Positions 1 through 64,000 of a DNA stretch of 64,000 bases are shown here, piece after piece (the first letter of the stretch is position 1; the number at the start of each line of letters is the position of its first letter). The stretch covers positions 226,843 through 290,842 of the forward strand of contig JABGUJ010000002.1 in assembly GCA_018646625.1 (NCBI GenBank), written 5' to 3'. Source of the stretch: Candidatus Woesearchaeota archaeon (GTDB lineage: Archaea; Nanobdellota; Nanobdellia; Woesearchaeales; JABGUJ01). Both the position numbers and the translations under genes were made by a program. The notes beneath the pieces are model-generated. The model had not been told where the DNA came from. It made no database searches and worked only from the letters and a program-made list of their open reading frames with translations.

Positions 1-1
1 A

Positions 2-1432
2 AGTTGGAACAATGAGAATGATGAAGAATTAGAAAAGTTTGCAGTTTATAATCTGAAAGATTCAGAGCTAACATATAGGTTATGTTTAGAAGCAAAAGAT
101 GTTCTTCAAGAACTTGTTAGAATGGTAGGTGTGCCAATGTTTAACTCGGCGAGAATGGCTTTTTCTCAGTTAGTTGAATGGTATTTAATACGTCGTTCTG
201 CAGATTTTGATGAAATAGTACCAAATAAACCTAACCATAAAGAGTTGGTTGAAAGAATGACGGCAGATTCCATTAAAGGGGGATTTGTGTTTACTCCTGA
301 GCCTGGCGTGTATGAAAATCTTGCAGTGCTTGATTTTCGAAGTTTATATCCTAGTATAATTGTCACTCATAATCTTTCTCCTTCAACACTCAATTGTAAA
401 TGTTGTAAATATAGTCCAAAGTATGTTCCAGGTCAGGATAAAAATTGGTTTTGTTCAAAGAAAGATGGTTTTATCCCTAAAGTGATTAGAGATATCTTGG
501 ATCGTCGTACACGTATAAAGGATATGATATGGGATAAGAAAGAAGATGAAAGTGGTGTTTTGCATTCTAGAGAGTTGGTGTTGAAAACATTAGCAAATGC
601 ATTCTACGGGTATCTTAGTTTTTTTCTATCTCGGTGGTATTCTAGAGAGTGTGCGTCCGCAGTGACTGCTTATGGTCGTAAATATATTACCGAAGTAATT
701 AATTGGTCAAGTTCAGAAGGTTTTGAGTTGGTGTATTCGGATACGGACTCTGTATTTCTAATATTGCATGATAAAGAAGTTAGTGATATTATCAAATTTA
801 GGGATAAGGTTAATGATTTTCTTCCTGGTTTGATTGAGTTAGAGTATGAAGGGCATTACAATAAAGCATTGTTTGTCCCAACAAAAGATGGTACCGGAGC
901 AAAGAAGAAGTATGCTTTGATGGATTCACGGAAACATATAACTGTGAAAGGATTTGAATTTATTCGACGTAACATTCCTAAGATTGCTCGTGAAGTACAG
1001 TTTGAGATCATTCGCTTAATATTGCGCGATGAGAAAGATAAGATTAAGGATTTCCTGGATAAAATGATTAACAGAGTTGAAGATCATAAAATTCCAAAAG
1101 ATAAACTGATTATTAGTACTCAATTGTCAAAGAAGATAGAAGATTATGAAATGATAATGCCGCATGTTGCAGTTGCCAAAAGAATGATTGAGCAAGGTCA
1201 AGATGTGTCGGAAGGAGATATTATTGACTATGTTATTTGTAAAGGCGAAGGGAAGTTGAAAGATAAAGCTCGCGTACCTACAGAATGTGATTCTAGTGAA
1301 TATGATGCAGAGTATTATATTAATAACCAGATTATCCCAGCAGTAGACGGATTACTATCTCTAGTTAATATGGATCCAGCTAGATTTAACTATGATGGAA
1401 AAGATCAAGAAAAGTTAGATAAATTTATCTAA
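2..1432 (+). CDS. polB: Family B DNA polymerase, C-terminal part (5'-truncated by window edge; reading frame is open upstream of the listed ATG)
   Basis: Motifs DFRSLYPSII (A), KTLANAFYGY (B), YSDTDSV (C); frame open back to nt 2. Confidence 0.95.
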   Translation, partial: SWNNENDEELEKFAVYNLKDSELTYRLCLEAKDVLQELVRMVGVPMFNSARMAFSQLVEWYLIRRSADFDEIVPNKPNHKELVERMTADSIKGGFVFTPEPGVYENLAVLDFRSLYPSIIVTHNLSPSTLNCKCCKYSPKYVPGQDKNWFCSKKDGFIPKVIRDILDRRTRIKDMIWDKKEDESGVLHSRELVLKTLANAFYGYLSFFLSRWYSRECASAVTAYGRKYITEVINWSSSEGFELVYSDTDSVFLILHDKEVSDIIKFRDKVNDFLPGLIELEYEGHYNKALFVPTKDGTGAKKKYALMDSRKHITVKGFEFIRRNIPKIAREVQFEIIRLILRDEKDKIKDFLDKMINRVEDHKIPKDKLIISTQLSKKIEDYEMIMPHVAVAKRMIEQGQDVSEGDIIDYVICKGEGKLKDKARVPTECDSSEYDAEYYINNQIIPAVDGLLSLVNMDPARFNYDGKDQEKLDKFI

Positions 1433-2514
1433 CCTTTAATGTTGTAAACAGTTCTTGTAGGGTATGGAATTCCTATCTTATTCTTATTCAATATGTCGTA
1501 GATTCCACTTACAGCTTTTTCTTTTGATGAAACTCTGTCACCTACATCTCCAACCCAGAAATAAACTTTAAAGTTTAGAGAAGAATCTCCCATTTCTAAG
1601 AATCTTACAACTGGTTCAGGATCATCTAGAACGCCGTCTATTTTGTTAATCACAGATAGAGCTAGCTTTCGCACTTTTTTGTGATCAGAACCATATTCTA
1701 CTCCAAATGGTACTACAACTCTTGCCTTAAGTGTAGGTAGTTTCCAGTTAGTTATCCTGCTGTTAGCAAGACCTCCATTTGGAAAAATCATTAATTCGTG
1801 ATCCCATGTTTCTATCTTTGTGGATCTTAATCCAACATCTAACACTTTACCGCTAACTCCGTCAATCTCAACAGAATCTCCTACTTTGAGTGCTTTGTCC
1901 AGAATTAATTGTATTCCGCCAAAGATATTTGAAAGACTGTCTTTAATAGCAAAACCAATAGCGAGACCAGCAATACCTAAACTTGCAATAAATGGACCTA
2001 TGTTAATTGACCATTCAGATAATATTAATATTCCTGCAATTATGTATATGAAAACTTTGCCTGCTTTTCTCAATATAGGAATTAATTGATCGTCTATTGT
2101 GGACTTTGTTTTCTTTGCGAACTTTTCGCCCCAAATAGTTAACGCCATCTCGAGCATCACAGAAACAACAAAAGCACCACCAAGGATTATTAATGAATCG
2201 AAAATAGTTCCTAGTACTGCACCAAATTTATTTTGTAGAGCAATGGGAACAACTGCAACCTTCAAACCTATGAAGATCATTATGAAGTAGATTGGTTTAG
2301 CTAATAACTCAACTAAGTGATCATCGTGAGTTGTTCTAGTCTTTGCAGCTAAAGATTCAATTATTCTCTTTCCGACTGATACAAATAATTGTGCTAGTAT
2401 CAAGAATACTAAGAATATTAGTGCTGCCTGAAAGTATTTGTTTGTAACAATACTCAAAGCAGGAAACTGCTGTAGATAATTATCAAAAACCATATATGCG
2501 CTAATTAGATTCAT
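1429..2514 (-). CDS. MscS-family mechanosensitive channel
   Basis: N-terminal TM helices, then ...GIAGLAIGFAIKDSLSNIFGGIQLILDKALKVGDSVEIDGVSGKVLDVGLRSTKI, typical MscS core. Confidence 0.9.
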   Translation of the reverse strand: MNLISAYMVFDNYLQQFPALSIVTNKYFQAALIFLVFLILAQLFVSVGKRIIESLAAKTRTTHDDHLVELLAKPIYFIMIFIGLKVAVVPIALQNKFGAVLGTIFDSLIILGGAFVVSVMLEMALTIWGEKFAKKTKSTIDDQLIPILRKAGKVFIYIIAGILILSEWSINIGPFIASLGIAGLAIGFAIKDSLSNIFGGIQLILDKALKVGDSVEIDGVSGKVLDVGLRSTKIETWDHELMIFPNGGLANSRITNWKLPTLKARVVVPFGVEYGSDHKKVRKLALSVINKIDGVLDDPEPVVRFLEMGDSSLNFKVYFWVGDVGDRVSSKEKAVSGIYDILNKNKIGIPYPTRTVYNIKG

Positions 2515-2561
2515 CTCAACCTACCTCTGTGTTTTAATATGATAAGAACAACTAATATTTA

Positions 2562-3083
2562 TTAGTTTATTTGTTTTATATGACAACTACAAGGAAATTT
2601 CTGAGAAGCTCTTTTTAATGCCAGTTTAACGGTATTAATGTGGTTTGGGTTGTCAAATCTTATTTGTACAAGTTCTTGGCCTTTCTTAAGTCTTGCAGCA
2701 ACTCCAATAACTTTACCGAAAGACATCTTCATACCAGTACTCATTCTATCAGCACCTGCTCCAGATGCTAAAGGATTTTCTCTAAGATAGTGATGTGGAT
2801 ATACTTTTAATTTAAGATGGTAAGAAGCTTTGCCTAAAGTCTTTTCTAGGAGTCTATTACAAGTTTGTCTTGCAGCTTCTAATGCATTATCTCTTATTTG
2901 TAAATCAGTATCTACAGTAAGAACATAACTGTGCTTGAAGTCTCTAACTAAGTTACCCATGTCGAATCTGATAACTTTACAAGGCTTTGCAGCTCTAATG
3001 AAGTCCTTCTTCCTATACTTACTCTTTCTAGTATAAGGCCTTTCAAGTCTTCTATATGCTACAAACTTTCTAATTCTTGCCAT
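2562..3083 (-). CDS. rpl10e: 50S ribosomal protein L10e (L16 family); internal ATG (MARIRKF) preferred over 3107
   Basis: RPYTRKSKYRKKDFIRA, NPLASGAGADRMSTGMKMSFGK. Confidence 0.88.
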   Translation of the reverse strand: MARIRKFVAYRRLERPYTRKSKYRKKDFIRAAKPCKVIRFDMGNLVRDFKHSYVLTVDTDLQIRDNALEAARQTCNRLLEKTLGKASYHLKLKVYPHHYLRENPLASGAGADRMSTGMKMSFGKVIGVAARLKKGQELVQIRFDNPNHINTVKLALKRASQKFPCSCHIKQIN

Positions 3084-3260
3084 AGATGCCCAAAACTTGC
3101 CGGTCATTTATAAAGTTTTCCTAATTTGCAGAGCTTGAGTGTGGCAATATCCCGTGTTTGAGTGAAAAAAACCGTAAGAAATATAAAGCAATTTAACGGT
3201 CTTGATTATCATCAATTGAGCGTTTCTGGTAAGAGGTTATATAGAGATTGAGGTGATTAC

Positions 3261-3386
3261 ATGCAACAACAAAACGTAGAAGAAAGTAAATCAAGAGTGG
3301 CAGAAATTCTAGCTAAGAGGCGAGAAACAACCTCCAATGATGAAGTTTATGATAGATGGAAAAGGTTCATCAGGAATAGAACCTAA
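3261..3386 (+). CDS. Small protein, 41 aa (MQQQNVEESKSRVAEILAKRRETTSNDEVYDRWKRFIRNRT)
   Basis: ATG preceded by GAGGTGA; upstream AATATAAAG TATA-like box; T-rich tract after stop; absent from ORF track because short. Confidence 0.55.
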   Translation: MQQQNVEESKSRVAEILAKRRETTSNDEVYDRWKRFIRNRT

Positions 3387-3427
3387 TCTTCTTCTTTTTT
3401 TAGAATAAAGAAAAAAATAAGGAGAAA

Positions 3428-4201
3428 TTATTCTCCTGGTTCGTGTCTGTTAATTATGTAGTGCTCTGCTGCTCCGGTTACGGGATCCTGGAACACTACT
3501 GCAACAGCAACTCTGAAGTCTTTGTCCGGATCTGTAGGACCTAGTGCTTCATAAACTGCCTCTGCAACTGCTTGTGGAGTTTTTCCTTCAATCTCAACAG
3601 GTAATGGTTGTCTGTCAAATGAGGGTAGTGGATTTACGTTTACTCCAGTGTATGTTGCAACCATTCTTCCTCTTCCTGGAAGAAGTTCAAACTCAGTAAA
3701 AGTTCTTTCTGCAGTTGTATCATTATCATCTGCAATGTCGTTTGGGCGTACAATTAGTCCCAAGCCACCTTTGTCGTCACAAACAACTCCAGTTATTCTC
3801 GGAGTATAATTCGGGTTATCAGGTTCATACATCCACTCATCGTGTGTTTCAAACATCCCAACTAAAGGATCACACCTTTCGCCATCACCAGCGTCATCAG
3901 ATAATTCACGGGCAAATGCTTCTGTTTGTTTTCCATTGCTTACCGCAACCGAGTCGTCAAGCATAACTATTGCATCATAAAGCAACAAGTCAGGATTTCC
4001 TTTTTCTAAAACTTCCGGATCTGTTGGTTTTGTGAATATCGTATTATCATCTGCATTGTATTCCAAAGTTCTTGCTTGACTGGACGGACTTCTTCCAGTT
4101 ACTGCATAAACTACAACATTATGTTCTCCCGTCGGATCTCTACCTAGCGCGATTAATCTACCAGGATATTCCATTTCTGCTATTGCTTCTAAACCTTTCA
4201 T
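3428..4201 (-). CDS. purO: IMP cyclohydrolase-like protein (PF07826/PurO type)
   Basis: YPGRLIALGRDPTGEHNVVVYAVTGRSPSSQAR and EPDNPNYTPRITGVV; start at ATG 4201 with AGGAGG SD. Confidence 0.75.
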   Translation of the reverse strand: MKGLEAIAEMEYPGRLIALGRDPTGEHNVVVYAVTGRSPSSQARTLEYNADDNTIFTKPTDPEVLEKGNPDLLLYDAIVMLDDSVAVSNGKQTEAFARELSDDAGDGERCDPLVGMFETHDEWMYEPDNPNYTPRITGVVCDDKGGLGLIVRPNDIADDNDTTAERTFTEFELLPGRGRMVATYTGVNVNPLPSFDRQPLPVEIEGKTPQAVAEAVYEALGPTDPDKDFRVAVAVVFQDPVTGAAEHYIINRHEPGE

Positions 4202-4217
4202 TTTTGTTATCCTCCTT

Positions 4218-4376
4218 TTATGCCACTTTTCTGTATGCTTCTTCAAAAGCAAGTGCAGCTTCATCAAGTGATGGAGTGTCTGGATAAACAGTTGCTCCAT
4301 CCATGTGTGTTGCAATCAAATGATTAACAACTGCTCTGCTGAGTGTGTTTTTTGCTTCAAAGTATATTGGATCCAT
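4218..4376 (-). CDS. Small protein, 52 aa, between purM and purO (MDPIYFEAKNTLSRAVVNHLIATHMDGATVYPDTPSLDEAALAFEEAYRKVA)
   Basis: Open frame with GAGGT SD, immediately after purM stop, same strand. Confidence 0.5.
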   Translation of the reverse strand: MDPIYFEAKNTLSRAVVNHLIATHMDGATVYPDTPSLDEAALAFEEAYRKVA

Positions 4377-4387
4377 CTTTGATTACC

Positions 4388-5728
4388 TCATGCTGCGGGT
4401 TCGTATTCAAATCGTTGTTTGTTATGCGCAGTAACATTAATTCTACCAGCACCATCGTTACATACATGGCCCAGTACTTCTGCTTTGTAAGTTTCTCCTA
4501 AAATTGGGTTTGCAGTCTCGTTTATTTGTCCTAAAACCGCATCAACATCTTCTTCTCTTACAACTAAGTACATACCTTGCCCCATGTTGAAATCTTCATA
4601 CATTTCTCTAATAGGTATTTTTGTGTGTGATTGTATAACATCAAAGATTTCATGAGGTTGTTCTACGTTTGAGAAATCAAGATCCGCACCAAAACCTCTT
4701 TGATGAAGAAGTCTTTCAAGATTATGAACTCCTTCTCCGGTTATGTTTACTACACCCCGTAGTTGTTCTGTTTCGTTGAGTGCTTCAATTAAATTATTAT
4801 AGATCAAAGTCGGAGTTAGTATCTCTTCGAGAATTGTTCTTCCATCAAATTGAGGAATATGTCTCTCAGGATTAAGTGGGCCGTACCAACCAGCAGGTGC
4901 ATAGTCAATTAATTGTCTTGCAGCAGATATGCCGTTACAGTGTACACCAGAAGATCTTATTCCAATTATTACATCTCCCGCCTTGATGTTTCTCCCATCT
5001 AGAACCGCATCATCATTCTCAGGATGGGGATATAATCCAATGCCGGTTGCCGAGATATCATAACCTTGACCAACATCATAATCAAAAGGAATCATACTAG
5101 GATCGTAATCACCTTTTAGTCTGTCTTTCATCCATCGTCCTAGTGCTCGAAGATTAAATGTTAATCCAACATTACCAACATACAGTTGATGACCTGGAGG
5201 TGGAACACCACGAACCATTTCTCGCAGTGAAGCATTCTCGCCACCAATAATGACAGACTTACATGCATTCGCTCCAATAAGTAAACCTTCTGCAAGGTCT
5301 CTCGTTATTTCAACATTAGGATTGGTCCATGCGACATAATCATTTAACGCCACAACTCTGCCTCCGCCACAAGCAACATCGTTTGCAACCATTGCAACAG
5401 TATCAATACCAACACTTGCACGATGTAATTCATCATCTCCGCCAAGCATTCTGTATAAAGTATGAACTAAAGGTTTAGTGCCTGCACCATCTGTACCCAT
5501 CGGCATGCTAATTCGTTTTACGTCTAATGCACCATGTAATTTTGCAACATCTATTTCTAAACCATCTGAGAAAAAACCAATATCAGTCGGAAGTGTTATT
5601 CCTAATGCCTCTAAATCCGCAACATTACCTTTTGTTGCTCTGAATAATGCTTTGAATATCTCTACCACGTCATGTTCTTTTCCAAAATCAACGCCAAATC
5701 TAGCGTATACACTATCTTTACTTGTCAT
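4388..5728 (-). CDS. purM: Phosphoribosylformylglycinamidine cyclo-ligase (AIR synthase)-like
   Basis: FFSDGLEIDV, GTDGAGTKPLVH, GIDTVAMVANDVACGGGR, GEGVHNLERL. Confidence 0.8.
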   Translation of the reverse strand: MTSKDSVYARFGVDFGKEHDVVEIFKALFRATKGNVADLEALGITLPTDIGFFSDGLEIDVAKLHGALDVKRISMPMGTDGAGTKPLVHTLYRMLGGDDELHRASVGIDTVAMVANDVACGGGRVVALNDYVAWTNPNVEITRDLAEGLLIGANACKSVIIGGENASLREMVRGVPPPGHQLYVGNVGLTFNLRALGRWMKDRLKGDYDPSMIPFDYDVGQGYDISATGIGLYPHPENDDAVLDGRNIKAGDVIIGIRSSGVHCNGISAARQLIDYAPAGWYGPLNPERHIPQFDGRTILEEILTPTLIYNNLIEALNETEQLRGVVNITGEGVHNLERLLHQRGFGADLDFSNVEQPHEIFDVIQSHTKIPIREMYEDFNMGQGMYLVVREEDVDAVLGQINETANPILGETYKAEVLGHVCNDGAGRINVTAHNKQRFEYEPAA

Positions 5729-5918
5729 TTTAAGTTACCTCCGTTATATAATAGTCTCGTAGAACCAGAAACTGCTTCAGTCTGTATGTTATTTACCCTA
5801 ATCTAACAAACACCCCTAATGCTATAGGTTATTGGATAATTTTCGGCTAAAAATCTATTTAAATATTTAGACAATGAAACCTATCCTTTGGAGAAGGCAT
5901 GTCGTCTCAAGTTAGTTA

Positions 5919-6458
5919 TTACAATTCAGAGAAAGCAGTAATGAGTTCTTTATTCATAACTTCAGGATGGAATGTTGTGCCGTACATTGGTTTTTCTTTG
6001 TGCTTTATGATTTGTATGCAGTTATCAGATTTTGCTAATAGTTCGAAATCTTCTGGCAAGTTGATACAATAGTTGTGTAGTTCGTATACTTCCAGTTTCT
6101 TCATCGAGTTCACTAAAAAATCATCTTGCAATTTGGTTATTGTTGTTGGACCTATCTCAGTAACCTCTTTTAATTCACAACCGCGAGTCATTCCAATAAT
6201 TTGTATGCCGTTGCAGATACCTAGCAGAGGTTTGTCGTAGTCTTTTAGCCATTTGAAGAATTCTAGATGCTCAGAGTAACCAGCCTCTTTCAAGGGTGAA
6301 CCGGAGATTATTATTTTGTCTGCTGCTTCGATTATTTCTTTATTTATCTCAGTGAAGTGAACTATTGCACACTCTTTTAGTATATCAGTTATAGGTCTGA
6401 CAAACTCTAATGCGTGCAGTGAATCTTTTTCCCGGCAAGTATCAATTACTAAAATCAT
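5919..6458 (-). CDS. Class I glutamine amidotransferase
   Basis: ISGSPL, PLLGICNGIQIIG nucleophile elbow, TTFHPEV. Confidence 0.85.
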   Translation of the reverse strand: MILVIDTCREKDSLHALEFVRPITDILKECAIVHFTEINKEIIEAADKIIISGSPLKEAGYSEHLEFFKWLKDYDKPLLGICNGIQIIGMTRGCELKEVTEIGPTTITKLQDDFLVNSMKKLEVYELHNYCINLPEDFELLAKSDNCIQIIKHKEKPMYGTTFHPEVMNKELITAFSEL

Positions 6459-7135
6459 TTTTCCTCTAGTTTTGTTTCTTCAATATTGAAAACTCCAGCA
6501 TAGTTGTCGTATTCAGTAGAATATTTCGTTATGATTATTTTTTTCTTAAAAGCAGGACAGTCTGTTACGAAGGTTTCGATTTCTCCTCCTTCGCCGGCAG
6601 GATTGATCTTTAGTTCTTCTTGCATTTGTTTTAGTTTTCCAATCATGGATTTGTCAATTATTTTACCTAACCATTCTTCACCAAAAGGATATGCAAATAC
6701 CCCTGCAATGTAAACTTCAAACTTGTTTTCTATTAGATCATTTAGTAATTCTATTTGATCCATCTGCCATAATGGATTAAAACACCAGATGTCTAATTCA
6801 TTACAAATTTTTTGTACTCTTGATGCTTGATAAGTTGATGCAACTGTACCAGTAACTATTCCTTCAATTTGATATTCATCTATTGCTTGCTGAATGGCTT
6901 GTTTTAGTTCTGCCAGTTCTTTTTCTTTTTCACCTTTGGTAACTACTTTGATTAAAGGTAGATCCAGTGCTTCTGATTGTGTTTGTGTTAAAGAAATATT
7001 AGGAGTGTGAAACATGTAACTTTCTTTATTTTCAGATTCTATAGTTATTAGACAAACTACGTCGTGTTTCGCACTTGCTTTGTACAATCCCAGTACAGAG
7101 TCTTTACCTCCCGAAAATAAGGATGCTAGTTTCAT
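6455..7135 (-). CDS. dph6: Diphthine-ammonia ligase family (Dph6)-like ATP pyrophosphatase
   Basis: LFSGGKDSVLGLY PP-loop; GIVTGTVASTYQASRV; PLW. Confidence 0.8.
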   Translation of the reverse strand: MKLASLFSGGKDSVLGLYKASAKHDVVCLITIESENKESYMFHTPNISLTQTQSEALDLPLIKVVTKGEKEKELAELKQAIQQAIDEYQIEGIVTGTVASTYQASRVQKICNELDIWCFNPLWQMDQIELLNDLIENKFEVYIAGVFAYPFGEEWLGKIIDKSMIGKLKQMQEELKINPAGEGGEIETFVTDCPAFKKKIIITKYSTEYDNYAGVFNIEETKLEEK

Positions 7136-7207
7136 AGTTGCTTAGGTCAAATATTAACTTATAAAATCTTTGGAAAAGAATAAATATATTGAGGATAGCT
7201 TTCGAAT

Positions 7208-7930
7208 ATGGCAATTATAATATGCGATCTTGACAGTACGTTGTGGGGATTTCTAGGCATACATTGGGGAGTGTATGAAGAAGGATGTAAGCATCTGGGT
7301 GGCACAGAGTTAAAAGTTGATAGTTTTGTTCCAACTACTACTCGTGGTTATTTGTGGTGTTCTGTAAAAGATAAAATGAGTGAAGAAGAATTTAATTCTA
7401 AGATAGAAGATGCTGAAAAAGTTATGGCAACATTGTATAAAGAAAGGATTGGTGAGTTTCTTGTTCATAATACAGGAGAATGTAATGCAGACGATCATGA
7501 TTTCTATGCCGAACCGTTGAAAGATGTAGGTTTGTTTAATGGAGCAGAGGAGTTTCTTAAGAGCGCTAAAGAAGCAGGACATACTTTGGTTGTAGGCACG
7601 GGAAATTCTAGAATAACTGGAGAAGCTTTACTGGAAGTTATGGGATTAAGAGATTACTTTGATGATTTTGCTTATGGTGATGAAGGCGGAAATCGAAAAG
7701 GTGTTATGGCATTGGCTCTTGAAAGAGGTAGAAATATTTCTCCAGATGGTGTAGCGTTTGTTTTAGATGATGCAACAGATGCAGTTAGCGCAGGTAATGA
7801 ATTGGGTGTAAAGGTAATAAGCATGCTTAGCAGCGAGCATGGCAAGAAAGTAGATAAGGAAAAAGCATTTGCAAGTTTTAGCAGCATATCACACTATAAA
7901 GCCATTCTAGAGCTCATATCTGACAAGTAG
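7208..7930 (+). CDS. HAD-superfamily hydrolase/phosphatase
   Basis: ICDLDSTLW motif I; VVGTGNSRITGEALLEVMGL motif II; VLDDATDAVSAGNELG. Confidence 0.75.
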   Translation: MAIIICDLDSTLWGFLGIHWGVYEEGCKHLGGTELKVDSFVPTTTRGYLWCSVKDKMSEEEFNSKIEDAEKVMATLYKERIGEFLVHNTGECNADDHDFYAEPLKDVGLFNGAEEFLKSAKEAGHTLVVGTGNSRITGEALLEVMGLRDYFDDFAYGDEGGNRKGVMALALERGRNISPDGVAFVLDDATDAVSAGNELGVKVISMLSSEHGKKVDKEKAFASFSSISHYKAILELISDK

Positions 7931-8008
7931 AAGAGTTAATATATTCTCGAGAATAGAAATGCTTAAATAAAGATAATTACTCACGAGTAGCAATAGGGGG
8001 TTAATTGT

Positions 8009-10096
8009 ATGGGTAACTTAACTGATTATGTAAAAGTAGGCGTAATGTTGGTTCTATTTATGTTTGTAGTAAGTATCTCAAGTGCTTCATTGTATGTTGA
8101 GAATGTTCCTGATGTATCACTAAGTCTTGGAACTGGTACAAGTTATGCTATGAATGTTGTAAAGAATGACGCATATTTCTATAATGTTGCAGTTAAGTGT
8201 GAAGATTTTTCTCCCGTATTATGTAGCGCTAACCCAGATACTTTTGTATTAAGCGCAAACTCTCAAACTGTTGATATCGAACTTGTTGCTTCAGACAATG
8301 TTTTAGCAGGAATGTATTCCGGTAATGTTGTTGTAGAAGCAGAAAACTTTACTCAAGTTGACTCAGTTGTTGTTAATGTAACAGAGACATTTGATTTAGA
8401 GTTTGAGGAAGTTGATACTAACGTATATCAAAATACTACAGAAAATATTAGCTTTGTTTTTGTTAACGAAGGAAATTATGATGTTACAATCACTAGTTTA
8501 AGTGAAAATGTAGAGCTAAGTGCTAATAATATTACATTTGATATGAATCTTACAAGCAGCTTGCCAATTACTATATCAGCATTCGGTAATTCATCCGCTA
8601 TTTATTATGAGGCTTATGCATTTAACATTGATTCAGTAGATAGCTATTTGGGTAGCGTAGATTATGTTACCGCCGATGGTCATAATGGGTCTGAGAGTGT
8701 TACTGTTTCAATTATAGCTCAGGCAGCAACTAATACTACCACAAACACTACAACTAATACCACTACAAATACTACTAACACAACTACACCAGATCCTGTT
8801 GTTTCAGAGTTAGCGTTTAGTGCATTGAGTACTACATTCAATAACGGAGCCATTAAAGGAACTGTTATGTTGACTAACAAATATGATTACGATATGAGCA
8901 ATATCGCATTGAACTTAACCGGATTAGAAGAGTTTGATGTTAATTTTGCATTTTCTACTGTAAGTCTAAGCAAAGGTCAGTCCAAAACATTACAATTTAG
9001 TGGTGCTTTACCTAATGATTTTGATACAGGCACTTATACTGGAGTAGCAACTGCTGTTTATAGTAATATAACTGCGACTCAAGATGTTCAACTAGTAGTA
9101 GGTGGCGGAATTGACATTATCACTATAGATGTTGACTGGGATGAAGACAGAGAAAGAGATGTAAGAGAGAATGAAAAACTAAAAGATTTTGAACCAGGTC
9201 ATACAGTTACTGTAGATATTGAAGTTGAGAACTTGTTTAATAGAGAAACTAATATTCAAATAAATGATGTTGAAGTCGAATTAACTATTAACAATATTGA
9301 TGGAAGTAGAGATATAGAAGACGAGACAAGGAAGTTTGATATTGATCCAGGAGATACAGAAGAAGAGTCAATCACATTTGAAATACCATGGGCTGCTGAA
9401 GAAGATGATTATACTGTCAACTTAGTAGCAAGAGGTTACGGAGATAATGGTCAAACATTTACTGATACTTTCAAATTTAAAATTGATATAGAGAGAGAAG
9501 GTAACAACGTGAGAGTGTTGAGCGCAAGATTCTCACCTGAAACTGGATCTTGTTTTGACAGAGTAAGAGTTACTGCAGACGTTATCAACTTAGGAGAAAG
9601 AGATAAAGATGTGGTAGTAATTATTGCTAATGCTGCATTAGGTATCAAGAAAGAACAAAGAGTATCTCTAGATGAAGATCCTGACAGAAAAAGCAACAGG
9701 CAGAGAGTTGATTTTGAATTTAACTTAGATCCTGCGATGAACGCAGATGCATATAATTTCGAAGTTAGCGTATTTGATGAAAGAACTGGATCATACTACG
9801 ATAGCCAAGTTGCTAAGCTAGAAGTAAAAGAGTGTTCATCTCACAATTATCAGCAAACATCAGATAATAACGATTATACCTACACAGGTAGTGGTTCAAG
9901 CGTAGTGTTTATCGGACCAAGCAATACTGCATCATCAGGTACTGCATTTAGCACAGCAACAGGAATGCCTAAGACAAAGATAACAGACTTGTCAGGTAAA
10001 ACTGTATCAATTGGCGGAATATCAATATTCTTGTTTTTGACAGTTGCTTTGTTGATAATTATCTTAGCAGTGTTGATAGCTTTCTTTTTAATTTAA
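8009..10096 (+). CDS. Secreted, C-terminally anchored repeat protein (S-layer/CARDB-like, COG1361 type)
   Basis: N-terminal signal, Thr/Asn linker TNTTTNTTTNTTTNTTNTTTPDP, beta-rich repeats, C-terminal TM helix. Confidence 0.7.
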   Translation: MGNLTDYVKVGVMLVLFMFVVSISSASLYVENVPDVSLSLGTGTSYAMNVVKNDAYFYNVAVKCEDFSPVLCSANPDTFVLSANSQTVDIELVASDNVLAGMYSGNVVVEAENFTQVDSVVVNVTETFDLEFEEVDTNVYQNTTENISFVFVNEGNYDVTITSLSENVELSANNITFDMNLTSSLPITISAFGNSSAIYYEAYAFNIDSVDSYLGSVDYVTADGHNGSESVTVSIIAQAATNTTTNTTTNTTTNTTNTTTPDPVVSELAFSALSTTFNNGAIKGTVMLTNKYDYDMSNIALNLTGLEEFDVNFAFSTVSLSKGQSKTLQFSGALPNDFDTGTYTGVATAVYSNITATQDVQLVVGGGIDIITIDVDWDEDRERDVRENEKLKDFEPGHTVTVDIEVENLFNRETNIQINDVEVELTINNIDGSRDIEDETRKFDIDPGDTEEESITFEIPWAAEEDDYTVNLVARGYGDNGQTFTDTFKFKIDIEREGNNVRVLSARFSPETGSCFDRVRVTADVINLGERDKDVVVIIANAALGIKKEQRVSLDEDPDRKSNRQRVDFEFNLDPAMNADAYNFEVSVFDERTGSYYDSQVAKLEVKECSSHNYQQTSDNNDYTYTGSGSSVVFIGPSNTASSGTAFSTATGMPKTKITDLSGKTVSIGGISIFLFLTVALLIIILAVLIAFFLI
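8730..8790 (+). repeat. Low-complexity ACTAATACTACC-type tandem repeat encoding Thr/Asn linker
   Basis: Short-period repeats of AC[TA]A[AC][TC]AC visible in sequence. Confidence 0.8.
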
Positions 10097-10665
10097 TTTT
10101 TTATTTGTTTGTGGAAAGCATTCATTTTATCTCTAGAAGTAGCCATTTTAATATTTGCTTCTTGAATTAACGATTCTATGTATTCTTTAGAACAAAGAAG
10201 TTTATTCTTTTCTGCAATGATTGTTTCCATACTTTCAGTGCCGCACATCTCTACAATAATTCTTTTTCTTGAACACATAATTCCTGCACGTTTGAAACCA
10301 ACATGTTTTGCTTTATCAACAATATCTTGCGCAGCTTCAATTGTTCTACAAGCAACATGAAATATAGGAGATTCTTGTTTGAACCAGAGTTTTAGTTCAG
10401 GAGGATTTGTGATGATTTCTTGTATTTTGTCAACAGTTATTGGATCGTGACTCACAAATAACCATTCTGCTTCGTGCTTTTTTCTAATCTTTGGGACTGC
10501 TATTAAGACAATTCTGCCGGCGCATGAAGATGTTGTGTAGTAATCTTCTGTTTTGTTTAGATCATCTATCAAGTCGATTATTGCATCATCTACATTGCCT
10601 TTCTTTGACTTGTCTGGCAAGTATAACTTGTCAAGGCATTCTTTTTTGTCTTTATCAAAGTCCAT
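10093..10665 (-). CDS. taw3: tRNA wybutosine-synthesizing protein 3 (Taw3/TYW3)
   Basis: TEDYYTTSSCAGRIVLI; AEWLFVSHDP; RMCS-like region. Confidence 0.85.
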   Translation of the reverse strand: MDFDKDKKECLDKLYLPDKSKKGNVDDAIIDLIDDLNKTEDYYTTSSCAGRIVLIAVPKIRKKHEAEWLFVSHDPITVDKIQEIITNPPELKLWFKQESPIFHVACRTIEAAQDIVDKAKHVGFKRAGIMCSRKRIIVEMCGTESMETIIAEKNKLLCSKEYIESLIQEANIKMATSRDKMNAFHKQIKN

Positions 10666-10689
10666 ACTTAGAGAATTAGGTTACTATTT

Positions 10690-11523
10690 TTATTTCTTGT
10701 TGTATGCAATAACGATTTTCGGCTTTTCACCTGGTTTGTGCTTACCTAAACGGTATTTCTTAATATGATCTGGAATGATGGTATCATCAATGTAAACATG
10801 GTTATAATATCTTAAGCAACCTATCGCATCTAATACTTCTTGCCCAGATTCTTCTAATATTGCGGCGCCGCTAAGTCTTAAATTCTGTAGATCTCTTAGA
10901 ATTAATAAAATTAATATCAGTACCGTAGACAGTAATACGGTAACAACTTGAGAATATATTGCATCAGTCTTTAGATAAAATAAGCTGAATAGCACAATAC
11001 CGATTAATAAGAATAGTACACCCCATTGTCCTTTTGTCAGTTTTTCTATACCTAAAACGGATGTTTGATTTCTTCGTTCTTCAATTTTCAATAGGTAATC
11101 AGTCATTGAAGAAAAACATTTGAATTTATTGGGATTCTTTATTTTCTTTAATTCATCATAGATTGCTAAAAAATGTGGTGCAGAAGTTTTGTATGCATAA
11201 GGAACATCAAAATCATAGCAAGCAACATAGTATTTGTCAATCTTTTCCCTAATTTTATCAGAAAAACGTTTCCCATTGAGCTCTGCAATTTTGTAGAGAG
11301 CCAACCAATAACCATCCTCTGATGCAACTAAACTTCTTATCGCATTATATCTAGAACTAAGACGTGAGATGAAGAATCCAGATAGAATTGCTAAAAGAAA
11401 TGTGCTAACTGTTAGAATAATCTCAACTTCATCGGAAGGACCTTTGCCAGGTATGAAAATAACTGCAATTACAAAGACGACAAATGCAAAGAAACTACCC
11501 TGTACAGAATGAATGTATCTCAT
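10690..11523 (-). CDS. Membrane protein of unknown function (four predicted TM segments)
   Basis: Hydrophobic pairs near N-terminus and centre. Confidence 0.6.
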   Translation of the reverse strand: MRYIHSVQGSFFAFVVFVIAVIFIPGKGPSDEVEIILTVSTFLLAILSGFFISRLSSRYNAIRSLVASEDGYWLALYKIAELNGKRFSDKIREKIDKYYVACYDFDVPYAYKTSAPHFLAIYDELKKIKNPNKFKCFSSMTDYLLKIEERRNQTSVLGIEKLTKGQWGVLFLLIGIVLFSLFYLKTDAIYSQVVTVLLSTVLILILLILRDLQNLRLSGAAILEESGQEVLDAIGCLRYYNHVYIDDTIIPDHIKKYRLGKHKPGEKPKIVIAYNKK

Positions 11524-12329
11524 TTTTTGGATTCAATTAACCGTTTCATCTCATTAACAAAGCTGAACGCCATCTTGTAATATTTATCATAACTTGCACC
11601 AGGCATCTCTCTTATTTCTCGATGAATAATTTGTTTTGAAAGTTTATAGAACACTCGCATAGTGTGTGCATATTTTTTATCAAGTCTTCCTGCTTTCACA
11701 AGTTTTTCTTCAAGAAGATCTGCTACATGTTCAGGACTTGGTGGGACTTGATGATATTTCATTAGTGCAGCATGTGCTGCATCAATAACCGCCCAATATA
11801 GATCTAAAGTTGCTTGTAAAATGTGCCACTTTGAATTGTGCATAGTGGCGGGAGCTTTCACAAAGTATGCCCATGTTGCTTCAGGTGTTGGCCTTATTCG
11901 ACCTTTCGCAAGAAGAGCTTGCAACGGATTAAAGAATCCAGCGTCCAGAATAGGTACACCATCTCTTAGAATATTTAATGCAATTGGATCTCCTGATCTT
12001 ACATATTCCCAGAAGGAAGTTAGTTTTAATGTAGTTACATGAATCTTTCTTGAAACATCGTTTACTGCTTTTTCTACAATGATTCTGTATGCTTCAACAA
12101 GATGATCATTCATGATAATAGTTACGTCATCTACAATGATTAAGATATCAATATCAGATTTATCAGAAGTGCCCACCGTTTTTGCCGCGCTACCGAATAA
12201 TACAATCCCTTTTACAAATTCTTCAAACTCTTTAACAATAACTTTAGAAAACTTCAGAGAGATCTCAAACTCATCCTTCGAATAATTTTCCTGATTCTTA
12301 TGCGGCTGTGGTTCGCTCTTAAAACGCAA
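11520..12329 (-). CDS. Nucleotidyltransferase-domain protein (MNT-type) with alpha-helical C-terminal half
   Basis: GIVLFGSAAKTVGTSDKSDIDILIIVDD (GS...DxD). Confidence 0.75.
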   Translation of the reverse strand: MRFKSEPQPHKNQENYSKDEFEISLKFSKVIVKEFEEFVKGIVLFGSAAKTVGTSDKSDIDILIIVDDVTIIMNDHLVEAYRIIVEKAVNDVSRKIHVTTLKLTSFWEYVRSGDPIALNILRDGVPILDAGFFNPLQALLAKGRIRPTPEATWAYFVKAPATMHNSKWHILQATLDLYWAVIDAAHAALMKYHQVPPSPEHVADLLEEKLVKAGRLDKKYAHTMRVFYKLSKQIIHREIREMPGASYDKYYKMAFSFVNEMKRLIESKK

Positions 12330-12437
12330 TATTTACACCCCTTTTTTAAATGTTAATCTGAAACTGAGTTTATTAAGTTTGTTAACCATTAGAAGATAGT
12401 CAATGAGGCAAATAATAAGAAGCAATATAAAGTAGTG

Positions 12438-12451
12438 GGACAAATTTGTCA
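12438..12451. promoter_or_regulatory. Palindrome GGACA-AATT-TGTCA between TATA-like box and ATG of the Fis-type HTH gene
   Basis: GACAAATTTGTC perfect 12-bp palindrome; TATA-like AATATAAAG at ~12424. Confidence 0.55.
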
Positions 12452-12453
12452 TT

Positions 12454-13104
12454 ATGGTTGAGCACAGAGATCTAGAGAGAGAAGTAAGGAATACGGAAAA
12501 GATAGTTTCAGAGGCTATGCATAGAATAGCAGGTGTGACGATTGCAGAATTGAATAAAGACATTACAGCAAAGCTTGAAAAAAATCCCTTATTCGATTTT
12601 AAGATAAATACAAACATACCTTTCAAAACATCTAAAAAATTGTTCAAGAAAGAGTACCTTAGAAGATTGTTACAAACTAACTTAGGAAATATTTCTTTGG
12701 CGGCCAAAGTTGCGGATATAGACAGGCGTTCAATTCATAGATTGATTAATGAAACAGGAATAGAAGTTGGTAGAATACGAGAAGAAATGATAAGACCGTA
12801 CGAGATTAAAAGAGAAGCAGTCAATCACATGATTGAGAATGCATTAGATCAATATAGAACAATAATCCATCCTGACAAATTGAAAGAAATGTATAGAGGA
12901 GTTAGTGAAGTTAGTGAAGATATTCTAGAAGATTTACCAGTTAATCAGTTAACTATGAAAGAAGCGGAAGAAGAATTTGAAAAAGCATATCTTAGAAAAG
13001 CACTTGAAGATGCTAGAGGTTCTGTTACTAAGGCAGCCAGAAAAATTGGATTAAGGTATGAAACTCTGCATAGGAAAGCTAAGAAATTAGGTATTGTTGA
13101 GTAA
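12454..13104 (+). CDS. Transcriptional regulator with two Fis/NtrC-type (HTH_8-like) helix-turn-helix domains
   Basis: KEYLRRLLQTNLGNISLAAKVADIDRRSIHRLI and KAYLRKALEDARGSVTKAARKIGLRYETLHRKAKKLGI. Confidence 0.8.
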   Translation: MVEHRDLEREVRNTEKIVSEAMHRIAGVTIAELNKDITAKLEKNPLFDFKINTNIPFKTSKKLFKKEYLRRLLQTNLGNISLAAKVADIDRRSIHRLINETGIEVGRIREEMIRPYEIKREAVNHMIENALDQYRTIIHPDKLKEMYRGVSEVSEDILEDLPVNQLTMKEAEEEFEKAYLRKALEDARGSVTKAARKIGLRYETLHRKAKKLGIVE

Positions 13105-14544
13105 ATAACTTGTAAATTCCATCGGTCTTCTTACTGCATTTGTTCTGAAATCATCTCCCAAGAATCTAAAAGAGGCTCTGCCAGGTTTTGAATTAATTTC
13201 TATAATGTATAGATCTCCTTTTGTATCTACCATGATATCAATCGCTATTTCGCATAGTTTTTTTCTTAAGTGATCCTCGATTGCATGGAAAGTTTTGAAA
13301 GATGCGTTTTCTATTTTCTTCTTAAACTCACTTCTAAATGCTGATGCACCAAATAAATTATTTAGTACTTTACTAACCCTTTGATTAGAGCCGCCAGTGT
13401 GAAGATTAGAGGTGATTTGTCCAGGAGTAGATACTCTTGCCACCATTCCCGTTAGTCTTAACTTACCCCTATTATTTTTTTGGATAAGCACTCTGATATC
13501 AAAAACAGCATTGTTGTACTTAGTTACAGCTATTCCTTGTTGCACAATATAGTTTCCAGAAACGAATTGGCTTATCGAGTTGAGTTGTGATGATTTGAAT
13601 TTCTGATTGTTTGGTTTGAGTAAATAACCATCTTGTGTTTTACTTAATGACATAATTCCGATCCCTTGGCTACCCCTCCGTGGTTTTAGGAAAACTACAG
13701 AGTGTTTTGCAATCATCGTCTTTAAGTTTGGCAATGAGTACAGCATTGTTTCTGCTTGTTTTGTTTCGGAAGTAGCTGTTATTCCGGCTCTATTTAGTAC
13801 AGAGTAGGATTGCCATTTATCTCCTGCAAGACCAATTAACTCAGGAGGGTTTACTAGAATCATGCCCGCTTTTTCTAATTTTGTTCTGAAAGTGGAAGGT
13901 ATTCCTGTTGCACGATCATAAACTACTTTTGGGAAAGACACTTTCCGTCTAACCCAAAGTTTTTTTCCAGATCCTGAAGTTATTATAAAATTTGCATCTA
14001 ACGACTTTTTTTCAAAGTTCACATCTGACTCTCCAAAAGTAAAAACACACAAACCTAAATCATGACCTACTTCTACTAAAGACTTGTAAAAATTATTTGA
14101 TTCACCATAAAGTCTGCCATCCTCAGATGGTTTTGCTAATATTCCCACCTTTGGTCTTGAGAATGCAGGTAATGTAACGTTAGTGAGAGTCTCAATATAA
14201 TCATTTAGTTTTGTTACAGTTCCTTTTGGTAGCCCTTTTAGATAGTTCATTGCGTTTGCATCTCCTTTGTGTGCACTTCTTACTCTTTCAATAAACCTAA
14301 GCCAATAAAGAAATTCGGTGTCGCCTAATCCTTGCTCACGTAGTATGCGAAAATCTTTCAATAGTAGTTTTACTCTTTGTTCTCGTATTTTTGTTTTCCA
14401 GAAGATCCTAAAGTTACTTAACCTTAATTCCGATATCTCACCAGCTAACTTGTTTAGCTTTTTTGCAACACGTTTGTTTACCACATCATTATCCGAGATT
14501 AGAAAGTATAAAAAGTTATTTAGAAAAATGGTTTCAGTGGACAA
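13087..14544 (-). CDS. ATP-grasp protein, YheC/YheD-like
   Basis: KVGILAKPSEDGRLYGE, YDRATGIPS, FLKPRRGSQGIGI, DIMVDTKGDLYIIEINSKPGR. Confidence 0.75.
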   Translation of the reverse strand: MSTETIFLNNFLYFLISDNDVVNKRVAKKLNKLAGEISELRLSNFRIFWKTKIREQRVKLLLKDFRILREQGLGDTEFLYWLRFIERVRSAHKGDANAMNYLKGLPKGTVTKLNDYIETLTNVTLPAFSRPKVGILAKPSEDGRLYGESNNFYKSLVEVGHDLGLCVFTFGESDVNFEKKSLDANFIITSGSGKKLWVRRKVSFPKVVYDRATGIPSTFRTKLEKAGMILVNPPELIGLAGDKWQSYSVLNRAGITATSETKQAETMLYSLPNLKTMIAKHSVVFLKPRRGSQGIGIMSLSKTQDGYLLKPNNQKFKSSQLNSISQFVSGNYIVQQGIAVTKYNNAVFDIRVLIQKNNRGKLRLTGMVARVSTPGQITSNLHTGGSNQRVSKVLNNLFGASAFRSEFKKKIENASFKTFHAIEDHLRKKLCEIAIDIMVDTKGDLYIIEINSKPGRASFRFLGDDFRTNAVRRPMEFTSYLLNNT

Positions 14545-14687
14545 TTAGGCAGTAAAACTACTTCTCAGGGACTAGTCTATGATATTATTGTCTCAGATCT
14601 AGTTATTGATTGATATCTATATTTATATCCCCTGAGGACATATTATACCCTATATGAGATAAAAGTCTCATCAGGAGGACTATATAA

Positions 14688-15620
14688 ATGGGCTATTGTG
14701 GCGGTGGGTGCTGCGGTGATGGATATTGCGGTTCAGGAATAGAGAAGATAGTTACTTACGCTAGATCTAACTTTGATTATTCGCAAGATTTGGGAGGATT
14801 TGATCCACACTATCAACAGAAAGCAGCAATGTCGGAGTCAGTCGCATCTCCAAAATATTTAGATAATATTGATAGTGCAATCCATAGTGCATCTTACATG
14901 GTTCGTACTAGTGCTCATGATGATATGGGTGGCGGTAATGCATTTAACTTTGGCGCAGAAAGAGATGACCTATACAAAAAGAAGAAACAAGAAGAAGATA
15001 GTGTAAGTTCAAATTATAATAATTCCACACCCACAACTAATGATGGCGTAACAACGGTTAAACCATTCATCAATCCTTGGATTAAAACGGAATTCATTGG
15101 AGAGGCTAGCGCGATAAAACAATCTGTCGAGGAGAGTTTTGAAAAAGTAACAGGCAAAGAATTTCCAAGCAATATTACGATTGAAGTTGCAAATGAAAAA
15201 AGATTTGATGAATTGCATAAACATTTTGGTGGTAAGCCAACAGCAGGTTTGCAAGGTTTTGCAATAAATAGAAAACATGAAGGTGGAGTTAGCCATGTTG
15301 TTGTTAAGAGTGCACAATTAGCTCATGTTATGTTAGTAGTAGGACATGAGATAGGTCATTTGATGAGTAAGACTTTGTTAAATAAACAAGATGAAGAAGC
15401 TAAAGCTTATGCGTTTGAAATGGCTTGGCTTAAAGCAATCTATGAGCATAACATCGCAGGACTGAGAAGTGTAATTAATATCGACGGCGCACCTGCAAAG
15501 AATGGATTGCACGATGTGGCATTCGAGTTTGTTCAAAAATTATTGAGAGAAGGTAAAGATTCATTAGAGATTGTTGCACAGATAGTTAGCGGCGAGATTC
15601 ACGTTGGTTCTGTTCTCTAG
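14688..15620 (+). CDS. Cys/Gly-rich N-terminus plus zincin-like HEIGH metalloprotease motif
   Basis: MGYCGGGCCGDGYCG; VVGHEIGHLM. Confidence 0.6.
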   Translation: MGYCGGGCCGDGYCGSGIEKIVTYARSNFDYSQDLGGFDPHYQQKAAMSESVASPKYLDNIDSAIHSASYMVRTSAHDDMGGGNAFNFGAERDDLYKKKKQEEDSVSSNYNNSTPTTNDGVTTVKPFINPWIKTEFIGEASAIKQSVEESFEKVTGKEFPSNITIEVANEKRFDELHKHFGGKPTAGLQGFAINRKHEGGVSHVVVKSAQLAHVMLVVGHEIGHLMSKTLLNKQDEEAKAYAFEMAWLKAIYEHNIAGLRSVINIDGAPAKNGLHDVAFEFVQKLLREGKDSLEIVAQIVSGEIHVGSVL

Positions 15621-16396
15621 GGTTTTGCTATAGACCACATAACATTAAAGTATTGTAAGAATGACTTTGCAACTTCTTGACTAGTGATTCTAATGACCAA
15701 CGGTTCTTTGGTTAAAATAAGTATACAAGATCTATTTTTGTATAACAATATTTCAGCAGGTGTTGATTGTTGAATAAACCGCACATTACATGACTTTGAT
15801 TCAACAAAAAAATTAATTCTCTCTTTTCTTGGTCTTAGATCCTCGTTGAAGACTATGTTTGTTATGATTCCTTTTTTTTCTCTCTTTAGAGAATAATTCA
15901 AGAAAAATCTGTCAGCTTGCTCATCTGATTCACCTTTGCTCGCACCAAAAACAAAATTGTCTTCTCCTTTTTCACATTCTTGTATTAAATCCTCAAATAT
16001 TGTTCTCATACCATTCCAACCTTGAAATACTTCCACATTGACTTTCTCTTTTGCTTCTTGGAACTTTAATAATAATGAAGGCAACAAAGAATTTACGAAC
16101 TCTTTCTCGTTTTTTATTTCATCTTCTTTTCGATCTAGAAAATCAAGAATATGTCTTGGATTAGCAGGACTAAAATGTGCAACCCCGTTCTTTTCCACTT
16201 TAGAAATTATTCCCTTATCTTGAAGTCTATTTGTCACATCATATATGTTACTAGGTGCAATTCCAGAATTCTTTGCTAAAGTCGTTTTAGTGCATTCGCC
16301 AAGCTCAAGAAGTGCCTGATATACTTTTATCTCCCCTTCTGTAAGCCCTATCCTCTTCAAATCATGCAAATCCATAGTCGTCTTGTAGAAGGACAC
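15617..16396 (-). CDS. TrmB-family transcriptional regulator
   Basis: N-terminal HTH LTEGEIKVYQALLELGECTKTTLAKNSGIAPSNIYDVTNRLQDKGII; C-terminal TrmB effector region. Confidence 0.88.
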   Translation of the reverse strand: MSFYKTTMDLHDLKRIGLTEGEIKVYQALLELGECTKTTLAKNSGIAPSNIYDVTNRLQDKGIISKVEKNGVAHFSPANPRHILDFLDRKEDEIKNEKEFVNSLLPSLLLKFQEAKEKVNVEVFQGWNGMRTIFEDLIQECEKGEDNFVFGASKGESDEQADRFFLNYSLKREKKGIITNIVFNEDLRPRKERINFFVESKSCNVRFIQQSTPAEILLYKNRSCILILTKEPLVIRITSQEVAKSFLQYFNVMWSIAKP

Positions 16397-16454
16397 CCTT
16401 GTTTATATACTTTTGTAGTTACTACTAAGTAAACACAAATGAGGTGGATGAAAA

Positions 16455-17561
16455 ATGAACAAAAAGAAAATAATGAGCGCATTGGTGTCCATAATGATTC
16501 TGGCACTCCTATCAGGATGTGCAGATCAAATAAATGGAAGAATTGTTGAAAATGATGAGATCGTAATAGGTTGGATCGGACCAATGACTGGACAGAGCGC
16601 AGTGTTAGGAATGGACAGCGCAGTAGCCGCAGAGATTGCAGTAGAAGAAATAAATATGGCAGGCGGTGTTTCAGGAAAGAAAATAAAATTAATTTTAGAA
16701 GATGATCAATACGATGTGAAAAAAACAGTTAGTGCATACCAGAAACTTGTTGATGTTGATGGTGCAAAGGTAATTGTTATTAGCACATATAGTGGTGTGT
16801 TTGCGTTATCAGAGAGAGCAAAACGTGATGGAGTTGTACTTGTTGATCCTTTGGATTGTAACAGCGCACTAACAGCATTAGGAGATCATGTATTTTGCCT
16901 TGCAACAGATTCAGAGAGTATTGCAGAAATACTTGCTGAAGAAGCAGAAAACGGCGAAGTAAAAAAATCAGGAATACTGTTTTTTCAGAGTGATGCATTT
17001 ATGCCTCTAGTAAAAGATGTATTCGTATCAGAGTTTGATGGTGAAGTGGTTCTTGTAGAAGGATACTCTGTAGGAACGTCTGACTTCAGAACTTCAATTT
17101 CAAAAATGATAGAACAAGATGTTGAAGCAATTATCCTATTAGGATATGATGAAACAGGACTTGCAATGAAACAAGCAAGAACTTTAGGTTTTGAAGGTCA
17201 GTTTTATACAACTGGAACAGTAACTAGTCCTTCATTACAAGAAGCGGCTGAAGGAAATGCAGAAGGAACTGTGTTTGCATTCTGGGATGCACAAAAAGAT
17301 AAAGAACCTGCTAAGAGTTTTACTGCAAAATTTGTTGCCAAACAAGGAAGACCTGCGATATTAGATCTTGCAACTTATCCAACGTATGACACAGTTAAAG
17401 TGATAGCCAAAGCATTAGAATCTGATGATGTTAAACAAGGACTATTAGACATACAAGAGTTTGCAGGAACTACAGGTGATGTGAGTTTCTCCTCAGATGG
17501 ATCGGTAAGAATCAGAGAGAGTGCGTTTGTACTTCAAGATGGCTTTCCAGCGAAAGTCTAA
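16455..17561 (+). CDS. Lipoprotein, periplasmic binding protein (branched-chain amino-acid/LivK type)
   Basis: Lipobox LLSGC; IVIGWIGPMTGQSAVLGMDSAVAAEIAVEEINMAGGVSGKKIKLILEDD. Confidence 0.88.
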   Translation: MNKKKIMSALVSIMILALLSGCADQINGRIVENDEIVIGWIGPMTGQSAVLGMDSAVAAEIAVEEINMAGGVSGKKIKLILEDDQYDVKKTVSAYQKLVDVDGAKVIVISTYSGVFALSERAKRDGVVLVDPLDCNSALTALGDHVFCLATDSESIAEILAEEAENGEVKKSGILFFQSDAFMPLVKDVFVSEFDGEVVLVEGYSVGTSDFRTSISKMIEQDVEAIILLGYDETGLAMKQARTLGFEGQFYTTGTVTSPSLQEAAEGNAEGTVFAFWDAQKDKEPAKSFTAKFVAKQGRPAILDLATYPTYDTVKVIAKALESDDVKQGLLDIQEFAGTTGDVSFSSDGSVRIRESAFVLQDGFPAKV

Positions 17562-18592
17562 TTTTTTCTTTTTTTAATATAATCTAAGTAAATTCCTTCA
17601 GTAAATGAAACCATGGTATGATCATTAAAGACCATTAACAGTTCGTATTGATTTAGATGTTCTGAACAAATGTTTCGTATTGCAATTAATTGATCTTGGA
17701 ACGCATCATGATCCTTTACTAATAGTTCTAATCGAAAATTCCAAGAGCCGAGAGTTTTATCTGCAAATAGAATTGTTTTATTCATTCTAAGAAACTGTTT
17801 AAACTTCTTTGCGAAATCTGTTGGAACCGTTTTTAAATTTAGTAGAAGCATATACCACAATAAATTAAGTTTGTTGTGTTCTATTACCGCCCTATATCCC
17901 CTAATTATTTTTTGTTCAAAAAGTTTCTTCATCCTGTAAGTTACAGCTTCAGGAGTTAAGCTTATCTTGTTCTTTTTTAATAACTTAGATATATTGACAA
18001 CATTCATTCGCGCATCTCGTGAAATTATACGAAGTATTTCATAGTCCGTAGTGTTTATCTTTGCACGACTCATCTCAGGATGTAGTTCAATGGTTTCATC
18101 ATGATGGTGTCTTTGATCTTCTTCTAATCCGTCTAGTGCAAGTTCAACCCCTTTGTATATCTCAACACCATTCAAAACTAAACGTTCTGCAACATTATCC
18201 TGAAACGCCTCAATCAATGTATTCAAATGAGAGTCAAATTCAACTCGGCTTCTTGAAATCATTACAAAGAAAATATCCCATTGCCCGCTAAGATTGGTTA
18301 ACCATTTTATGTAGGGATTATTTTTTATTATCTTTAGAATTCTACTTTCGGTTTCTCTATTGAAATCTTTTAATCTAAGGTAAACTTGATAAGTTATGTA
18401 ACCTAAAGCAGCAGTATCAACTAAAGTAATGTAATCTTTGATTAACCCCGAAGATTCTAAACGTTTTATTCTGTAGCTAACAACTTCCCTGCTTAAGCCA
18501 ACTTTCTTTGCAATTGCAGAATCACTTTGTCTACAATTAGCCCAAAGTTCGTTTATTATTCTCTTATCCTTCAGATCTAAATTATGAGGCAT
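17558..18592 (-). CDS. Lrp/AsnC-family regulator with two HTH/AsnC units
   Basis: LDLKDKRIINELWANCRQSDSAIAKKVGLSREVVSYRIKRLESSGLI; second unit TTDYEILRIISRDARMNVVNISKLL. Confidence 0.85.
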   Translation of the reverse strand: MPHNLDLKDKRIINELWANCRQSDSAIAKKVGLSREVVSYRIKRLESSGLIKDYITLVDTAALGYITYQVYLRLKDFNRETESRILKIIKNNPYIKWLTNLSGQWDIFFVMISRSRVEFDSHLNTLIEAFQDNVAERLVLNGVEIYKGVELALDGLEEDQRHHHDETIELHPEMSRAKINTTDYEILRIISRDARMNVVNISKLLKKNKISLTPEAVTYRMKKLFEQKIIRGYRAVIEHNKLNLLWYMLLLNLKTVPTDFAKKFKQFLRMNKTILFADKTLGSWNFRLELLVKDHDAFQDQLIAIRNICSEHLNQYELLMVFNDHTMVSFTEGIYLDYIKKRKN

Positions 18593-18730
18593 ATAATTGG
18601 TTAACTAAAAATAATATATAAATCTTTTTGTTTTTGTAAAAATATTGATCGCTTATTTCTAATAGCTGAAAAACATTGTTAATGATAGAAAGGTGTTTGG
18701 TTGACAGTACAGAAATTGGAGGTGTACCAC

Positions 18731-19726
18731 ATGTCAGACGCAGAAATATATTTCTTAGGTGTAAGAGGATCCATACCTGCACCATCTTGTAATCGGCTTG
18801 ATGGCAGCGAGTTTCACACTTTAAGGTATGGGGGCAACACAACTTGTCTTTATGTAAAGACACCAAAAGGAAGACACCACATTCTTGATGCAGGTTCAGG
18901 TATAAGAGAATTAGGTTTGTACCTAGGAGAACATGAAAGTTTCAAAATGCCTGGCGATGGTAGTGATGTAGAAGGCAAAGAAGCTAACTTATTTATTAGC
19001 CATACACACTGGGACCACATACAAGGATTTCCATTTTTTAAACCCGCATATGCTAAAGGCAATCAAATAAATGTTTATGGACAAGCACAAATTACTGGAG
19101 ATTTAGTTAAAGCAGTTACCAGTCAAACCGAACACCCAGAGGTACTAGCGAACATAGCTGGATGTCTCGAGGTCAACGGTGCGGGAATAAGGGAAGTTCT
19201 TGCTCGTCAACAAGAGTCAAGAACTTTCCCCGCACCTTTACAAATAATGGGCGGACTTGGCAAGTTTACTGATTTTATTCCAGGAGGGAGAATATACAAC
19301 GATGATGAGATGATTGTAGGATCACATCTTATGAATCATCCAGGTGGTTGCGTATCTTATAAATTTAAAAAAACAGATGGAGGAATGTTTGTTTTTGCCA
19401 CAGACTTTGAACCTGACTTTACTGATCACGATGAAAAGGTGATCGCATTTTGGACAGGAGCAAATGTTGTTTACGCAGATGGACAGTATGAAGATGATTC
19501 CAAAGTAATTCCATTTATGAAAACATGGGGTCACTCAACATATCAAAGGAATATAATTATGGCAGCGGAAGCAGGAATCGATCTGTTAATTTTGGGCCAT
19601 CATGACCCTTTAGCAGATGATTCTTATCTGATGGCAATGGAAGATAGAGCCAAAGCCTATGCTAGAAGAACGAAAGCAGGATTAGACGTAATTGTAGCAA
19701 AAGAAGGCACACATATTGGTTTTTGA
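18731..19726 (+). CDS. Metallo-beta-lactamase fold hydrolase
   Basis: SHTHWDHIQGFPFF; YGGNTTC; GHHDP; SD GGAGGTG before ATG 18731. Confidence 0.85.
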   Translation: MSDAEIYFLGVRGSIPAPSCNRLDGSEFHTLRYGGNTTCLYVKTPKGRHHILDAGSGIRELGLYLGEHESFKMPGDGSDVEGKEANLFISHTHWDHIQGFPFFKPAYAKGNQINVYGQAQITGDLVKAVTSQTEHPEVLANIAGCLEVNGAGIREVLARQQESRTFPAPLQIMGGLGKFTDFIPGGRIYNDDEMIVGSHLMNHPGGCVSYKFKKTDGGMFVFATDFEPDFTDHDEKVIAFWTGANVVYADGQYEDDSKVIPFMKTWGHSTYQRNIIMAAEAGIDLLILGHHDPLADDSYLMAMEDRAKAYARRTKAGLDVIVAKEGTHIGF

Positions 19727-19760
19727 GACACTTGTGATTTTTTTGTCTCATTTCTTTATT
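19724..19760 (+). terminator. Stem-loop TGAGACA/TGTCTCA followed by T-rich tract
   Basis: 7-bp inverted repeat 19724-19730/19744-19750 then TTTCTTTATTCTT. Confidence 0.5.
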
Positions 19761-19855
19761 CTTCTATACAATTTTGTTTATAAAGCTGTGATGCTTTATA
19801 CCTTATTAGTGACAATAGAGTCACAGCTAGATGATAGTATAAACGAGGTATGAAA

Positions 19856-20104
19856 ATGGCAGATGAACAAAACGTAAGCAAAGATGAACAAATCGGATTT
19901 CATAAAGGAGCACTAAGCACACTTGTAAAAGAAAGAGAAGAGATGAGTAAAATTCTTAGCATTGTTGAACAACTTATGCAAATGCATGTTAAAGCATTAA
20001 AAGAATTAGGCGTAGATTTAGAAGCTATGGCTAAAGAAGCACAAGCTGGTCAAGATAGTGCACCGAAAGGAGATGACAAACCTCTTGAGTCTGCATTAAA
20101 ATAA
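19856..20104 (+). CDS. Small protein of unknown function (~82 aa)
   Basis: SD GAGGT upstream of ATG 19856; open frame. Confidence 0.65.
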   Translation: MADEQNVSKDEQIGFHKGALSTLVKEREEMSKILSIVEQLMQMHVKALKELGVDLEAMAKEAQAGQDSAPKGDDKPLESALK

Positions 20105-20113
20105 TTTTTTCCC

Positions 20114-20129
20114 GGGACAGAATTGTCCC
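20114..20129. promoter_or_regulatory. Palindrome GGGACA-GAAT-TGTCCC, ~40 bp upstream of TATA-like TTTAAA
   Basis: 6-bp inverted repeat; intergenic. Confidence 0.55.
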
Positions 20130-20170
20130 AAGATTGATTAACAGAACACAATTTTGCTTTTAAACATTGA

Positions 20171-20215
20171 TTGCCTATTATGGTTTGGTGGTTGAAAAAA
20201 TACCATAGGAGGCAA
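20171..20215 (+). promoter_or_regulatory. Near-perfect 14-bp inverted repeat whose right arm contains the SD (AGGAGG) of the 20221 gene
   Basis: TTGCCT-A-TTATGGT vs ACCATAG-G-AGGCAA (one mismatch, one G-U). Confidence 0.6.
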
Positions 20216-20220
20216 TTAAA

Positions 20221-20805
20221 ATGTCAAGTTTAGATGATTTATTAAAAATTCGAACAGAAAAGGGTATGCTTGAAACACATTCAAAATATGTAAGAGCGGC
20301 TCAAAGTATAGACGAAGCAGCAGTTGCAAAAAAGGTGAATGAAGCGACTGAAGGAAAGTCAAATCCTCAGCAATATCTCGCAGCACTTGCCAGAGAATTC
20401 TACGGAAATCTAGGGCAAGAAGTGTCAGGAGATGACCAAGAAGTTGTTGGTGCATTGATAAGAGACACAGGTGGCGCAGGTTCTGGTGTGTACAAACACG
20501 TGCTTGGACAAATAAGTGCAGGTAAGTTTAGAGAAGCCAAAGAAACAATTGGTGCACAAGCTGCAGTATCACAAGGACAACAACAAGCTTCAATTATTGC
20601 AGAAGAACTAAAGAGTCCTGATAAGATAAAAGGAACTGTTGCAGAACTTAGACAAATGAATCCTGGATGGTCAGGAGTTTCGGATGAAGCAATGATAGTG
20701 GACTTCGATCGTTATGCAGGAGCTGCAGCTAAAGCCGGTGAAGCTTATAGCGATGTTGGAACGCCTAAAACATATGGTGCAGAAATACAAAAGTATGCAG
20801 CATAA
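20221..20805 (+). CDS. Protein of unknown function (194 aa)
   Basis: ORF with AGGAGG SD. Confidence 0.65.
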   Translation: MSSLDDLLKIRTEKGMLETHSKYVRAAQSIDEAAVAKKVNEATEGKSNPQQYLAALAREFYGNLGQEVSGDDQEVVGALIRDTGGAGSGVYKHVLGQISAGKFREAKETIGAQAAVSQGQQQASIIAEELKSPDKIKGTVAELRQMNPGWSGVSDEAMIVDFDRYAGAAAKAGEAYSDVGTPKTYGAEIQKYAA

Positions 20806-20823
20806 ATTTTTTATTTTATTAAA

Positions 20824-21960
20824 ATGGAACAAGGATATGATTTAAGGAGATCGGAAGAGTTTTCCTTAGATGATTCTCTGAGTTCTGTTCCTCTTGGAGG
20901 TGCAACTAGTTTAAATGATTACAGCGATAGAAAAGCAGCAGAAGTTGCAAGATATTCTGAAGCAGGAAAACTTGGTGCGCAATTAGATGCAGGACAAAAA
21001 GGTATGTTAGAGTATCGAGCAGCGGCAGCACGTTCTGCAGTTGATTCTAAAGGATCAATTGATTCTAGATTGAGAGAAGTTGTAGGATTGCAAACAGACA
21101 TGGATATTTTTTATGCAGGAATAGAAGCTAGATTGACTGAAGAAACATCTCCTAGATTTAGTTCTCTACAAGATGCGGAAGATCATGTTACTAAAACATA
21201 TTTAATGAGAGAGTCTGCAAAGTATGCAGGTAATAAATCAGAGATTGCAAGAAAAAATGGATTAGATCGAAAAACAGTAGAAAGAAATCTTGACAAATAT
21301 GATATAGATGCTAAATTATTTGATCCGGTTGCGATTAATAGAGCAGATGGCGATGAAAGAGATGCGCTACTCTATGCAAGAGATGAAGTGTTGAGAGAAG
21401 TTAGTGAAGCAGTAATGCCTTATGATAGTGAGAGTGTGAGAAAAGTTGTTAGTTCTGAGTTAGATGCATTGCGTGAAAGAAATCCTACATTGTATGACCA
21501 ACTTAAACCTAAAGTTGAAGGTAAACTAGATGAAATTACTGCAACAGTTAATCAAGACCCTTACTTTGCGGGACAAAGTCCAAACTCTATGTTTTTAGAA
21601 GCATTGTACAAACCTACACTGAAGGAAGCTCAGCAGTGGGTGAGAGGTAAAGTTACAGAGGACGCTCTCGAAAGAAACAACGGAAACTTTGGTAGAACTG
21701 CAGAAGAATTAGATGTTTCGGAAAAAACAGTTAGAAGAGTTGCAAAACAACACCAAACTACTTTAGCCGAGATGCAAGATGTTTATGCGATGTACGTTGT
21801 ACAAGGGAGACCTAGCGTAGAACAAGTAAGAAGTGATGAAGGATTTGTGCGAGATTTGCATGCAACAGTTAGAGCAGAAACGGTTGCGCCTTCATTTGTA
21901 GACATCAAACCAGCAGACGATGGTCGAACGTGGCAAGTCGTCAATAAAAGAGCCGCGTAA
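20824..21960 (+). CDS. Protein with two Fis-type HTH-like segments
   Basis: YLMRESAKYAGNKSEIARKNGLDRKTVERNLDKYDI and ALERNNGNFGRTAEELDVSEKTVRRVAKQH. Confidence 0.65.
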   Translation: MEQGYDLRRSEEFSLDDSLSSVPLGGATSLNDYSDRKAAEVARYSEAGKLGAQLDAGQKGMLEYRAAAARSAVDSKGSIDSRLREVVGLQTDMDIFYAGIEARLTEETSPRFSSLQDAEDHVTKTYLMRESAKYAGNKSEIARKNGLDRKTVERNLDKYDIDAKLFDPVAINRADGDERDALLYARDEVLREVSEAVMPYDSESVRKVVSSELDALRERNPTLYDQLKPKVEGKLDEITATVNQDPYFAGQSPNSMFLEALYKPTLKEAQQWVRGKVTEDALERNNGNFGRTAEELDVSEKTVRRVAKQHQTTLAEMQDVYAMYVVQGRPSVEQVRSDEGFVRDLHATVRAETVAPSFVDIKPADDGRTWQVVNKRAA

Positions 21961-21965
21961 TTCTA

Positions 21966-21979
21966 GGACAAATTATCCC
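21966..21979. promoter_or_regulatory. Degenerate GGACA-AATT-ATCCC site ~40 bp upstream of TATA-like TTTAAG
   Basis: Left half identical to other GGACA sites, same spacing to TATA as at 20114. Confidence 0.4.
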
Positions 21980-22077
21980 CAACATGTTATTGTAGTTCTT
22001 AATTTTCTTTTTAAGTATAGTTGTCTTAATGATTAATAGGTGGCAAGGAAGTCACACTAACTATTAAGGTGATAATT

Positions 22078-22521
22078 ATGGCAAGTTATGCAGGAGATAC
22101 ATATGGAAAGAGTGGTGATTCGAAGAATGATTATGTAGGACAAGTTATGAACGATTATGGAATTGGAAGGGAAGAGGCAGAAAGTATGGCATTAGGACTA
22201 ATGATGAGACGCCCGTACGAGAATCCCGTAGGTATGCCCGCCTCACATGGAATGATGATGGGAGGACCCATGAATTTTACTTCATTCCCTCAATATGGCA
22301 ATCAAATGGCGGGTCCCAGAATGCCTTCAATATATGGAGGACAAAGTCAACAAGGCGGAGGATTAACAGGAATGCTTCCTGAATTAATGGCAGCATATGG
22401 TGATCATTCGCTTAAAGCCACAGTAGATGTATATGCTCCAGGAAGTGAAGAGCCAACCGCATCTTTAGAAATAAAGTATACACCAAAGTCTGGAGAATCT
22501 AGCGACTCCTCGGCGAATTAA
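22078..22521 (+). CDS. Protein of unknown function, Met/Gly-rich
   Basis: SD AAGGTGAT; ATG 22078 preferred over listed GTG 22069. Confidence 0.65.
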   Translation: MASYAGDTYGKSGDSKNDYVGQVMNDYGIGREEAESMALGLMMRRPYENPVGMPASHGMMMGGPMNFTSFPQYGNQMAGPRMPSIYGGQSQQGGGLTGMLPELMAAYGDHSLKATVDVYAPGSEEPTASLEIKYTPKSGESSDSSAN

Positions 22522-23354
22522 TTAAAAACCAGAATACCCACATCACCTTTGAGCTCACCAGTTAGGACATTATCGTTATAGAGCTCTAAGTGATTTCTGG
22601 TTATTATTTTTATTTTATTAGACATTTTAAGAAGAGTGAAAATTCTATTAGGAGATGTTAACATCACGTCAGTGTAATGGATAGTGTTTTGTTCTGTTTT
22701 TGTGTTTTTTATAACATGAACTCCGGTCTCATCATCGTAAATAATCACCGTGCAAAGTTCTTCTTTTGTTTTCCTTGCAAGATCAGGGTTGTGTTTGGTC
22801 AATACATCTAAAATCTTTTGTGAGAGAGCGATAGATTCTTGGCAATTAAAAGAGTGAGGGAAGTGACTGATCAATCTGTAGTCAAAGAAATTTAAAGATA
22901 TGTTTAATCTCCAGTCAAGACTTTCTGAGTTTTTTAAAGTTAATAGAGTATAATCATCGTGCATTTTGGCGGCTTCTTCATAATGTTTAATGAAAAAATC
23001 AATGCAGCACGCAGGATAACCTAGAAGCTCTCCAAAAGTTTTGTGATCTAAAGCGACTTCCGCGTCTTTTGCTTTTATTGCATCGGTCTTTTGTTTAGAA
23101 ATGTATACAAAAAAACCTCCTTTCAGAGGAGAATTGGTAGGCATCATCATTGCCTTACCATCTTGTGTTTTTACGAACTTAAAGTCAGATGTTATTAATG
23201 CCAGATTATTGGTCCTGCAGAATGCAGTTAGTTTATCTAGTGTTTTGTCTTCAATCTCAATTCTACAAACAGGTTTTATATCTTCAAAAACCAGAAGCAT
23301 CTCTATTGCAAAGATTTTTCTTGGAAGTAGTTGCATTAGTTCATTAAGAATCAT
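22518..23354 (-). CDS. DUF483-like protein
   Basis: GELLGYPACCIDFFIKHY motif. Confidence 0.5.
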   Translation of the reverse strand: MILNELMQLLPRKIFAIEMLLVFEDIKPVCRIEIEDKTLDKLTAFCRTNNLALITSDFKFVKTQDGKAMMMPTNSPLKGGFFVYISKQKTDAIKAKDAEVALDHKTFGELLGYPACCIDFFIKHYEEAAKMHDDYTLLTLKNSESLDWRLNISLNFFDYRLISHFPHSFNCQESIALSQKILDVLTKHNPDLARKTKEELCTVIIYDDETGVHVIKNTKTEQNTIHYTDVMLTSPNRIFTLLKMSNKIKIITRNHLELYNDNVLTGELKGDVGILVFN

Positions 23355-23359
23355 AATAA

Positions 23360-23893
23360 TTACCTACAATCATATACAAATATTCGTTCACCAGGGAAGT
23401 CGTAACTTTTCTTTAATTTGAAATGAAGAGGAAGATATAGTGCACTGTACACAATTAGCAATCCTTTAAACTCTGTACGAATTTTCTTACCAAGACCTTC
23501 TTTGAATGGTTTGTCCGGGTGAATAAACAGAACATCATACTTCGAAAGATCAATTTTTAAAAAATCATCACGTATGAAGTTGGCTCTTAATCTTAAATTC
23601 TTCATAAGATAAATACTTCTTTCATGGAGATCTTTATCATGCTCCACCCCGCTTGCTTTAGTGTAAAGTGAAGCCAGAAGTGTGATTCGTCCATCGCCAG
23701 AACCGAGATCAAGAAAACTTTTGAATTGTTTAAGATTTAAATCGTTGAAGACTTCATTAGTATCATCTAAATGCGAAGGACCAAAAACTCCTTTTTGCGT
23801 GTCAAATATAGGGAGCTTGCCTTTTCGTAAAAGTTCCTTGAATTCCTTTTCGTAAACTTCCTTTATTAAAGATGTGGACGTCATGATAAACAT
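23360..23893 (-). CDS. SAM-dependent methyltransferase
   Basis: FLDLGSGDGRITLLAS motif I. Confidence 0.75.
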   Translation of the reverse strand: MFIMTSTSLIKEVYEKEFKELLRKGKLPIFDTQKGVFGPSHLDDTNEVFNDLNLKQFKSFLDLGSGDGRITLLASLYTKASGVEHDKDLHERSIYLMKNLRLRANFIRDDFLKIDLSKYDVLFIHPDKPFKEGLGKKIRTEFKGLLIVYSALYLPLHFKLKKSYDFPGERIFVYDCR

Positions 23894-23905
23894 GATTCTT
23901 TATTT

Positions 23906-25843
23906 TTATTCTAGAGGTACTCCACTCCAGAACGGGGCGCCAAGATATTCTTGACTTGGAGCGTATCCTCCATAAACAAATTGAGGAGGTTGTGCTTGAC
24001 CAAAGTAAGACTCTCTAATAGTTGTCCAGGAGTTTCCTGCAGCAGATGCAGACGGGCCACCTGGTGCAAAACCAGTAACCGAACTACCAAAGTAAGCCCA
24101 TGCGTCTCCCAATTGTCTCATTTGCCCTCCAGGCGCAGCATAACCTTCAGAGATTAATGTTCCACTGTAACCTTTTTCTTTAAAGTATTCAGCAGCTTCT
24201 CTCACAGGATGAATACCGCCACCCACAGGCAGATTAGCATGTCCTCTTCCAAAACCGTCAGCTAAATGTAGATGACCAACAACACCGCTATCGGCCATTT
24301 CTTCTGCTACTTTCTTGTACCATTTGTTAAATCTTTTGTCAGTTTGTTCTTGAGATTCACCAGTATTTGATTTGAAATGTTTTCTCCACAAACCTAAATG
24401 TTCAGTATCAAAAGTTGCTTTGATGTGTTGAGAAGCTTCTCTTTTTGCTTGATCTGCAGACATACCCCACTCTGTTTGAAGAAGCTCCGTCATTCGAGTT
24501 CTAGATTTTTTTACTAATTCTATCATTTCGTTAGGATGGGCACCATATCCCATCTCAGGAAAAATATTTTCTGGAGCTACAAACATGTTATTATTGAGTT
24601 TTTTAGCTTTTGTCGTATTCATAGCATAGATTCCTAACCTTGCGAAAGAATCAGTACTCTTTTGCAAACCATATTCATCGATAGTGGTTACATCATCTAC
24701 GAGTTGCTTAAGTTTATGAGCATTCTTTCTTCCAGACAACGCAATCTCTCTAGCGTAGGCAATAGATTTCTCGTTCTCAGTGATTTCTTCTTCTAAATAT
24801 TTAACAGGATCTTTAATATCTGGAGGAACTAGATTTCCATAAGTTCTACCATCAGGAACCATTACTTGATGTCTCCAACGCTCATCTTCAGGCACATCCT
24901 CGTAAAGTTTCTTATAATTTGAGAGCGCATCAAGAAGCTTAGTTCTTCGATCCATAGATTTCTTATACATATTTTCATATTCTTGAGCTTGACCTAAAAC
25001 ATGTTCTGCTTCCGCAGTTTGTTGTAAACTAAAAAATTCTTTTGCAGCTTCACCAGTATTCTTAAAATCTTTTCTGAAATCGGAGAATGTTATTTTATCA
25101 ACCATCATATCTCCTCGATCGTTTCGCTTAATGTCGTAAACTTCCTCACCAAAAAAATCTTTTACTATCTCCCCATCAGGTCGCTTAACAGGTATTTTGT
25201 TCCCGTTAGCATCTTTTTTGTACAAAGGTCTCCAGATCTCTTCATCCTCTCGAACACTCTTTATCAAATTACCAGTCTTAGGATCAACTAAATGGTGTAC
25301 AGCCTTCTCTTCTTCATTAATGTGTAGTTCGAATTGTCCGTCCCATTTATCATACATAGAACGAGGAAATTCTCCCGTGTGTACGACAATCGCACCACCG
25401 TCAGAAATATCTGCTGAGAAGTCCATTGTTTTTTTAACTTCATTCATGGATTGTTCTCTTTGTGCTTCAGAGAAACCTTGTTGTCCTAAACCTGAAACGT
25501 TACCAATTTGTGATGGAGTGTGAACACTGATTAACTTAACACCAGATACTTGAGCAATTTCTTTTAATTCTTGTCGGTCCTGCATTGAAACAGCATCAGA
25601 GCCTACACCCGGTTCTCCTTGATAAATACCACCAGAAAGTTCTACTTGCGATGCACCTGCACGAATAGCAGCATGCAAATTCGCTTTAAAGCCACCTTTG
25701 TCTGCGATAGAAGTACCAATTTCGTCAGTTGCAAAAATGGGTTTTTCAATCTTGTGTTCACTAGGTAAAGGGGAGACAGTCCCAGTTCCAGAACTCATAG
25801 GAAAATAATCCCGGTCCATTGAATGTGCGTAATTAAATTGCAT
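23906..25843 (-). CDS. Xylose isomerase-like/AP-endonuclease-2-like TIM barrel protein with large insertion
   Basis: VKLISVHTPSQIGN, AIVVHTGEF, ATFDTEHLGLW, VVGHLHLADGFGRGHANLPVGGG, GTLISEGY. Confidence 0.6.
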   Translation of the reverse strand: MQFNYAHSMDRDYFPMSSGTGTVSPLPSEHKIEKPIFATDEIGTSIADKGGFKANLHAAIRAGASQVELSGGIYQGEPGVGSDAVSMQDRQELKEIAQVSGVKLISVHTPSQIGNVSGLGQQGFSEAQREQSMNEVKKTMDFSADISDGGAIVVHTGEFPRSMYDKWDGQFELHINEEEKAVHHLVDPKTGNLIKSVREDEEIWRPLYKKDANGNKIPVKRPDGEIVKDFFGEEVYDIKRNDRGDMMVDKITFSDFRKDFKNTGEAAKEFFSLQQTAEAEHVLGQAQEYENMYKKSMDRRTKLLDALSNYKKLYEDVPEDERWRHQVMVPDGRTYGNLVPPDIKDPVKYLEEEITENEKSIAYAREIALSGRKNAHKLKQLVDDVTTIDEYGLQKSTDSFARLGIYAMNTTKAKKLNNNMFVAPENIFPEMGYGAHPNEMIELVKKSRTRMTELLQTEWGMSADQAKREASQHIKATFDTEHLGLWRKHFKSNTGESQEQTDKRFNKWYKKVAEEMADSGVVGHLHLADGFGRGHANLPVGGGIHPVREAAEYFKEKGYSGTLISEGYAAPGGQMRQLGDAWAYFGSSVTGFAPGGPSASAAGNSWTTIRESYFGQAQPPQFVYGGYAPSQEYLGAPFWSGVPLE

Positions 25844-25844
25844 T

Positions 25845-26390
25845 TTAGTCTTCAGTCCATTTTCTTCGTTTATAGCCCATGGACTCCAAAGCTTTTCTTG
25901 ATTCTAATAAAGTGTCTACAACTTCACCTGCAACGTCCGTGCTATATTTTTGTGCAAGATAGGTCGCCGCAGCAATATTATCCTTCGCTTCATGGTAAAG
26001 TTCTTGATCCTCATCAGTCCAACTTTCTTTATAGGTAAGTTGATTGAGGGTTTCTTGTTGACTGGCCAACTCGTTGATTTCGCTGAAAGAGTGTTTATAT
26101 TGTGGACCGCCGTCTTGTTGTTGAGTTTTTTCTTGCGCAACTCTTTCCTCGAGATTTTCTCCTTCAACAGGTTTGTCGGAAGCTTTCTTCTTTTCAATCT
26201 TCAGTTCTGCTTCAGCTTCTTCTAAAATTTCTCGAATCTTTTTGTTTTCTTCTTGCCGTATTTCCGCTTCACTTTCTTGGGAAAGTCGTTTTGACTCAGC
26301 TTCTTCCTTTTTTCTTTTTTGCTCTAACTCTTTTAATCTCTTTAATCGCTCCTCAGGAGGGAGCTTTTTCAAATCTTCAAGTTCTCCCAT
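25845..26390 (-). CDS. Charged coiled-coil protein of unknown function
   Basis: Long KE-rich heptad region. Confidence 0.6.
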   Translation of the reverse strand: MGELEDLKKLPPEERLKRLKELEQKRKKEEAESKRLSQESEAEIRQEENKKIREILEEAEAELKIEKKKASDKPVEGENLEERVAQEKTQQQDGGPQYKHSFSEINELASQQETLNQLTYKESWTDEDQELYHEAKDNIAAATYLAQKYSTDVAGEVVDTLLESRKALESMGYKRRKWTED

Positions 26391-26396
26391 CGATAA

Positions 26397-27845
26397 TTAC
26401 CATTGAACCATACGGTGTGCCTTCTTGTAATTCTTATAAAGTACGTGAGTTAAAGACATGGAAACACCAGTTGCACTTTTTTTGCTCTTTCCATCTTTGA
26501 ATTTGTCCTGTTTGCTCGCTTTAGGTTTTGAATCTCCCGCCGGAACAAAGGCGTGAAAAATATCTCCAAATCCTTTGAATATAGATAGGAATGGATCAAG
26601 GCCTGATGGTGGTTTTGATGGTCCAACATCAGGAGGTCTGTCTACTTTTTCTCCAGCCTCTTCTAAATACTTCTTAAGTTCATCACCAAATTCATCAAGC
26701 ACAGATTTTAATGAATCGTCGATGGTACTCAACATCTCCAAGTCTTGTTCCTTTCTATACAAAACATAATTATTAACTTCTTCTTCAGTCCAAACATACG
26801 ATCTTATCTGCATGTTAAGTCTTCCAACATGTATCGGACCTTTAGCTTGATAGTTGTCTGGTTGATGATAACCCATGGATGGTGCAGCAATAAACTCGAA
26901 AGAGCACAAAACCGCAGGCATGAATTTTCCCATCTTAGGATTTAACGCTACAAACTCAAGTTCAATTAATGCGTTCTCAAAAGCGTTAACCAAATTAACA
27001 TCATCTTCCGAAGTTTTCCTCATGCTTAATGATCTTACGTTCCTCAGATATGGACGTACCCACGAAATGTACATCATAATAATATCATAATGTTGTCTTA
27101 AATATTTTAGTTGAAATCGTCGTCTGGCTTGTAATTCTTTGTGAGTCAGTTTTTTCCAGTTTAAGTATGCAGTAAGTTTTCTTTTTAGTACTTCTTTTAC
27201 CTTCTCATTAAATTTTAAAGCATTAACTCTAGAGGTTACTTGCTCAATTTTTGTAACGTGAGTCTGATAAAACAAATCAGGCAGAGTTGCAAAGCCCAGT
27301 TGTGTTGACATACCTAATACGGAACCAGGATTTTTACTTCCACCTTCAACTAAAGTTATCCAGTAATCTTTAAGTGTGATGTCGGCAGCCTCAAACTCTT
27401 TAGCGTTGCCTGAGTTTATCAGCGTATAATACATGAGTCTCTCATCAAGAACTCTCATTTCTCTTACAATCTGGAAAAGATCTTTCACCAATTTTCCAAT
27501 TGTGGCTAAGTATTGTTGAACTCTATCTTGTTGAATAGAAAGTCTTTGCTGTGCTTGTCCCCAAAATGAACTATTTTCTGATGCGGAGAACACATCTTTA
27601 ACTTTCTTAGCAATAGGAAAACCCAAATCAACTCGCAAATGATTAAGAACCCAAAAGTATGATTCTTCCATAGACATAGAATATGTTTGATAGGTTAAGC
27701 TGTATCTTCCAAGTGGTTGAGGATAGTCAGTTTCGTAAGGTTTTGCAAGTCTTGAGTGCCAGGCATCCATCTCATTCTTAAATCCATATTTATCTAAGAG
27801 TGCCTTACCAGCTTTCAGCTCATCACCGTACTTCAAATCTAACAT
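26397..27845 (-). CDS. Protein of unknown function (482 aa)
   Basis: Long ORF with AGAGGT SD; first gene of a - strand run down to 22518. Confidence 0.7.
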   Translation of the reverse strand: MLDLKYGDELKAGKALLDKYGFKNEMDAWHSRLAKPYETDYPQPLGRYSLTYQTYSMSMEESYFWVLNHLRVDLGFPIAKKVKDVFSASENSSFWGQAQQRLSIQQDRVQQYLATIGKLVKDLFQIVREMRVLDERLMYYTLINSGNAKEFEAADITLKDYWITLVEGGSKNPGSVLGMSTQLGFATLPDLFYQTHVTKIEQVTSRVNALKFNEKVKEVLKRKLTAYLNWKKLTHKELQARRRFQLKYLRQHYDIIMMYISWVRPYLRNVRSLSMRKTSEDDVNLVNAFENALIELEFVALNPKMGKFMPAVLCSFEFIAAPSMGYHQPDNYQAKGPIHVGRLNMQIRSYVWTEEEVNNYVLYRKEQDLEMLSTIDDSLKSVLDEFGDELKKYLEEAGEKVDRPPDVGPSKPPSGLDPFLSIFKGFGDIFHAFVPAGDSKPKASKQDKFKDGKSKKSATGVSMSLTHVLYKNYKKAHRMVQW

Positions 27846-27863
27846 TGTTGACCTCTTTTATTA

Positions 27864-27886
27864 TGCCTTTAACGTCCCTAAAGGCA
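27864..27886 (-). promoter_or_regulatory. Leader/TSS-proximal stem-loop TGCCTTTA/TAAAGGCA
   Basis: 8-bp perfect inverted repeat, 7-loop, just upstream of SD. Confidence 0.5.
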
Positions 27887-27926
27887 ATATAGGGAAATTC
27901 TTTTTAAATAGTTTTTGATGATTGAT

Positions 27927-27940
27927 GGACATTTCTGTCC
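27927..27940. promoter_or_regulatory. Palindrome GGACA-TTTC-TGTCC upstream of TATA-like TTTAAA of the - strand operon
   Basis: Perfect 5-bp arms, same as 20114 site. Confidence 0.5.
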
Positions 27941-27944
27941 TTTA

Positions 27945-28196
27945 TCACTTTTGTAACACCACAACAAAGCCCACCTTATGAACCAATTTTGCTCTGGTTT
28001 TTTCAAGTAATTCATCAAAAGTTGCTTTTTTGGTTTTTGTATCAAAAGCACCGCTGAGGAATTTTATCTTAATCAGCTTTCTTTTGTTTAATTGTAACTT
28101 AATCTCAGCTAAAGCTGTATCAGTTAAACCATTTCTTCCAATTCTAACGACCGGATCTAAATGATGATAATTTGTAGTATTGAGTTTAGTTACCAT
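27945..28196 (-). CDS. CRS1/YhbY-type RNA-binding protein
   Basis: HHLDPVVRIGRNGLTDTALAEIKLQLNKRKLIKIKFL. Confidence 0.85.
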   Translation of the reverse strand: MVTKLNTTNYHHLDPVVRIGRNGLTDTALAEIKLQLNKRKLIKIKFLSGAFDTKTKKATFDELLEKTRAKLVHKVGFVVVLQK

Positions 28197-29898
28197 GGTG
28201 GTTCCTCCTAGGGTGCGCGTGACCCAATCTTAATCTTTTCTTTAATTCTGTTATGTGATTTAGCTTGTTATTAAGTATTTTTGTAACATCCGCAGTTAAA
28301 TCTTCCAACAATACCGATACGTGCTCGGCACCAAGGAAATGGGGTAAGATCACATAGTCCGCACCTAAATTGTACATATCAAGTGCTTGATCCATATCAT
28401 CAGATGTAACAAAAATCATACTCTTCTGATTCTTAGCTCTTGCAGTCTTTAGTAGTAGTTTATTATAGTTGGCATTTGGTACTGTTGAGATTATTATCTT
28501 TGCATCTTTGAAATCTAGTCGAGATATGGTATCAATATCACCAAGGTCTCCGTACATACAGGGTACTCTTCTGTTTCTTAATCTTTTGATCACATCAGGA
28601 TTGTAGTCCACCACGATAAAACTTTTTCTCATGTGTTTTAATTTCTTGAAAATGCTATAACCAATGTTATCGTAACCACAAAGGATAACATCAAATGTTT
28701 TTTTGTGAGGTATGTAATCTAGCCTGCTCTCCCTACTAATTATGTTAAATATTGAGAGCACAGATGAAAACTTGTTGTATATGAAATTATTAAACTTGAT
28801 GAAATATGAAGTTAAGGCTATGGTTATTATTGTTAACAAAGTTACCAATGAAAACAGATCATGAGATATATGACCAAATTCTAAGCCAATGGCTACAATA
28901 ATTAATGAAAACTCACTAACTTGTGCTAATGACATCCCTGAGAAGAACGAAGTTCTTTTACTAAATCCAAAGAAGCTTGTTATCACCATGATAACTAGCG
29001 GTTTTACAAATACAACCGCGATCGTAAATATCACTAATGGAAGAATGATCGATGAAAAATCAACCATCATGAAATTTAGCCCTAGTGAAACAAAAAATAA
29101 TATTGCGAAGAAATCTCTTAATGAAGTTACCCTTGATATTATTTCCAAATTATACGGTAAGTTACCTAGCGCAACTCCTGCCACGAATGCTCCAATAATT
29201 ATTGAGAATCCCATATAATGAAAAATAAATGCAAAAAGAAAACAAATGCTTATTGACATCAAGAAAAGAAGTTCTCTCGACGATGCAGCAAACTTGAACA
29301 CATAAGGAAATGCATATTTAGAAAGTAATATGGTTACTACAGTAATTGCTAATGCTTTTATTATAAATAAAGGAATTACCAGTCCTCCCGAGAACTGACT
29401 TAATGATGTTAAGATTAAGATTAACAAAATTGCAATTATGTCTTGCACTAACAAAATACCAATAACAATTTTCCCATGAAGTGTGTTTAGTTCTTTTTTA
29501 TCTGCAAGAAGTTTAATGGCAACCATCGTGCTGCTAAAAGTGACTATCAAACCTAAGTACATTGCTTGAATCTGAGAATACATCATCATCTGCGCAACAA
29601 AATAGCCAATCATGAAAACAGAGAATGTTTGCAATGCGCCCCCTATTCCGGAAACCCATCCAACGCTTCTTAATTTCTTCAACTCAAGTTCTAATCCAAC
29701 TAAAAACAATAAGAATGCTATACCTATTTCCGATAAAGTTGAAATTAATTCAGTATTTGTTATGAGTTGCAAACCAGGACCAATAATAACTCCAATGATA
29801 ATGTAAGCAGGAATCTTGGGTTGTCTAATAATCTTAGAAATGGTTGCACCAATAGTTGCAAGTATGATTACAAGTCCAATCTCAAAAAATATGTTCAT
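28186..29898 (-). CDS. CPA2-family cation:proton antiporter with C-terminal TrkA-N (RCK) domain
   Basis: Multi-TM N-terminus; VILCGYDNIGYSIFKKLKHMRKSFIVVDYNPDVIKRLRNRRVPCMYGDLGD. Confidence 0.9.
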   Translation of the reverse strand: MNIFFEIGLVIILATIGATISKIIRQPKIPAYIIIGVIIGPGLQLITNTELISTLSEIGIAFLLFLVGLELELKKLRSVGWVSGIGGALQTFSVFMIGYFVAQMMMYSQIQAMYLGLIVTFSSTMVAIKLLADKKELNTLHGKIVIGILLVQDIIAILLILILTSLSQFSGGLVIPLFIIKALAITVVTILLSKYAFPYVFKFAASSRELLFLMSISICFLFAFIFHYMGFSIIIGAFVAGVALGNLPYNLEIISRVTSLRDFFAILFFVSLGLNFMMVDFSSIILPLVIFTIAVVFVKPLVIMVITSFFGFSKRTSFFSGMSLAQVSEFSLIIVAIGLEFGHISHDLFSLVTLLTIITIALTSYFIKFNNFIYNKFSSVLSIFNIISRESRLDYIPHKKTFDVILCGYDNIGYSIFKKLKHMRKSFIVVDYNPDVIKRLRNRRVPCMYGDLGDIDTISRLDFKDAKIIISTVPNANYNKLLLKTARAKNQKSMIFVTSDDMDQALDMYNLGADYVILPHFLGAEHVSVLLEDLTADVTKILNNKLNHITELKKRLRLGHAHPRRNHHGN

Positions 29899-30065
29899 AA
29901 TTTCACCTGTTTTAACAGCTCATCTGTTTTTTGAATTGTTATCTTATTATCTTTTATGATTAAAACTAGCTTAGTTCCTTTGTTAATGCTCATAGAACTA
30001 CGTACATCTTTAGGTATGCTGATTTGGCCTTTCTCGCTCACCACTACCGTTTTTATGTCTTGCAT
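29895..30065 (-). CDS. AbrB/SpoVT-type transcriptional regulator (start at internal ATG MQDIK likely)
   Basis: VVVSEKGQISIPKDVRSSMSINKGTKLVLIIKDNKI. Confidence 0.75.
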   Translation of the reverse strand: MQDIKTVVVSEKGQISIPKDVRSSMSINKGTKLVLIIKDNKITIQKTDELLKQVKL

Positions 30066-30163
30066 CTTTGTAAGATTTATTTTACTTGTAAGAAGAGTCT
30101 TACTAGTATTTAAAGGTTTTTGAATAGAATGCAGCAAATATGCCTAAAAATACATAATTAGAA

Positions 30164-30943
30164 TTATTTCTTAATCTCAACATTGGCAGGTGGAAGAGCT
30201 CGGACGATATCGTCAACCTCTCCGCCAATTTGTTTCTTTATTCTTTTTGCAAGATCAGAAGTTTTTAGTTTGCCACCGGCTTTTAGTTCTACACTCTTTA
30301 CAGTATTCTTCTTTACCGCAGCAGCAGGACCACACATGATCGCACCATCTTCCATAGAACCAATGGCCAAACCAAATTCAGGAGAAATATAATTAGTTTT
30401 CCCTCGAATCATAAAAGAACCTTTTGTTAAATATTCTCCAGGCTGCGCCTCCTTACTTACTTGATCAGGATTAACCCAGAATACTTTTGAAGTCATTAAA
30501 CCAAGCTTTAGTGCTCGAGAAAACATGAATGTCGCATTAGATGTTTCTTGCAAAGTGGTTTCACCAACTTCTTTACCTTCTGCTTTAACTGTGAAGAATG
30601 GAGAACCAGACATGTCTGTGTGAAACACAACATCTTTTGGCTCTGTATGTTTTTTCACAATGATTTCATTTGTAGTCGCATCTCTACCACCAAGAACTAA
30701 AAACCCTTCGCTTGAAACAAACCATCTAAACTTTTCATACCAATGAGGTTTACGTTTTACTTTTTTCTCTTCTTTAACTTGCTCTTTTTCATACTTTACT
30801 TTTTCTGACTCTAACCGTTTCTTTGCTCGCTCAACAGATTCAGTCGCACCTTTCATTTTTTTCTTAGCAACCTTCACCTTATCAAAATAGATCGAAGCAT
30901 TTTGATTTACGTTCTTCGTAATGTCGAGCGTTATTTTAACCAT
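30164..30943 (-). CDS. Stand-alone NFACT-R (DUF814) domain protein (RqcH C-terminal-like)
   Basis: YEKFRWFVSSEGFLVLGGRDATTNEIIVKKHTEPKDVVFHTDMSGSPFFTVK. Confidence 0.85.
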   Translation of the reverse strand: MVKITLDITKNVNQNASIYFDKVKVAKKKMKGATESVERAKKRLESEKVKYEKEQVKEEKKVKRKPHWYEKFRWFVSSEGFLVLGGRDATTNEIIVKKHTEPKDVVFHTDMSGSPFFTVKAEGKEVGETTLQETSNATFMFSRALKLGLMTSKVFWVNPDQVSKEAQPGEYLTKGSFMIRGKTNYISPEFGLAIGSMEDGAIMCGPAAAVKKNTVKSVELKAGGKLKTSDLAKRIKKQIGGEVDDIVRALPPANVEIKK

Positions 30944-30986
30944 AGAAGTAGTTTATTATATTGTATTAATAAAGATAGCGTAAAGT

Positions 30987-31484
30987 TTAGCAGGCAGGAA
31001 TGTCTGTAAACTCTTGAGCAGCACTAGAACAAGGCTTGCCACCAACAACAGGAGTTATCTTTGCGTACTTTATTGCACCTAATTCTTCAGAGTTATAGGG
31101 TTCTTTGAAAAAATTGGCTTCAGCTTTAGGGATTTCTTTATCACAGAACAAAGTCTCCGGTTCTTTGGTGTTTTCACCCATCACAAAAATCTTCAGACTG
31201 CTTATAGTGGATGATCCAACAGATTCGACCACCATTTCTAAATCAGAATCTGATAAGCTGTAGCATAGTTGTCTTTGACCTGCGATAGATACTATTTTGA
31301 AAGCAGCACCATCACAACCGTTGCCGTTTGCAATTGGTTTTTTTTGCTCAAATTCAACACCTTTCTTAGAAATATAATCCTTTCCAACATTCATGACAAT
31401 AGCTCCTAATGCGATTGCAAATAAAATTAATAAAATCGTAGCAACAAGCGGAGAAACTGCCCTTTTATTGAAAATCCTTGGCAT
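30987..31484 (-). CDS. Archaeal type IV pilin-like protein
   Basis: Class III signal peptide KRAVSPLVATILLILFAIALGAIV. Confidence 0.85.
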   Translation of the reverse strand: MPRIFNKRAVSPLVATILLILFAIALGAIVMNVGKDYISKKGVEFEQKKPIANGNGCDGAAFKIVSIAGQRQLCYSLSDSDLEMVVESVGSSTISSLKIFVMGENTKEPETLFCDKEIPKAEANFFKEPYNSEELGAIKYAKITPVVGGKPCSSAAQEFTDIPAC

Positions 31485-31556
31485 TAGCTAACCTCTTTTT
31501 AAAGTTAAAATGATGTTTGATCTTATTTAAATGTTACTGTTGACATTCTGTTAATA

Positions 31557-32405
31557 TTATAGCACTATGCTGATGAAGCTACCTGCACAGATAGTTACTA
31601 CGAATGCAATAAAAAATGATGGCACAAACGGTATGCCTTCTTTTACAAGAACTTTTTTAATTTTTAGTTTTTTTATCTTAGCAATCTGTTCTTCCGTTAA
31701 TCCTAAATCTTTCTTAGACGCAATAAGTTTACCTTTATGTTTAATGTCTTTAACAATCCAGTCTCCTAATGTTAATTTATTTGGTTTTAGCCAGACGTGC
31801 ATACAACTTTTCTCGACCGCGTGCGTGAATGCAAACAGCGAATACATTAGTGGAGCCATGATTGCGAGCAGAATAAAGAATAATTTGAGCAAAGGTTCTT
31901 CAATAATAAATACTACAACAATAAGTGCAATAAAGATTGCCATCGCAATAAAAAACATAACTTTAGTTTTATGAAATATTTTCTTGAATTCTTTATTGAA
32001 TTCTTTTCTGTTTAATAATGCTTTAACAATAGCAAATAAGAAGCCCCATAGTGCTCCAAAGAAAACTACGTTGACTATGAAATGAAGTAATAAAGGAATA
32101 TCTAATACAATAGGAATACCAACTAATGCGCCAAGCGCCATAAGCATTTTACTATCCCCGCCACCCCATTGTCCCGCATAGAACATTATTAATGCTAAAA
32201 TGAAAAATGCTATGAATCCTGCAGCACCTTCAACCAAAGGCATGTAGTCCATAGTAACAAGTGATAGAATTAATCTGTAACCAATTGCAAATGATAGTAA
32301 TCCGAAATTGAGTGTGTCAGGAACTTCTCGAGTTTTAAAATCAATTAAACTAGCTATAAGTAGAAAACATAATGCGACCGCAAGCGGTAAGCTCTCAACA
32401 CTCAT
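31557..32405 (-). CDS. A24-family prepilin peptidase
   Basis: DFKTREVPD and GGGDSKMLMALGAL (GxGD). Confidence 0.88.
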   Translation of the reverse strand: MSVESLPLAVALCFLLIASLIDFKTREVPDTLNFGLLSFAIGYRLILSLVTMDYMPLVEGAAGFIAFFILALIMFYAGQWGGGDSKMLMALGALVGIPIVLDIPLLLHFIVNVVFFGALWGFLFAIVKALLNRKEFNKEFKKIFHKTKVMFFIAMAIFIALIVVVFIIEEPLLKLFFILLAIMAPLMYSLFAFTHAVEKSCMHVWLKPNKLTLGDWIVKDIKHKGKLIASKKDLGLTEEQIAKIKKLKIKKVLVKEGIPFVPSFFIAFVVTICAGSFISIVL

Positions 32406-32555
32406 GTTTGAAAATCTGTTTAAGGCGTATATAAACTTTGTTGGCAGATTACTTTATTTTTGCCAAAAAAAAGGTTTTAAGAGAAAGATTTATAAAGCAA
32501 ATTATGTTAAAGTGACCCAAATAAAGCTTTTAAATAAAAAAAGGGGTGTGATTGA

Positions 32556-33206
32556 ATGATATCAGAGTTTGCATATTCTATTGCAGATCCGCTAACACAG
32601 TTCGGTATTGCGACTGTGAAAGCACTGCCTGGCATTGTAGTGGCGATAATAATATTGCTAGTTGGCTGGTTAGTAGCATGGATCTTGGGCTTCATAATTA
32701 AGAATGTTCTTCTTAAAATTGGCCTAGACGCAGGAATGAAAAAAGCAGGAATTGGAACTGCTTTAGGAAAACTTAGCTTGTCCAAATTACTTGGGCTAAT
32801 TGTTAAGTGGTTCGTATTCCTAGTGTTTTTGGGAGAAGCTGTATCTCAACTTCAGTTGGGAAGTTTGTCTTTGTTCTTAGACAGTTTAGTAATGTGGCTA
32901 CCTAATTTAGTGGTTGCGTCTTTAATTGTTATTTGCGGTTTGATCGTAAGTGATTACGTAACTTCAAGAATTAAAGCAGCTAAATCTAAGAGAGGAGATT
33001 TGTTTGCGAGTGGAGTTTACTATGTGATTATGATTTTGGTTGTGCTTATTGCACTTAATCAAATCGGAATCGACATAAGTTTGCTTACCGACATCATCAA
33101 ATTGTTCTTCGGAGCACTATTCTTGGGACTTGCAATAGCTCTTGGAATTGGATTTGGTGGCGCACTTAAAGGCAACGCAGCTAAATGGCTTAAAAGGTTT
33201 AAATAA
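32556..33206 (+). CDS. Membrane protein of the MscS-like TM-helix family
   Basis: Repeated TM helices, KALPGIVVAIIILLVGWLVAWILGFIIKNVLLKIGLD. Confidence 0.75.
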   Translation: MISEFAYSIADPLTQFGIATVKALPGIVVAIIILLVGWLVAWILGFIIKNVLLKIGLDAGMKKAGIGTALGKLSLSKLLGLIVKWFVFLVFLGEAVSQLQLGSLSLFLDSLVMWLPNLVVASLIVICGLIVSDYVTSRIKAAKSKRGDLFASGVYYVIMILVVLIALNQIGIDISLLTDIIKLFFGALFLGLAIALGIGFGGALKGNAAKWLKRFK

Positions 33207-33284
33207 GCCTTTTTTTCTTTTTTATTTTACTTTTTTCTTATTTTTCTTAATCCGATAGTTATATAAAGAGCTCATTTTTTCTAG

Positions 33285-33421
33285 AGAGTATCCTTAATGA
33301 TTTATGACGGCGACTGTAAAGTTTCCTGAAGGAAAGGATGGGCTATTTTAGTCTATTATTTCTGAATCGATTAAAGGGTAGATGATATACTCATAAAAAA
33401 GCTAAATGAGGAAAAAATAAA
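33285..33421 (+). promoter_or_regulatory. Predicted leader of the L7Ae operon, TATA box TTATATAAAG at 33259-33268, stem TCCTT/AAGGA at its 5' end
   Basis: TATA position, inverted repeat 33291-33295/33329-33333. Confidence 0.45.
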
Positions 33422-33754
33422 ATGAGCGAATTAAACGAAAAAGCACTTGAAGCAATCGAAGTGGCTAAGTCCACTGGAAAGCTAAGGAAAGGTACCAATG
33501 AGGTAACTAAGGCTCTTGAAAAAGGAGACGCCAAATTGGTTGTTTATGCAAAAGATGTTTCCCCTGCGGAAATCACAATGCACTTACCAGTTCTAGCAAA
33601 GGAAAAATCAATCCCTTGTATAGAAGTTGCATCCAAAGACGAACTTGGAGCTGCAGCAGGATTACCTGTTAAGACAGCAGCAATTGCAATTGTAGTAGAA
33701 GGCGAAGCAAAGAATCTGATCAAGGAGATCTCAGAAGAAGCTGGAAAGGAGTGA
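33422..33754 (+). CDS. rpl7ae: 50S ribosomal protein L7Ae
   Basis: KLRKGTNEVTKALEKGDAKLVVYAKDVSPAEITMHLPVLAKEKSIPCIEV. Confidence 0.95.
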   Translation: MSELNEKALEAIEVAKSTGKLRKGTNEVTKALEKGDAKLVVYAKDVSPAEITMHLPVLAKEKSIPCIEVASKDELGAAAGLPVKTAAIAIVVEGEAKNLIKEISEEAGKE

Positions 33755-33761
33755 TTAAAAA

Positions 33762-34040
33762 ATGGCACAGAAAGTGGTATCCAAGAAAGGCTCAGCAGAT
33801 GAGGGCAAGAAAGGATCCGTAGGATTTTCGCCAGCAGTTCCAGCTAGTGTTGAAGAGATTATTGGAAGAACAGGTGCAAGAGGAGAAGCTACACAAGTTA
33901 GATGTAAAATTCTCGACGGCAGAGACAAAGAAAAAATAATCCGAAGAAACGTCAAAGGACCTGTTAAATTAAAAGACATTCTTATGTTGAGAGAAACAGA
34001 AATTGAAGCCAGACAACTTGGTCGTGGTGGGAGGAAGTAA
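33762..34040 (+). CDS. rps28e: 30S ribosomal protein S28e with N-terminal extension
   Basis: [61 protein letters not shown]. Confidence 0.92.
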
Positions 34041-34042
34041 GA

Positions 34043-34273
34043 ATGGTTACTTGTTCATTTTGCGGACTGGAAATCCCAAGAGGTTCTGGATTAATGTATG
34101 TTAAAACAGACGGAAAAGTTTTTCATTTTTGTTCAAGAAAATGTGAAAAAAATATGATTGTACTAAAGCGAAAGCCTAGAGAAACAAGATGGACTAACGA
34201 GCACAATGCAGTTAAGAAAGTTTTGATCGCATCTAAGGAAGAAGCTAAATTAAAAGAGGGTAAGAAAGAATGA
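34043..34273 (+). CDS. rpl24e: 50S ribosomal protein L24e
   Basis: CSFCGLEIPRGSGLMYVKTDGKVFHFCSRKCEKN. Confidence 0.95.
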   Translation: MVTCSFCGLEIPRGSGLMYVKTDGKVFHFCSRKCEKNMIVLKRKPRETRWTNEHNAVKKVLIASKEEAKLKEGKKE

Positions 34274-34749
34274 GAGAGAAAAGCTTAGTCTTGATAAAGC
34301 CAGACGGAGTCCAAAGAGGACTAATCGGAAGAATCATGCAAAGATTCGAAGATGTTGGCTTGAAGATGGTTGGTATGAAAATGGTTTGGGTAGACAAAGA
34401 GTTTGCTAAAGAACATTATGCGGCTCACGTTGACAAACCGTTCTATCCAGGACTGGAGTGTATGATTACAGAAGGTCCAGTTGTTGCAATGGTTCTTGAA
34501 GGATTACATGCAGTAGAGCAAGTTAGGAAAATGGTCGGAAAGACTGAACCTAAAAGCGCAGAACCTGGAACTATCAGAGGAGATTTTTCACAACACTCTT
34601 ACGCATATACAGATGCTAAAGGAATCGCAATAAAGAACTTGATTCACGCATCAGGAAATGTTGAAGAAGCGAATGCAGAAGTTGCTCTTTGGTTTAAAGA
34701 AGGAGAAATGCATGACTACAAGACAGTACACGAGAAACACGTGTTTTAA
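34270..34749 (+). CDS. ndk: Nucleoside diphosphate kinase
   Basis: EKSLVLIKPDGVQRGLIG; GTIRGDF; NLIHASGNVEEA. Confidence 0.96.
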   Translation: MREKSLVLIKPDGVQRGLIGRIMQRFEDVGLKMVGMKMVWVDKEFAKEHYAAHVDKPFYPGLECMITEGPVVAMVLEGLHAVEQVRKMVGKTEPKSAEPGTIRGDFSQHSYAYTDAKGIAIKNLIHASGNVEEANAEVALWFKEGEMHDYKTVHEKHVF

Positions 34750-34781
34750 GATATCGTAACTCATTTGGAGGATTGAATTAA

Positions 34782-36956
34782 ATGGCAGAAAAGATGGTTG
34801 ATAGGGTAACTCGAATTATGCAGCACCCTACTGAAATTAGAAATATTGCAATCTGTGCACATATTGATCACGGAAAGACAACTCTTTCCGACAACTTGTT
34901 ATCCGGAGCTGGTATGCTTTCAGAAGCACTAGCTGGTAAAGCTTGCGTTCTAGATTTTCACGAAGACGAGCAGACAAGAGGAATTACAATTGATTCAGCA
35001 AGTGTATCTATGGTTCATAAGTTTGATGATAAGGAATATTTGATTAACCTTATCGATACTCCAGGTCACGTTGACTTTGGAGGAGACGTAACTCGAGCAA
35101 TGAGAGCAGTAGATGGTGCAGTAGTACTTTGTTGTGCTGTTGAAGGTATTATGCCGCAGACAGAAACTGTATTGAGACAAGCTCTTAAGGAAAGAGTTAA
35201 GCCAATATTGTTTATCAATAAAACTGACAGACTGATGAAAGAACTTCAGTTAACTCCTGAAATGATGCAGGAAAGATTCGTCAAGACTATTGATGAAGTT
35301 AACAAGTTGATTGTTTCTATTGCAGAAGAAGGATATGGTTCTAAATGGCAAGTAAGTGTTAATGATGGTAGCGTAGTATTCGGTAGTGCGTTTCACAACT
35401 GGGCTATGAGCGTTCCTTACATGCAGAAAAAAGGTTTGTCATTTAAAGATATAATTGATGCATACCAATCAGGTAATGATGATGACTGGAAAGCACTAGG
35501 TAAAAGAGCACCTTTGTATGAGGTTTTACTTAACTCAGTTATTGAGCATTTACCAGATCCAGTAGTATCTTCCGATTACAGAATACCAAAACTATGGAAA
35601 GGAGATGTTGAGACTGAAGACGGTAAGTCACTAAAGGCGTGCAATCCTAAAGGTCCTTTGTACTTTTGTATAGTAAAAGTAGTAGTTGATCCTCAAGCAG
35701 GAGAAATTAGTTCTGGTAGATTGTTTAGTGGTACTATGAAGAGAGGTACTGAGGTTTATCTTAACACAGCCAAACATAATGGAAGAGTACAGCAAGTATT
35801 CATCTACAATGGATCAAAGAGAGAAATTGTTGATAACGTACCTGCCGGTAACATCATTGGTATCAGCGGTGTAAAAGGTTACCCTGGTGAGACAATCACA
35901 GTTGGCGAAGCAGAACCGTTTGAAGAGTTGAGTCATATTTTTGACCCAGTAATCACTAAGTCTATTGAAGCTAAAAAGGCAAGCGACTTGACAAAGTTGC
36001 TAGATGTACTTAGAATGGTTGCAAAGGAAGATCCAACTATCAAAATAAACATCAACGAAGAAACTGGAGAGCACTTAATGTCTGGTATGGGTGAGTTGCA
36101 CCTTGAGATAATTGAGAACAGAATTAAATCAGAAAAAGGTGTTGAGGTAATAACTGGTTCTCCTATTGTTGTATACAGAGAAGCAGTTTATGCAAAAAAT
36201 CCACAAGCTGCAGAAGGTAAGTCACCTAATAAACACAATAGACTATACTTTACTGTTGAACCTATGCCTGAAGAACTTAAAGAAGGTATTAAATCTGGTT
36301 TGATTCCAAATGGAAGAGTAAAGAAAAAGGATAACAAGTTGTGGGAAGCTCTTTCTGAATGTGGCTTGGATAGTAAAGCTACAAGAAAAGTTAGAGATGT
36401 ATTCAACGGTAACATGTTTATCGATGACACTAGAGGAGAAGTTCACATCGGAGAAATTATGGAATTAGTTCTTGATATGTTTGAAGATGTTATGAACAAC
36501 GGTGGACTAGCAAGAGAACCATGTGTTAACATGTTAGTAAGACTAACCGATACAAAATTACACGAAGATGCAATCCACAGAGGTCCAGCTCAAATGTACC
36601 CTGCTGTAAGAGAAGGTATCAGAGAAGCTATCAGAAATGCTAAACCTGTACTTTACGAACCGATTCAAACAATGGTATTTGAATCACCAGCAGAATTTAT
36701 GGGAGAAATCTCTAAGTTGATCTCAAACAAAAGAGGTCAGTTGTTGGATATGCAGCAAGATGGTGATGAAGTTACCGTCAAAGGTAAACTACCAGTAGCA
36801 GAAATGTTTGGTATGAGTGGAGATCTTAGATCCGCAACAGGCGGAAGAGGTAATTCATTTGTTCAAGACCAGGTATTTGAAAAGCTACCTGACGAACTTC
36901 AGAAAAAGATTATTGGTCAAATTAGGTCCAGAAAGGGCTTGAGTGAGAACCAATAG
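34782..36956 (+). CDS. fusA: Elongation factor 2
   Basis: AHIDHGKTTLSD; DTPGHVDFGG; LHEDAIHRGPAQ with diphthamide His conserved. Confidence 0.96.
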   Translation: MAEKMVDRVTRIMQHPTEIRNIAICAHIDHGKTTLSDNLLSGAGMLSEALAGKACVLDFHEDEQTRGITIDSASVSMVHKFDDKEYLINLIDTPGHVDFGGDVTRAMRAVDGAVVLCCAVEGIMPQTETVLRQALKERVKPILFINKTDRLMKELQLTPEMMQERFVKTIDEVNKLIVSIAEEGYGSKWQVSVNDGSVVFGSAFHNWAMSVPYMQKKGLSFKDIIDAYQSGNDDDWKALGKRAPLYEVLLNSVIEHLPDPVVSSDYRIPKLWKGDVETEDGKSLKACNPKGPLYFCIVKVVVDPQAGEISSGRLFSGTMKRGTEVYLNTAKHNGRVQQVFIYNGSKREIVDNVPAGNIIGISGVKGYPGETITVGEAEPFEELSHIFDPVITKSIEAKKASDLTKLLDVLRMVAKEDPTIKININEETGEHLMSGMGELHLEIIENRIKSEKGVEVITGSPIVVYREAVYAKNPQAAEGKSPNKHNRLYFTVEPMPEELKEGIKSGLIPNGRVKKKDNKLWEALSECGLDSKATRKVRDVFNGNMFIDDTRGEVHIGEIMELVLDMFEDVMNNGGLAREPCVNMLVRLTDTKLHEDAIHRGPAQMYPAVREGIREAIRNAKPVLYEPIQTMVFESPAEFMGEISKLISNKRGQLLDMQQDGDEVTVKGKLPVAEMFGMSGDLRSATGGRGNSFVQDQVFEKLPDELQKKIIGQIRSRKGLSENQ

Positions 36957-37017
36957 AATTGGAGTAATATAGGCTCTGAATACCGATAACCTTATAAGTA
37001 AGCAGTTTTAGCTAAGG

Positions 37018-37083
37018 CTTACCTTGGGCGCTTAAACGGCGTTGAATGGGTCTTAGCGAATTTCGCTTATAATTGGGGGTAAG
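37018..37083 (+). promoter_or_regulatory. Structured 5' leader of EF-1A
   Basis: CTTACC (37018-37023)/GGTAAG (37078-37083) closing stem; inner hairpin AGCG-AATTT-CGCT (37055-37067); TATA CTTATAAG at 36991-36998. Confidence 0.55.
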
Positions 37084-37141
37084 GGATCATAATTCACACC
37101 CTTCAGAGTCATTAAATAAAAGGTGGAGGATATAACACAAA

Positions 37142-38434
37142 ATGGCAAAAGAAAAAACACACGTAAATATTGTCTTCATTGGACACGTTGATCACGGAAA
37201 ATCAACTACTGTAGGTAGATTACTATTCGATTCAGGAACTATCGATGAGACTACTATGAGAAAGCTGAGAGAAAAAGCAGCTGAACTAGGTAAGTCTGGT
37301 TTTGAGTTCGCATATACTATGGACAACTTGAAAGAAGAGAGAGAAAGAGGCGTAACTATCGATCTAGCTCACAAGAAGTTCGAAACTGATAATTATTACT
37401 TTACTGTAATTGATGCACCAGGTCACAGAGACTTTATCAAGAACATGATTACTGGCGCAGCACAAGCAGATGTTGGTGTTTTAGTTGTAGCAGCTAACGA
37501 TGGTGTTAATGCACAAACTAAAGAACACGTATTTTTGTCTAAGACTCTTGGTGTTAGTCAAATGATTATCGCAATTAATAAGATGGATATCTCTGGTGTA
37601 GACTACTCCGAAGATAGATACAAAGCAGTTGTTGCTGAAGTTACTACTTTACTTCAATCTGTAGGATACAAAACAGACACAATTCCATTTTTAGCAATCG
37701 CATCTCTAAAAGGAGATAACATTGTAACTAAGTCTGATAAAATGCCTTGGTATACTGGTAAAACTTTGATGGAAGCTATGAATGCTGTCAATCCACCAGA
37801 CAAACCAACAGGACTTCCGTTAAGACTACCTCTACAGGATGTATACAGTATCACTGGAATCGGTGTTGTACCTGTTGGAAGAGTTGAAACTGGAATCATG
37901 AAGGTTGGCGATAAGATTGTTGCTGTACCTGGAAGAGAAGGTAAAGGTGTAAAGGGCGAAGTTAAATCTATCGAGATGCATCACGAACAACTTAAGCAAG
38001 CTGAACCTGGAGACAACGTAGGTTTCTCCGTTAGAGGTATCGGTAAAAAGGATTGTGCAAGAGGAGATGTTCTTGGTCATGAGAGCAATATCCCAACTGT
38101 AGCAGAAGAGTTTACTGCACAAATGGTTGTATTGAACCACCCAACTGTAATCACTGTTGGTTATACTCCAGTATTCCACATCCATACAGCGCAAGTTGCA
38201 TGTCAAGTAGTGGCAATCAAACAGAAACTTAATCCAGCAACTGGTGAAGTTCTAGAAGAGAATCCAGACTTTATCAAAAATGGCGACGCAGCTATTGTTA
38301 CGATTAAGCCAATGAAACCATTGTGCATAGAGACACAGAAGGAAATTCCTCAAATGTCCAGGTTTGCAATCAGAGACTCAGGTGCTACTGTTGCAGCAGG
38401 TATGTGCATTGAGTTAAAGAAAAAAGAACTTTAA
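37142..38434 (+). CDS. tuf: Elongation factor 1-alpha
   Basis: [35 protein letters not shown]. Confidence 0.97.
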
Positions 38435-38499
38435 GTTCTTTATTTTTTATTTTATTTTCATAGTAAATTACATTTATTGTGTGGTAGGCCCGAAGAAAA

Positions 38500-38811
38500 A
38501 TGCAGAAAGCAAGAATAAAATTAGCAAGTACTAATATAGAAACAATTAATGAAGTTTGCGACTACATTAATAACATTGTCGAGAAGACTGGTGTAGACAT
38601 CAAGGGTCCCATTCCTCTTCCTACTAAAAAGTTAAAGATAACTACTCGTAAGTCTCCTTGTGGTGACGGAAAGGCTACATGGGAGAGATATGAGATGCGG
38701 ATACACAAGAGATTGATTGATCTTGGTATTGATGAGAGAGCTCTTAGGTTAATAATGAAAGTACCTATTCCTGAGGGATTGAACATCGAGATTGAGATGA
38801 TTGATAACTAA
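38500..38811 (+). CDS. rps10: 30S ribosomal protein S10
   Basis: [40 protein letters not shown]. Confidence 0.95.
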
Positions 38812-38874
38812 TTATCCTTCTTTTGACAATAAATTTATAAGGTAATTAGCTTGAGCTTTATAATATAGATAAAT

Positions 38875-38958
38875 GCTGCCGTGGCACAATCTGGTACTGC
38901 GCGGGACTGGAAATCCCGTTTCCTCCGGGATATCCCGGTTCAAATCCGGGCGGCAGCG
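38875..38958 (+). tRNA. tRNA-Ser(GGA)
   Basis: Acceptor GCTGCCG/CGGCAGC; anticodon arm CGGGA-CTGGAAA-TCCCG (anticodon GGA); long variable arm; T arm CCCGG-TTCAAAT-CCGGG; discriminator G. Confidence 0.95.
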
Positions 38959-38968
38959 TTGTAACATC

Positions 38969-39021
38969 AATCGAACGCCGTCTTTTGGCCACAAGTTGTG
39001 GCTAAAGACTTTTATTCGATT
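38969..39021 (+). promoter_or_regulatory. Large stem-loop between attL and integrase start
   Basis: AATCGAA/TTCGATT, GTCTTT/AAAGAC and GCCACAA/TTGTGGC nested inverted repeats. Confidence 0.7.
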
Positions 39022-39047
39022 AAGACTCATTCTATGCTGGAGGAAAA

Positions 39048-40256
39048 ATGGAAAAAAAGCTAGATATCCATAACTACCAGAAACGTTTGGAAAATACTCT
39101 TAGATTTATTGAAAGGTCTAAGATTTCTGAGAAAAATAAGGAGCTAATAATGAGCTTCAGAGATGAACTAGTACTTCAGGGTTTAAGCCTTGCAAGGGTT
39201 GAAAGATATCTTAGCTTATCTAGAATCATTGCTGAGAAAATCAACATAGATTTTGATAAAGCTAAGATTGAAGACTTAAAAAGATTTGTCGGCGAGATAC
39301 AACAAAGAGAGGATTACTCACCCTGGACAAAACAGTTGTACAAAGTAACTTTAAGAAAATTCTACAAATGGATGAAGCAAACAGAAGAATATCCTCCGGA
39401 GGTAAGTTGGATTAAAATTAATGTTAGTAAGTCAGAGAAAAAGCTTCCTTCCGAAGGAGAATTGCTCACTGAGAACGAAGTTAGACAACTAATAAATTCA
39501 ACTAATAATTTAAGAGACAAAGCTTTAATTTCTGTGTTATATGAGAGTGGATGCAGAGTTGGAGAAATTGGCACCATGAGAATAAAGAATGTTAGTAGTG
39601 ATAAATACGGAATTCTCTTAAGTGTAAGAGGCAAAACTGGAGCAAGAAAAATAAGAATTGTGTCTTCTCTCTTTGCTCTAAACTCTTGGTTATCGGTGCA
39701 CCCTTTTAAATTCGATAATGAAAAACCATTATGGGTGCGTTTGGATGGGAAGCAACCTGGCAAACTTCTTTGCTATGATGCAATAAGGGTTATGCTCAAG
39801 AATGCTTTCAACAAAGCAGGAATAAAAAAGAAACATAACCCACATTTTTTCAGACATTCAAGAGCCACGCAAATGGCGAACCACTTAACAGAATTTCAAA
39901 TGAATCAATATTTTGGATGGGCTCAAGGATCAGATATGCCATCGACGTATGTACATCTATCTGGTCGAGAAACAGATGGCGCGATTCTTGCAATGAATGG
40001 AATTATTATTGACAAAAACAAAGATACAGAGTCTAGTAAACCTTTACTTTGTCCAAGATGTGACTACTTGAATCCTCATGGAAGAGAACATTGTATAAAA
40101 TGTGATCTCATTATTGATGAAGGTGAGAGATTAAAACAAGAGATAAAAGATAAAGATAGTTTCACAGAAGACTCAATTTGTGAGGATACTCTCACTAAAC
40201 TATTTAGAAAGCCACGATTTAGAGCACTTGTCATGAGTGAGCTTGGAAATATTTAG
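39048..40256 (+). CDS. Tyrosine recombinase/integrase with C-terminal zinc ribbon
   Basis: LYESGCRVGEIGTMRIKNV (R), HFFRHSRATQM (HxxR), STYVHLSGRE (Y); CPRCDYLNPHGREHCIKC. Confidence 0.92.
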   Translation: MEKKLDIHNYQKRLENTLRFIERSKISEKNKELIMSFRDELVLQGLSLARVERYLSLSRIIAEKINIDFDKAKIEDLKRFVGEIQQREDYSPWTKQLYKVTLRKFYKWMKQTEEYPPEVSWIKINVSKSEKKLPSEGELLTENEVRQLINSTNNLRDKALISVLYESGCRVGEIGTMRIKNVSSDKYGILLSVRGKTGARKIRIVSSLFALNSWLSVHPFKFDNEKPLWVRLDGKQPGKLLCYDAIRVMLKNAFNKAGIKKKHNPHFFRHSRATQMANHLTEFQMNQYFGWAQGSDMPSTYVHLSGRETDGAILAMNGIIIDKNKDTESSKPLLCPRCDYLNPHGREHCIKCDLIIDEGERLKQEIKDKDSFTEDSICEDTLTKLFRKPRFRALVMSELGNI

Positions 40257-40305
40257 AATCTCTTTATTTTTTTCTTTTATTAACTCTAAGAGAATAACTT
40301 TCCAC

Positions 40306-40500
40306 TCAGGTTTTTTTGTTTCCATTTTTCATCTCTCGGTATATTTTTATCAACATGTCTTCAATGAATGAGTTTTCATGAATCAAACGAGTACGAACAT
40401 ATTCAGGTATTGATCTAAAACCACGATCATTGGATTGTTGCTTTAATCTTGCCATCTCATCTTTTGTAAGAGGAATTTTTTGTCTATGATTTCGCACCAT
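40306..40500 (-). CDS. Small DNA-binding protein, ribbon-helix-helix-like
   Basis: IPLTKDEMARLKQQSNDRGFRSIPEYVRTRLI. Confidence 0.55.
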   Translation of the reverse strand: MVRNHRQKIPLTKDEMARLKQQSNDRGFRSIPEYVRTRLIHENSFIEDMLIKIYREMKNGNKKT

Positions 40501-40534
40501 GACTTAGTTTATACTTTGTGAAGTTATAAATTAA

Positions 40535-40581
40535 TCTGGTAAGGAAATCTGACCTAAAATCTGACCCAAAACCTTACCAGA
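40535..40581. promoter_or_regulatory. Divergent control region: 10-bp inverted repeat TCTGGTAAGG/CCTTACCAGA enclosing two AAATCTGACC direct repeats
   Basis: Exact repeats at 40535-40544/40572-40581 and 40545-40554/40557-40566. Confidence 0.75.
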
Positions 40582-40616
40582 CGTGCTTATTAATTATAAC
40601 GACGTTAGTATATTCT

Positions 40617-40760
40617 ATGAAAACAATACGACTTGAGGACGTGGATTATGATCACATCCCTGCGCTTAATACGAACGTAGGAATTGGTGGGCTAATTTTT
40701 GTTCCATTGGAATGGCAGAAAAAAAGAGTTCTTGTATTATTAATGGAGGACATACAATGA
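40617..40760 (+). CDS. Small DUF2080-like (transposon-encoded type) protein, 47 aa
   Basis: MKTIRLEDVDYDHIPALNTNVGIGGLIFVPLEWQKKRVLVLLMEDIQ; stop overlaps next ATG (ATGA). Confidence 0.55.
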   Translation: MKTIRLEDVDYDHIPALNTNVGIGGLIFVPLEWQKKRVLVLLMEDIQ

Positions 40761-40915
40761 TTGCACTACAAAAAACAACAAACATTCGACTTAAGTCGAG
40801 GGAGGAAGTTGAGCAGTTATACTCTTCTAAAAAGAGCGGCTGCTTTGAGCTTCCTCTTTTCTTTAACAATGTGTTCAAAGAAAACTTTGGACGTGTTGAA
40901 TATGATTTAGATTAA
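40757..40915 (+). CDS. Small protein (52 aa), translationally coupled to the preceding ORF
   Basis: ATGA overlap; MIALQKTTNIRLKSREEVEQLY... Confidence 0.5.
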   Translation: MIALQKTTNIRLKSREEVEQLYSSKKSGCFELPLFFNNVFKENFGRVEYDLD

Positions 40916-40928
40916 AGAGGTGGTTTCA

Positions 40929-41249
40929 ATGAAATTGGTATGGATATTGTTTCTGTTGTTGCTTATGCCGATAGTATTTGCAGACACAGCAGACCTTGAT
41001 GGAAGCTTGAGTTCAGAAGACAAGGCAAAGTTTGATCAGATTCTAGAACCGGTGATGAAAATTTATAATTTTGTGAAGTATATTTCGTCAGTGGTTGCTG
41101 CAATATTTTTGCTCTATGCAGGAATTACATACATGACTTCTGGTGGCGATCCTAAACAAAGAGATCAAGCAAAGAGTATTGCAGGATATGTTGTTATTGG
41201 ATTAATGATCATCTGGGCTGCACCAATAATTGTAGGAGTGTTAGTATGA
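40929..41249 (+). CDS. VirB2/TrbC-like pilin-type membrane protein
   Basis: Signal peptide ...PIVFA, then two TMs with IFLLYAGITYMTSGGDPKQRDQAKSIAGYVVIGLMIIWAAP; SD AGAGGTGG. Confidence 0.6.
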   Translation: MKLVWILFLLLLMPIVFADTADLDGSLSSEDKAKFDQILEPVMKIYNFVKYISSVVAAIFLLYAGITYMTSGGDPKQRDQAKSIAGYVVIGLMIIWAAPIIVGVLV

Positions 41250-42565
41250 AATTAGCAATTATATTTTTGTTGTTGATTCCATTTAGTTTTGCGATTGAGT
41301 GTTCTCAGTTTCCCAACCCTTCTGAGTGCGATGATGTGATGTCAAGCAGTTTGGATTTGTCTGAACAACAATATCTTCTTTCGTCTCTTCTAGCAAATTC
41401 TCAAAATAAACCACCCTGCAGTTTTGTAAGAGACTGGAACCTTGCTCTTGACACATCAATACCGCCTGAAGGGGTGGAGAAACGCTCTAAAGGTCAAATT
41501 CGCAATGCTTGGGTTAAACTATTTACAGTGATGCCTTCTGTTAAGGAAGAAAAGTTGTTGATAGGTTCTAATGGTTCAATGCTTGTTGGATTTGGTTATG
41601 ATTTCCAAATGCCTTATGGAAGATTGAATGGTGATTGTAGAACAGATTACAATTATCTAGGTAACAGTGTTGCAATTGATGGTTATGTTAATGATGAGTA
41701 TGTTGGTTCTGGAAGAGTAATTGATTATGAAACTTCTATTGATTCTTCATTTAAAGTTGTTTACAAAGTTAAAGAAAAGTATCTTGTTAGCCATCATAAG
41801 TATTATTGGCACTGTTGTAGATGGAAAAGAGGTCACTGTAAAAGCTGGTGCAGGAAATGTGGTTTCAAATATGCTGATGAAATTCATGAAAGTTTGAGTG
41901 TTAGTGATTCGCTTTTTGGTTATTTTTCAGATTATGCCCTTGATGCTTCCTTTGTTGCTATTGATTCTTATCTTGGAAATACAAAAGGTGTTCTAAATAG
42001 CACTAATTACTCTCGACTTAGTTTACTATTAGATTCTGGTAATTTATCTTTTCATAATTATGAATACTCTGTCGTTTGGGATAACAGCAGCGTATTGACT
42101 ATCAAGGCTCGTTCTGTTCCTACTGTTTCTTCAGTTGGAATTGTTAGGAATAATGAAACTATAATGTTTGAAGATAGCTCTAAGTGTTCTATATTTATGT
42201 CAAATCATTTCTCTAATATGAATTTTGATTGTAATTTTACTTTTGATCAGGTTGTACCTTTGATTAAATTAGATAAAGATACTTTTGATGTTGGTGAGAC
42301 TATTTCTGTTAGGTTGGAACCTTCTGACATTGATTTTAATGTTAGTTATGGAAATACTTCTCGTTATGTTCATGATTCAACTTCTTTTGTTGCTACGAAT
42401 ATTGCTAACAGAATAGTTCTTCGTTATAATGATCGTGAGTATGATCAGTTAATTATTGTAAAAAATAAAGACAAATCAATGTTTATGTTATCACTTTCAG
42501 TTTTTGGCACTGTGAATTATGTTATTATAGAATTACTGAAAAGGTATTTCGGTATGCATCTCTAG
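41246..42565 (+). CDS. Secreted/C-terminally anchored protein, cysteine-rich segment
   Basis: Signal peptide, YYWHCCRWKRGHCKSWCRKCG, C-terminal TM; overlaps pilin-like gene. Confidence 0.6.
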   Translation: MKLAIIFLLLIPFSFAIECSQFPNPSECDDVMSSSLDLSEQQYLLSSLLANSQNKPPCSFVRDWNLALDTSIPPEGVEKRSKGQIRNAWVKLFTVMPSVKEEKLLIGSNGSMLVGFGYDFQMPYGRLNGDCRTDYNYLGNSVAIDGYVNDEYVGSGRVIDYETSIDSSFKVVYKVKEKYLVSHHKYYWHCCRWKRGHCKSWCRKCGFKYADEIHESLSVSDSLFGYFSDYALDASFVAIDSYLGNTKGVLNSTNYSRLSLLLDSGNLSFHNYEYSVVWDNSSVLTIKARSVPTVSSVGIVRNNETIMFEDSSKCSIFMSNHFSNMNFDCNFTFDQVVPLIKLDKDTFDVGETISVRLEPSDIDFNVSYGNTSRYVHDSTSFVATNIANRIVLRYNDREYDQLIIVKNKDKSMFMLSLSVFGTVNYVIIELLKRYFGMHL

Positions 42566-42614
42566 GCGGCAACTAAGGAATGTGGTACGTTTGGCGTAAC
42601 AGAGCCCAATGACT

Positions 42615-44117
42615 TCATTTATCTTTCATGTGCTCTTTAATATATTCGTGAAAGTCTTTATCTTTCATGTTGAGCTGTCTTTTTAACTCTTTAATTCCCA
42701 ATTCCCAATCTCCTCTATCTAATTTAGAGTGCCTAAAAACACGATACTTTTTATTGTGTTTTTCCTTAGGAAGTTCGATGAGATTCCACAATTCATTGTT
42801 TAGATGATCATTATCTATATGATGGATCTCATAACCTTTTTTTAATCCCAATTTTTTATAGTATATGTGTCTATGTAAAAAGTACTTATTGCCATTCTTA
42901 AATTCAATCATCAAATAATCCGAGTGATGATCATAATATACTTCAGTGGAGCCCCCCCCATATAATAGTTCATATTTCTTCGTCTGTTTAATTATATATG
43001 CTTCACGACTTTTTCCCTTTGCAATTTTAATTGTTTCTTCGGCTTCAGATATTTCCTTAGACGCATTATTTCTTAATCTTCTGTAATCATCACATTCTTT
43101 TGTCAATCGGTTAATTTCTTTTTCAAATAACTCTCTAGCATGACCCTTTGCTTTTTTTGCATTATGTTCTAAGTCTTTTATCTTGTTCCTTAGATACTTT
43201 TCTTTCTTGGTATATTTATTTATTTTCTTATGGATATTTTCTATATTTTTTTCCAATCCTTTCAGTTTTGATATGGCGTTCTCAAGCTTGCACTCTTCTT
43301 TTCTTCTTCTATAAAAACAAAAAAACCAAATACAAAAAGAACAAATAATTACGCTCATCACTGCTAGTGTAACTCTATTTTTTAGTTTGACCTCTTGTTT
43401 ACGATCTAATGTATCAGTACTGTCTAAACAAGTTTCGTTATTATATCTATCAGATTTGCATTCCCAGGAGCAAGTGTAACTCTCACTCACATTCTTTGAA
43501 GCTGGTTCTAAACATAGAATATCATTACAATTTATTGTTCCGTTAGAACATTCAACAACCTTCTGATGATCGCAGAATCCTGCAATGTTACATATTCCTG
43601 AACCACATCTTGAGTCATCATATAGCGGATTACAAGGTGAATGGTCACTCAAACATTCTTTGTTGCTACACGTTTTACAGACAGTCTTATTCACAGGCAC
43701 TTCAAGAACCTTAGGGAACATGACGCTTGGTCTTGCAACATAGTATTCTACACTTTCAGGAACAATTGTACAATTTCCAAATTGAACACCATCAAAACAA
43801 ACTTCTTTCATCATAGAATAAGATTCGGCTTCAATTCTTAAAGCAAATTCTCTTTTTCCTGCAGTGTTTCCTTCAACAACATAACTAAAAAATGCGGTGA
43901 CGTTATATCTATTAGGATTATAAACACTGAAAGTGCTTCTATTTCCTTCGGTAAAATCAGAAATGACTAATGTGTCACCTCCTATTTTATCTTTGTTAAG
44001 AATAGAAAGCATTTCCTTCGATTGAATAACTGTTATTTCTTCAGTATATTGACAATCAAGAGCATAGGAAGATAGAGATAACATTAAAAATAAAACTAGT
44101 AATATATATTTTTTCAT
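42615..44117 (-). CDS. Membrane-anchored protein: Cys-rich ectodomain, one TM, coiled coil, C-terminal HNH nuclease-like domain
   Basis: Signal peptide, TM VTLAVMSVIICSFCIWFFCF, HNH IYYKKLGLKKGYEIHHIDNDHLNNELWNLIEL. Confidence 0.7.
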   Translation of the reverse strand: MKKYILLVLFLMLSLSSYALDCQYTEEITVIQSKEMLSILNKDKIGGDTLVISDFTEGNRSTFSVYNPNRYNVTAFFSYVVEGNTAGKREFALRIEAESYSMMKEVCFDGVQFGNCTIVPESVEYYVARPSVMFPKVLEVPVNKTVCKTCSNKECLSDHSPCNPLYDDSRCGSGICNIAGFCDHQKVVECSNGTINCNDILCLEPASKNVSESYTCSWECKSDRYNNETCLDSTDTLDRKQEVKLKNRVTLAVMSVIICSFCIWFFCFYRRRKEECKLENAISKLKGLEKNIENIHKKINKYTKKEKYLRNKIKDLEHNAKKAKGHARELFEKEINRLTKECDDYRRLRNNASKEISEAEETIKIAKGKSREAYIIKQTKKYELLYGGGSTEVYYDHHSDYLMIEFKNGNKYFLHRHIYYKKLGLKKGYEIHHIDNDHLNNELWNLIELPKEKHNKKYRVFRHSKLDRGDWELGIKELKRQLNMKDKDFHEYIKEHMKDK

Positions 44118-44138
44118 TTTAATCTCTAATTTTTTAAT

Positions 44139-44543
44139 TTAAATATTAGTATCATATTTTTCCCATTGGCCTTTTACTTTAACTGTATATCCTTGACCTT
44201 TAGGTCCGTAATCTCTTATGAAACTTAAAATAAAATACTCCATCCACTTATACATAGGCAATACTCCTTGTATTTCCAGAACATATTCGTATTCATTGAT
44301 TTCAGTCATATCATGAACATCTGCACTTATTGTAAATTTGGATTTTCTTTCATGGTAATAATCATAAAAATTTTCTGGAGGAGATTTATTTTTTGGAAAT
44401 CTTATCAATAATTGAGCAATTGCAGGATTATTTGTATTGACTTGCTTTCTTCTAAGTACAACGCTCTCTTTTTCTTGTTCTAAGGCAACTAATCGGCTTT
44501 CCGGGAGTTTCATACTGCCATCTTCATTAAATTGAATTTTCAT
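44139..44543 (-). CDS. Protein of unknown function
   Basis: ORF from internal ATG MKIQFNEDG. Confidence 0.5.
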   Translation of the reverse strand: MKIQFNEDGSMKLPESRLVALEQEKESVVLRRKQVNTNNPAIAQLLIRFPKNKSPPENFYDYYHERKSKFTISADVHDMTEINEYEYVLEIQGVLPMYKWMEYFILSFIRDYGPKGQGYTVKVKGQWEKYDTNI

Positions 44544-44544
44544 T

Positions 44545-44754
44545 TTACCAAAATGACCTTTTCTTTCTTGCATGAAGACTTGAGTGTGCACTTCTGCTCA
44601 TGTTTGTTAAGTTTGATTTTCTGAAGTTACTCTTGTCTCCATCAACGTGATGTGTTACTTGGTCACCTCTTGGCCTTGCAACCGTACGGTGTACCAACTT
44701 ATCACTATCGCTCCATCTTGGATATCCTTTTCTATCTTTGTAAAAACTACTCAT
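44545..44754 (-). CDS. Small HNH-like nuclease domain protein
   Basis: VTHHVDGDKSNFRKSNLTNMSRSAHSSLH; SD GGAGG. Confidence 0.65.
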   Translation of the reverse strand: MSSFYKDRKGYPRWSDSDKLVHRTVARPRGDQVTHHVDGDKSNFRKSNLTNMSRSAHSSLHARKKRSFW

Positions 44755-44759
44755 TTTTC

Positions 44760-45110
44760 TTACCTCCTACCACGTCTCACACTTGTTTTTGGTTTTGCTC
44801 TTGCTCTTTTCTTTTGAACTCTTACATTGCCTTTTTCACCACGTCCTTTACCTCTTGACTTTACTGTTCTAGCTCTTGCTAAACTTACTCCAATTCCTTT
44901 TGGATCTTGTTTAATCATCTCAGCAATCTTGTCAATCTCGGAAGGATCTGGTCTCTTATGGCCAAGTTCATCCAATGCAGTATCCATTATTTTTGTGATA
45001 GAAAGACCATGGTCATTAATGAATTTAAGCTGACTAGGGTATAATCTTAAATTTGCCCTACAGCTCCTTCTTTCCCTTCTTTGCATATCTTTCAAATCTT
45101 CTAGTTTCAT
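44760..45110 (-). CDS. DNA-binding-like protein (RHH-like N-terminus, very basic C-terminal tail)
   Basis: NLRLYPSQLKFINDHGLSITKIMDTALDELG; tail KSRGKGRGEKGNVRVQKKRARAKPKTSVRRGRR. Confidence 0.5.
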   Translation of the reverse strand: MKLEDLKDMQRRERRSCRANLRLYPSQLKFINDHGLSITKIMDTALDELGHKRPDPSEIDKIAEMIKQDPKGIGVSLARARTVKSRGKGRGEKGNVRVQKKRARAKPKTSVRRGRR

Positions 45111-45133
45111 GTTGGCCCTCTTTCTTGAGTCAT

Positions 45134-45147
45134 GTTGTACGTACAAC
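45134..45147. promoter_or_regulatory. Perfect 14-bp palindrome GTTGTACGTACAAC in divergent intergenic region
   Basis: Exact self-complementarity. Confidence 0.65.
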
Positions 45148-45220
45148 CGTATTAATATTTAAACTTTTCGGAGTTAGTGTGGGAATTTACACATCAAAAA
45201 CAATTATAGAGGTGATTTCT

Positions 45221-46030
45221 ATGTCAGAATGCGGTTTAACCAACCTAGCTTCCTGTCTTCCAGAGAGGTTTTTTGAGTATATTGTATACATAATCAACGC
45301 ACCGATCCAAGCCCTTCTAAATCTGTTTAAACAACTATTAACACAACCAGCCAATATTGAGATGTTCTACTCAGTCTGGGCAATTATTGTGTATATGATA
45401 TCTTTGTTTTACGGATTATTTTTTCTTTATGCAGGATTTCAGTTTATGATTTCCGGATATGATGCAGCAAAAAGAGAGAATGCAAAAGAACAAACTACAT
45501 TATCTGAAGATGACGAAGAGTATTATATCAGAGGTAGAATAATAACAGATCTCAGTCTTGATCAATATAAATCACCCCTAAATATAACTTTGTTGAGTCA
45601 TGCTCCTGAAAGAAATTTCGTAGAACTGTTGGTTAATGAGTATAGCAAATTTATTGATGGGTGGATTAAATCAAAAGATAAAGGGTTCTATTCAGTTCCA
45701 TACATTCACAGACCTGGAACGCACTCATTACAAAAAGATTTCAATCCAGATTTCTTTTTTAAGAAAGGAGATAGAATTATTGTAGTGGAAATAAAATCTG
45801 AAGATGATTCTACAATTAAAAATAAAGATAAACTTGAGGGCGCAACAACCTATTTTAATAAATTAAATGAAATATTAGGGGGCAAGTCATTCTATGACTT
45901 CCATTTTTTAGATCCTAGAGATTACAAACAATTCTTTGAGAATAAATTCAAAAAGAATCTTGCATTCAAAGGATCTTTACATGCTGATTTGGAGACTAAA
46001 TCAAGAGAAGAATTAAAGGAGGGGAGATAA
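45221..46030 (+). CDS. Chimeric ORF: VirB2/T4SS-like membrane N-terminus joined to a type III restriction/helicase-nuclease C-terminal fragment
   Basis: FYGLFFLYAGFQFMISGYDAAKRENAKEQ resembles the 40929 protein; then FNPDFFFKKGDRIIVVEIKSEDD; SD GAGGTGAT before ATG 45221. Confidence 0.6.
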   Translation: MSECGLTNLASCLPERFFEYIVYIINAPIQALLNLFKQLLTQPANIEMFYSVWAIIVYMISLFYGLFFLYAGFQFMISGYDAAKRENAKEQTTLSEDDEEYYIRGRIITDLSLDQYKSPLNITLLSHAPERNFVELLVNEYSKFIDGWIKSKDKGFYSVPYIHRPGTHSLQKDFNPDFFFKKGDRIIVVEIKSEDDSTIKNKDKLEGATTYFNKLNEILGGKSFYDFHFLDPRDYKQFFENKFKKNLAFKGSLHADLETKSREELKEGR

Positions 46031-46031
46031 A

Positions 46032-47468
46032 ATTCCACTTCTAACCAAATCTAAGTACATGAACGGCCTCCAGTGTCCTAGACTTCTATGGTTTGCCAAT
46101 AAAAAACAGCTACCGGAAATCAGTCTTTTTGATGAACATAAATTCAGCCAAGGACATGATTTTGAAGAGCATGTAAAAAAGTTACATCCTAATAGTGTAG
46201 ACCTTAACGGACTAGGATTTAAAGAAAATCTTGATAAAACAAAAGAAGCAATAGAACAGAATCAAACTATTTTTGAAGCTGGTTTTATGACCAATAATTT
46301 ATTTGTCAGATCTGATTTAATCATTCCAACAGATAATGGTTGGGATTTATACGAAATCAAATCTACGACCAAATCAAAACCTCAACATATTCCTGATCTG
46401 GCATTTCAAAAATATGTATTAGAGAAAGCCGGTCTAAAAGTCAATAAATCTTTTCTCATTCACCTAAATAATGAATATATTAAAAATGGAGAAATTAATC
46501 CCGAAAAACTCACAATTCAAGAAGAAGTTACTGACCAAGTAAATACTATAACAGATATTGAAGAACACATTCCTAAGTTTAGAGAAATAATGGATCTACC
46601 AGAGTATAACGAGATGCCAATCTCTCAAATGTGCAATAAACCCTACGAGTGTCCTTTAAAGAAAAAGTGCTGGGGAACATTACCAGAAAATAATGTATTA
46701 CAACTTACAAACTGGAGAGTGTATTGGAAACTGTTAGGTGAAGGTATTGAAGATATTAAAGATATTCCAGAAGGAACAGATCTTAAACCAAGGGATGAAA
46801 TAATAATAGAATCATTAGAACATAATCCATACATATCAAAAGAACACATTAAACACTTTCTCTTGTCATTACATTATCCATTATATCATTTTGATTTTGA
46901 AACGTTTGATACAGCCGTTCCAATTTATGATAAATCAAGACCTTATCAGAAAATGCCTTTTCAATATTCATTACATATAGAGCAAGAGGATGGTTCTACT
47001 CAACACAAAGAGTTCCTATCAGAAGGAGGAGATCCAAGACCAGCACTACTTAAACAAATGAAAGGTGATTTAGAAGGAACAGGAGATATCATTGTTTACA
47101 ATAAATCATTTGAAATAAGTGTTATGAAGAAATTAGCAGAAGATTTTCCAGAACATAATGATTGGTTACAAGATGCAATTACTAGAATTGTTGATCTAGC
47201 TGATCCGTTTAGAGCATTTTATTACTATAACAATTCTCAAAAAGGTTCCTACTCAATTAAAAAAGTTCTTCCAGCAGTAACAGGCAAAAGTTATTCTGAA
47301 CTTGAGATTAATAACGGCGCAGATGCTAGTATGCTGTATTTTTATAGTCATATAAGACCTAAATTAGACAATAGAGAAGAAATAAGAGCTAATCTGTATA
47401 GGTATTGTGGATTGGATACTGAAGGTATGGTCTGGATTTTGGCCGAATTGAAGAAAATCACAGAATAA
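46032..47468 (+). CDS. DUF2779-type nuclease (Cas4/RecB-like N-terminus plus RNase H-like C-terminus); possible ATT start at 46032, else ATG 46059
   Basis: (I)PLLTKSKYMNGLQCPRLLWF; YEIKSTTK; YHFDFETFD; LYRYCGLDTEGMVWIL. Confidence 0.75.
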   Translation: MPLLTKSKYMNGLQCPRLLWFANKKQLPEISLFDEHKFSQGHDFEEHVKKLHPNSVDLNGLGFKENLDKTKEAIEQNQTIFEAGFMTNNLFVRSDLIIPTDNGWDLYEIKSTTKSKPQHIPDLAFQKYVLEKAGLKVNKSFLIHLNNEYIKNGEINPEKLTIQEEVTDQVNTITDIEEHIPKFREIMDLPEYNEMPISQMCNKPYECPLKKKCWGTLPENNVLQLTNWRVYWKLLGEGIEDIKDIPEGTDLKPRDEIIIESLEHNPYISKEHIKHFLLSLHYPLYHFDFETFDTAVPIYDKSRPYQKMPFQYSLHIEQEDGSTQHKEFLSEGGDPRPALLKQMKGDLEGTGDIIVYNKSFEISVMKKLAEDFPEHNDWLQDAITRIVDLADPFRAFYYYNNSQKGSYSIKKVLPAVTGKSYSELEINNGADASMLYFYSHIRPKLDNREEIRANLYRYCGLDTEGMVWILAELKKITE

Positions 47469-47486
47469 TTTAAATATCCACATCCA

Positions 47487-47846
47487 TTGATTATACTTAA
47501 CATGCATATAAAAAAGGATGATACTAATAGAGTCGATGTGACTCTGGCCTGTGTGGTGAATGAGTATCAGTTCGGCAAGAAAGGATTGGGATTGGCTACA
47601 GCAACAATTAATGGCAGACATCCTCTATCTGGTAAGATAGTTAATGAAGAATGCGATTCTATGTACTACATTATTTCTGGCAAAGGAATAATCCATCATG
47701 AAACTGGAGACTATGAAGTAAATGAAGGTGATGCTTTTTATTTTGAAAAAGGTAAGTGGTACTGGGTTGAAGGTGAAAATATGAAAATTGTTGAACCTTC
47801 TGCACCTGCATGGTTTTATGAACAACATAAAAACTTAGAAGATTAA
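47487..47846 (+). CDS. Cupin-domain protein
   Basis: SMYYIISGKGIIHHETGDYEVNEGDAFYFEKGKWYWVEG; start probably ATG 47502. Confidence 0.75.
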   Translation: MIILNMHIKKDDTNRVDVTLACVVNEYQFGKKGLGLATATINGRHPLSGKIVNEECDSMYYIISGKGIIHHETGDYEVNEGDAFYFEKGKWYWVEGENMKIVEPSAPAWFYEQHKNLED

Positions 47847-48841
47847 TTCTTACTAAGTATATTCTCAGGGAAGAAAGTACACTTATGCACCTTAAGAACT
47901 TCAAAAACAACTTCATCTCCAATCAAATCCTCAAACTCATCGTTAATTTTATCTTGAATCATATTAAAATCTTCCAAAGTTTTGGTATGAAAATCTATCA
48001 TTAATCCCCAGTTACCAACTCCTTTAACTATATAGTATACCTCTAATTGATTCTTCAAAAAATTCACAAACTTTTTTTTACGTTTTTCAGAAGAGTACTG
48101 AAACTGTATAAGCATTATATGCCAAGAGTAACCGACTCGAGAAACATCGAGTATTGGTTTATATGCTTGAATTAAACGTGACTTTTCTAATTTTTTCATA
48201 GAGTGTCTTACCATTTCTAGAGTAAGTCCACTTTCCTTTGATAACTCATTTTTAGTTATTCTGGCGTTCTGAGAAAGCTCTTTTAGAACTAGTAAATCAT
48301 TCTTCTTTAGAATCAAAGGTTCAGGATTGCCTAATAAACTCTGTATTGGAAACTCTTCTTTTGGCGAATCCAATACTGCTTTGTATGATAATTGATGAGC
48401 TTCAATAACGATGAAGAAATCATATCGAATAACTCTATTTCCCAGAATGTCCATCACCTTTGCTAAGGATTTGTCAAACTCTGAAGGATCTTTCGCCATT
48501 AGACAAACTACTAGCTTCCATTCCCCTCTTGACTTTACAAACCAACCAACCTCAGGCATATCTTTGATTCTTTCAAAAACTCTTTTCTCATCTGATTTAG
48601 AAAAATGTTTCAATTTGAAAAAAACATTATAGAAAGTATATCCTAATCTTTGAAGATCAATGTAAGTAACGAACTGAGTAATCACTCCTTTCTCTATCAG
48701 ATTATTAATTCTGTAAAAAACTACTTCTTTAGAAAGTCCTGTTTTCTTTGCTATTTGTATGGTGCTTTGTCTAGAATTTCTGTTTAGCTCTCTAATTATC
48801 TTCTTATCCTTCAAATCTAATGATAGATTTTTTACCCCCAC
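47843..48841 (-). CDS. Lrp/AsnC-family regulator, paralog of 17558-18592
   Basis: LDLKDKKIIRELNRNSRQSTIQIAKKTGLSKEVVFYRINNLIEKGVI. Confidence 0.83.
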   Translation of the reverse strand: MGVKNLSLDLKDKKIIRELNRNSRQSTIQIAKKTGLSKEVVFYRINNLIEKGVITQFVTYIDLQRLGYTFYNVFFKLKHFSKSDEKRVFERIKDMPEVGWFVKSRGEWKLVVCLMAKDPSEFDKSLAKVMDILGNRVIRYDFFIVIEAHQLSYKAVLDSPKEEFPIQSLLGNPEPLILKKNDLLVLKELSQNARITKNELSKESGLTLEMVRHSMKKLEKSRLIQAYKPILDVSRVGYSWHIMLIQFQYSSEKRKKKFVNFLKNQLEVYYIVKGVGNWGLMIDFHTKTLEDFNMIQDKINDEFEDLIGDEVVFEVLKVHKCTFFPENILSKN

Positions 48842-49005
48842 ATTTGAAGTAAAGTGGTACTAATATATAAATTTGTCACAATTTGATAGAAATTCGCCCC
48901 AGTTAAACTTAATAAACATTAGGACATTCTAAGTATGGGGGTAACAAGTAACTTCACTTGAAGTGATTTCTGAGACGACTTAGTAAAAAAGAAGAGGTGA
49001 TTAAT

Positions 49006-49284
49006 TTGATAGATATAGATTCTGAGCTAGGTTTTCCTATAGAGGATGACCTACCCATTTATGAAGTTGCAGGACTCTATCTTAGTACCGGCACCGTAAA
49101 AGCAGTTATGCCTGCAAAGATAGTTCGAGCATTTGGTTTTGAAAAGAAAAATCATTCAATCTCTGCCGTATGGCATTACACGACATCAGAGAAATTCTCC
49201 ATTAATAAAATAAAAGAATTACAAAATAAGAAAGTTAAGTACTGTCTATTCATTCCAGTAAAAAGGAAGTACAAAAAGACCTAG
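49006..49284 (+). CDS. Protein of unknown function (TTG start with GAGGTGA SD)
   Basis: SD and open frame. Confidence 0.5.
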   Translation: MIDIDSELGFPIEDDLPIYEVAGLYLSTGTVKAVMPAKIVRAFGFEKKNHSISAVWHYTTSEKFSINKIKELQNKKVKYCLFIPVKRKYKKT

Positions 49285-49348
49285 GGTCATATTGACTGGA
49301 TAATCCCGTCATAAACTTTATATCTTATTTCATAAAAACAACTTTAGG

Positions 49349-49558
49349 ATGGCCCAACATAAGAAAAAAACAGTTTCTAAAAAGAAAGATTCTCTAGAAG
49401 AGCTCAAGAAGAAGGTTAAATCTATGGAAGATTACTTGGGACCTAAACTTGATTGGAGTATGAATCACTGGCCCATGTATGAACCTGACCGATGGATTCT
49501 AGAATATTGTATGCTACTTAAACAACGCTATTATCAAAAAATGAGACGAATGAAATGA
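49349..49558 (+). CDS. Small protein of unknown function
   Basis: Open frame; Lys-rich N-terminus. Confidence 0.45.
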   Translation: MAQHKKKTVSKKKDSLEELKKKVKSMEDYLGPKLDWSMNHWPMYEPDRWILEYCMLLKQRYYQKMRRMK

Positions 49559-49698
49559 GTAACACATCAATAGAATATTTACATACAAATGCACACAAAG
49601 AAAGAAAATTCTAACAAGGTCGAAGCGGGTCTAGCTTTCGGCCCCGTAGAGAAAATATTTTAGATACTTTTATATATATCAACAGGTGGTTGATAACC

Positions 49699-49986
49699 AT
49701 GGGATTATTTGGTTTTTGGAGAAAGAAGAAGGTTACATATAAACTTGTAAAGGATGGTAAAGCCACATACATTGGTACCACTAATAATCCCAAGCGTAGA
49801 AACGTAGAGCATTCTAAAAGTGGAAAAAAATATGATTATTTGCAAGTTACTTCCTCACGAGTTTCAAAATCTGAAGCTGAAAGAAGAGAAACAAGAAACT
49901 TGCGTTCATACAAAAAAGCGACAGGAAAAAGACCCACATACAACAAAACTTCGGATGGTAAATTTAAATTTAAAAAGAAATATTGA
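49699..49986 (+). CDS. GIY-YIG-type nuclease-like protein
   Basis: TYKLVKDGKATYIGTTNNPKRRNVEHSKS...E residues downstream. Confidence 0.65.
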   Translation: MGLFGFWRKKKVTYKLVKDGKATYIGTTNNPKRRNVEHSKSGKKYDYLQVTSSRVSKSEAERRETRNLRSYKKATGKRPTYNKTSDGKFKFKKKY

Positions 49987-50102
49987 TTCATGTTCTCGTA
50001 AGCAAATTCTCAAATAAGTACTCCCTGCGTTTGAACTCATATAGCTTTCAATTTTGACATCCAAAAAGGAAATTTTAAATAGTCTAAAGGCTTGTAAATT
50101 TA

Positions 50103-50175
50103 TAGCGTAGAATCAGGTTAAACGTGCTACGGATGCGGAAAGAAGCCCGTACTCCAGGGCGGCAGCGTTTCTTTT
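50103..50175 (+). ncRNA. Candidate small structured RNA overlapping attR
   Basis: TATA-like TTTTAAAT at 50073; stems GCGTAG/CTACG or TACGG/CCGTA; TTTCTTTT 3' end. Confidence 0.3.
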
Positions 50176-50224
50176 AATTCTAAGATCATAAATTATTTAA
50201 GACCTATCTCACCTCTAATAGAAT

Positions 50225-51322
50225 ATGGATTTATCGAGACTTCTAATAAAGCACATCTTTAATCGTTCTGGAATAAGTGTTGGCAGTTCAAAAGATAATG
50301 ATGTAGTGATTAATGATTCTTCATACTATAGGGATGTTTTGTTAAAGGGTTCTTTAGGATTGGGTAATTCTTACATGGATGGTAAATGGAATAGTGACTC
50401 AATTGATGATGTGATTTATAGATTATTATCATCCGGCACACACCAGAGATTAGCACCGCTATATAATACATTTAGAGATTTGAAAGGTTTCGTTATGAAT
50501 CGACAATCTAGACAAAGAGCTAGAAAAGTAATAGAAAATCATTATGACTTACCTTCAGAATTTTATGCATCTTTCTTAGATTCGTCATTCCAATATACTT
50601 GCGCATTCTTTGATGGTACGAATGATTTAGAACAAGCTCAGATCAATAAAATGGAATTGATTTGCCAGAAATTAAAATTGAAACCAGGTCAAAGAGTTCT
50701 AGATATTGGTGGTGGATGGGGTGGACTAGCCAGATACATGGCAGATCATTATGGCGTTAAACCAACTGTTGTAACATTGTCTCAAGAGCAAGCAGATCAC
50801 ATGAGAAGAGTTCACGGTGATAAAATAGAAGTGTTGTTGTGCGACTATAGGGATCTCCCTGATGAATTAGAGGGGGCAGAGTTTGATGCAGTCTCTGCGG
50901 TAGGTGTTATGGAACATGTTGGTCATAAAAACTATGGAAAGTTTATGGAAGTAATCGATAGCAGTTTGAAGCGTGGCGGAAGGTTCTTATTACATACATT
51001 ATATACTCACAGTTTGTTGCCTCAACAAAATCCATGGGTAGATGAACACATCTTCCCTAACGGAGAATTGCCCCCAATTAAATCAATAAGAAATCATGCT
51101 CAAAATCATTTTCACGAGCTAGGAATGCACGAGTTAACTCCTAATTATACTCTTACGTTGCAAGCCTGGGATCGTAATCTAAGTCAAGCTATCGAGTCTG
51201 GAAAAGTAAAACTCAGTAAGAGAGAACAAAGAAAATGGCATTATTATTTTATGTCATATGCTGGTGCGTTTAGAGCAGAACGTGTTAGAGTAGGACAATT
51301 TCTTTATGAGAAAAAATCTTAG
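50225..51322 (+). CDS. Cyclopropane-fatty-acyl-phospholipid synthase family methyltransferase
   Basis: FQYTCAFFDGTNDLEQAQINKMELICQKLKLKPGQRVLDIGGGWGGLARYMA. Confidence 0.88.
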   Translation: MDLSRLLIKHIFNRSGISVGSSKDNDVVINDSSYYRDVLLKGSLGLGNSYMDGKWNSDSIDDVIYRLLSSGTHQRLAPLYNTFRDLKGFVMNRQSRQRARKVIENHYDLPSEFYASFLDSSFQYTCAFFDGTNDLEQAQINKMELICQKLKLKPGQRVLDIGGGWGGLARYMADHYGVKPTVVTLSQEQADHMRRVHGDKIEVLLCDYRDLPDELEGAEFDAVSAVGVMEHVGHKNYGKFMEVIDSSLKRGGRFLLHTLYTHSLLPQQNPWVDEHIFPNGELPPIKSIRNHAQNHFHELGMHELTPNYTLTLQAWDRNLSQAIESGKVKLSKREQRKWHYYFMSYAGAFRAERVRVGQFLYEKKS

Positions 51323-51359
51323 ATCGAGTATAGATTCTTTTATTTCTTCGATAAAATAA

Positions 51360-52691
51360 TTAATTCTTAAAAACTAATTGTCCAATACCTAGCAGAATAA
51401 ATGATGCGGGAAAAGACATTAATGCAGATTCTACAGATATTCCAATAACAATGCAGGCTACAACTGATGCTAGTACCCCTCCAATAATACTCAATACAAC
51501 CGCTTTTGCTTTTAGATTGTATTTGAATGAGAATATTACTGCAGCAAATAATGCAAAGTAAACTCCCGCAATTGAGAGTATCACACTCACTATAGAAGTT
51601 AACAGAAGAGCAAGAATTATTCCAAGAATTCCAAAAACAATTGAACATATTCTGGTATTTGTTGCAAAATTATGTTTGGATAATCTATCAAACTTACTTA
51701 GAAAGTCTTTACTAACACTTGTTGAGAGGACAAATAAAAATGTATCTAGCGAAGACATAATTGCGGCGAATAAAATGACTAACCCAATTCCCAACAGATA
51801 GGGCGGCAGAAGATTAGAAAATCCAACGACTAATGCAGTCTCAGGAACAATATCAGGAAATCTTGATTGCACGAATAGGCCCATCAAGACGATAATGGTA
51901 AGTATGGCAGCAGTAATGAACCCAGACCAAATAAGAGATTTCTTAACAATCTTTTTATTCTTTCCTGCATATATTCTTTGCCAGATTTCTGCTCCAGTAA
52001 TTGTTACTATAATACCATACAAAAGGAATGCCGCAATGTTTGCAGGACCTGCCGAGAATATCTTTAAACTATCAGAAGTTATTTCACCAGAGTTTACAAA
52101 AAGAAATATTGCCAAAATTGCCAGTAAGAATATCACAAAATATTGAAAGACATCAGTTCTTATTACGGCTTTGAACCCTGCAGCAGTTATATATGCAACA
52201 ACTACAACCCCGATAAGAATTATGGAAAAAGGATACGACCAACCAGTTATTGACGATAAAACGATTCCGCCTGCAATAAATTGAATAAGTAAAAATCCAA
52301 GATATGATATGAAGATAACAGCTGCAGCGGGTATGCTTGCAGTCTTACCATATTTCTGATGTATAAAATCAGGCAAAGTGTAAAACTTGTGTTTGTCTGC
52401 AAGTTTCTTTATCGTTGGAGCAAGTAATGCAAGAATCAAGAAACCTATCAAAGTTCCAATCGCCGACCAGAGAAATGAGATGCCATATTCGTAAACAAAA
52501 GCCATCGTTGTAACAATCATGTTACCGCCAACCATACTCGCAACCATCGTCGCAGTCAGAACAAAAGTCCCAACATTTCTGTTAGCTAAAAGAAATCCTT
52601 CATCATCTTCTTTTCTGCTAGCCTTAAAGCCAATATATAGAACTATTATAAAATATAAAACAACCAGAATAATGCTTAGTGCATCTAACAT
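51360..52691 (-). CDS. Sodium:solute symporter (SSS) family
   Basis: IGFKASRKEDDEGFLLANRNVGTFVLTATMVASMVGGNMIV; 12+ TMs. Confidence 0.88.
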   Translation of the reverse strand: MLDALSIILVVLYFIIVLYIGFKASRKEDDEGFLLANRNVGTFVLTATMVASMVGGNMIVTTMAFVYEYGISFLWSAIGTLIGFLILALLAPTIKKLADKHKFYTLPDFIHQKYGKTASIPAAAVIFISYLGFLLIQFIAGGIVLSSITGWSYPFSIILIGVVVVAYITAAGFKAVIRTDVFQYFVIFLLAILAIFLFVNSGEITSDSLKIFSAGPANIAAFLLYGIIVTITGAEIWQRIYAGKNKKIVKKSLIWSGFITAAILTIIVLMGLFVQSRFPDIVPETALVVGFSNLLPPYLLGIGLVILFAAIMSSLDTFLFVLSTSVSKDFLSKFDRLSKHNFATNTRICSIVFGILGIILALLLTSIVSVILSIAGVYFALFAAVIFSFKYNLKAKAVVLSIIGGVLASVVACIVIGISVESALMSFPASFILLGIGQLVFKN

Positions 52692-52746
52692 GTTATTAAA
52701 ATCAGGCTTTTTGGTTTATTAATCTATCGAAATATCTGCAGTGTTT

Positions 52747-53805
52747 TTATTTCTTAAGAAGATGTATATGTGTTATCTCACTTGTAGATCCTAGTCTCAT
52801 AGAAGGTCCCCAAGTTCCAGTTCCAGGTGATACGTAAACTGATTGATTGTTTTCTTGATATAAACCATGATTTAGAGGGTAAATTGCGCCAACGATTAAA
52901 TTGAAAGGAAATAGTTGGCCTGCGTGAGTGTGACCAGATAGAACTAAATCTACGTTTGAGTGCGATATGTCTGCGAAAGTAATTGGTACGTGGGAGAGAA
53001 AAATGTTAAATCTTTCTTTGTCAAGATCATCTATGAGTGTGCTTACGTTACGACTTGTGCCATAATCTCTGCCGATGATTGTGAATTCTGTGTTGTACTC
53101 CACAGTTCTGTCTTTTAGTAGTACCATCTTAGTGTTTTCAAGGAGATTATCATCTTTTATGCCGGTGTGTGATTCATGATTTCCGTTTACAAAGAATACT
53201 GGTGCGCTAATGTTTGCAATCCAATTAAAGTCTTCTTGAGTTAAGTCAGATGAATCAACTAAGTCTCCCGTTATGAATACAAAATCAGGTTTAAGTTCGT
53301 TAGTTAATGGCACTATTTTGTTTGGCAACTTTTGTTTATTTAGCACATCAAGATGTATATCCGTTAGAAGAACAATAGAAGCGTTATCTGAGATTTTATC
53401 CGTATATATGTTTACGTCTTCGACTACAATAGAAAGTGCACTGTAGAAACTAAACATAATAAGAACTAATGACACTATTAAGATAAAATGCCTTAATGCT
53501 TTTTTTGACTTGATAAAAAGTCTTAGTACCTCAGTTAATAGAAAAACGGAGAATACCGTCATTAATATTCCAAGATAAGTGAATGATACTGTAGATATTA
53601 ACCTTGATGTCGTTGATTCGAACATTCTAGATAGAATAACGGAACCAGGTACACACAGCACTATGAAAATAGTTAATAGAAGCTTTCGTTTTGTGTATTT
53701 TATCTTGAATGTGCTGCAAATTCTTCTTAGAAGATAAAAATGTATTAGAAAGATCATAAGGATCATCGATCCTAACATTAGAATAAATTGTAGTACTCTA
53801 ATCAT
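52747..53805 (-). CDS. Membrane-anchored metallophosphoesterase
   Basis: LTDIHLD, FVFITGDLVDS, FVNGNHE, LVLSGHTHAGQ. Confidence 0.9.
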   Translation of the reverse strand: MIRVLQFILMLGSMILMIFLIHFYLLRRICSTFKIKYTKRKLLLTIFIVLCVPGSVILSRMFESTTSRLISTVSFTYLGILMTVFSVFLLTEVLRLFIKSKKALRHFILIVSLVLIMFSFYSALSIVVEDVNIYTDKISDNASIVLLTDIHLDVLNKQKLPNKIVPLTNELKPDFVFITGDLVDSSDLTQEDFNWIANISAPVFFVNGNHESHTGIKDDNLLENTKMVLLKDRTVEYNTEFTIIGRDYGTSRNVSTLIDDLDKERFNIFLSHVPITFADISHSNVDLVLSGHTHAGQLFPFNLIVGAIYPLNHGLYQENNQSVYVSPGTGTWGPSMRLGSTSEITHIHLLKK

Positions 53806-56129
53806 TTTTTACCGTAGATGAATATGTGTGTAGAAAGGGCCTTCTTTTTTATCGAGTACTTGGCTTTTAGTTTTTGTTTCTTGAACAGTTTTAGGATTTC
53901 TTTTTTGTTTTCAATTAAAACTGCGTTGGGAGTTACATTTAGTAGATGATGATGTATGTGGAAGCAGAACTTTCCATTTTTGTTTAAGATCTTCTTAATG
54001 TATTTAATGAATCCTTCAGGGTCTTTAATGTATCCTAGAGCGTTAAATGAGACGAGAATGTCAACTTTCTTTATTTTCTTAGGTATTTTCCAACTGCCAC
54101 GATAAGTTATTGTGATGTCTTTCTTGTATTTTTTAGGAATCTGTTTTTTGAACTCTTTTATTTCTTCTCTTATCTGATCAACTGCATGTATTTTCTTAAA
54201 TGGTAAGTTGTTCTTTATTATTTGTCTAGTAAATCCACCTGTGCCGCAGTTATAGTCTAGAATAACTGACTTTTTCTTTAATGGTCCTACGTATTTTAGT
54301 ATCTTCTTGAATGTTCGTCCAGGTAATGGTAGAGCATTGTACTGGTGTGATAATTTAGCCAACCAACTTCTTCTCAACTTTACATATTTGTCGTCGTAGA
54401 ATATCTCAATAAAGAAATATGCAGGTAATCCTAATGCAACCAGCAATCCGGAGATTCTTAGTAAGTTGAAAGCGCCATGAGTTTCTTGTGTAAACATGTA
54501 AAGCAGGAACAGCATAAAAATAATAGTTAATATCGGACCTACTTTTCCTAACGGAACTTTGTAAGGACGTTGCATTTTTGGTTTTTTGAATCTTAAGATT
54601 ACTACAGAGAGTAGTACGGCTGAATAGATTACTAGTATTAGCGGAATTAGTAAATGTAGTAACGTTTCATAAGAACCTGAGCCTATGTAAACAAGTACAG
54701 AGATGACTAATGCCTGAAATATGATAGAAATGTAGGGGCTCTTGTATTTGGGATGGATCTTTGCAAATTGTACAAAAAAGAGTTTATCCTCGGCAATCGA
54801 CATTAATAGTCTTGGCGCTGTAACAATCCAGCAAGCAACTGCTCCAATGATTGAAGTAAACACAAGTAGAGTAAATATGATTGATCCTACGCCTCCGAAG
54901 TACACTCCACCTAGATCTCTTAGAGGTGCAGTGGATTCTCCAAACTGTTCCCAAGGTATTGCACCTGTGCCCGTCAATGCCAGTAATAGTGCTATTACAG
55001 CAATAATAATTGTTCCGTAGATTAATGCTTTTGGCATTATCTTTTTCGGATTTTTTGTTTCAGCAGATAGAAATATTGCACTTTCCCAACCGAAGAACGT
55101 TTCTGCAATGAAAAATATCGCTAATACAATATTTATCGTTGGGAAAACAAAGAATGGTGTGAAGTTAGAAGGTTCTAAATTGAAAAATCCGGGTATGATT
55201 ATTGCAGCAACTGTTCCTAGCGTGATTAAAGCAAATGTAACAAGCATGTAAGTGCTAGTTTGCATCCCTCGGAATGCAATGTAGTTGAAGATTAAGATTA
55301 ATAAAATAGCTATAGGGACGTAAGCAAAAGAATATTTCGCAGGAATAAGATATTGTAATGCCCCTAGAAGAAGCATAGATATAGTTACACTACCAGCAAT
55401 AGCAGTACTCCAGCCAATTAAAAACGACCAAAATCGTCCGTAGGACTGTTTTGCGAATTCATATACCCCTCCCGCCTTTGGAAACATCGCAGTTAACTCC
55501 GAGAAACACATTGCAATGTAGATTGCAACTAACGATAGTAAAGTCCAAGAGATTAATGATGCTGGTCCTGCGTGTTTTGCTCCTGCAGCAGTTAAGAACC
55601 AGATTCCAGTACCCATGATTGAATTAATTGTAACTAGCAGAATAACTCTAAAGCTTAGCACACCTTTCATTTGTTTTTCGTGAGGTTGAACTTTTCGAAT
55701 TTTTGCTTTTTTTACGTGACCACGCATTCTAAGAAATCTTGGAGCTCTCGTTCCAAGTCTAATTAGTTTTAGGAATCTGCCGTATTTAGCAAATCTTGCG
55801 GTCCTCGAAACAATTCTAACTCCCTTAAGTGCTCTCGTGAAAACTAAATGATCCATACCTAAAAATATTAAGTTGAATGGAATAGAAGCAATAATATCTA
55901 GCCAGTGTTTCTTAAAATATTCTTTAAAGTTTGGTGTTTCAAACCATCTATAGTAAAGATCTATTATGAATACTAGAACTAGGAATAAATCAAATGCATC
56001 AATCCAGAAACTGTACCTTGAAACGTCTGTGAATATCTCAAAAATGCTTAGAGTAAGTAAGATGACAAGCAATGGCGGTATTAATGACTGTACTAAGTTA
56101 TCAAGCTTGCTTTTTACCGTCCAAATCAC
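53802..56129 (-). CDS. Three-domain protein: voltage-sensor-like TM domain + APC amino-acid permease + SAM methyltransferase domain
   Basis: S4-like RALKGVRIVSRTARFAKYGRFLKLIRLGTRAPRFLR; GVLSFRVILLVTINSIMGTGIWFLTAAG; VILDYNCGTGGFTRQI. Confidence 0.8.
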   Translation of the reverse strand: MIWTVKSKLDNLVQSLIPPLLVILLTLSIFEIFTDVSRYSFWIDAFDLFLVLVFIIDLYYRWFETPNFKEYFKKHWLDIIASIPFNLIFLGMDHLVFTRALKGVRIVSRTARFAKYGRFLKLIRLGTRAPRFLRMRGHVKKAKIRKVQPHEKQMKGVLSFRVILLVTINSIMGTGIWFLTAAGAKHAGPASLISWTLLSLVAIYIAMCFSELTAMFPKAGGVYEFAKQSYGRFWSFLIGWSTAIAGSVTISMLLLGALQYLIPAKYSFAYVPIAILLILIFNYIAFRGMQTSTYMLVTFALITLGTVAAIIIPGFFNLEPSNFTPFFVFPTINIVLAIFFIAETFFGWESAIFLSAETKNPKKIMPKALIYGTIIIAVIALLLALTGTGAIPWEQFGESTAPLRDLGGVYFGGVGSIIFTLLVFTSIIGAVACWIVTAPRLLMSIAEDKLFFVQFAKIHPKYKSPYISIIFQALVISVLVYIGSGSYETLLHLLIPLILVIYSAVLLSVVILRFKKPKMQRPYKVPLGKVGPILTIIFMLFLLYMFTQETHGAFNLLRISGLLVALGLPAYFFIEIFYDDKYVKLRRSWLAKLSHQYNALPLPGRTFKKILKYVGPLKKKSVILDYNCGTGGFTRQIIKNNLPFKKIHAVDQIREEIKEFKKQIPKKYKKDITITYRGSWKIPKKIKKVDILVSFNALGYIKDPEGFIKYIKKILNKNGKFCFHIHHHLLNVTPNAVLIENKKEILKLFKKQKLKAKYSIKKKALSTHIFIYGKK

Positions 56130-56173
56130 CTCTATTGCTTAAATTCATATTTTTAGCTATATAAATATATTGG

Positions 56174-56449
56174 TTAAAGTTCGAATTCTTCAATAAATCC
56201 CAGAATTAATTTGTATTTTTCAAGAAAGCTAAATCCTTTGTCAGTCAAAGTTATGTATTTCTTCTTTTTCTTGTCATACTCTTCTCTTATTAACTCTTTA
56301 TCCAATAGCTCGTTGTAGTATTCTAAGAAACTTTGAGAAGAAACATTGGTGTATCGTAATAATGGAGTAGGCTTAATAGAATTATCATGATTATGTATTA
56401 TCTTGAGTATCGTGTAGATTATTTCTAATCTATCTCTTTTTTTTGGCAT
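56174..56449 (-). CDS. Winged-helix transcriptional regulator (archaeal HTH_45-like)
   Basis: IIYTILKIIHNHDNSIKPTPLLRYTNVSSQSFLEYYNELLDKELI...YITLTDKGFSFLEKY. Confidence 0.8.
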   Translation of the reverse strand: MPKKRDRLEIIYTILKIIHNHDNSIKPTPLLRYTNVSSQSFLEYYNELLDKELIREEYDKKKKKYITLTDKGFSFLEKYKLILGFIEEFEL

Positions 56450-57137
56450 TAGAAAATAACCTCTTTCGCACTCTTATGAAGATCCATAAGAAAATTGCAG
56501 CAGATATGACATATAATGGAATCTTAAGTTCTTGAGGAATTACTCCTTTAGTAAGAGTCAATATGTTGAGTATCCAGAAAATAAACAATAACAAATAGGT
56601 TATCTTGTTTTGAGATATTATTCCTTTTGTTTTCTTTTTAGGAATTGAAAATATAATTGAAACTATAAATACAACACTAAGAACTAGTATTAACACGTGG
56701 TGAGATCTAGTAAGGGCTACAATCACTGCAAGGATGATGGCAACAATGTGTAAACTATTGTTTAACGTATGTAATCCATCTTTATGATTCTTTATTTTTT
56801 TAATCAATGCAGCCATTGCGACAGAGAGTACTGCCATAGTACTAAAGTATCCAACGAGAAGTAGGCTAATTGGTTGTAGAGCCCTTATGTTCTGAAACAT
56901 TCTAGGATCTAAAAGTAATATTATAGATATGTGAAGTAATCTAAATGCATATGCCAATGCAAAGTACAGAAAGATATTCCTAAAGTGAAATATCCCTTGG
57001 TGTTTGGTTAGATTGTATGCATCTCTGGTTTTATAGTATATAAAAATACATACACAAAATACCAGAATAAAATAAATTATTTCCGTCGCTAGAATCTCCA
57101 AAGGGATCATCTGTTTAAACATCATGTGAGGTGGCAT
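56430..57137 (-). CDS. Multi-TM membrane protein of unknown function
   Basis: ~7 hydrophobic segments; overlaps wHTH gene. Confidence 0.65.
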   Translation of the reverse strand: MPPHMMFKQMIPLEILATEIIYFILVFCVCIFIYYKTRDAYNLTKHQGIFHFRNIFLYFALAYAFRLLHISIILLLDPRMFQNIRALQPISLLLVGYFSTMAVLSVAMAALIKKIKNHKDGLHTLNNSLHIVAIILAVIVALTRSHHVLILVLSVVFIVSIIFSIPKKKTKGIISQNKITYLLLFIFWILNILTLTKGVIPQELKIPLYVISAAIFLWIFIRVRKRLFSNAKKKR

Positions 57138-57174
57138 TTTATTATTAATCTGTTTTTTCTATTTATAAAAGATG

Positions 57175-57189
57175 TGGACGATTAGTGTA
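57175..57189. promoter_or_regulatory. TGGACGATTAGTGTA, variant of 58045 palindrome, in divergent intergenic region
   Basis: Matches TGGACGNTTAGTNNA. Confidence 0.4.
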
Positions 57190-57273
57190 CATTTGGCCTT
57201 CTTCTTGCTTATATACGATTATGACGTTTATTGCTACAGGTGTGTTGAGAATGCACTAAAGGAGGGAATAGAA

Positions 57274-58008
57274 ATGAAAAAAATTATTGCAATTGGATTA
57301 ACTGCGCTTTCTTTAACTGGCGCAGCATACGCATTTGGAGGTCTTGGTCAAAATGAAAAAGGATTCATGGGCCAGAATACAAATGTGCAAAGTGCTATAG
57401 AAAGTAACGACTATGATGCATTTTTAGAAGCTGTTTCATCTATCGATTCTAATGCATTAGATAGAGTAGATGAAGAAAGGTTTGCATTTATGGTAGAGCA
57501 ACATGAAAATAAAGAAGCTATGGACGCTGCACTAGATAATGGAGACTTTGAAGCATTCAAGAATGCCATGAGTGAAAGATGCGAAAGAAGAATGGACCAA
57601 ATGACTGAAGATAAATTTCAAGAAATGGTTGAAAGACGCAATGCACATGATGTTGTTGAAGCCGCAATTGAAAGTGGAAACTACGACGCATGGGTTGAAG
57701 CAGTGTCTGCATTACCTCATGGATCTGGAATGGCAGAAGTTGTTTCTGAAGAAGACTTTGAGATTATGATAGAAGTACATGATCTTAAAGAATCTGGTGA
57801 CCATGAAGCTGCGAAAGCATTGGCTCAGGAAAATGATCTGAAACCTATGAGACATGGCGCAAAAGAAGGACGTGGCCATGGAATGGGACAAGGTCAAGGC
57901 ATGGAACGAGGTCAACGTTCTAAAGGCCAGGGAATTGGCTTTGGACAAGGTCAAGGATTTGGACAGGGTCAGGGTCAACGAGGTCTGCACAGGGGAGGAA
58001 TACAATAA
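57274..58008 (+). CDS. Secreted protein with ~3 internal helical repeats and GQG-rich tail
   Basis: Signal peptide MKKIIAIGLTALSLTGAAYA; AIESNDYDAFLEAVS / ALDNGDFEAFKNAMS / AIESGNYDAWVEAVS. Confidence 0.75.
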   Translation: MKKIIAIGLTALSLTGAAYAFGGLGQNEKGFMGQNTNVQSAIESNDYDAFLEAVSSIDSNALDRVDEERFAFMVEQHENKEAMDAALDNGDFEAFKNAMSERCERRMDQMTEDKFQEMVERRNAHDVVEAAIESGNYDAWVEAVSALPHGSGMAEVVSEEDFEIMIEVHDLKESGDHEAAKALAQENDLKPMRHGAKEGRGHGMGQGQGMERGQRSKGQGIGFGQGQGFGQGQGQRGLHRGGIQ

Positions 58009-58035
58009 AGATGGCACGGCCCCGCCATCTTTTTT
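58008..58035 (+). terminator. Intrinsic-type terminator: AAGATGGC-loop-GCCATCTT + T tract
   Basis: 8-bp perfect stem followed by T-rich run. Confidence 0.7.
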
Positions 58036-58044
58036 ATTTTTTTG

Positions 58045-58059
58045 TGGACGTTTAGTCCA
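58045..58059. promoter_or_regulatory. Palindrome TGGAC-GTTTA-GTCCA upstream of TATA-like CTTTAAAAAC
   Basis: Perfect 5-bp arms. Confidence 0.5.
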
Positions 58060-58105
58060 TTTACTTTAAAAACACAGTTAATACAAACATATGAGGATGA
58101 GAATA

Positions 58106-58480
58106 ATGAATAAACAAATTTTAGTTTTGGTTTTATCTATATCTTTTATAATGATAGTGGGATGTTCTCAGTCAGAACCCGTGAAAATTGATCATAACTA
58201 TGACAATCATAAGAAAACAATCTCATCGCCAAATGATGAACAAGAATTAATAAATCACTCACATCTTGAAAACTCAACACCACACAATGAATCACACCAG
58301 GGAATAATTAGTAAACTTGGGGTTTGTAAAGATCTTAACGAAGGAGATATTTGTGTAGCCAAGTTGCATAGGGGAGATGTTAATGGAAAGTGTGTTGTAA
58401 GAGAAGATGAATTAATTTGTCAACCAAATGATAAAGGTAGAGGTATGAAAAAACAGAATGGTGCGGAAAATCACAGGTAG
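58106..58480 (+). CDS. Lipoprotein of unknown function
   Basis: Lipobox IMIVGC. Confidence 0.65.
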   Translation: MNKQILVLVLSISFIMIVGCSQSEPVKIDHNYDNHKKTISSPNDEQELINHSHLENSTPHNESHQGIISKLGVCKDLNEGDICVAKLHRGDVNGKCVVREDELICQPNDKGRGMKKQNGAENHR

Positions 58481-59171
58481 AATTCCACTACTGGAATTCG
58501 AAAATGCATGGAAAATTTATAAAATGGGTCAAATAAATGTTCCTGCATTAAAAGGTATAAGTCTTAAGATATACAAAGGAGATTTTGTTGCCATAATAGG
58601 TCAATCAGGATGTGGTAAATCTACTTTAATGAATTTAGCAGGCTGCTTAGATTTACCAACCAAAGGTAAAGTTTTTCTAAAATCTCATGATATTTCAACA
58701 CTTCCAGAGTCAGATCTAGCTACTATGCGTGGTCAAACAATAGGTTTCATTTTTCAACAATATAATTTGATTCCGAATATGACGGCGTTTGAAAATGTTA
58801 TGTTGCCTCTTGAATTTCTAGAATATGATGATGATGATGCAGCAGAAAGAACTAGAAAAATAATGAAATTGGTAAGTTTAGAAGATAAAATGCATCACCT
58901 GCCATCACAATTGTCAGGAGGACAACAACAAAGAGTATCTATTGCAAGATGTTTAGCATCTGATCCCGAAATAATATTTGCAGATGAACCAACAGGTGCT
59001 TTAGATAGTAGTACAGGAATAGAAATATTAGAAACATTGAAACGATTGTGGAAAGAAGAAGGTAAAACAATCATAATGGTAACTCACGATTTAAAACTAG
59101 CCAAATATGCTCATACAGTTATTGAATTAAAAGATGGAGAAATAGTTAATACCCAACATAAAAAAAAATGA
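58458..59171 (+). CDS. ABC transporter ATP-binding protein (MacB/LolD type)
   Basis: GQSGCGKST, LSGGQQQRVSIARCLASDPEIIFADEPTGALD. Confidence 0.92.
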   Translation: MVRKITGRIPLLEFENAWKIYKMGQINVPALKGISLKIYKGDFVAIIGQSGCGKSTLMNLAGCLDLPTKGKVFLKSHDISTLPESDLATMRGQTIGFIFQQYNLIPNMTAFENVMLPLEFLEYDDDDAAERTRKIMKLVSLEDKMHHLPSQLSGGQQQRVSIARCLASDPEIIFADEPTGALDSSTGIEILETLKRLWKEEGKTIIMVTHDLKLAKYAHTVIELKDGEIVNTQHKKK

Positions 59172-59197
59172 AAGAATCAAATTCGAGGTGTATTCAA

Positions 59198-60577
59198 ATG
59201 AAAAAGGTATCAATGTTAGTCTTGTTTATTTTAGTTATGAGTTTAGGAGTATTGGCGCAGTCAACACATACAGATAGTACCGCCAAAACGGTTCTTAGCT
59301 TGAACTTAATAAATCAAGATCCGGATCCGGCAATTGCGGGAGATATTGTTGAGGTGAGAGTAGGTATTGAGAATTTAGGAGGAAAACCATCTGGTGCTTT
59401 TTTGATAGAGCTACTGGAAGATTATCCGTTCTCGTCAATAGTTGGAGAACCCTTGATACAGAAAGTAGATTCTATTGATGCACACCAGTCAGGAGATAAT
59501 TCTAAAATAATCAAGTTTAAAGTGCGAGTAGACAAAGATGCTGTTGCTGCGGAGTATGAATTAAAGCTACTAGAGTATTTTGAAGGTAAAAGAGATGTTT
59601 CTGCCACACAAAGAAGTTTATCTATCGATATTAAAAATAGAGAGAATGCAGAAGTTATTCATATCGATAAGACTATGTTAGTTCCAGGTAAGCAAAGCAG
59701 TCTCAAGTTTACAATTAATAATGTAGGTAATGCTCCGCTGAGAGATCTTAATTTCTATTGGTTAAATGAAGATAAAGTAGTTTTGCCTGTTGGAAGCGAT
59801 AATACAAAATATATTAAATATATAGAAATGGGAGAAAGTGCAGAAATGGAGTATCAAGTCATTTCAGATTCTAATGCAGATCCTGGATTGTATGAACTTG
59901 AATTATATCTTAGCTATGATGATCCATTAAGTAGTGAAGCAAAAGAAGTTACGACAATTGCAGGAGTCTATGTTGGAGGAGAAACCGATTTTGACGTTGC
60001 GTTCTCTGAAAGTTCAGGAGGAGAGGCATCATTTAGTGTTGCAAATATAGGAAGTAATCCTGCGTTCTCTGTTTCAATCGTGATACCTAAGCAATCTAAT
60101 TGGCAAGTGACAGGATCTAACTCTATGATTGTAGGTAATTTAAACAAAGGAGATTATACTGTTGCTAGCTTTACTCTTCAAAAAGCTCAAAGTTCAGCAT
60201 CTGTTGAGAAAACTGATGACAAAACTGTTTCCCCGAAAAGAGCTAGATTTGGAAATGTAACAAATGAAGATGGATTAAGAATACAAGTAGTATACACAGA
60301 TACTAGAGGAGAAAGAAGTACCGTAGAAAAAGTAGTTAATCTTAATCCCTCTATGTTAAGTGGAGGAATGGGAGCCGCATTTGCAGGTGCTGCAAGATCT
60401 GGAATGGCGGGTAGAACAACTAAAACAAGTATGCTTTCACAATACAAATGGCACATAATTTTTGTGATTCTTGTTGTAGTCCTAATAGTTCTACGTAGTA
60501 AATACAAGAAAATGAAGATGGCAGATCCTAAATTCAAATTGATGGATTTGTTTGGACTTGGCAAAAAGAGACATTAG
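59198..60577 (+). CDS. Secreted CARDB/COG1361-like protein with C-terminal TM
   Basis: Signal peptide, repeats with DPDPAIAGDIVEVRVGIENLGG, C-terminal TM. Confidence 0.75.
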   Translation: MKKVSMLVLFILVMSLGVLAQSTHTDSTAKTVLSLNLINQDPDPAIAGDIVEVRVGIENLGGKPSGAFLIELLEDYPFSSIVGEPLIQKVDSIDAHQSGDNSKIIKFKVRVDKDAVAAEYELKLLEYFEGKRDVSATQRSLSIDIKNRENAEVIHIDKTMLVPGKQSSLKFTINNVGNAPLRDLNFYWLNEDKVVLPVGSDNTKYIKYIEMGESAEMEYQVISDSNADPGLYELELYLSYDDPLSSEAKEVTTIAGVYVGGETDFDVAFSESSGGEASFSVANIGSNPAFSVSIVIPKQSNWQVTGSNSMIVGNLNKGDYTVASFTLQKAQSSASVEKTDDKTVSPKRARFGNVTNEDGLRIQVVYTDTRGERSTVEKVVNLNPSMLSGGMGAAFAGAARSGMAGRTTKTSMLSQYKWHIIFVILVVVLIVLRSKYKKMKMADPKFKLMDLFGLGKKRH

Positions 60578-60585
60578 AACTAAAA

Positions 60586-61821
60586 ATGAAATTAAGCAAA
60601 TGCTTTAAGCACGCATTTAACATGGTGATACATAGTAAGCTTAGAAGTTGGCTTACTATTATTGGCATTGTTATAGGCGTTGCATCAGTTATTGCAATAA
60701 CATCTTTAGGTGCAGGAATGCAACAATCTCTTGAATCACAAATGAGTGGATTAGGTTCTGATTTATTAACGATTACTCCGGGCTATTCTAAAGGAGGAAG
60801 CATGTTTCGTAATAGAGGGGGAGACTCTGGAAGTTCTACAGCAACAGAAGAAGAAATATTGTTAGACCGTACGGACGTTCAAGCGTTGAAAGGGATATCA
60901 GATATTGCATTTATTGAAACTGAAGTTGGTGGAAAAGTAGATGTATCGTTTCTAGGAAAAATGGGCTCTGTATCATTAACCGGTGTGGATCAGAAAGTAT
61001 GGTCTGATGTGACAACAGCAGTGATTGCTGAAGGAAGATTATTAGACTCTGCAGATCAAAATGTAGTAGTTATTGGTGGTAATTTAGCAAGTTCTTTCTT
61101 TGATCAACCTTTAGGCATCAATAAAATGTTCACTATTGAAGGTAGCGCATTTAGAGTTGTGGGTGTTCTGGATGATACAAGTACCAGAATATATATGCCA
61201 ATTCAAATGACATATCAATTACTCGAAGATAAAGATACAGATATTTACGATTCAATCATATTGAAAGTAAAAGATGAAGAAATGTTGGATGAGACTATTC
61301 TTAAGATTGAGAAAAAACTCAAGATAAGTCGGCACGTCACAGATAAGGATAGAGACTTTTCTATTAGTTCTAGTAAACAGATGATGGAAACAAGAATGGA
61401 AATGATGGGTTCGGTGAGTTTATTCTTGACTGCGATTGCCGCTGTTTCTTTAATTGTTGGAGCAGTCGGTATTGCAAATACCATGTTTACGTCCGTACTT
61501 GAAAAGACTAAAGAGATTGGAATAATGAAAGCAATAGGTGCAAAGAATAGAGATATTCTTTCCATATTCTTGTTTAATGCTGCACTAATAGGATTAGTTG
61601 GTGGATTAATAGGGGTGTTGTGCGGAGTTGGGGTATCAAGTATGATGCCTATGCTTATGGGAAGTATGCCAATGTCAAGAGGAGGGTCAATAACATTAGT
61701 AACATTAAATTCCGTTATGTTGGCATTAGGTGTTTCAGTTGCAGTAGGGATTATTGCGGGCTTTATTCCAGCATATAATGGTTCTAAATTAAAGCCAGTA
61801 GACGCTCTAAGGTATGAATAA
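60586..61821 (+). CDS. ABC transporter permease (MacB/FtsX family)
   Basis: KLRSWLTIIGIVIGVASVIAITSLGAGMQ; IGIMKAIGAKNRDILSIFLFNAALIGLVGG. Confidence 0.92.
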   Translation: MKLSKCFKHAFNMVIHSKLRSWLTIIGIVIGVASVIAITSLGAGMQQSLESQMSGLGSDLLTITPGYSKGGSMFRNRGGDSGSSTATEEEILLDRTDVQALKGISDIAFIETEVGGKVDVSFLGKMGSVSLTGVDQKVWSDVTTAVIAEGRLLDSADQNVVVIGGNLASSFFDQPLGINKMFTIEGSAFRVVGVLDDTSTRIYMPIQMTYQLLEDKDTDIYDSIILKVKDEEMLDETILKIEKKLKISRHVTDKDRDFSISSSKQMMETRMEMMGSVSLFLTAIAAVSLIVGAVGIANTMFTSVLEKTKEIGIMKAIGAKNRDILSIFLFNAALIGLVGGLIGVLCGVGVSSMMPMLMGSMPMSRGGSITLVTLNSVMLALGVSVAVGIIAGFIPAYNGSKLKPVDALRYE

Positions 61822-61857
61822 TTTTAGATAAATTAAAAAAGGGATTTTGATATTCTT

Positions 61858-62583
61858 ATGGTTATGACTAAGGTAGAATCATTCGAGCTTGAGCCTGGCG
61901 AGGTTATTCAGAGTAAGTATGAAATAATTGAGTTGCTAGGGGATGGTTGGGAAGGTGAAGTTTACTTAGTAAAAGAGTTATTGACTGGCATAGAAAGAGC
62001 TGCCAAGTTTTTCTTTCCAGAGAGAAATAAACATAATAGGTCTAGTAAATTTTATGCTAAGAAGTTGCATAAGTTGAGAAATTGCGATATTGTTATTCAG
62101 TATTATACTCAAGAGGAAATTCATTTACAAGATGGTTTTGTCACTTATTTGGTTTCCGAGTTTATTGATGGAGAGTTGTTGAGCGAGTTTTTGAAAAGAC
62201 AACCTGGTAGGCGGTTACACCCGTTCATTGCGTTGCATTTGCTCTATTCTTTAGCAAAAGGTATGGAAGAAGTGCACAGAGTAGGCGAGTATCACGGTGA
62301 TTTGCATACAGAGAATATCATTGTACAAAGACACGGTTTAGGATTTGAGTTGAAGATATTAGATTTCTATAAATGGGGTTCGCCAAGTGCGGAACATAGA
62401 AGAGATGATGTCATCGATATGATTAAGATATTCTATGATGTTCTTGGTGGGGCGAAGCATTACGCTGGCTTGCCAGATGAAATTAAGGATATTTGTTGCG
62501 GATTGAAAAAATCGCTAATTCTGCAGAAATTTAAGACAGCAGGCCAACTAAGAGGGTATTTGGAAAGTTTTGAATGGGAATAG
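61858..62583 (+). CDS. Protein-kinase-fold protein
   Basis: YEIIELLGDGWEGEVYLVKE, HGDLHTENIIV, LKILDFY. Confidence 0.75.
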   Translation: MVMTKVESFELEPGEVIQSKYEIIELLGDGWEGEVYLVKELLTGIERAAKFFFPERNKHNRSSKFYAKKLHKLRNCDIVIQYYTQEEIHLQDGFVTYLVSEFIDGELLSEFLKRQPGRRLHPFIALHLLYSLAKGMEEVHRVGEYHGDLHTENIIVQRHGLGFELKILDFYKWGSPSAEHRRDDVIDMIKIFYDVLGGAKHYAGLPDEIKDICCGLKKSLILQKFKTAGQLRGYLESFEWE

Positions 62584-62649
62584 AATCTCCACTGGTCACT
62601 GGACATTTTTACGCAGGTTATTTAAACCATATTAGGGATGATCTTATAA

Positions 62650-63486
62650 ATGGAAAATCAAACAATCAGCAGACTTACTAAACACTTTGAAGACTACGCA
62701 TATGAAGAAGATAGCATTGAATTTTGGTTTGCAAGGGATTTGAAGAATCTTCTAGGATATGAACAATGGCGAAACTTCCTCAAAGTAGTAGAGAAAGCAA
62801 AAGAATCCTGTAAAACTTCAGGAAACAAAGTTTTAGACCATTTTGCTGACGCCAGCAAGATGGTTAAATTGGGGTCTGGTTCAGAAAGGGAAATAAAGGA
62901 TATTATGCTTACAAGATACGCTTGTTATCTTATTGCTCAGAATGGCGATCCCAGAAAAGAAGATATTGCATTTGCTCAGAGTTATTTTGCAGTTAAAACT
63001 CGAAAACAAGAGTTAATTGAAGAAAGAATTGCATTGAAAGAACGTTTTGATGCAAGGGAGAAACTTGCAAAGTCGGAAACTGAATTGTCAAAGTTGATTT
63101 ATGAACGTGGTGTCGATGATAATGGTTTTGCAAGGATAAGAAGCAAGGGAGATGCCGCACTCTTTGGTGGGAAAACTACTCTTCAAATGAAGAAAAAACT
63201 TAGTATTCCAAAAAACCGAGCGATGGCAGACTTCTTACCTACAGTCACAATCGCTGCAAAGAATTTTGCTACAGAGATTACAAATTTCAATGTTAAAAAG
63301 AATGAGTTGCAAGGTGAACAAAGAATAACTGGCGAACATGTAAGAAATAATAAAAGAGTTAGGACTGTGCTATTAGAGGATGAAATTGTTCCCGAAGATC
63401 TGCCTCCTGAAGAGGACATAAAAAAATTAGAAAGACGATTAAATAAAAGCGATGCCGAGTTAGCATTAGATTCAAAGATAAAGTGA
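62650..63486 (+). CDS. dinD: DinD-like (DNA-damage-inducible protein D) family
   Basis: EFWFARDLKNLLGYEQWRNFLKVVEKAKESC; DIMLTRYACYLIAQNGDPRKEDIAFAQSYFAVKTRKQE. Confidence 0.88.
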   Translation: MENQTISRLTKHFEDYAYEEDSIEFWFARDLKNLLGYEQWRNFLKVVEKAKESCKTSGNKVLDHFADASKMVKLGSGSEREIKDIMLTRYACYLIAQNGDPRKEDIAFAQSYFAVKTRKQELIEERIALKERFDAREKLAKSETELSKLIYERGVDDNGFARIRSKGDAALFGGKTTLQMKKKLSIPKNRAMADFLPTVTIAAKNFATEITNFNVKKNELQGEQRITGEHVRNNKRVRTVLLEDEIVPEDLPPEEDIKKLERRLNKSDAELALDSKIK

Positions 63487-63502
63487 TTTAATTATATTTT
63501 AG

Positions 63503-64000
63503 TTAATCTTCTGCCTGCGACCAAAGAAGGTCAAAGAATGTTTTGTATGTGCTTGCAAAGTTTTTGTCTTTTATCATTAATCCGTATGGATTAGAGGAGT
63601 AGTTTATTAGTAGCAAAAGATCACCTGAAATAATGTATTCTGTGTTTGTGTTTATGTTAAGAAATTTTACTTTCGTTCGCAGTTCTTTTCTTCTTCTTAG
63701 GCCGTACTCTTTACTGTCATTATTAACGAGAATCTTTAGACTTACTTTGTCTGCCTTTTTCTTCTTAAAAACTACATCAATGAAAAAGCCTTCTAATTTT
63801 TTGAAAGCTTCTGCGGGTGCGGATGCAACATAGTACTCGCCACCGTTCTCCCAAGAGTTAATCAACTCTAAGAACATAGATTTTATTCCTCTTATTCCAT
63901 AGAAATATTTGAAATCACTTAACTTTTGTAATTCAGATGGCGATGCTTTAAGTTGGGATATAAAGTTGATTAACTGTTTCTTTTCGTTTTTTATTTGAAG
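63503..64000 (-). CDS. TrmB-family regulator, C-terminal part (frame open to window end)
   Basis: IKNEKKQLINFISQLKASPSELQKLSDFKYFYGIRGIKSMFLELINSW...TYKTFFDLLW, resembles 15617 TrmB C-terminus. Confidence 0.65.
   Translation of the reverse strand, partial: LQIKNEKKQLINFISQLKASPSELQKLSDFKYFYGIRGIKSMFLELINSWENGGEYYVASAPAEAFKKLEGFFIDVVFKKKKADKVSLKILVNNDSKEYGLRRRKELRTKVKFLNINTNTEYIISGDLLLLINYSSNPYGLMIKDKNFASTYKTFFDLLWSQAED

Follow-up and report, generated by a model that had tools for sequence, protein, structure and literature searches.

The closest described systems to the locus considered here are the ICEs of Thaumarchaeota (PMC6563490) and the pNOB8-type conjugative plasmids of Sulfolobus (PMC8371274), with a median size of 64 kb, in which the recombinase remains intact upon integration, the att sites are direct repeats, homologues of VirB4 and VirB6 are present and no relaxase is recognised. 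Relaxases are also lacking in known archaeal conjugative elements (PMC6563490, PMC9905601). The Ced and Ted systems of Crenarchaeota import DNA with the use of a VirB2-type pilin, a polytopic VirB6-like protein and a VirB4-type ATPase (PMC9905601). Other comparable systems are the ICE modules of Gram-positive bacteria and mycoplasmas (MPF-FATA; CD1110, Mbov_0397), to whose MPF-FATA class the type IV secretion systems (T4SS) of Patescibacteria are related (PMC12102498), and the Islander-type tRNA islands (PMC4383910). In Woesearchaeota and the other DPANN archaea, mobile elements have received very little description, and full-text literature searches turned up no publication on ones of conjugation type.

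The interval 38948-50169 (11.2 kb) of the window, the whole 64-kb stretch of DNA analysed, is likely a decayed integrative-conjugative-type element of a Woesearchaeales archaeon, inserted in tRNA-Ser(GGA); it is probably still excisable and not self-transmissible. The features of the locus are as follows.

38875..38958, + strand: tRNA-Ser(GGA), the integration target, intact (ARAGORN, Infernal RF00005)
38948..38960, + strand: attL core GGGCGGCAGCGTT, the last 11 nt of the tRNA plus TT (repeat search)
38969..39021, no strand: imperfect palindrome (AATCGA..GTCTTTTGGCCACAAGTTGTGGCTAAAGAC..TCGATT) between attL and int (fold z -2.9)
39048..40256, + strand: tyrosine recombinase, 402 aa (ORF; Pfam Phage_integrase, E 1.8e-19)
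40306..40500, - strand: small RHH-type protein, weak NikA-like match below cut-off (profile search)
40920..41249, + strand: VirB2/TrbC-type T4SS pilin (T4SS_pilin E 2e-14, TrbC E 9e-9)
41246..42565, + strand: secreted/TM T4SS-linked protein, 439 aa (synteny in relatives)
42615..44117, - strand: membrane-anchored HNH protein, 500 aa, with signal peptide, ectodomain, TM, coiled coil and HNH_3 (profile search)
44139..44591, - strand: 150-aa protein; in L202 a weak relative lies close to DUF2779 (homology search)
44545..44754, - strand: small HNH_3 protein (E 4.9e-5, just under cut-off)
44760..45146, - strand: basic 128-aa protein (ORF matching no family)
45221..45487, + strand: truncated VirB6-like gene, residues 6-94 of about 282 (71% identical to L049)
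45488..46030, + strand: orphan PD-(D/E)XK nuclease fragment (PD...EIK), in frame with the VirB6 stump (weak Hjc-like matches only)
46059..47468, + strand: DUF2779 protein with Cas4-like PD-(D/E)XK and DEDDy-type exonuclease motifs (profile search)
47487..47846, + strand: cupin, convergent with the Lrp gene, a pair seen in G125 too (profile search)
47843..48841, - strand: double-domain Lrp/AsnC regulator, 12 matches in the genome (profile search)
48997..49284, + strand: 95-aa protein (ORF matching no family)
49349..49558, + strand: 69-aa protein; in L200 a weak relative lies close to DUF2779 (homology search)
49690..49986, + strand: small GIY-YIG-like protein (E 4e-4, below cut-off)
50157..50169, + strand: attR core GGGCGGCAGCGTT, the sole non-tRNA copy genome-wide (repeat search)

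The tRNA gene was called at 38875-38958 by Infernal (RF00005) and at 38874-38959 by ARAGORN. A preliminary description had reported a 13-nt repeat of its 3' end at the far boundary, and GGGCGGCAGCGTT was indeed found exact at 38948-38960 and at 50157-50169. When up to two mismatches were allowed, these two remained the only matches in the 64-kb window, against 0.16 expected from shuffles; genome-wide there are four copies, the att pair and one each at the 3' end of tRNA-Ser(CGA) and of tRNA-Ser(TGA). The core is short, at 13 bp. A chance repeat, with the integrase merely lying beside a tRNA gene, would draw on a core of only this length, but about 3e-5 exact matches are expected by chance per 25 kb on one strand at this composition, and the register of the repeat at the tRNA end equals that of four relatives, so that coincidence is scarcely credible. 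The T-rich tract right of attR, also advanced as a sign of the formerly uninterrupted tRNA, proved a weak argument: of the 32 tRNAs of the genome, 6 have downstream sequence as rich in T's as that on the attR side, and 8 have sequence as poor in them as that on the attL side.

The assignments of the flanking EF-1A, S10 and CFA synthase genes were borne out by profile searches. An empty site is predicted to read from tRNA-Ser through the core into TCTTTTAATTC, found right of attR, and the circular junction to link the bases preceding 50157, by way of GGGCGGCAGCGTT, to GTAACATCAATCG. In other genomes tRNA-Ser directly followed S10 in 0 of 29 S10 neighbourhoods, none of them orthologous and no same-family genome being among them; the CFA synthase neighbourhoods had different neighbours and no empty site was found there.

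The recombinase ORF begins 88-90 nt after the tRNA, in agreement with the 90 nt given earlier, and has an intact catalytic set (R170, K196, H266xxR269, W291, Y301) and a C-terminal CxxC...CxxC at 335-352. It is a member of a large archaeal family often found just past a tRNA on the same strand (42 of 105 family places, some of these loci being duplicates of one contig). The layout of tRNA, integrase and a 12-19-nt repeat of the tRNA 3' end recurs in at least four relatives with Glu, Thr or Ser tRNAs: L049 (tRNA-Thr, 19 nt, 16.7 kb, apparently complete), L058 (tRNA-Glu, 13 nt, 9.9 kb), L063 (tRNA-Ser, 18 nt, 4.8 kb) and L134 (tRNA-Glu, 12 nt, 7.1 kb), the repeat ending at the tRNA end in each. 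An att repeat at a tRNA was searched for in G039 and not found. That an integrase-borne element was inserted into tRNA-Ser(GGA) at its 3' end is well supported by a repeat unique outside tRNA genes and by the same layout in at least four relatives. A tyrosine recombinase with its catalytic residues beside a tRNA and a tRNA-3'-end repeat at the far boundary are the marks of a genomic island, and the locus does not differ in principle from Islander-type islands, with which it shares the tRNA target, the integrase beside attL and the displaced 3' fragment at attR, its cargo being of archaeal T4SS and defence type. The integrase gene is unsplit as in pNOB8-type elements, but has HxxR (H266-R269) where the pNOB8 type (R..YxxR..Y, PMC8371274) has YxxR; in the suicidal SSV1 type att lies within the integrase gene and the motif is KxxR, whereas here the gene is intact and attL precedes it by 88 nt. 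In a plasmid collection only distant relatives of the integrase were found, the best in haloarchaea (38%).

Integration of this kind is typical of proviruses as well, and tailed proviruses of Woesearchaeales have been reported (PMC11705971), yet a tRNA-targeted provirus or its remnant is very improbable here: capsid, terminase and portal families were not found with PHROGs and Pfam, IMG/VR holds only five weak relatives of the integrase (27-37% identity), and the interior of the element is of T4SS type.

The gene previously called pilin-like does encode a pilin, more exactly one of the T4SS TrbC/VirB2 kind according to its T4SS_pilin and TrbC matches, and it also weakly matches the Mbov_0395 ICE pilin-like family. 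Homologues of the adjoining secreted/TM protein are fused to a VirB6-like protein in some relatives. The order VirB2, secreted/TM protein, VirB6-like protein, PrgI::VirB4 was found in at least eight loci, and in L049, L104 and G039 the module and a close relative of the integrase occur on one and the same element or contig. The VirB4 of these relatives has a TraG P-loop and a PrgI N-terminus; its best NCBIfam matches are the CD1110/Mbov_0397 ICE ATPases and it matches the VirB4 structure PDB 4ag5 (E 3e-36). Their VirB6-like protein clears no Pfam or NCBIfam cut-off. Such a module would be expected to move DNA between cells; that the family is conjugative is inferred from VirB2 and VirB4, L049 having no recognised relaxase or coupling protein (VirD4) among its scanned ORFs.

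In the 38948-50169 element the module is split by a 2.6-kb HNH block that includes the 42615..44117 gene, whose domain-swapped relatives occur in L196 and L210. Beyond it, ORF 45053-46030 is a fusion of a VirB6-like protein, cut after about 95 residues, to a nuclease fragment: the stump matches L049 residues 6-94 and is followed by unrelated sequence. The nuclease fragment, taken as 45503-46030, was considered as the C-terminal part of a restriction enzyme of type III and this was dropped, the matches being weak and of Hjc type only; its two weak genome matches (L157 and L158) were uninformative. Profile and homology searches showed VirB4 to be absent from the interval and the genome, save for a 22-bit partial match, and no relaxase or VirD4 was recognised by Pfam in the 64-kb window. 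Among the parts of a functional ICE, VirB2 is present, the VirB6-like protein is truncated and VirB4, relaxase and VirD4 are wanting. The fusion looks like a deletion scar, and it could also be an assembly join.

The events that would account for this arrangement are the following. The ancestors would have been integrative-conjugative-type elements with a VirB2 pilin, a secreted/TM protein, a VirB6-like pore protein and a PrgI::VirB4 ATPase, carrying restriction-modification genes and DUF2779 as defence cargo. The tyrosine recombinase presumably fused a circular form with tRNA-Ser(GGA) at its 3' end, the crossover falling within the 13-bp core common to attP and the tRNA gene; the tRNA would thereby have stayed whole at attL, its displaced 3' fragment coming to lie at attR. 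A deletion would have removed the entire virB4 gene together with the C-terminal two thirds of virB6 on one side and the first part of a nuclease gene on the other, and the HNH-bearing block would have interrupted the transfer module. The direction of change is taken to be decay. Since the recombinase gene is unsplit and lies wholly inside the element, excision by its own recombinase, which is presumably active, is possible; the loss of virB6 and virB4 and the HNH interruption mean that self-transfer is not expected. The broken T4SS module weakens the claim of a functional mobile element.

The same genes might instead form an intact element of cryptic or satellite kind, compact and never equipped with a complete T4SS of its own, which keeps its pilin and surface protein for exploiting or hindering the transfer apparatus of another element resident in the same host. 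The integrase, VirB2 and secreted protein genes are uninterrupted ORFs, and IMEs that borrow conjugation machinery are common in bacteria (PMC5704250). This is nevertheless unlikely, VirB6 breaking off abruptly inside a conserved stretch, joined scar-like to an unrelated fragment, and the genome having no helper VirB4.

The HNH, DUF2779 and Lrp assignments made earlier hold in profile searches; that of GIY-YIG also stands, weakly, with its E value of 4e-4 below cut-off. DUF2779 is a recurrent cargo of T4SS elements beside restriction-modification genes. It lies near VirB4 in G039, G137, G168, G118 and G100, in the first three of these beside type I restriction-modification, C5-methylase/MutH or C5-methylase genes. 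PADLOC called it Cas4-like only, with no named defence system. The right third of the element (cupin, Lrp) could be resident DNA, given the roughly twelve double-Lrp matches in the genome. A composite locus, in which the element is the left part only, the remaining genes as far as 50156 being resident or a second insertion and the second 13-mer a piece of tRNA from an earlier event, would fit this abundance of Lrp-type regulators, the cupin-Lrp pair of G125 and the frequent stacking of islands at one tRNA. It is improbable all the same: relatives of DUF2779 and of small proteins encoded in the right part lie close to T4SS or DUF2779 loci, and the repeat search found no further tRNA-end copy between attL and attR.

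Read as a decayed element, the locus resembles the thaumarchaeal ICEs and pNOB8-type plasmids in its intact recombinase, its direct-repeat att sites, the VirB4 and VirB6 homologues of its intact relatives and the lack of a recognised relaxase. It differs in size (11 kb, and 16.7 kb for L049), in that no VirD4 was found in L049 and in the missing VirB4 of the present copy. The intact relatives' VirB4, with its PrgI (VirB3) N-terminus, is nearest to the Gram-positive and mycoplasma modules, which the pilin also recalls by its likeness to Mbov_0395; the differences are the archaeal host, the absence of a visible relaxase or coupling protein, the VirB6-like protein below cut-offs and the VirB4 lost here. 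The three components of Ced and Ted recur, but those are chromosomal import machines and the present module is carried with an integrase and att sites.

The copy at 38948-50169 is ordinary in kind and damaged: it had been called undescribed, which holds for this copy in the searchable literature, the kind being already known. It is proposed, tentatively, that it is a decayed member, which may excise, of a large family, not yet named, whose members are small integrative-conjugative-type elements that target tRNA genes in Woesearchaeales and other archaea. They would have a canonical VirB2 pilin, a VirB6-like pore protein with an ectodomain fused to it or encoded next to it, a PrgI::VirB4 fusion and restriction-modification/DUF2779 defence cargo, and would lack relaxase and VirD4. 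If so, such elements would be mobile counterparts of the Ced and Ted machines. The relatives put a Pfam-recognisable VirB2/TrbC pilin on archaeal mobile DNA, whereas published archaeal conjugative plasmids are said to have no recognisable pilus protein (PMC9905601). The locus and its relatives define an integrase, an att rule and a transfer-module order usable for finding intact copies.

The palindrome at 38969..39021 is a candidate site for recombinase-arm binding or regulation. Some relatives have inverted repeats comparable to it; a hairpin conserved family-wide between attL and int was considered and set aside, folding scores being mixed across the family. On the other side of the integrase gene, an RHH homologue occurs in about eight relatives, on the strand opposite int and 119-166 nt past it.

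The 13-nt core repeat reported in the preliminary description was found to be exact at both ends of the element, at 38948-38960 (attL) and 50157-50169 (attR). The whole genome (1.57 Mb, 4 contigs) holds four copies of this sequence: the att pair and the 3' ends of tRNA-Ser(CGA) and tRNA-Ser(TGA). The copy at 50157 is the sole one outside tRNA genes, and the chance expectation for such a match is approximately 3e-5 per 25 kb. The integrase, the flanking housekeeping genes and most of the named domains were also confirmed. The T-rich tract to the right of attR, previously taken as the natural continuation of the uninterrupted tRNA, is a weak argument since the T content 3' of tRNAs varies widely within this genome. 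The anatomy of the element gives good support to integration by a crossover between attP and the 3' end of the tRNA, within the 13-bp core.

The recombinase (402 aa) retains R170, K196, H266xxR269, W291 and Y301 and has two CxxC pairs at its C-terminal end. Its gene is whole and lies inside the element, therefore it is not an SSV1-type suicidal integrase, and the HxxR motif in place of YxxR separates it from the pNOB8 type (both types as defined in PMC8371274). Relatives with 35-52 % identity are frequent in Woesearchaeales, and the family was confirmed at 243 places across archaea and some bacterial bins. A same-strand upstream tRNA of varied specificity, mostly 50-130 nt away, was present at 42 of 105 integrase places, some of these loci being one contig counted twice, so that the total includes non-independent cases. 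Four relatives have the 3' end of the tRNA repeated downstream as 12-19 nt ending at the tRNA end, a duplication rule that the 13-nt core of the window element fits.

Relatives with the tRNA 3' end repeated downstream (locus, element length, tRNA)
L049, 16.7 kb, tRNA-Thr
L058, 9.9 kb, tRNA-Glu
L063, 4.8 kb, tRNA-Ser
L134, 7.1 kb, tRNA-Glu

A small RHH-type gene on the opposite strand follows the integrase in the window and in about eight relatives. Inverted repeats, with arms often GGGCTACAAA or of GGCCA type, separate the tRNA from the integrase start in the window (38969-39021) and in six related loci (L049, L047, L080, L081, L055 and L056), and are possible recombinase-arm or regulator sites. 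Integrase relatives also occur in contigs binned as Planctomycetes, Omnitrophota, Bacteroidetes, Zixibacteria, WOR-3 and others (L079, L088, L090, L091, L093, L100, L105, L117-L119, L122-L124), reflecting either inter-domain transfer or mis-binned archaeal contigs.

In L049, which carries att repeats, VirB2 and a secreted/TM protein are followed by a polytopic VirB6-like protein of 282 aa (named by position and topology alone, below every family cut-off). Next comes a 1038-aa protein that combines a PrgI N-terminus with a TraG/VirB4 P-loop domain and that NCBIfam and PDB matches identify as VirB4 of the ICE type. This gene order is common to at least eight loci, and in three of them (L049, L104 and G039) the module lies on the same element or contig as a close relative of the window integrase. 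In some relatives the secreted and VirB6-like proteins are fused, which suggests a VirB6 with a large ectodomain.

Secreted/VirB6-like single ORFs
L194, 10043-12073
L195, 7010-9061
L212, 6759-8786

Neither relaxase nor VirD4 was found among the scanned ORFs of L049; other archaeal conjugative elements are likewise devoid of a recognised relaxase (PMC6563490, PMC9905601). The presence of VirB2 and VirB4 suggests that the relatives move DNA between cells.

Comparison of each window ORF with the relatives indicates that the element interior is of type IV secretion origin. The 40920-41249 gene encodes a T4SS_pilin/TrbC (VirB2) protein. Between the secreted protein and VirB6 lie 2.6 kb of genes on the opposite strand (42615-45146), two of which have HNH. 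VirB6 homology (71 % to L049) ends at 45487, residue ~94 of ~282, within a conserved stretch; past this point the same frame continues for 175 aa into a fragment that carries a PD...EIK motif and has only weak, Hjc-like matches. VirB4 was not found in the element interval, and the genome gives at most a 22-bit partial match. The simplest history would be a deletion from inside virB6 to inside a nuclease gene, together with an insertion, although the virB6-nuclease junction may be an assembly join. With the recombinase and both att sites intact, excision of the element is plausible, whereas self-transfer would not be expected because VirB4 is missing and VirB6 is incomplete.

Archaeal ICEs and tRNA islands are already known, and the window copy is a damaged, newly found example of this type. 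No description of such elements in Woesearchaeota or DPANN was found in the searchable literature, mostly outside subscription journals. A VirB2 pilin and small size may set the family apart as a distinct variant.

Between the DUF2779 protein of the window (46059-47468, plus strand) and its nine closest homologues the identity is 57-76 %. DUF2779 and VirB4 lie within one 10-20-kb stretch in G039, G137, G168, G100 and G118 (the last cut by a contig end). Its neighbours are type I R-M genes in G039, a C5-methylase with MutH in G137 and a C5-methylase in G168; in L202 it lies near ORFs judged by eye to resemble type I R-M and near a relative of 44139-44591. R-M genes recur beside DUF2779, which thus tends to mark defence cargo. 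In Woesearchaeales, DUF2779, with Cas4-like nuclease and DEDDy-type exonuclease motifs, repeatedly adjoins restriction-modification genes and is possibly a defence partner.

DUF2779 beside R-M genes
L150, 12096-19335
L194, 12507-17954
L195, 2460-5954
L202, 9353-17615
L210, 2406-5869

Also seen near DUF2779 were membrane-anchored proteins that combine a secreted ectodomain and a single TM segment with a cytoplasmic nuclease-type module. The module varies, being HNH in the window and L210 and apparently UvrD-helicase-like in L196.

Membrane-anchored nuclease-type proteins
window, 42615-44117
L196, 7697-11281
L210, 3-1121

The cupin-Lrp pair (cupin 47487-47846, plus strand; Lrp 47843-48841, minus strand) is also present in G125. 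Since Lrp has 12 matches in its own genome, it is mainly the att boundary that places the right third within the element. These double-domain Lrp/AsnC regulator matches, about a dozen in the 1.57-Mb genome with the window copy among them, occur in similar numbers in relatives.
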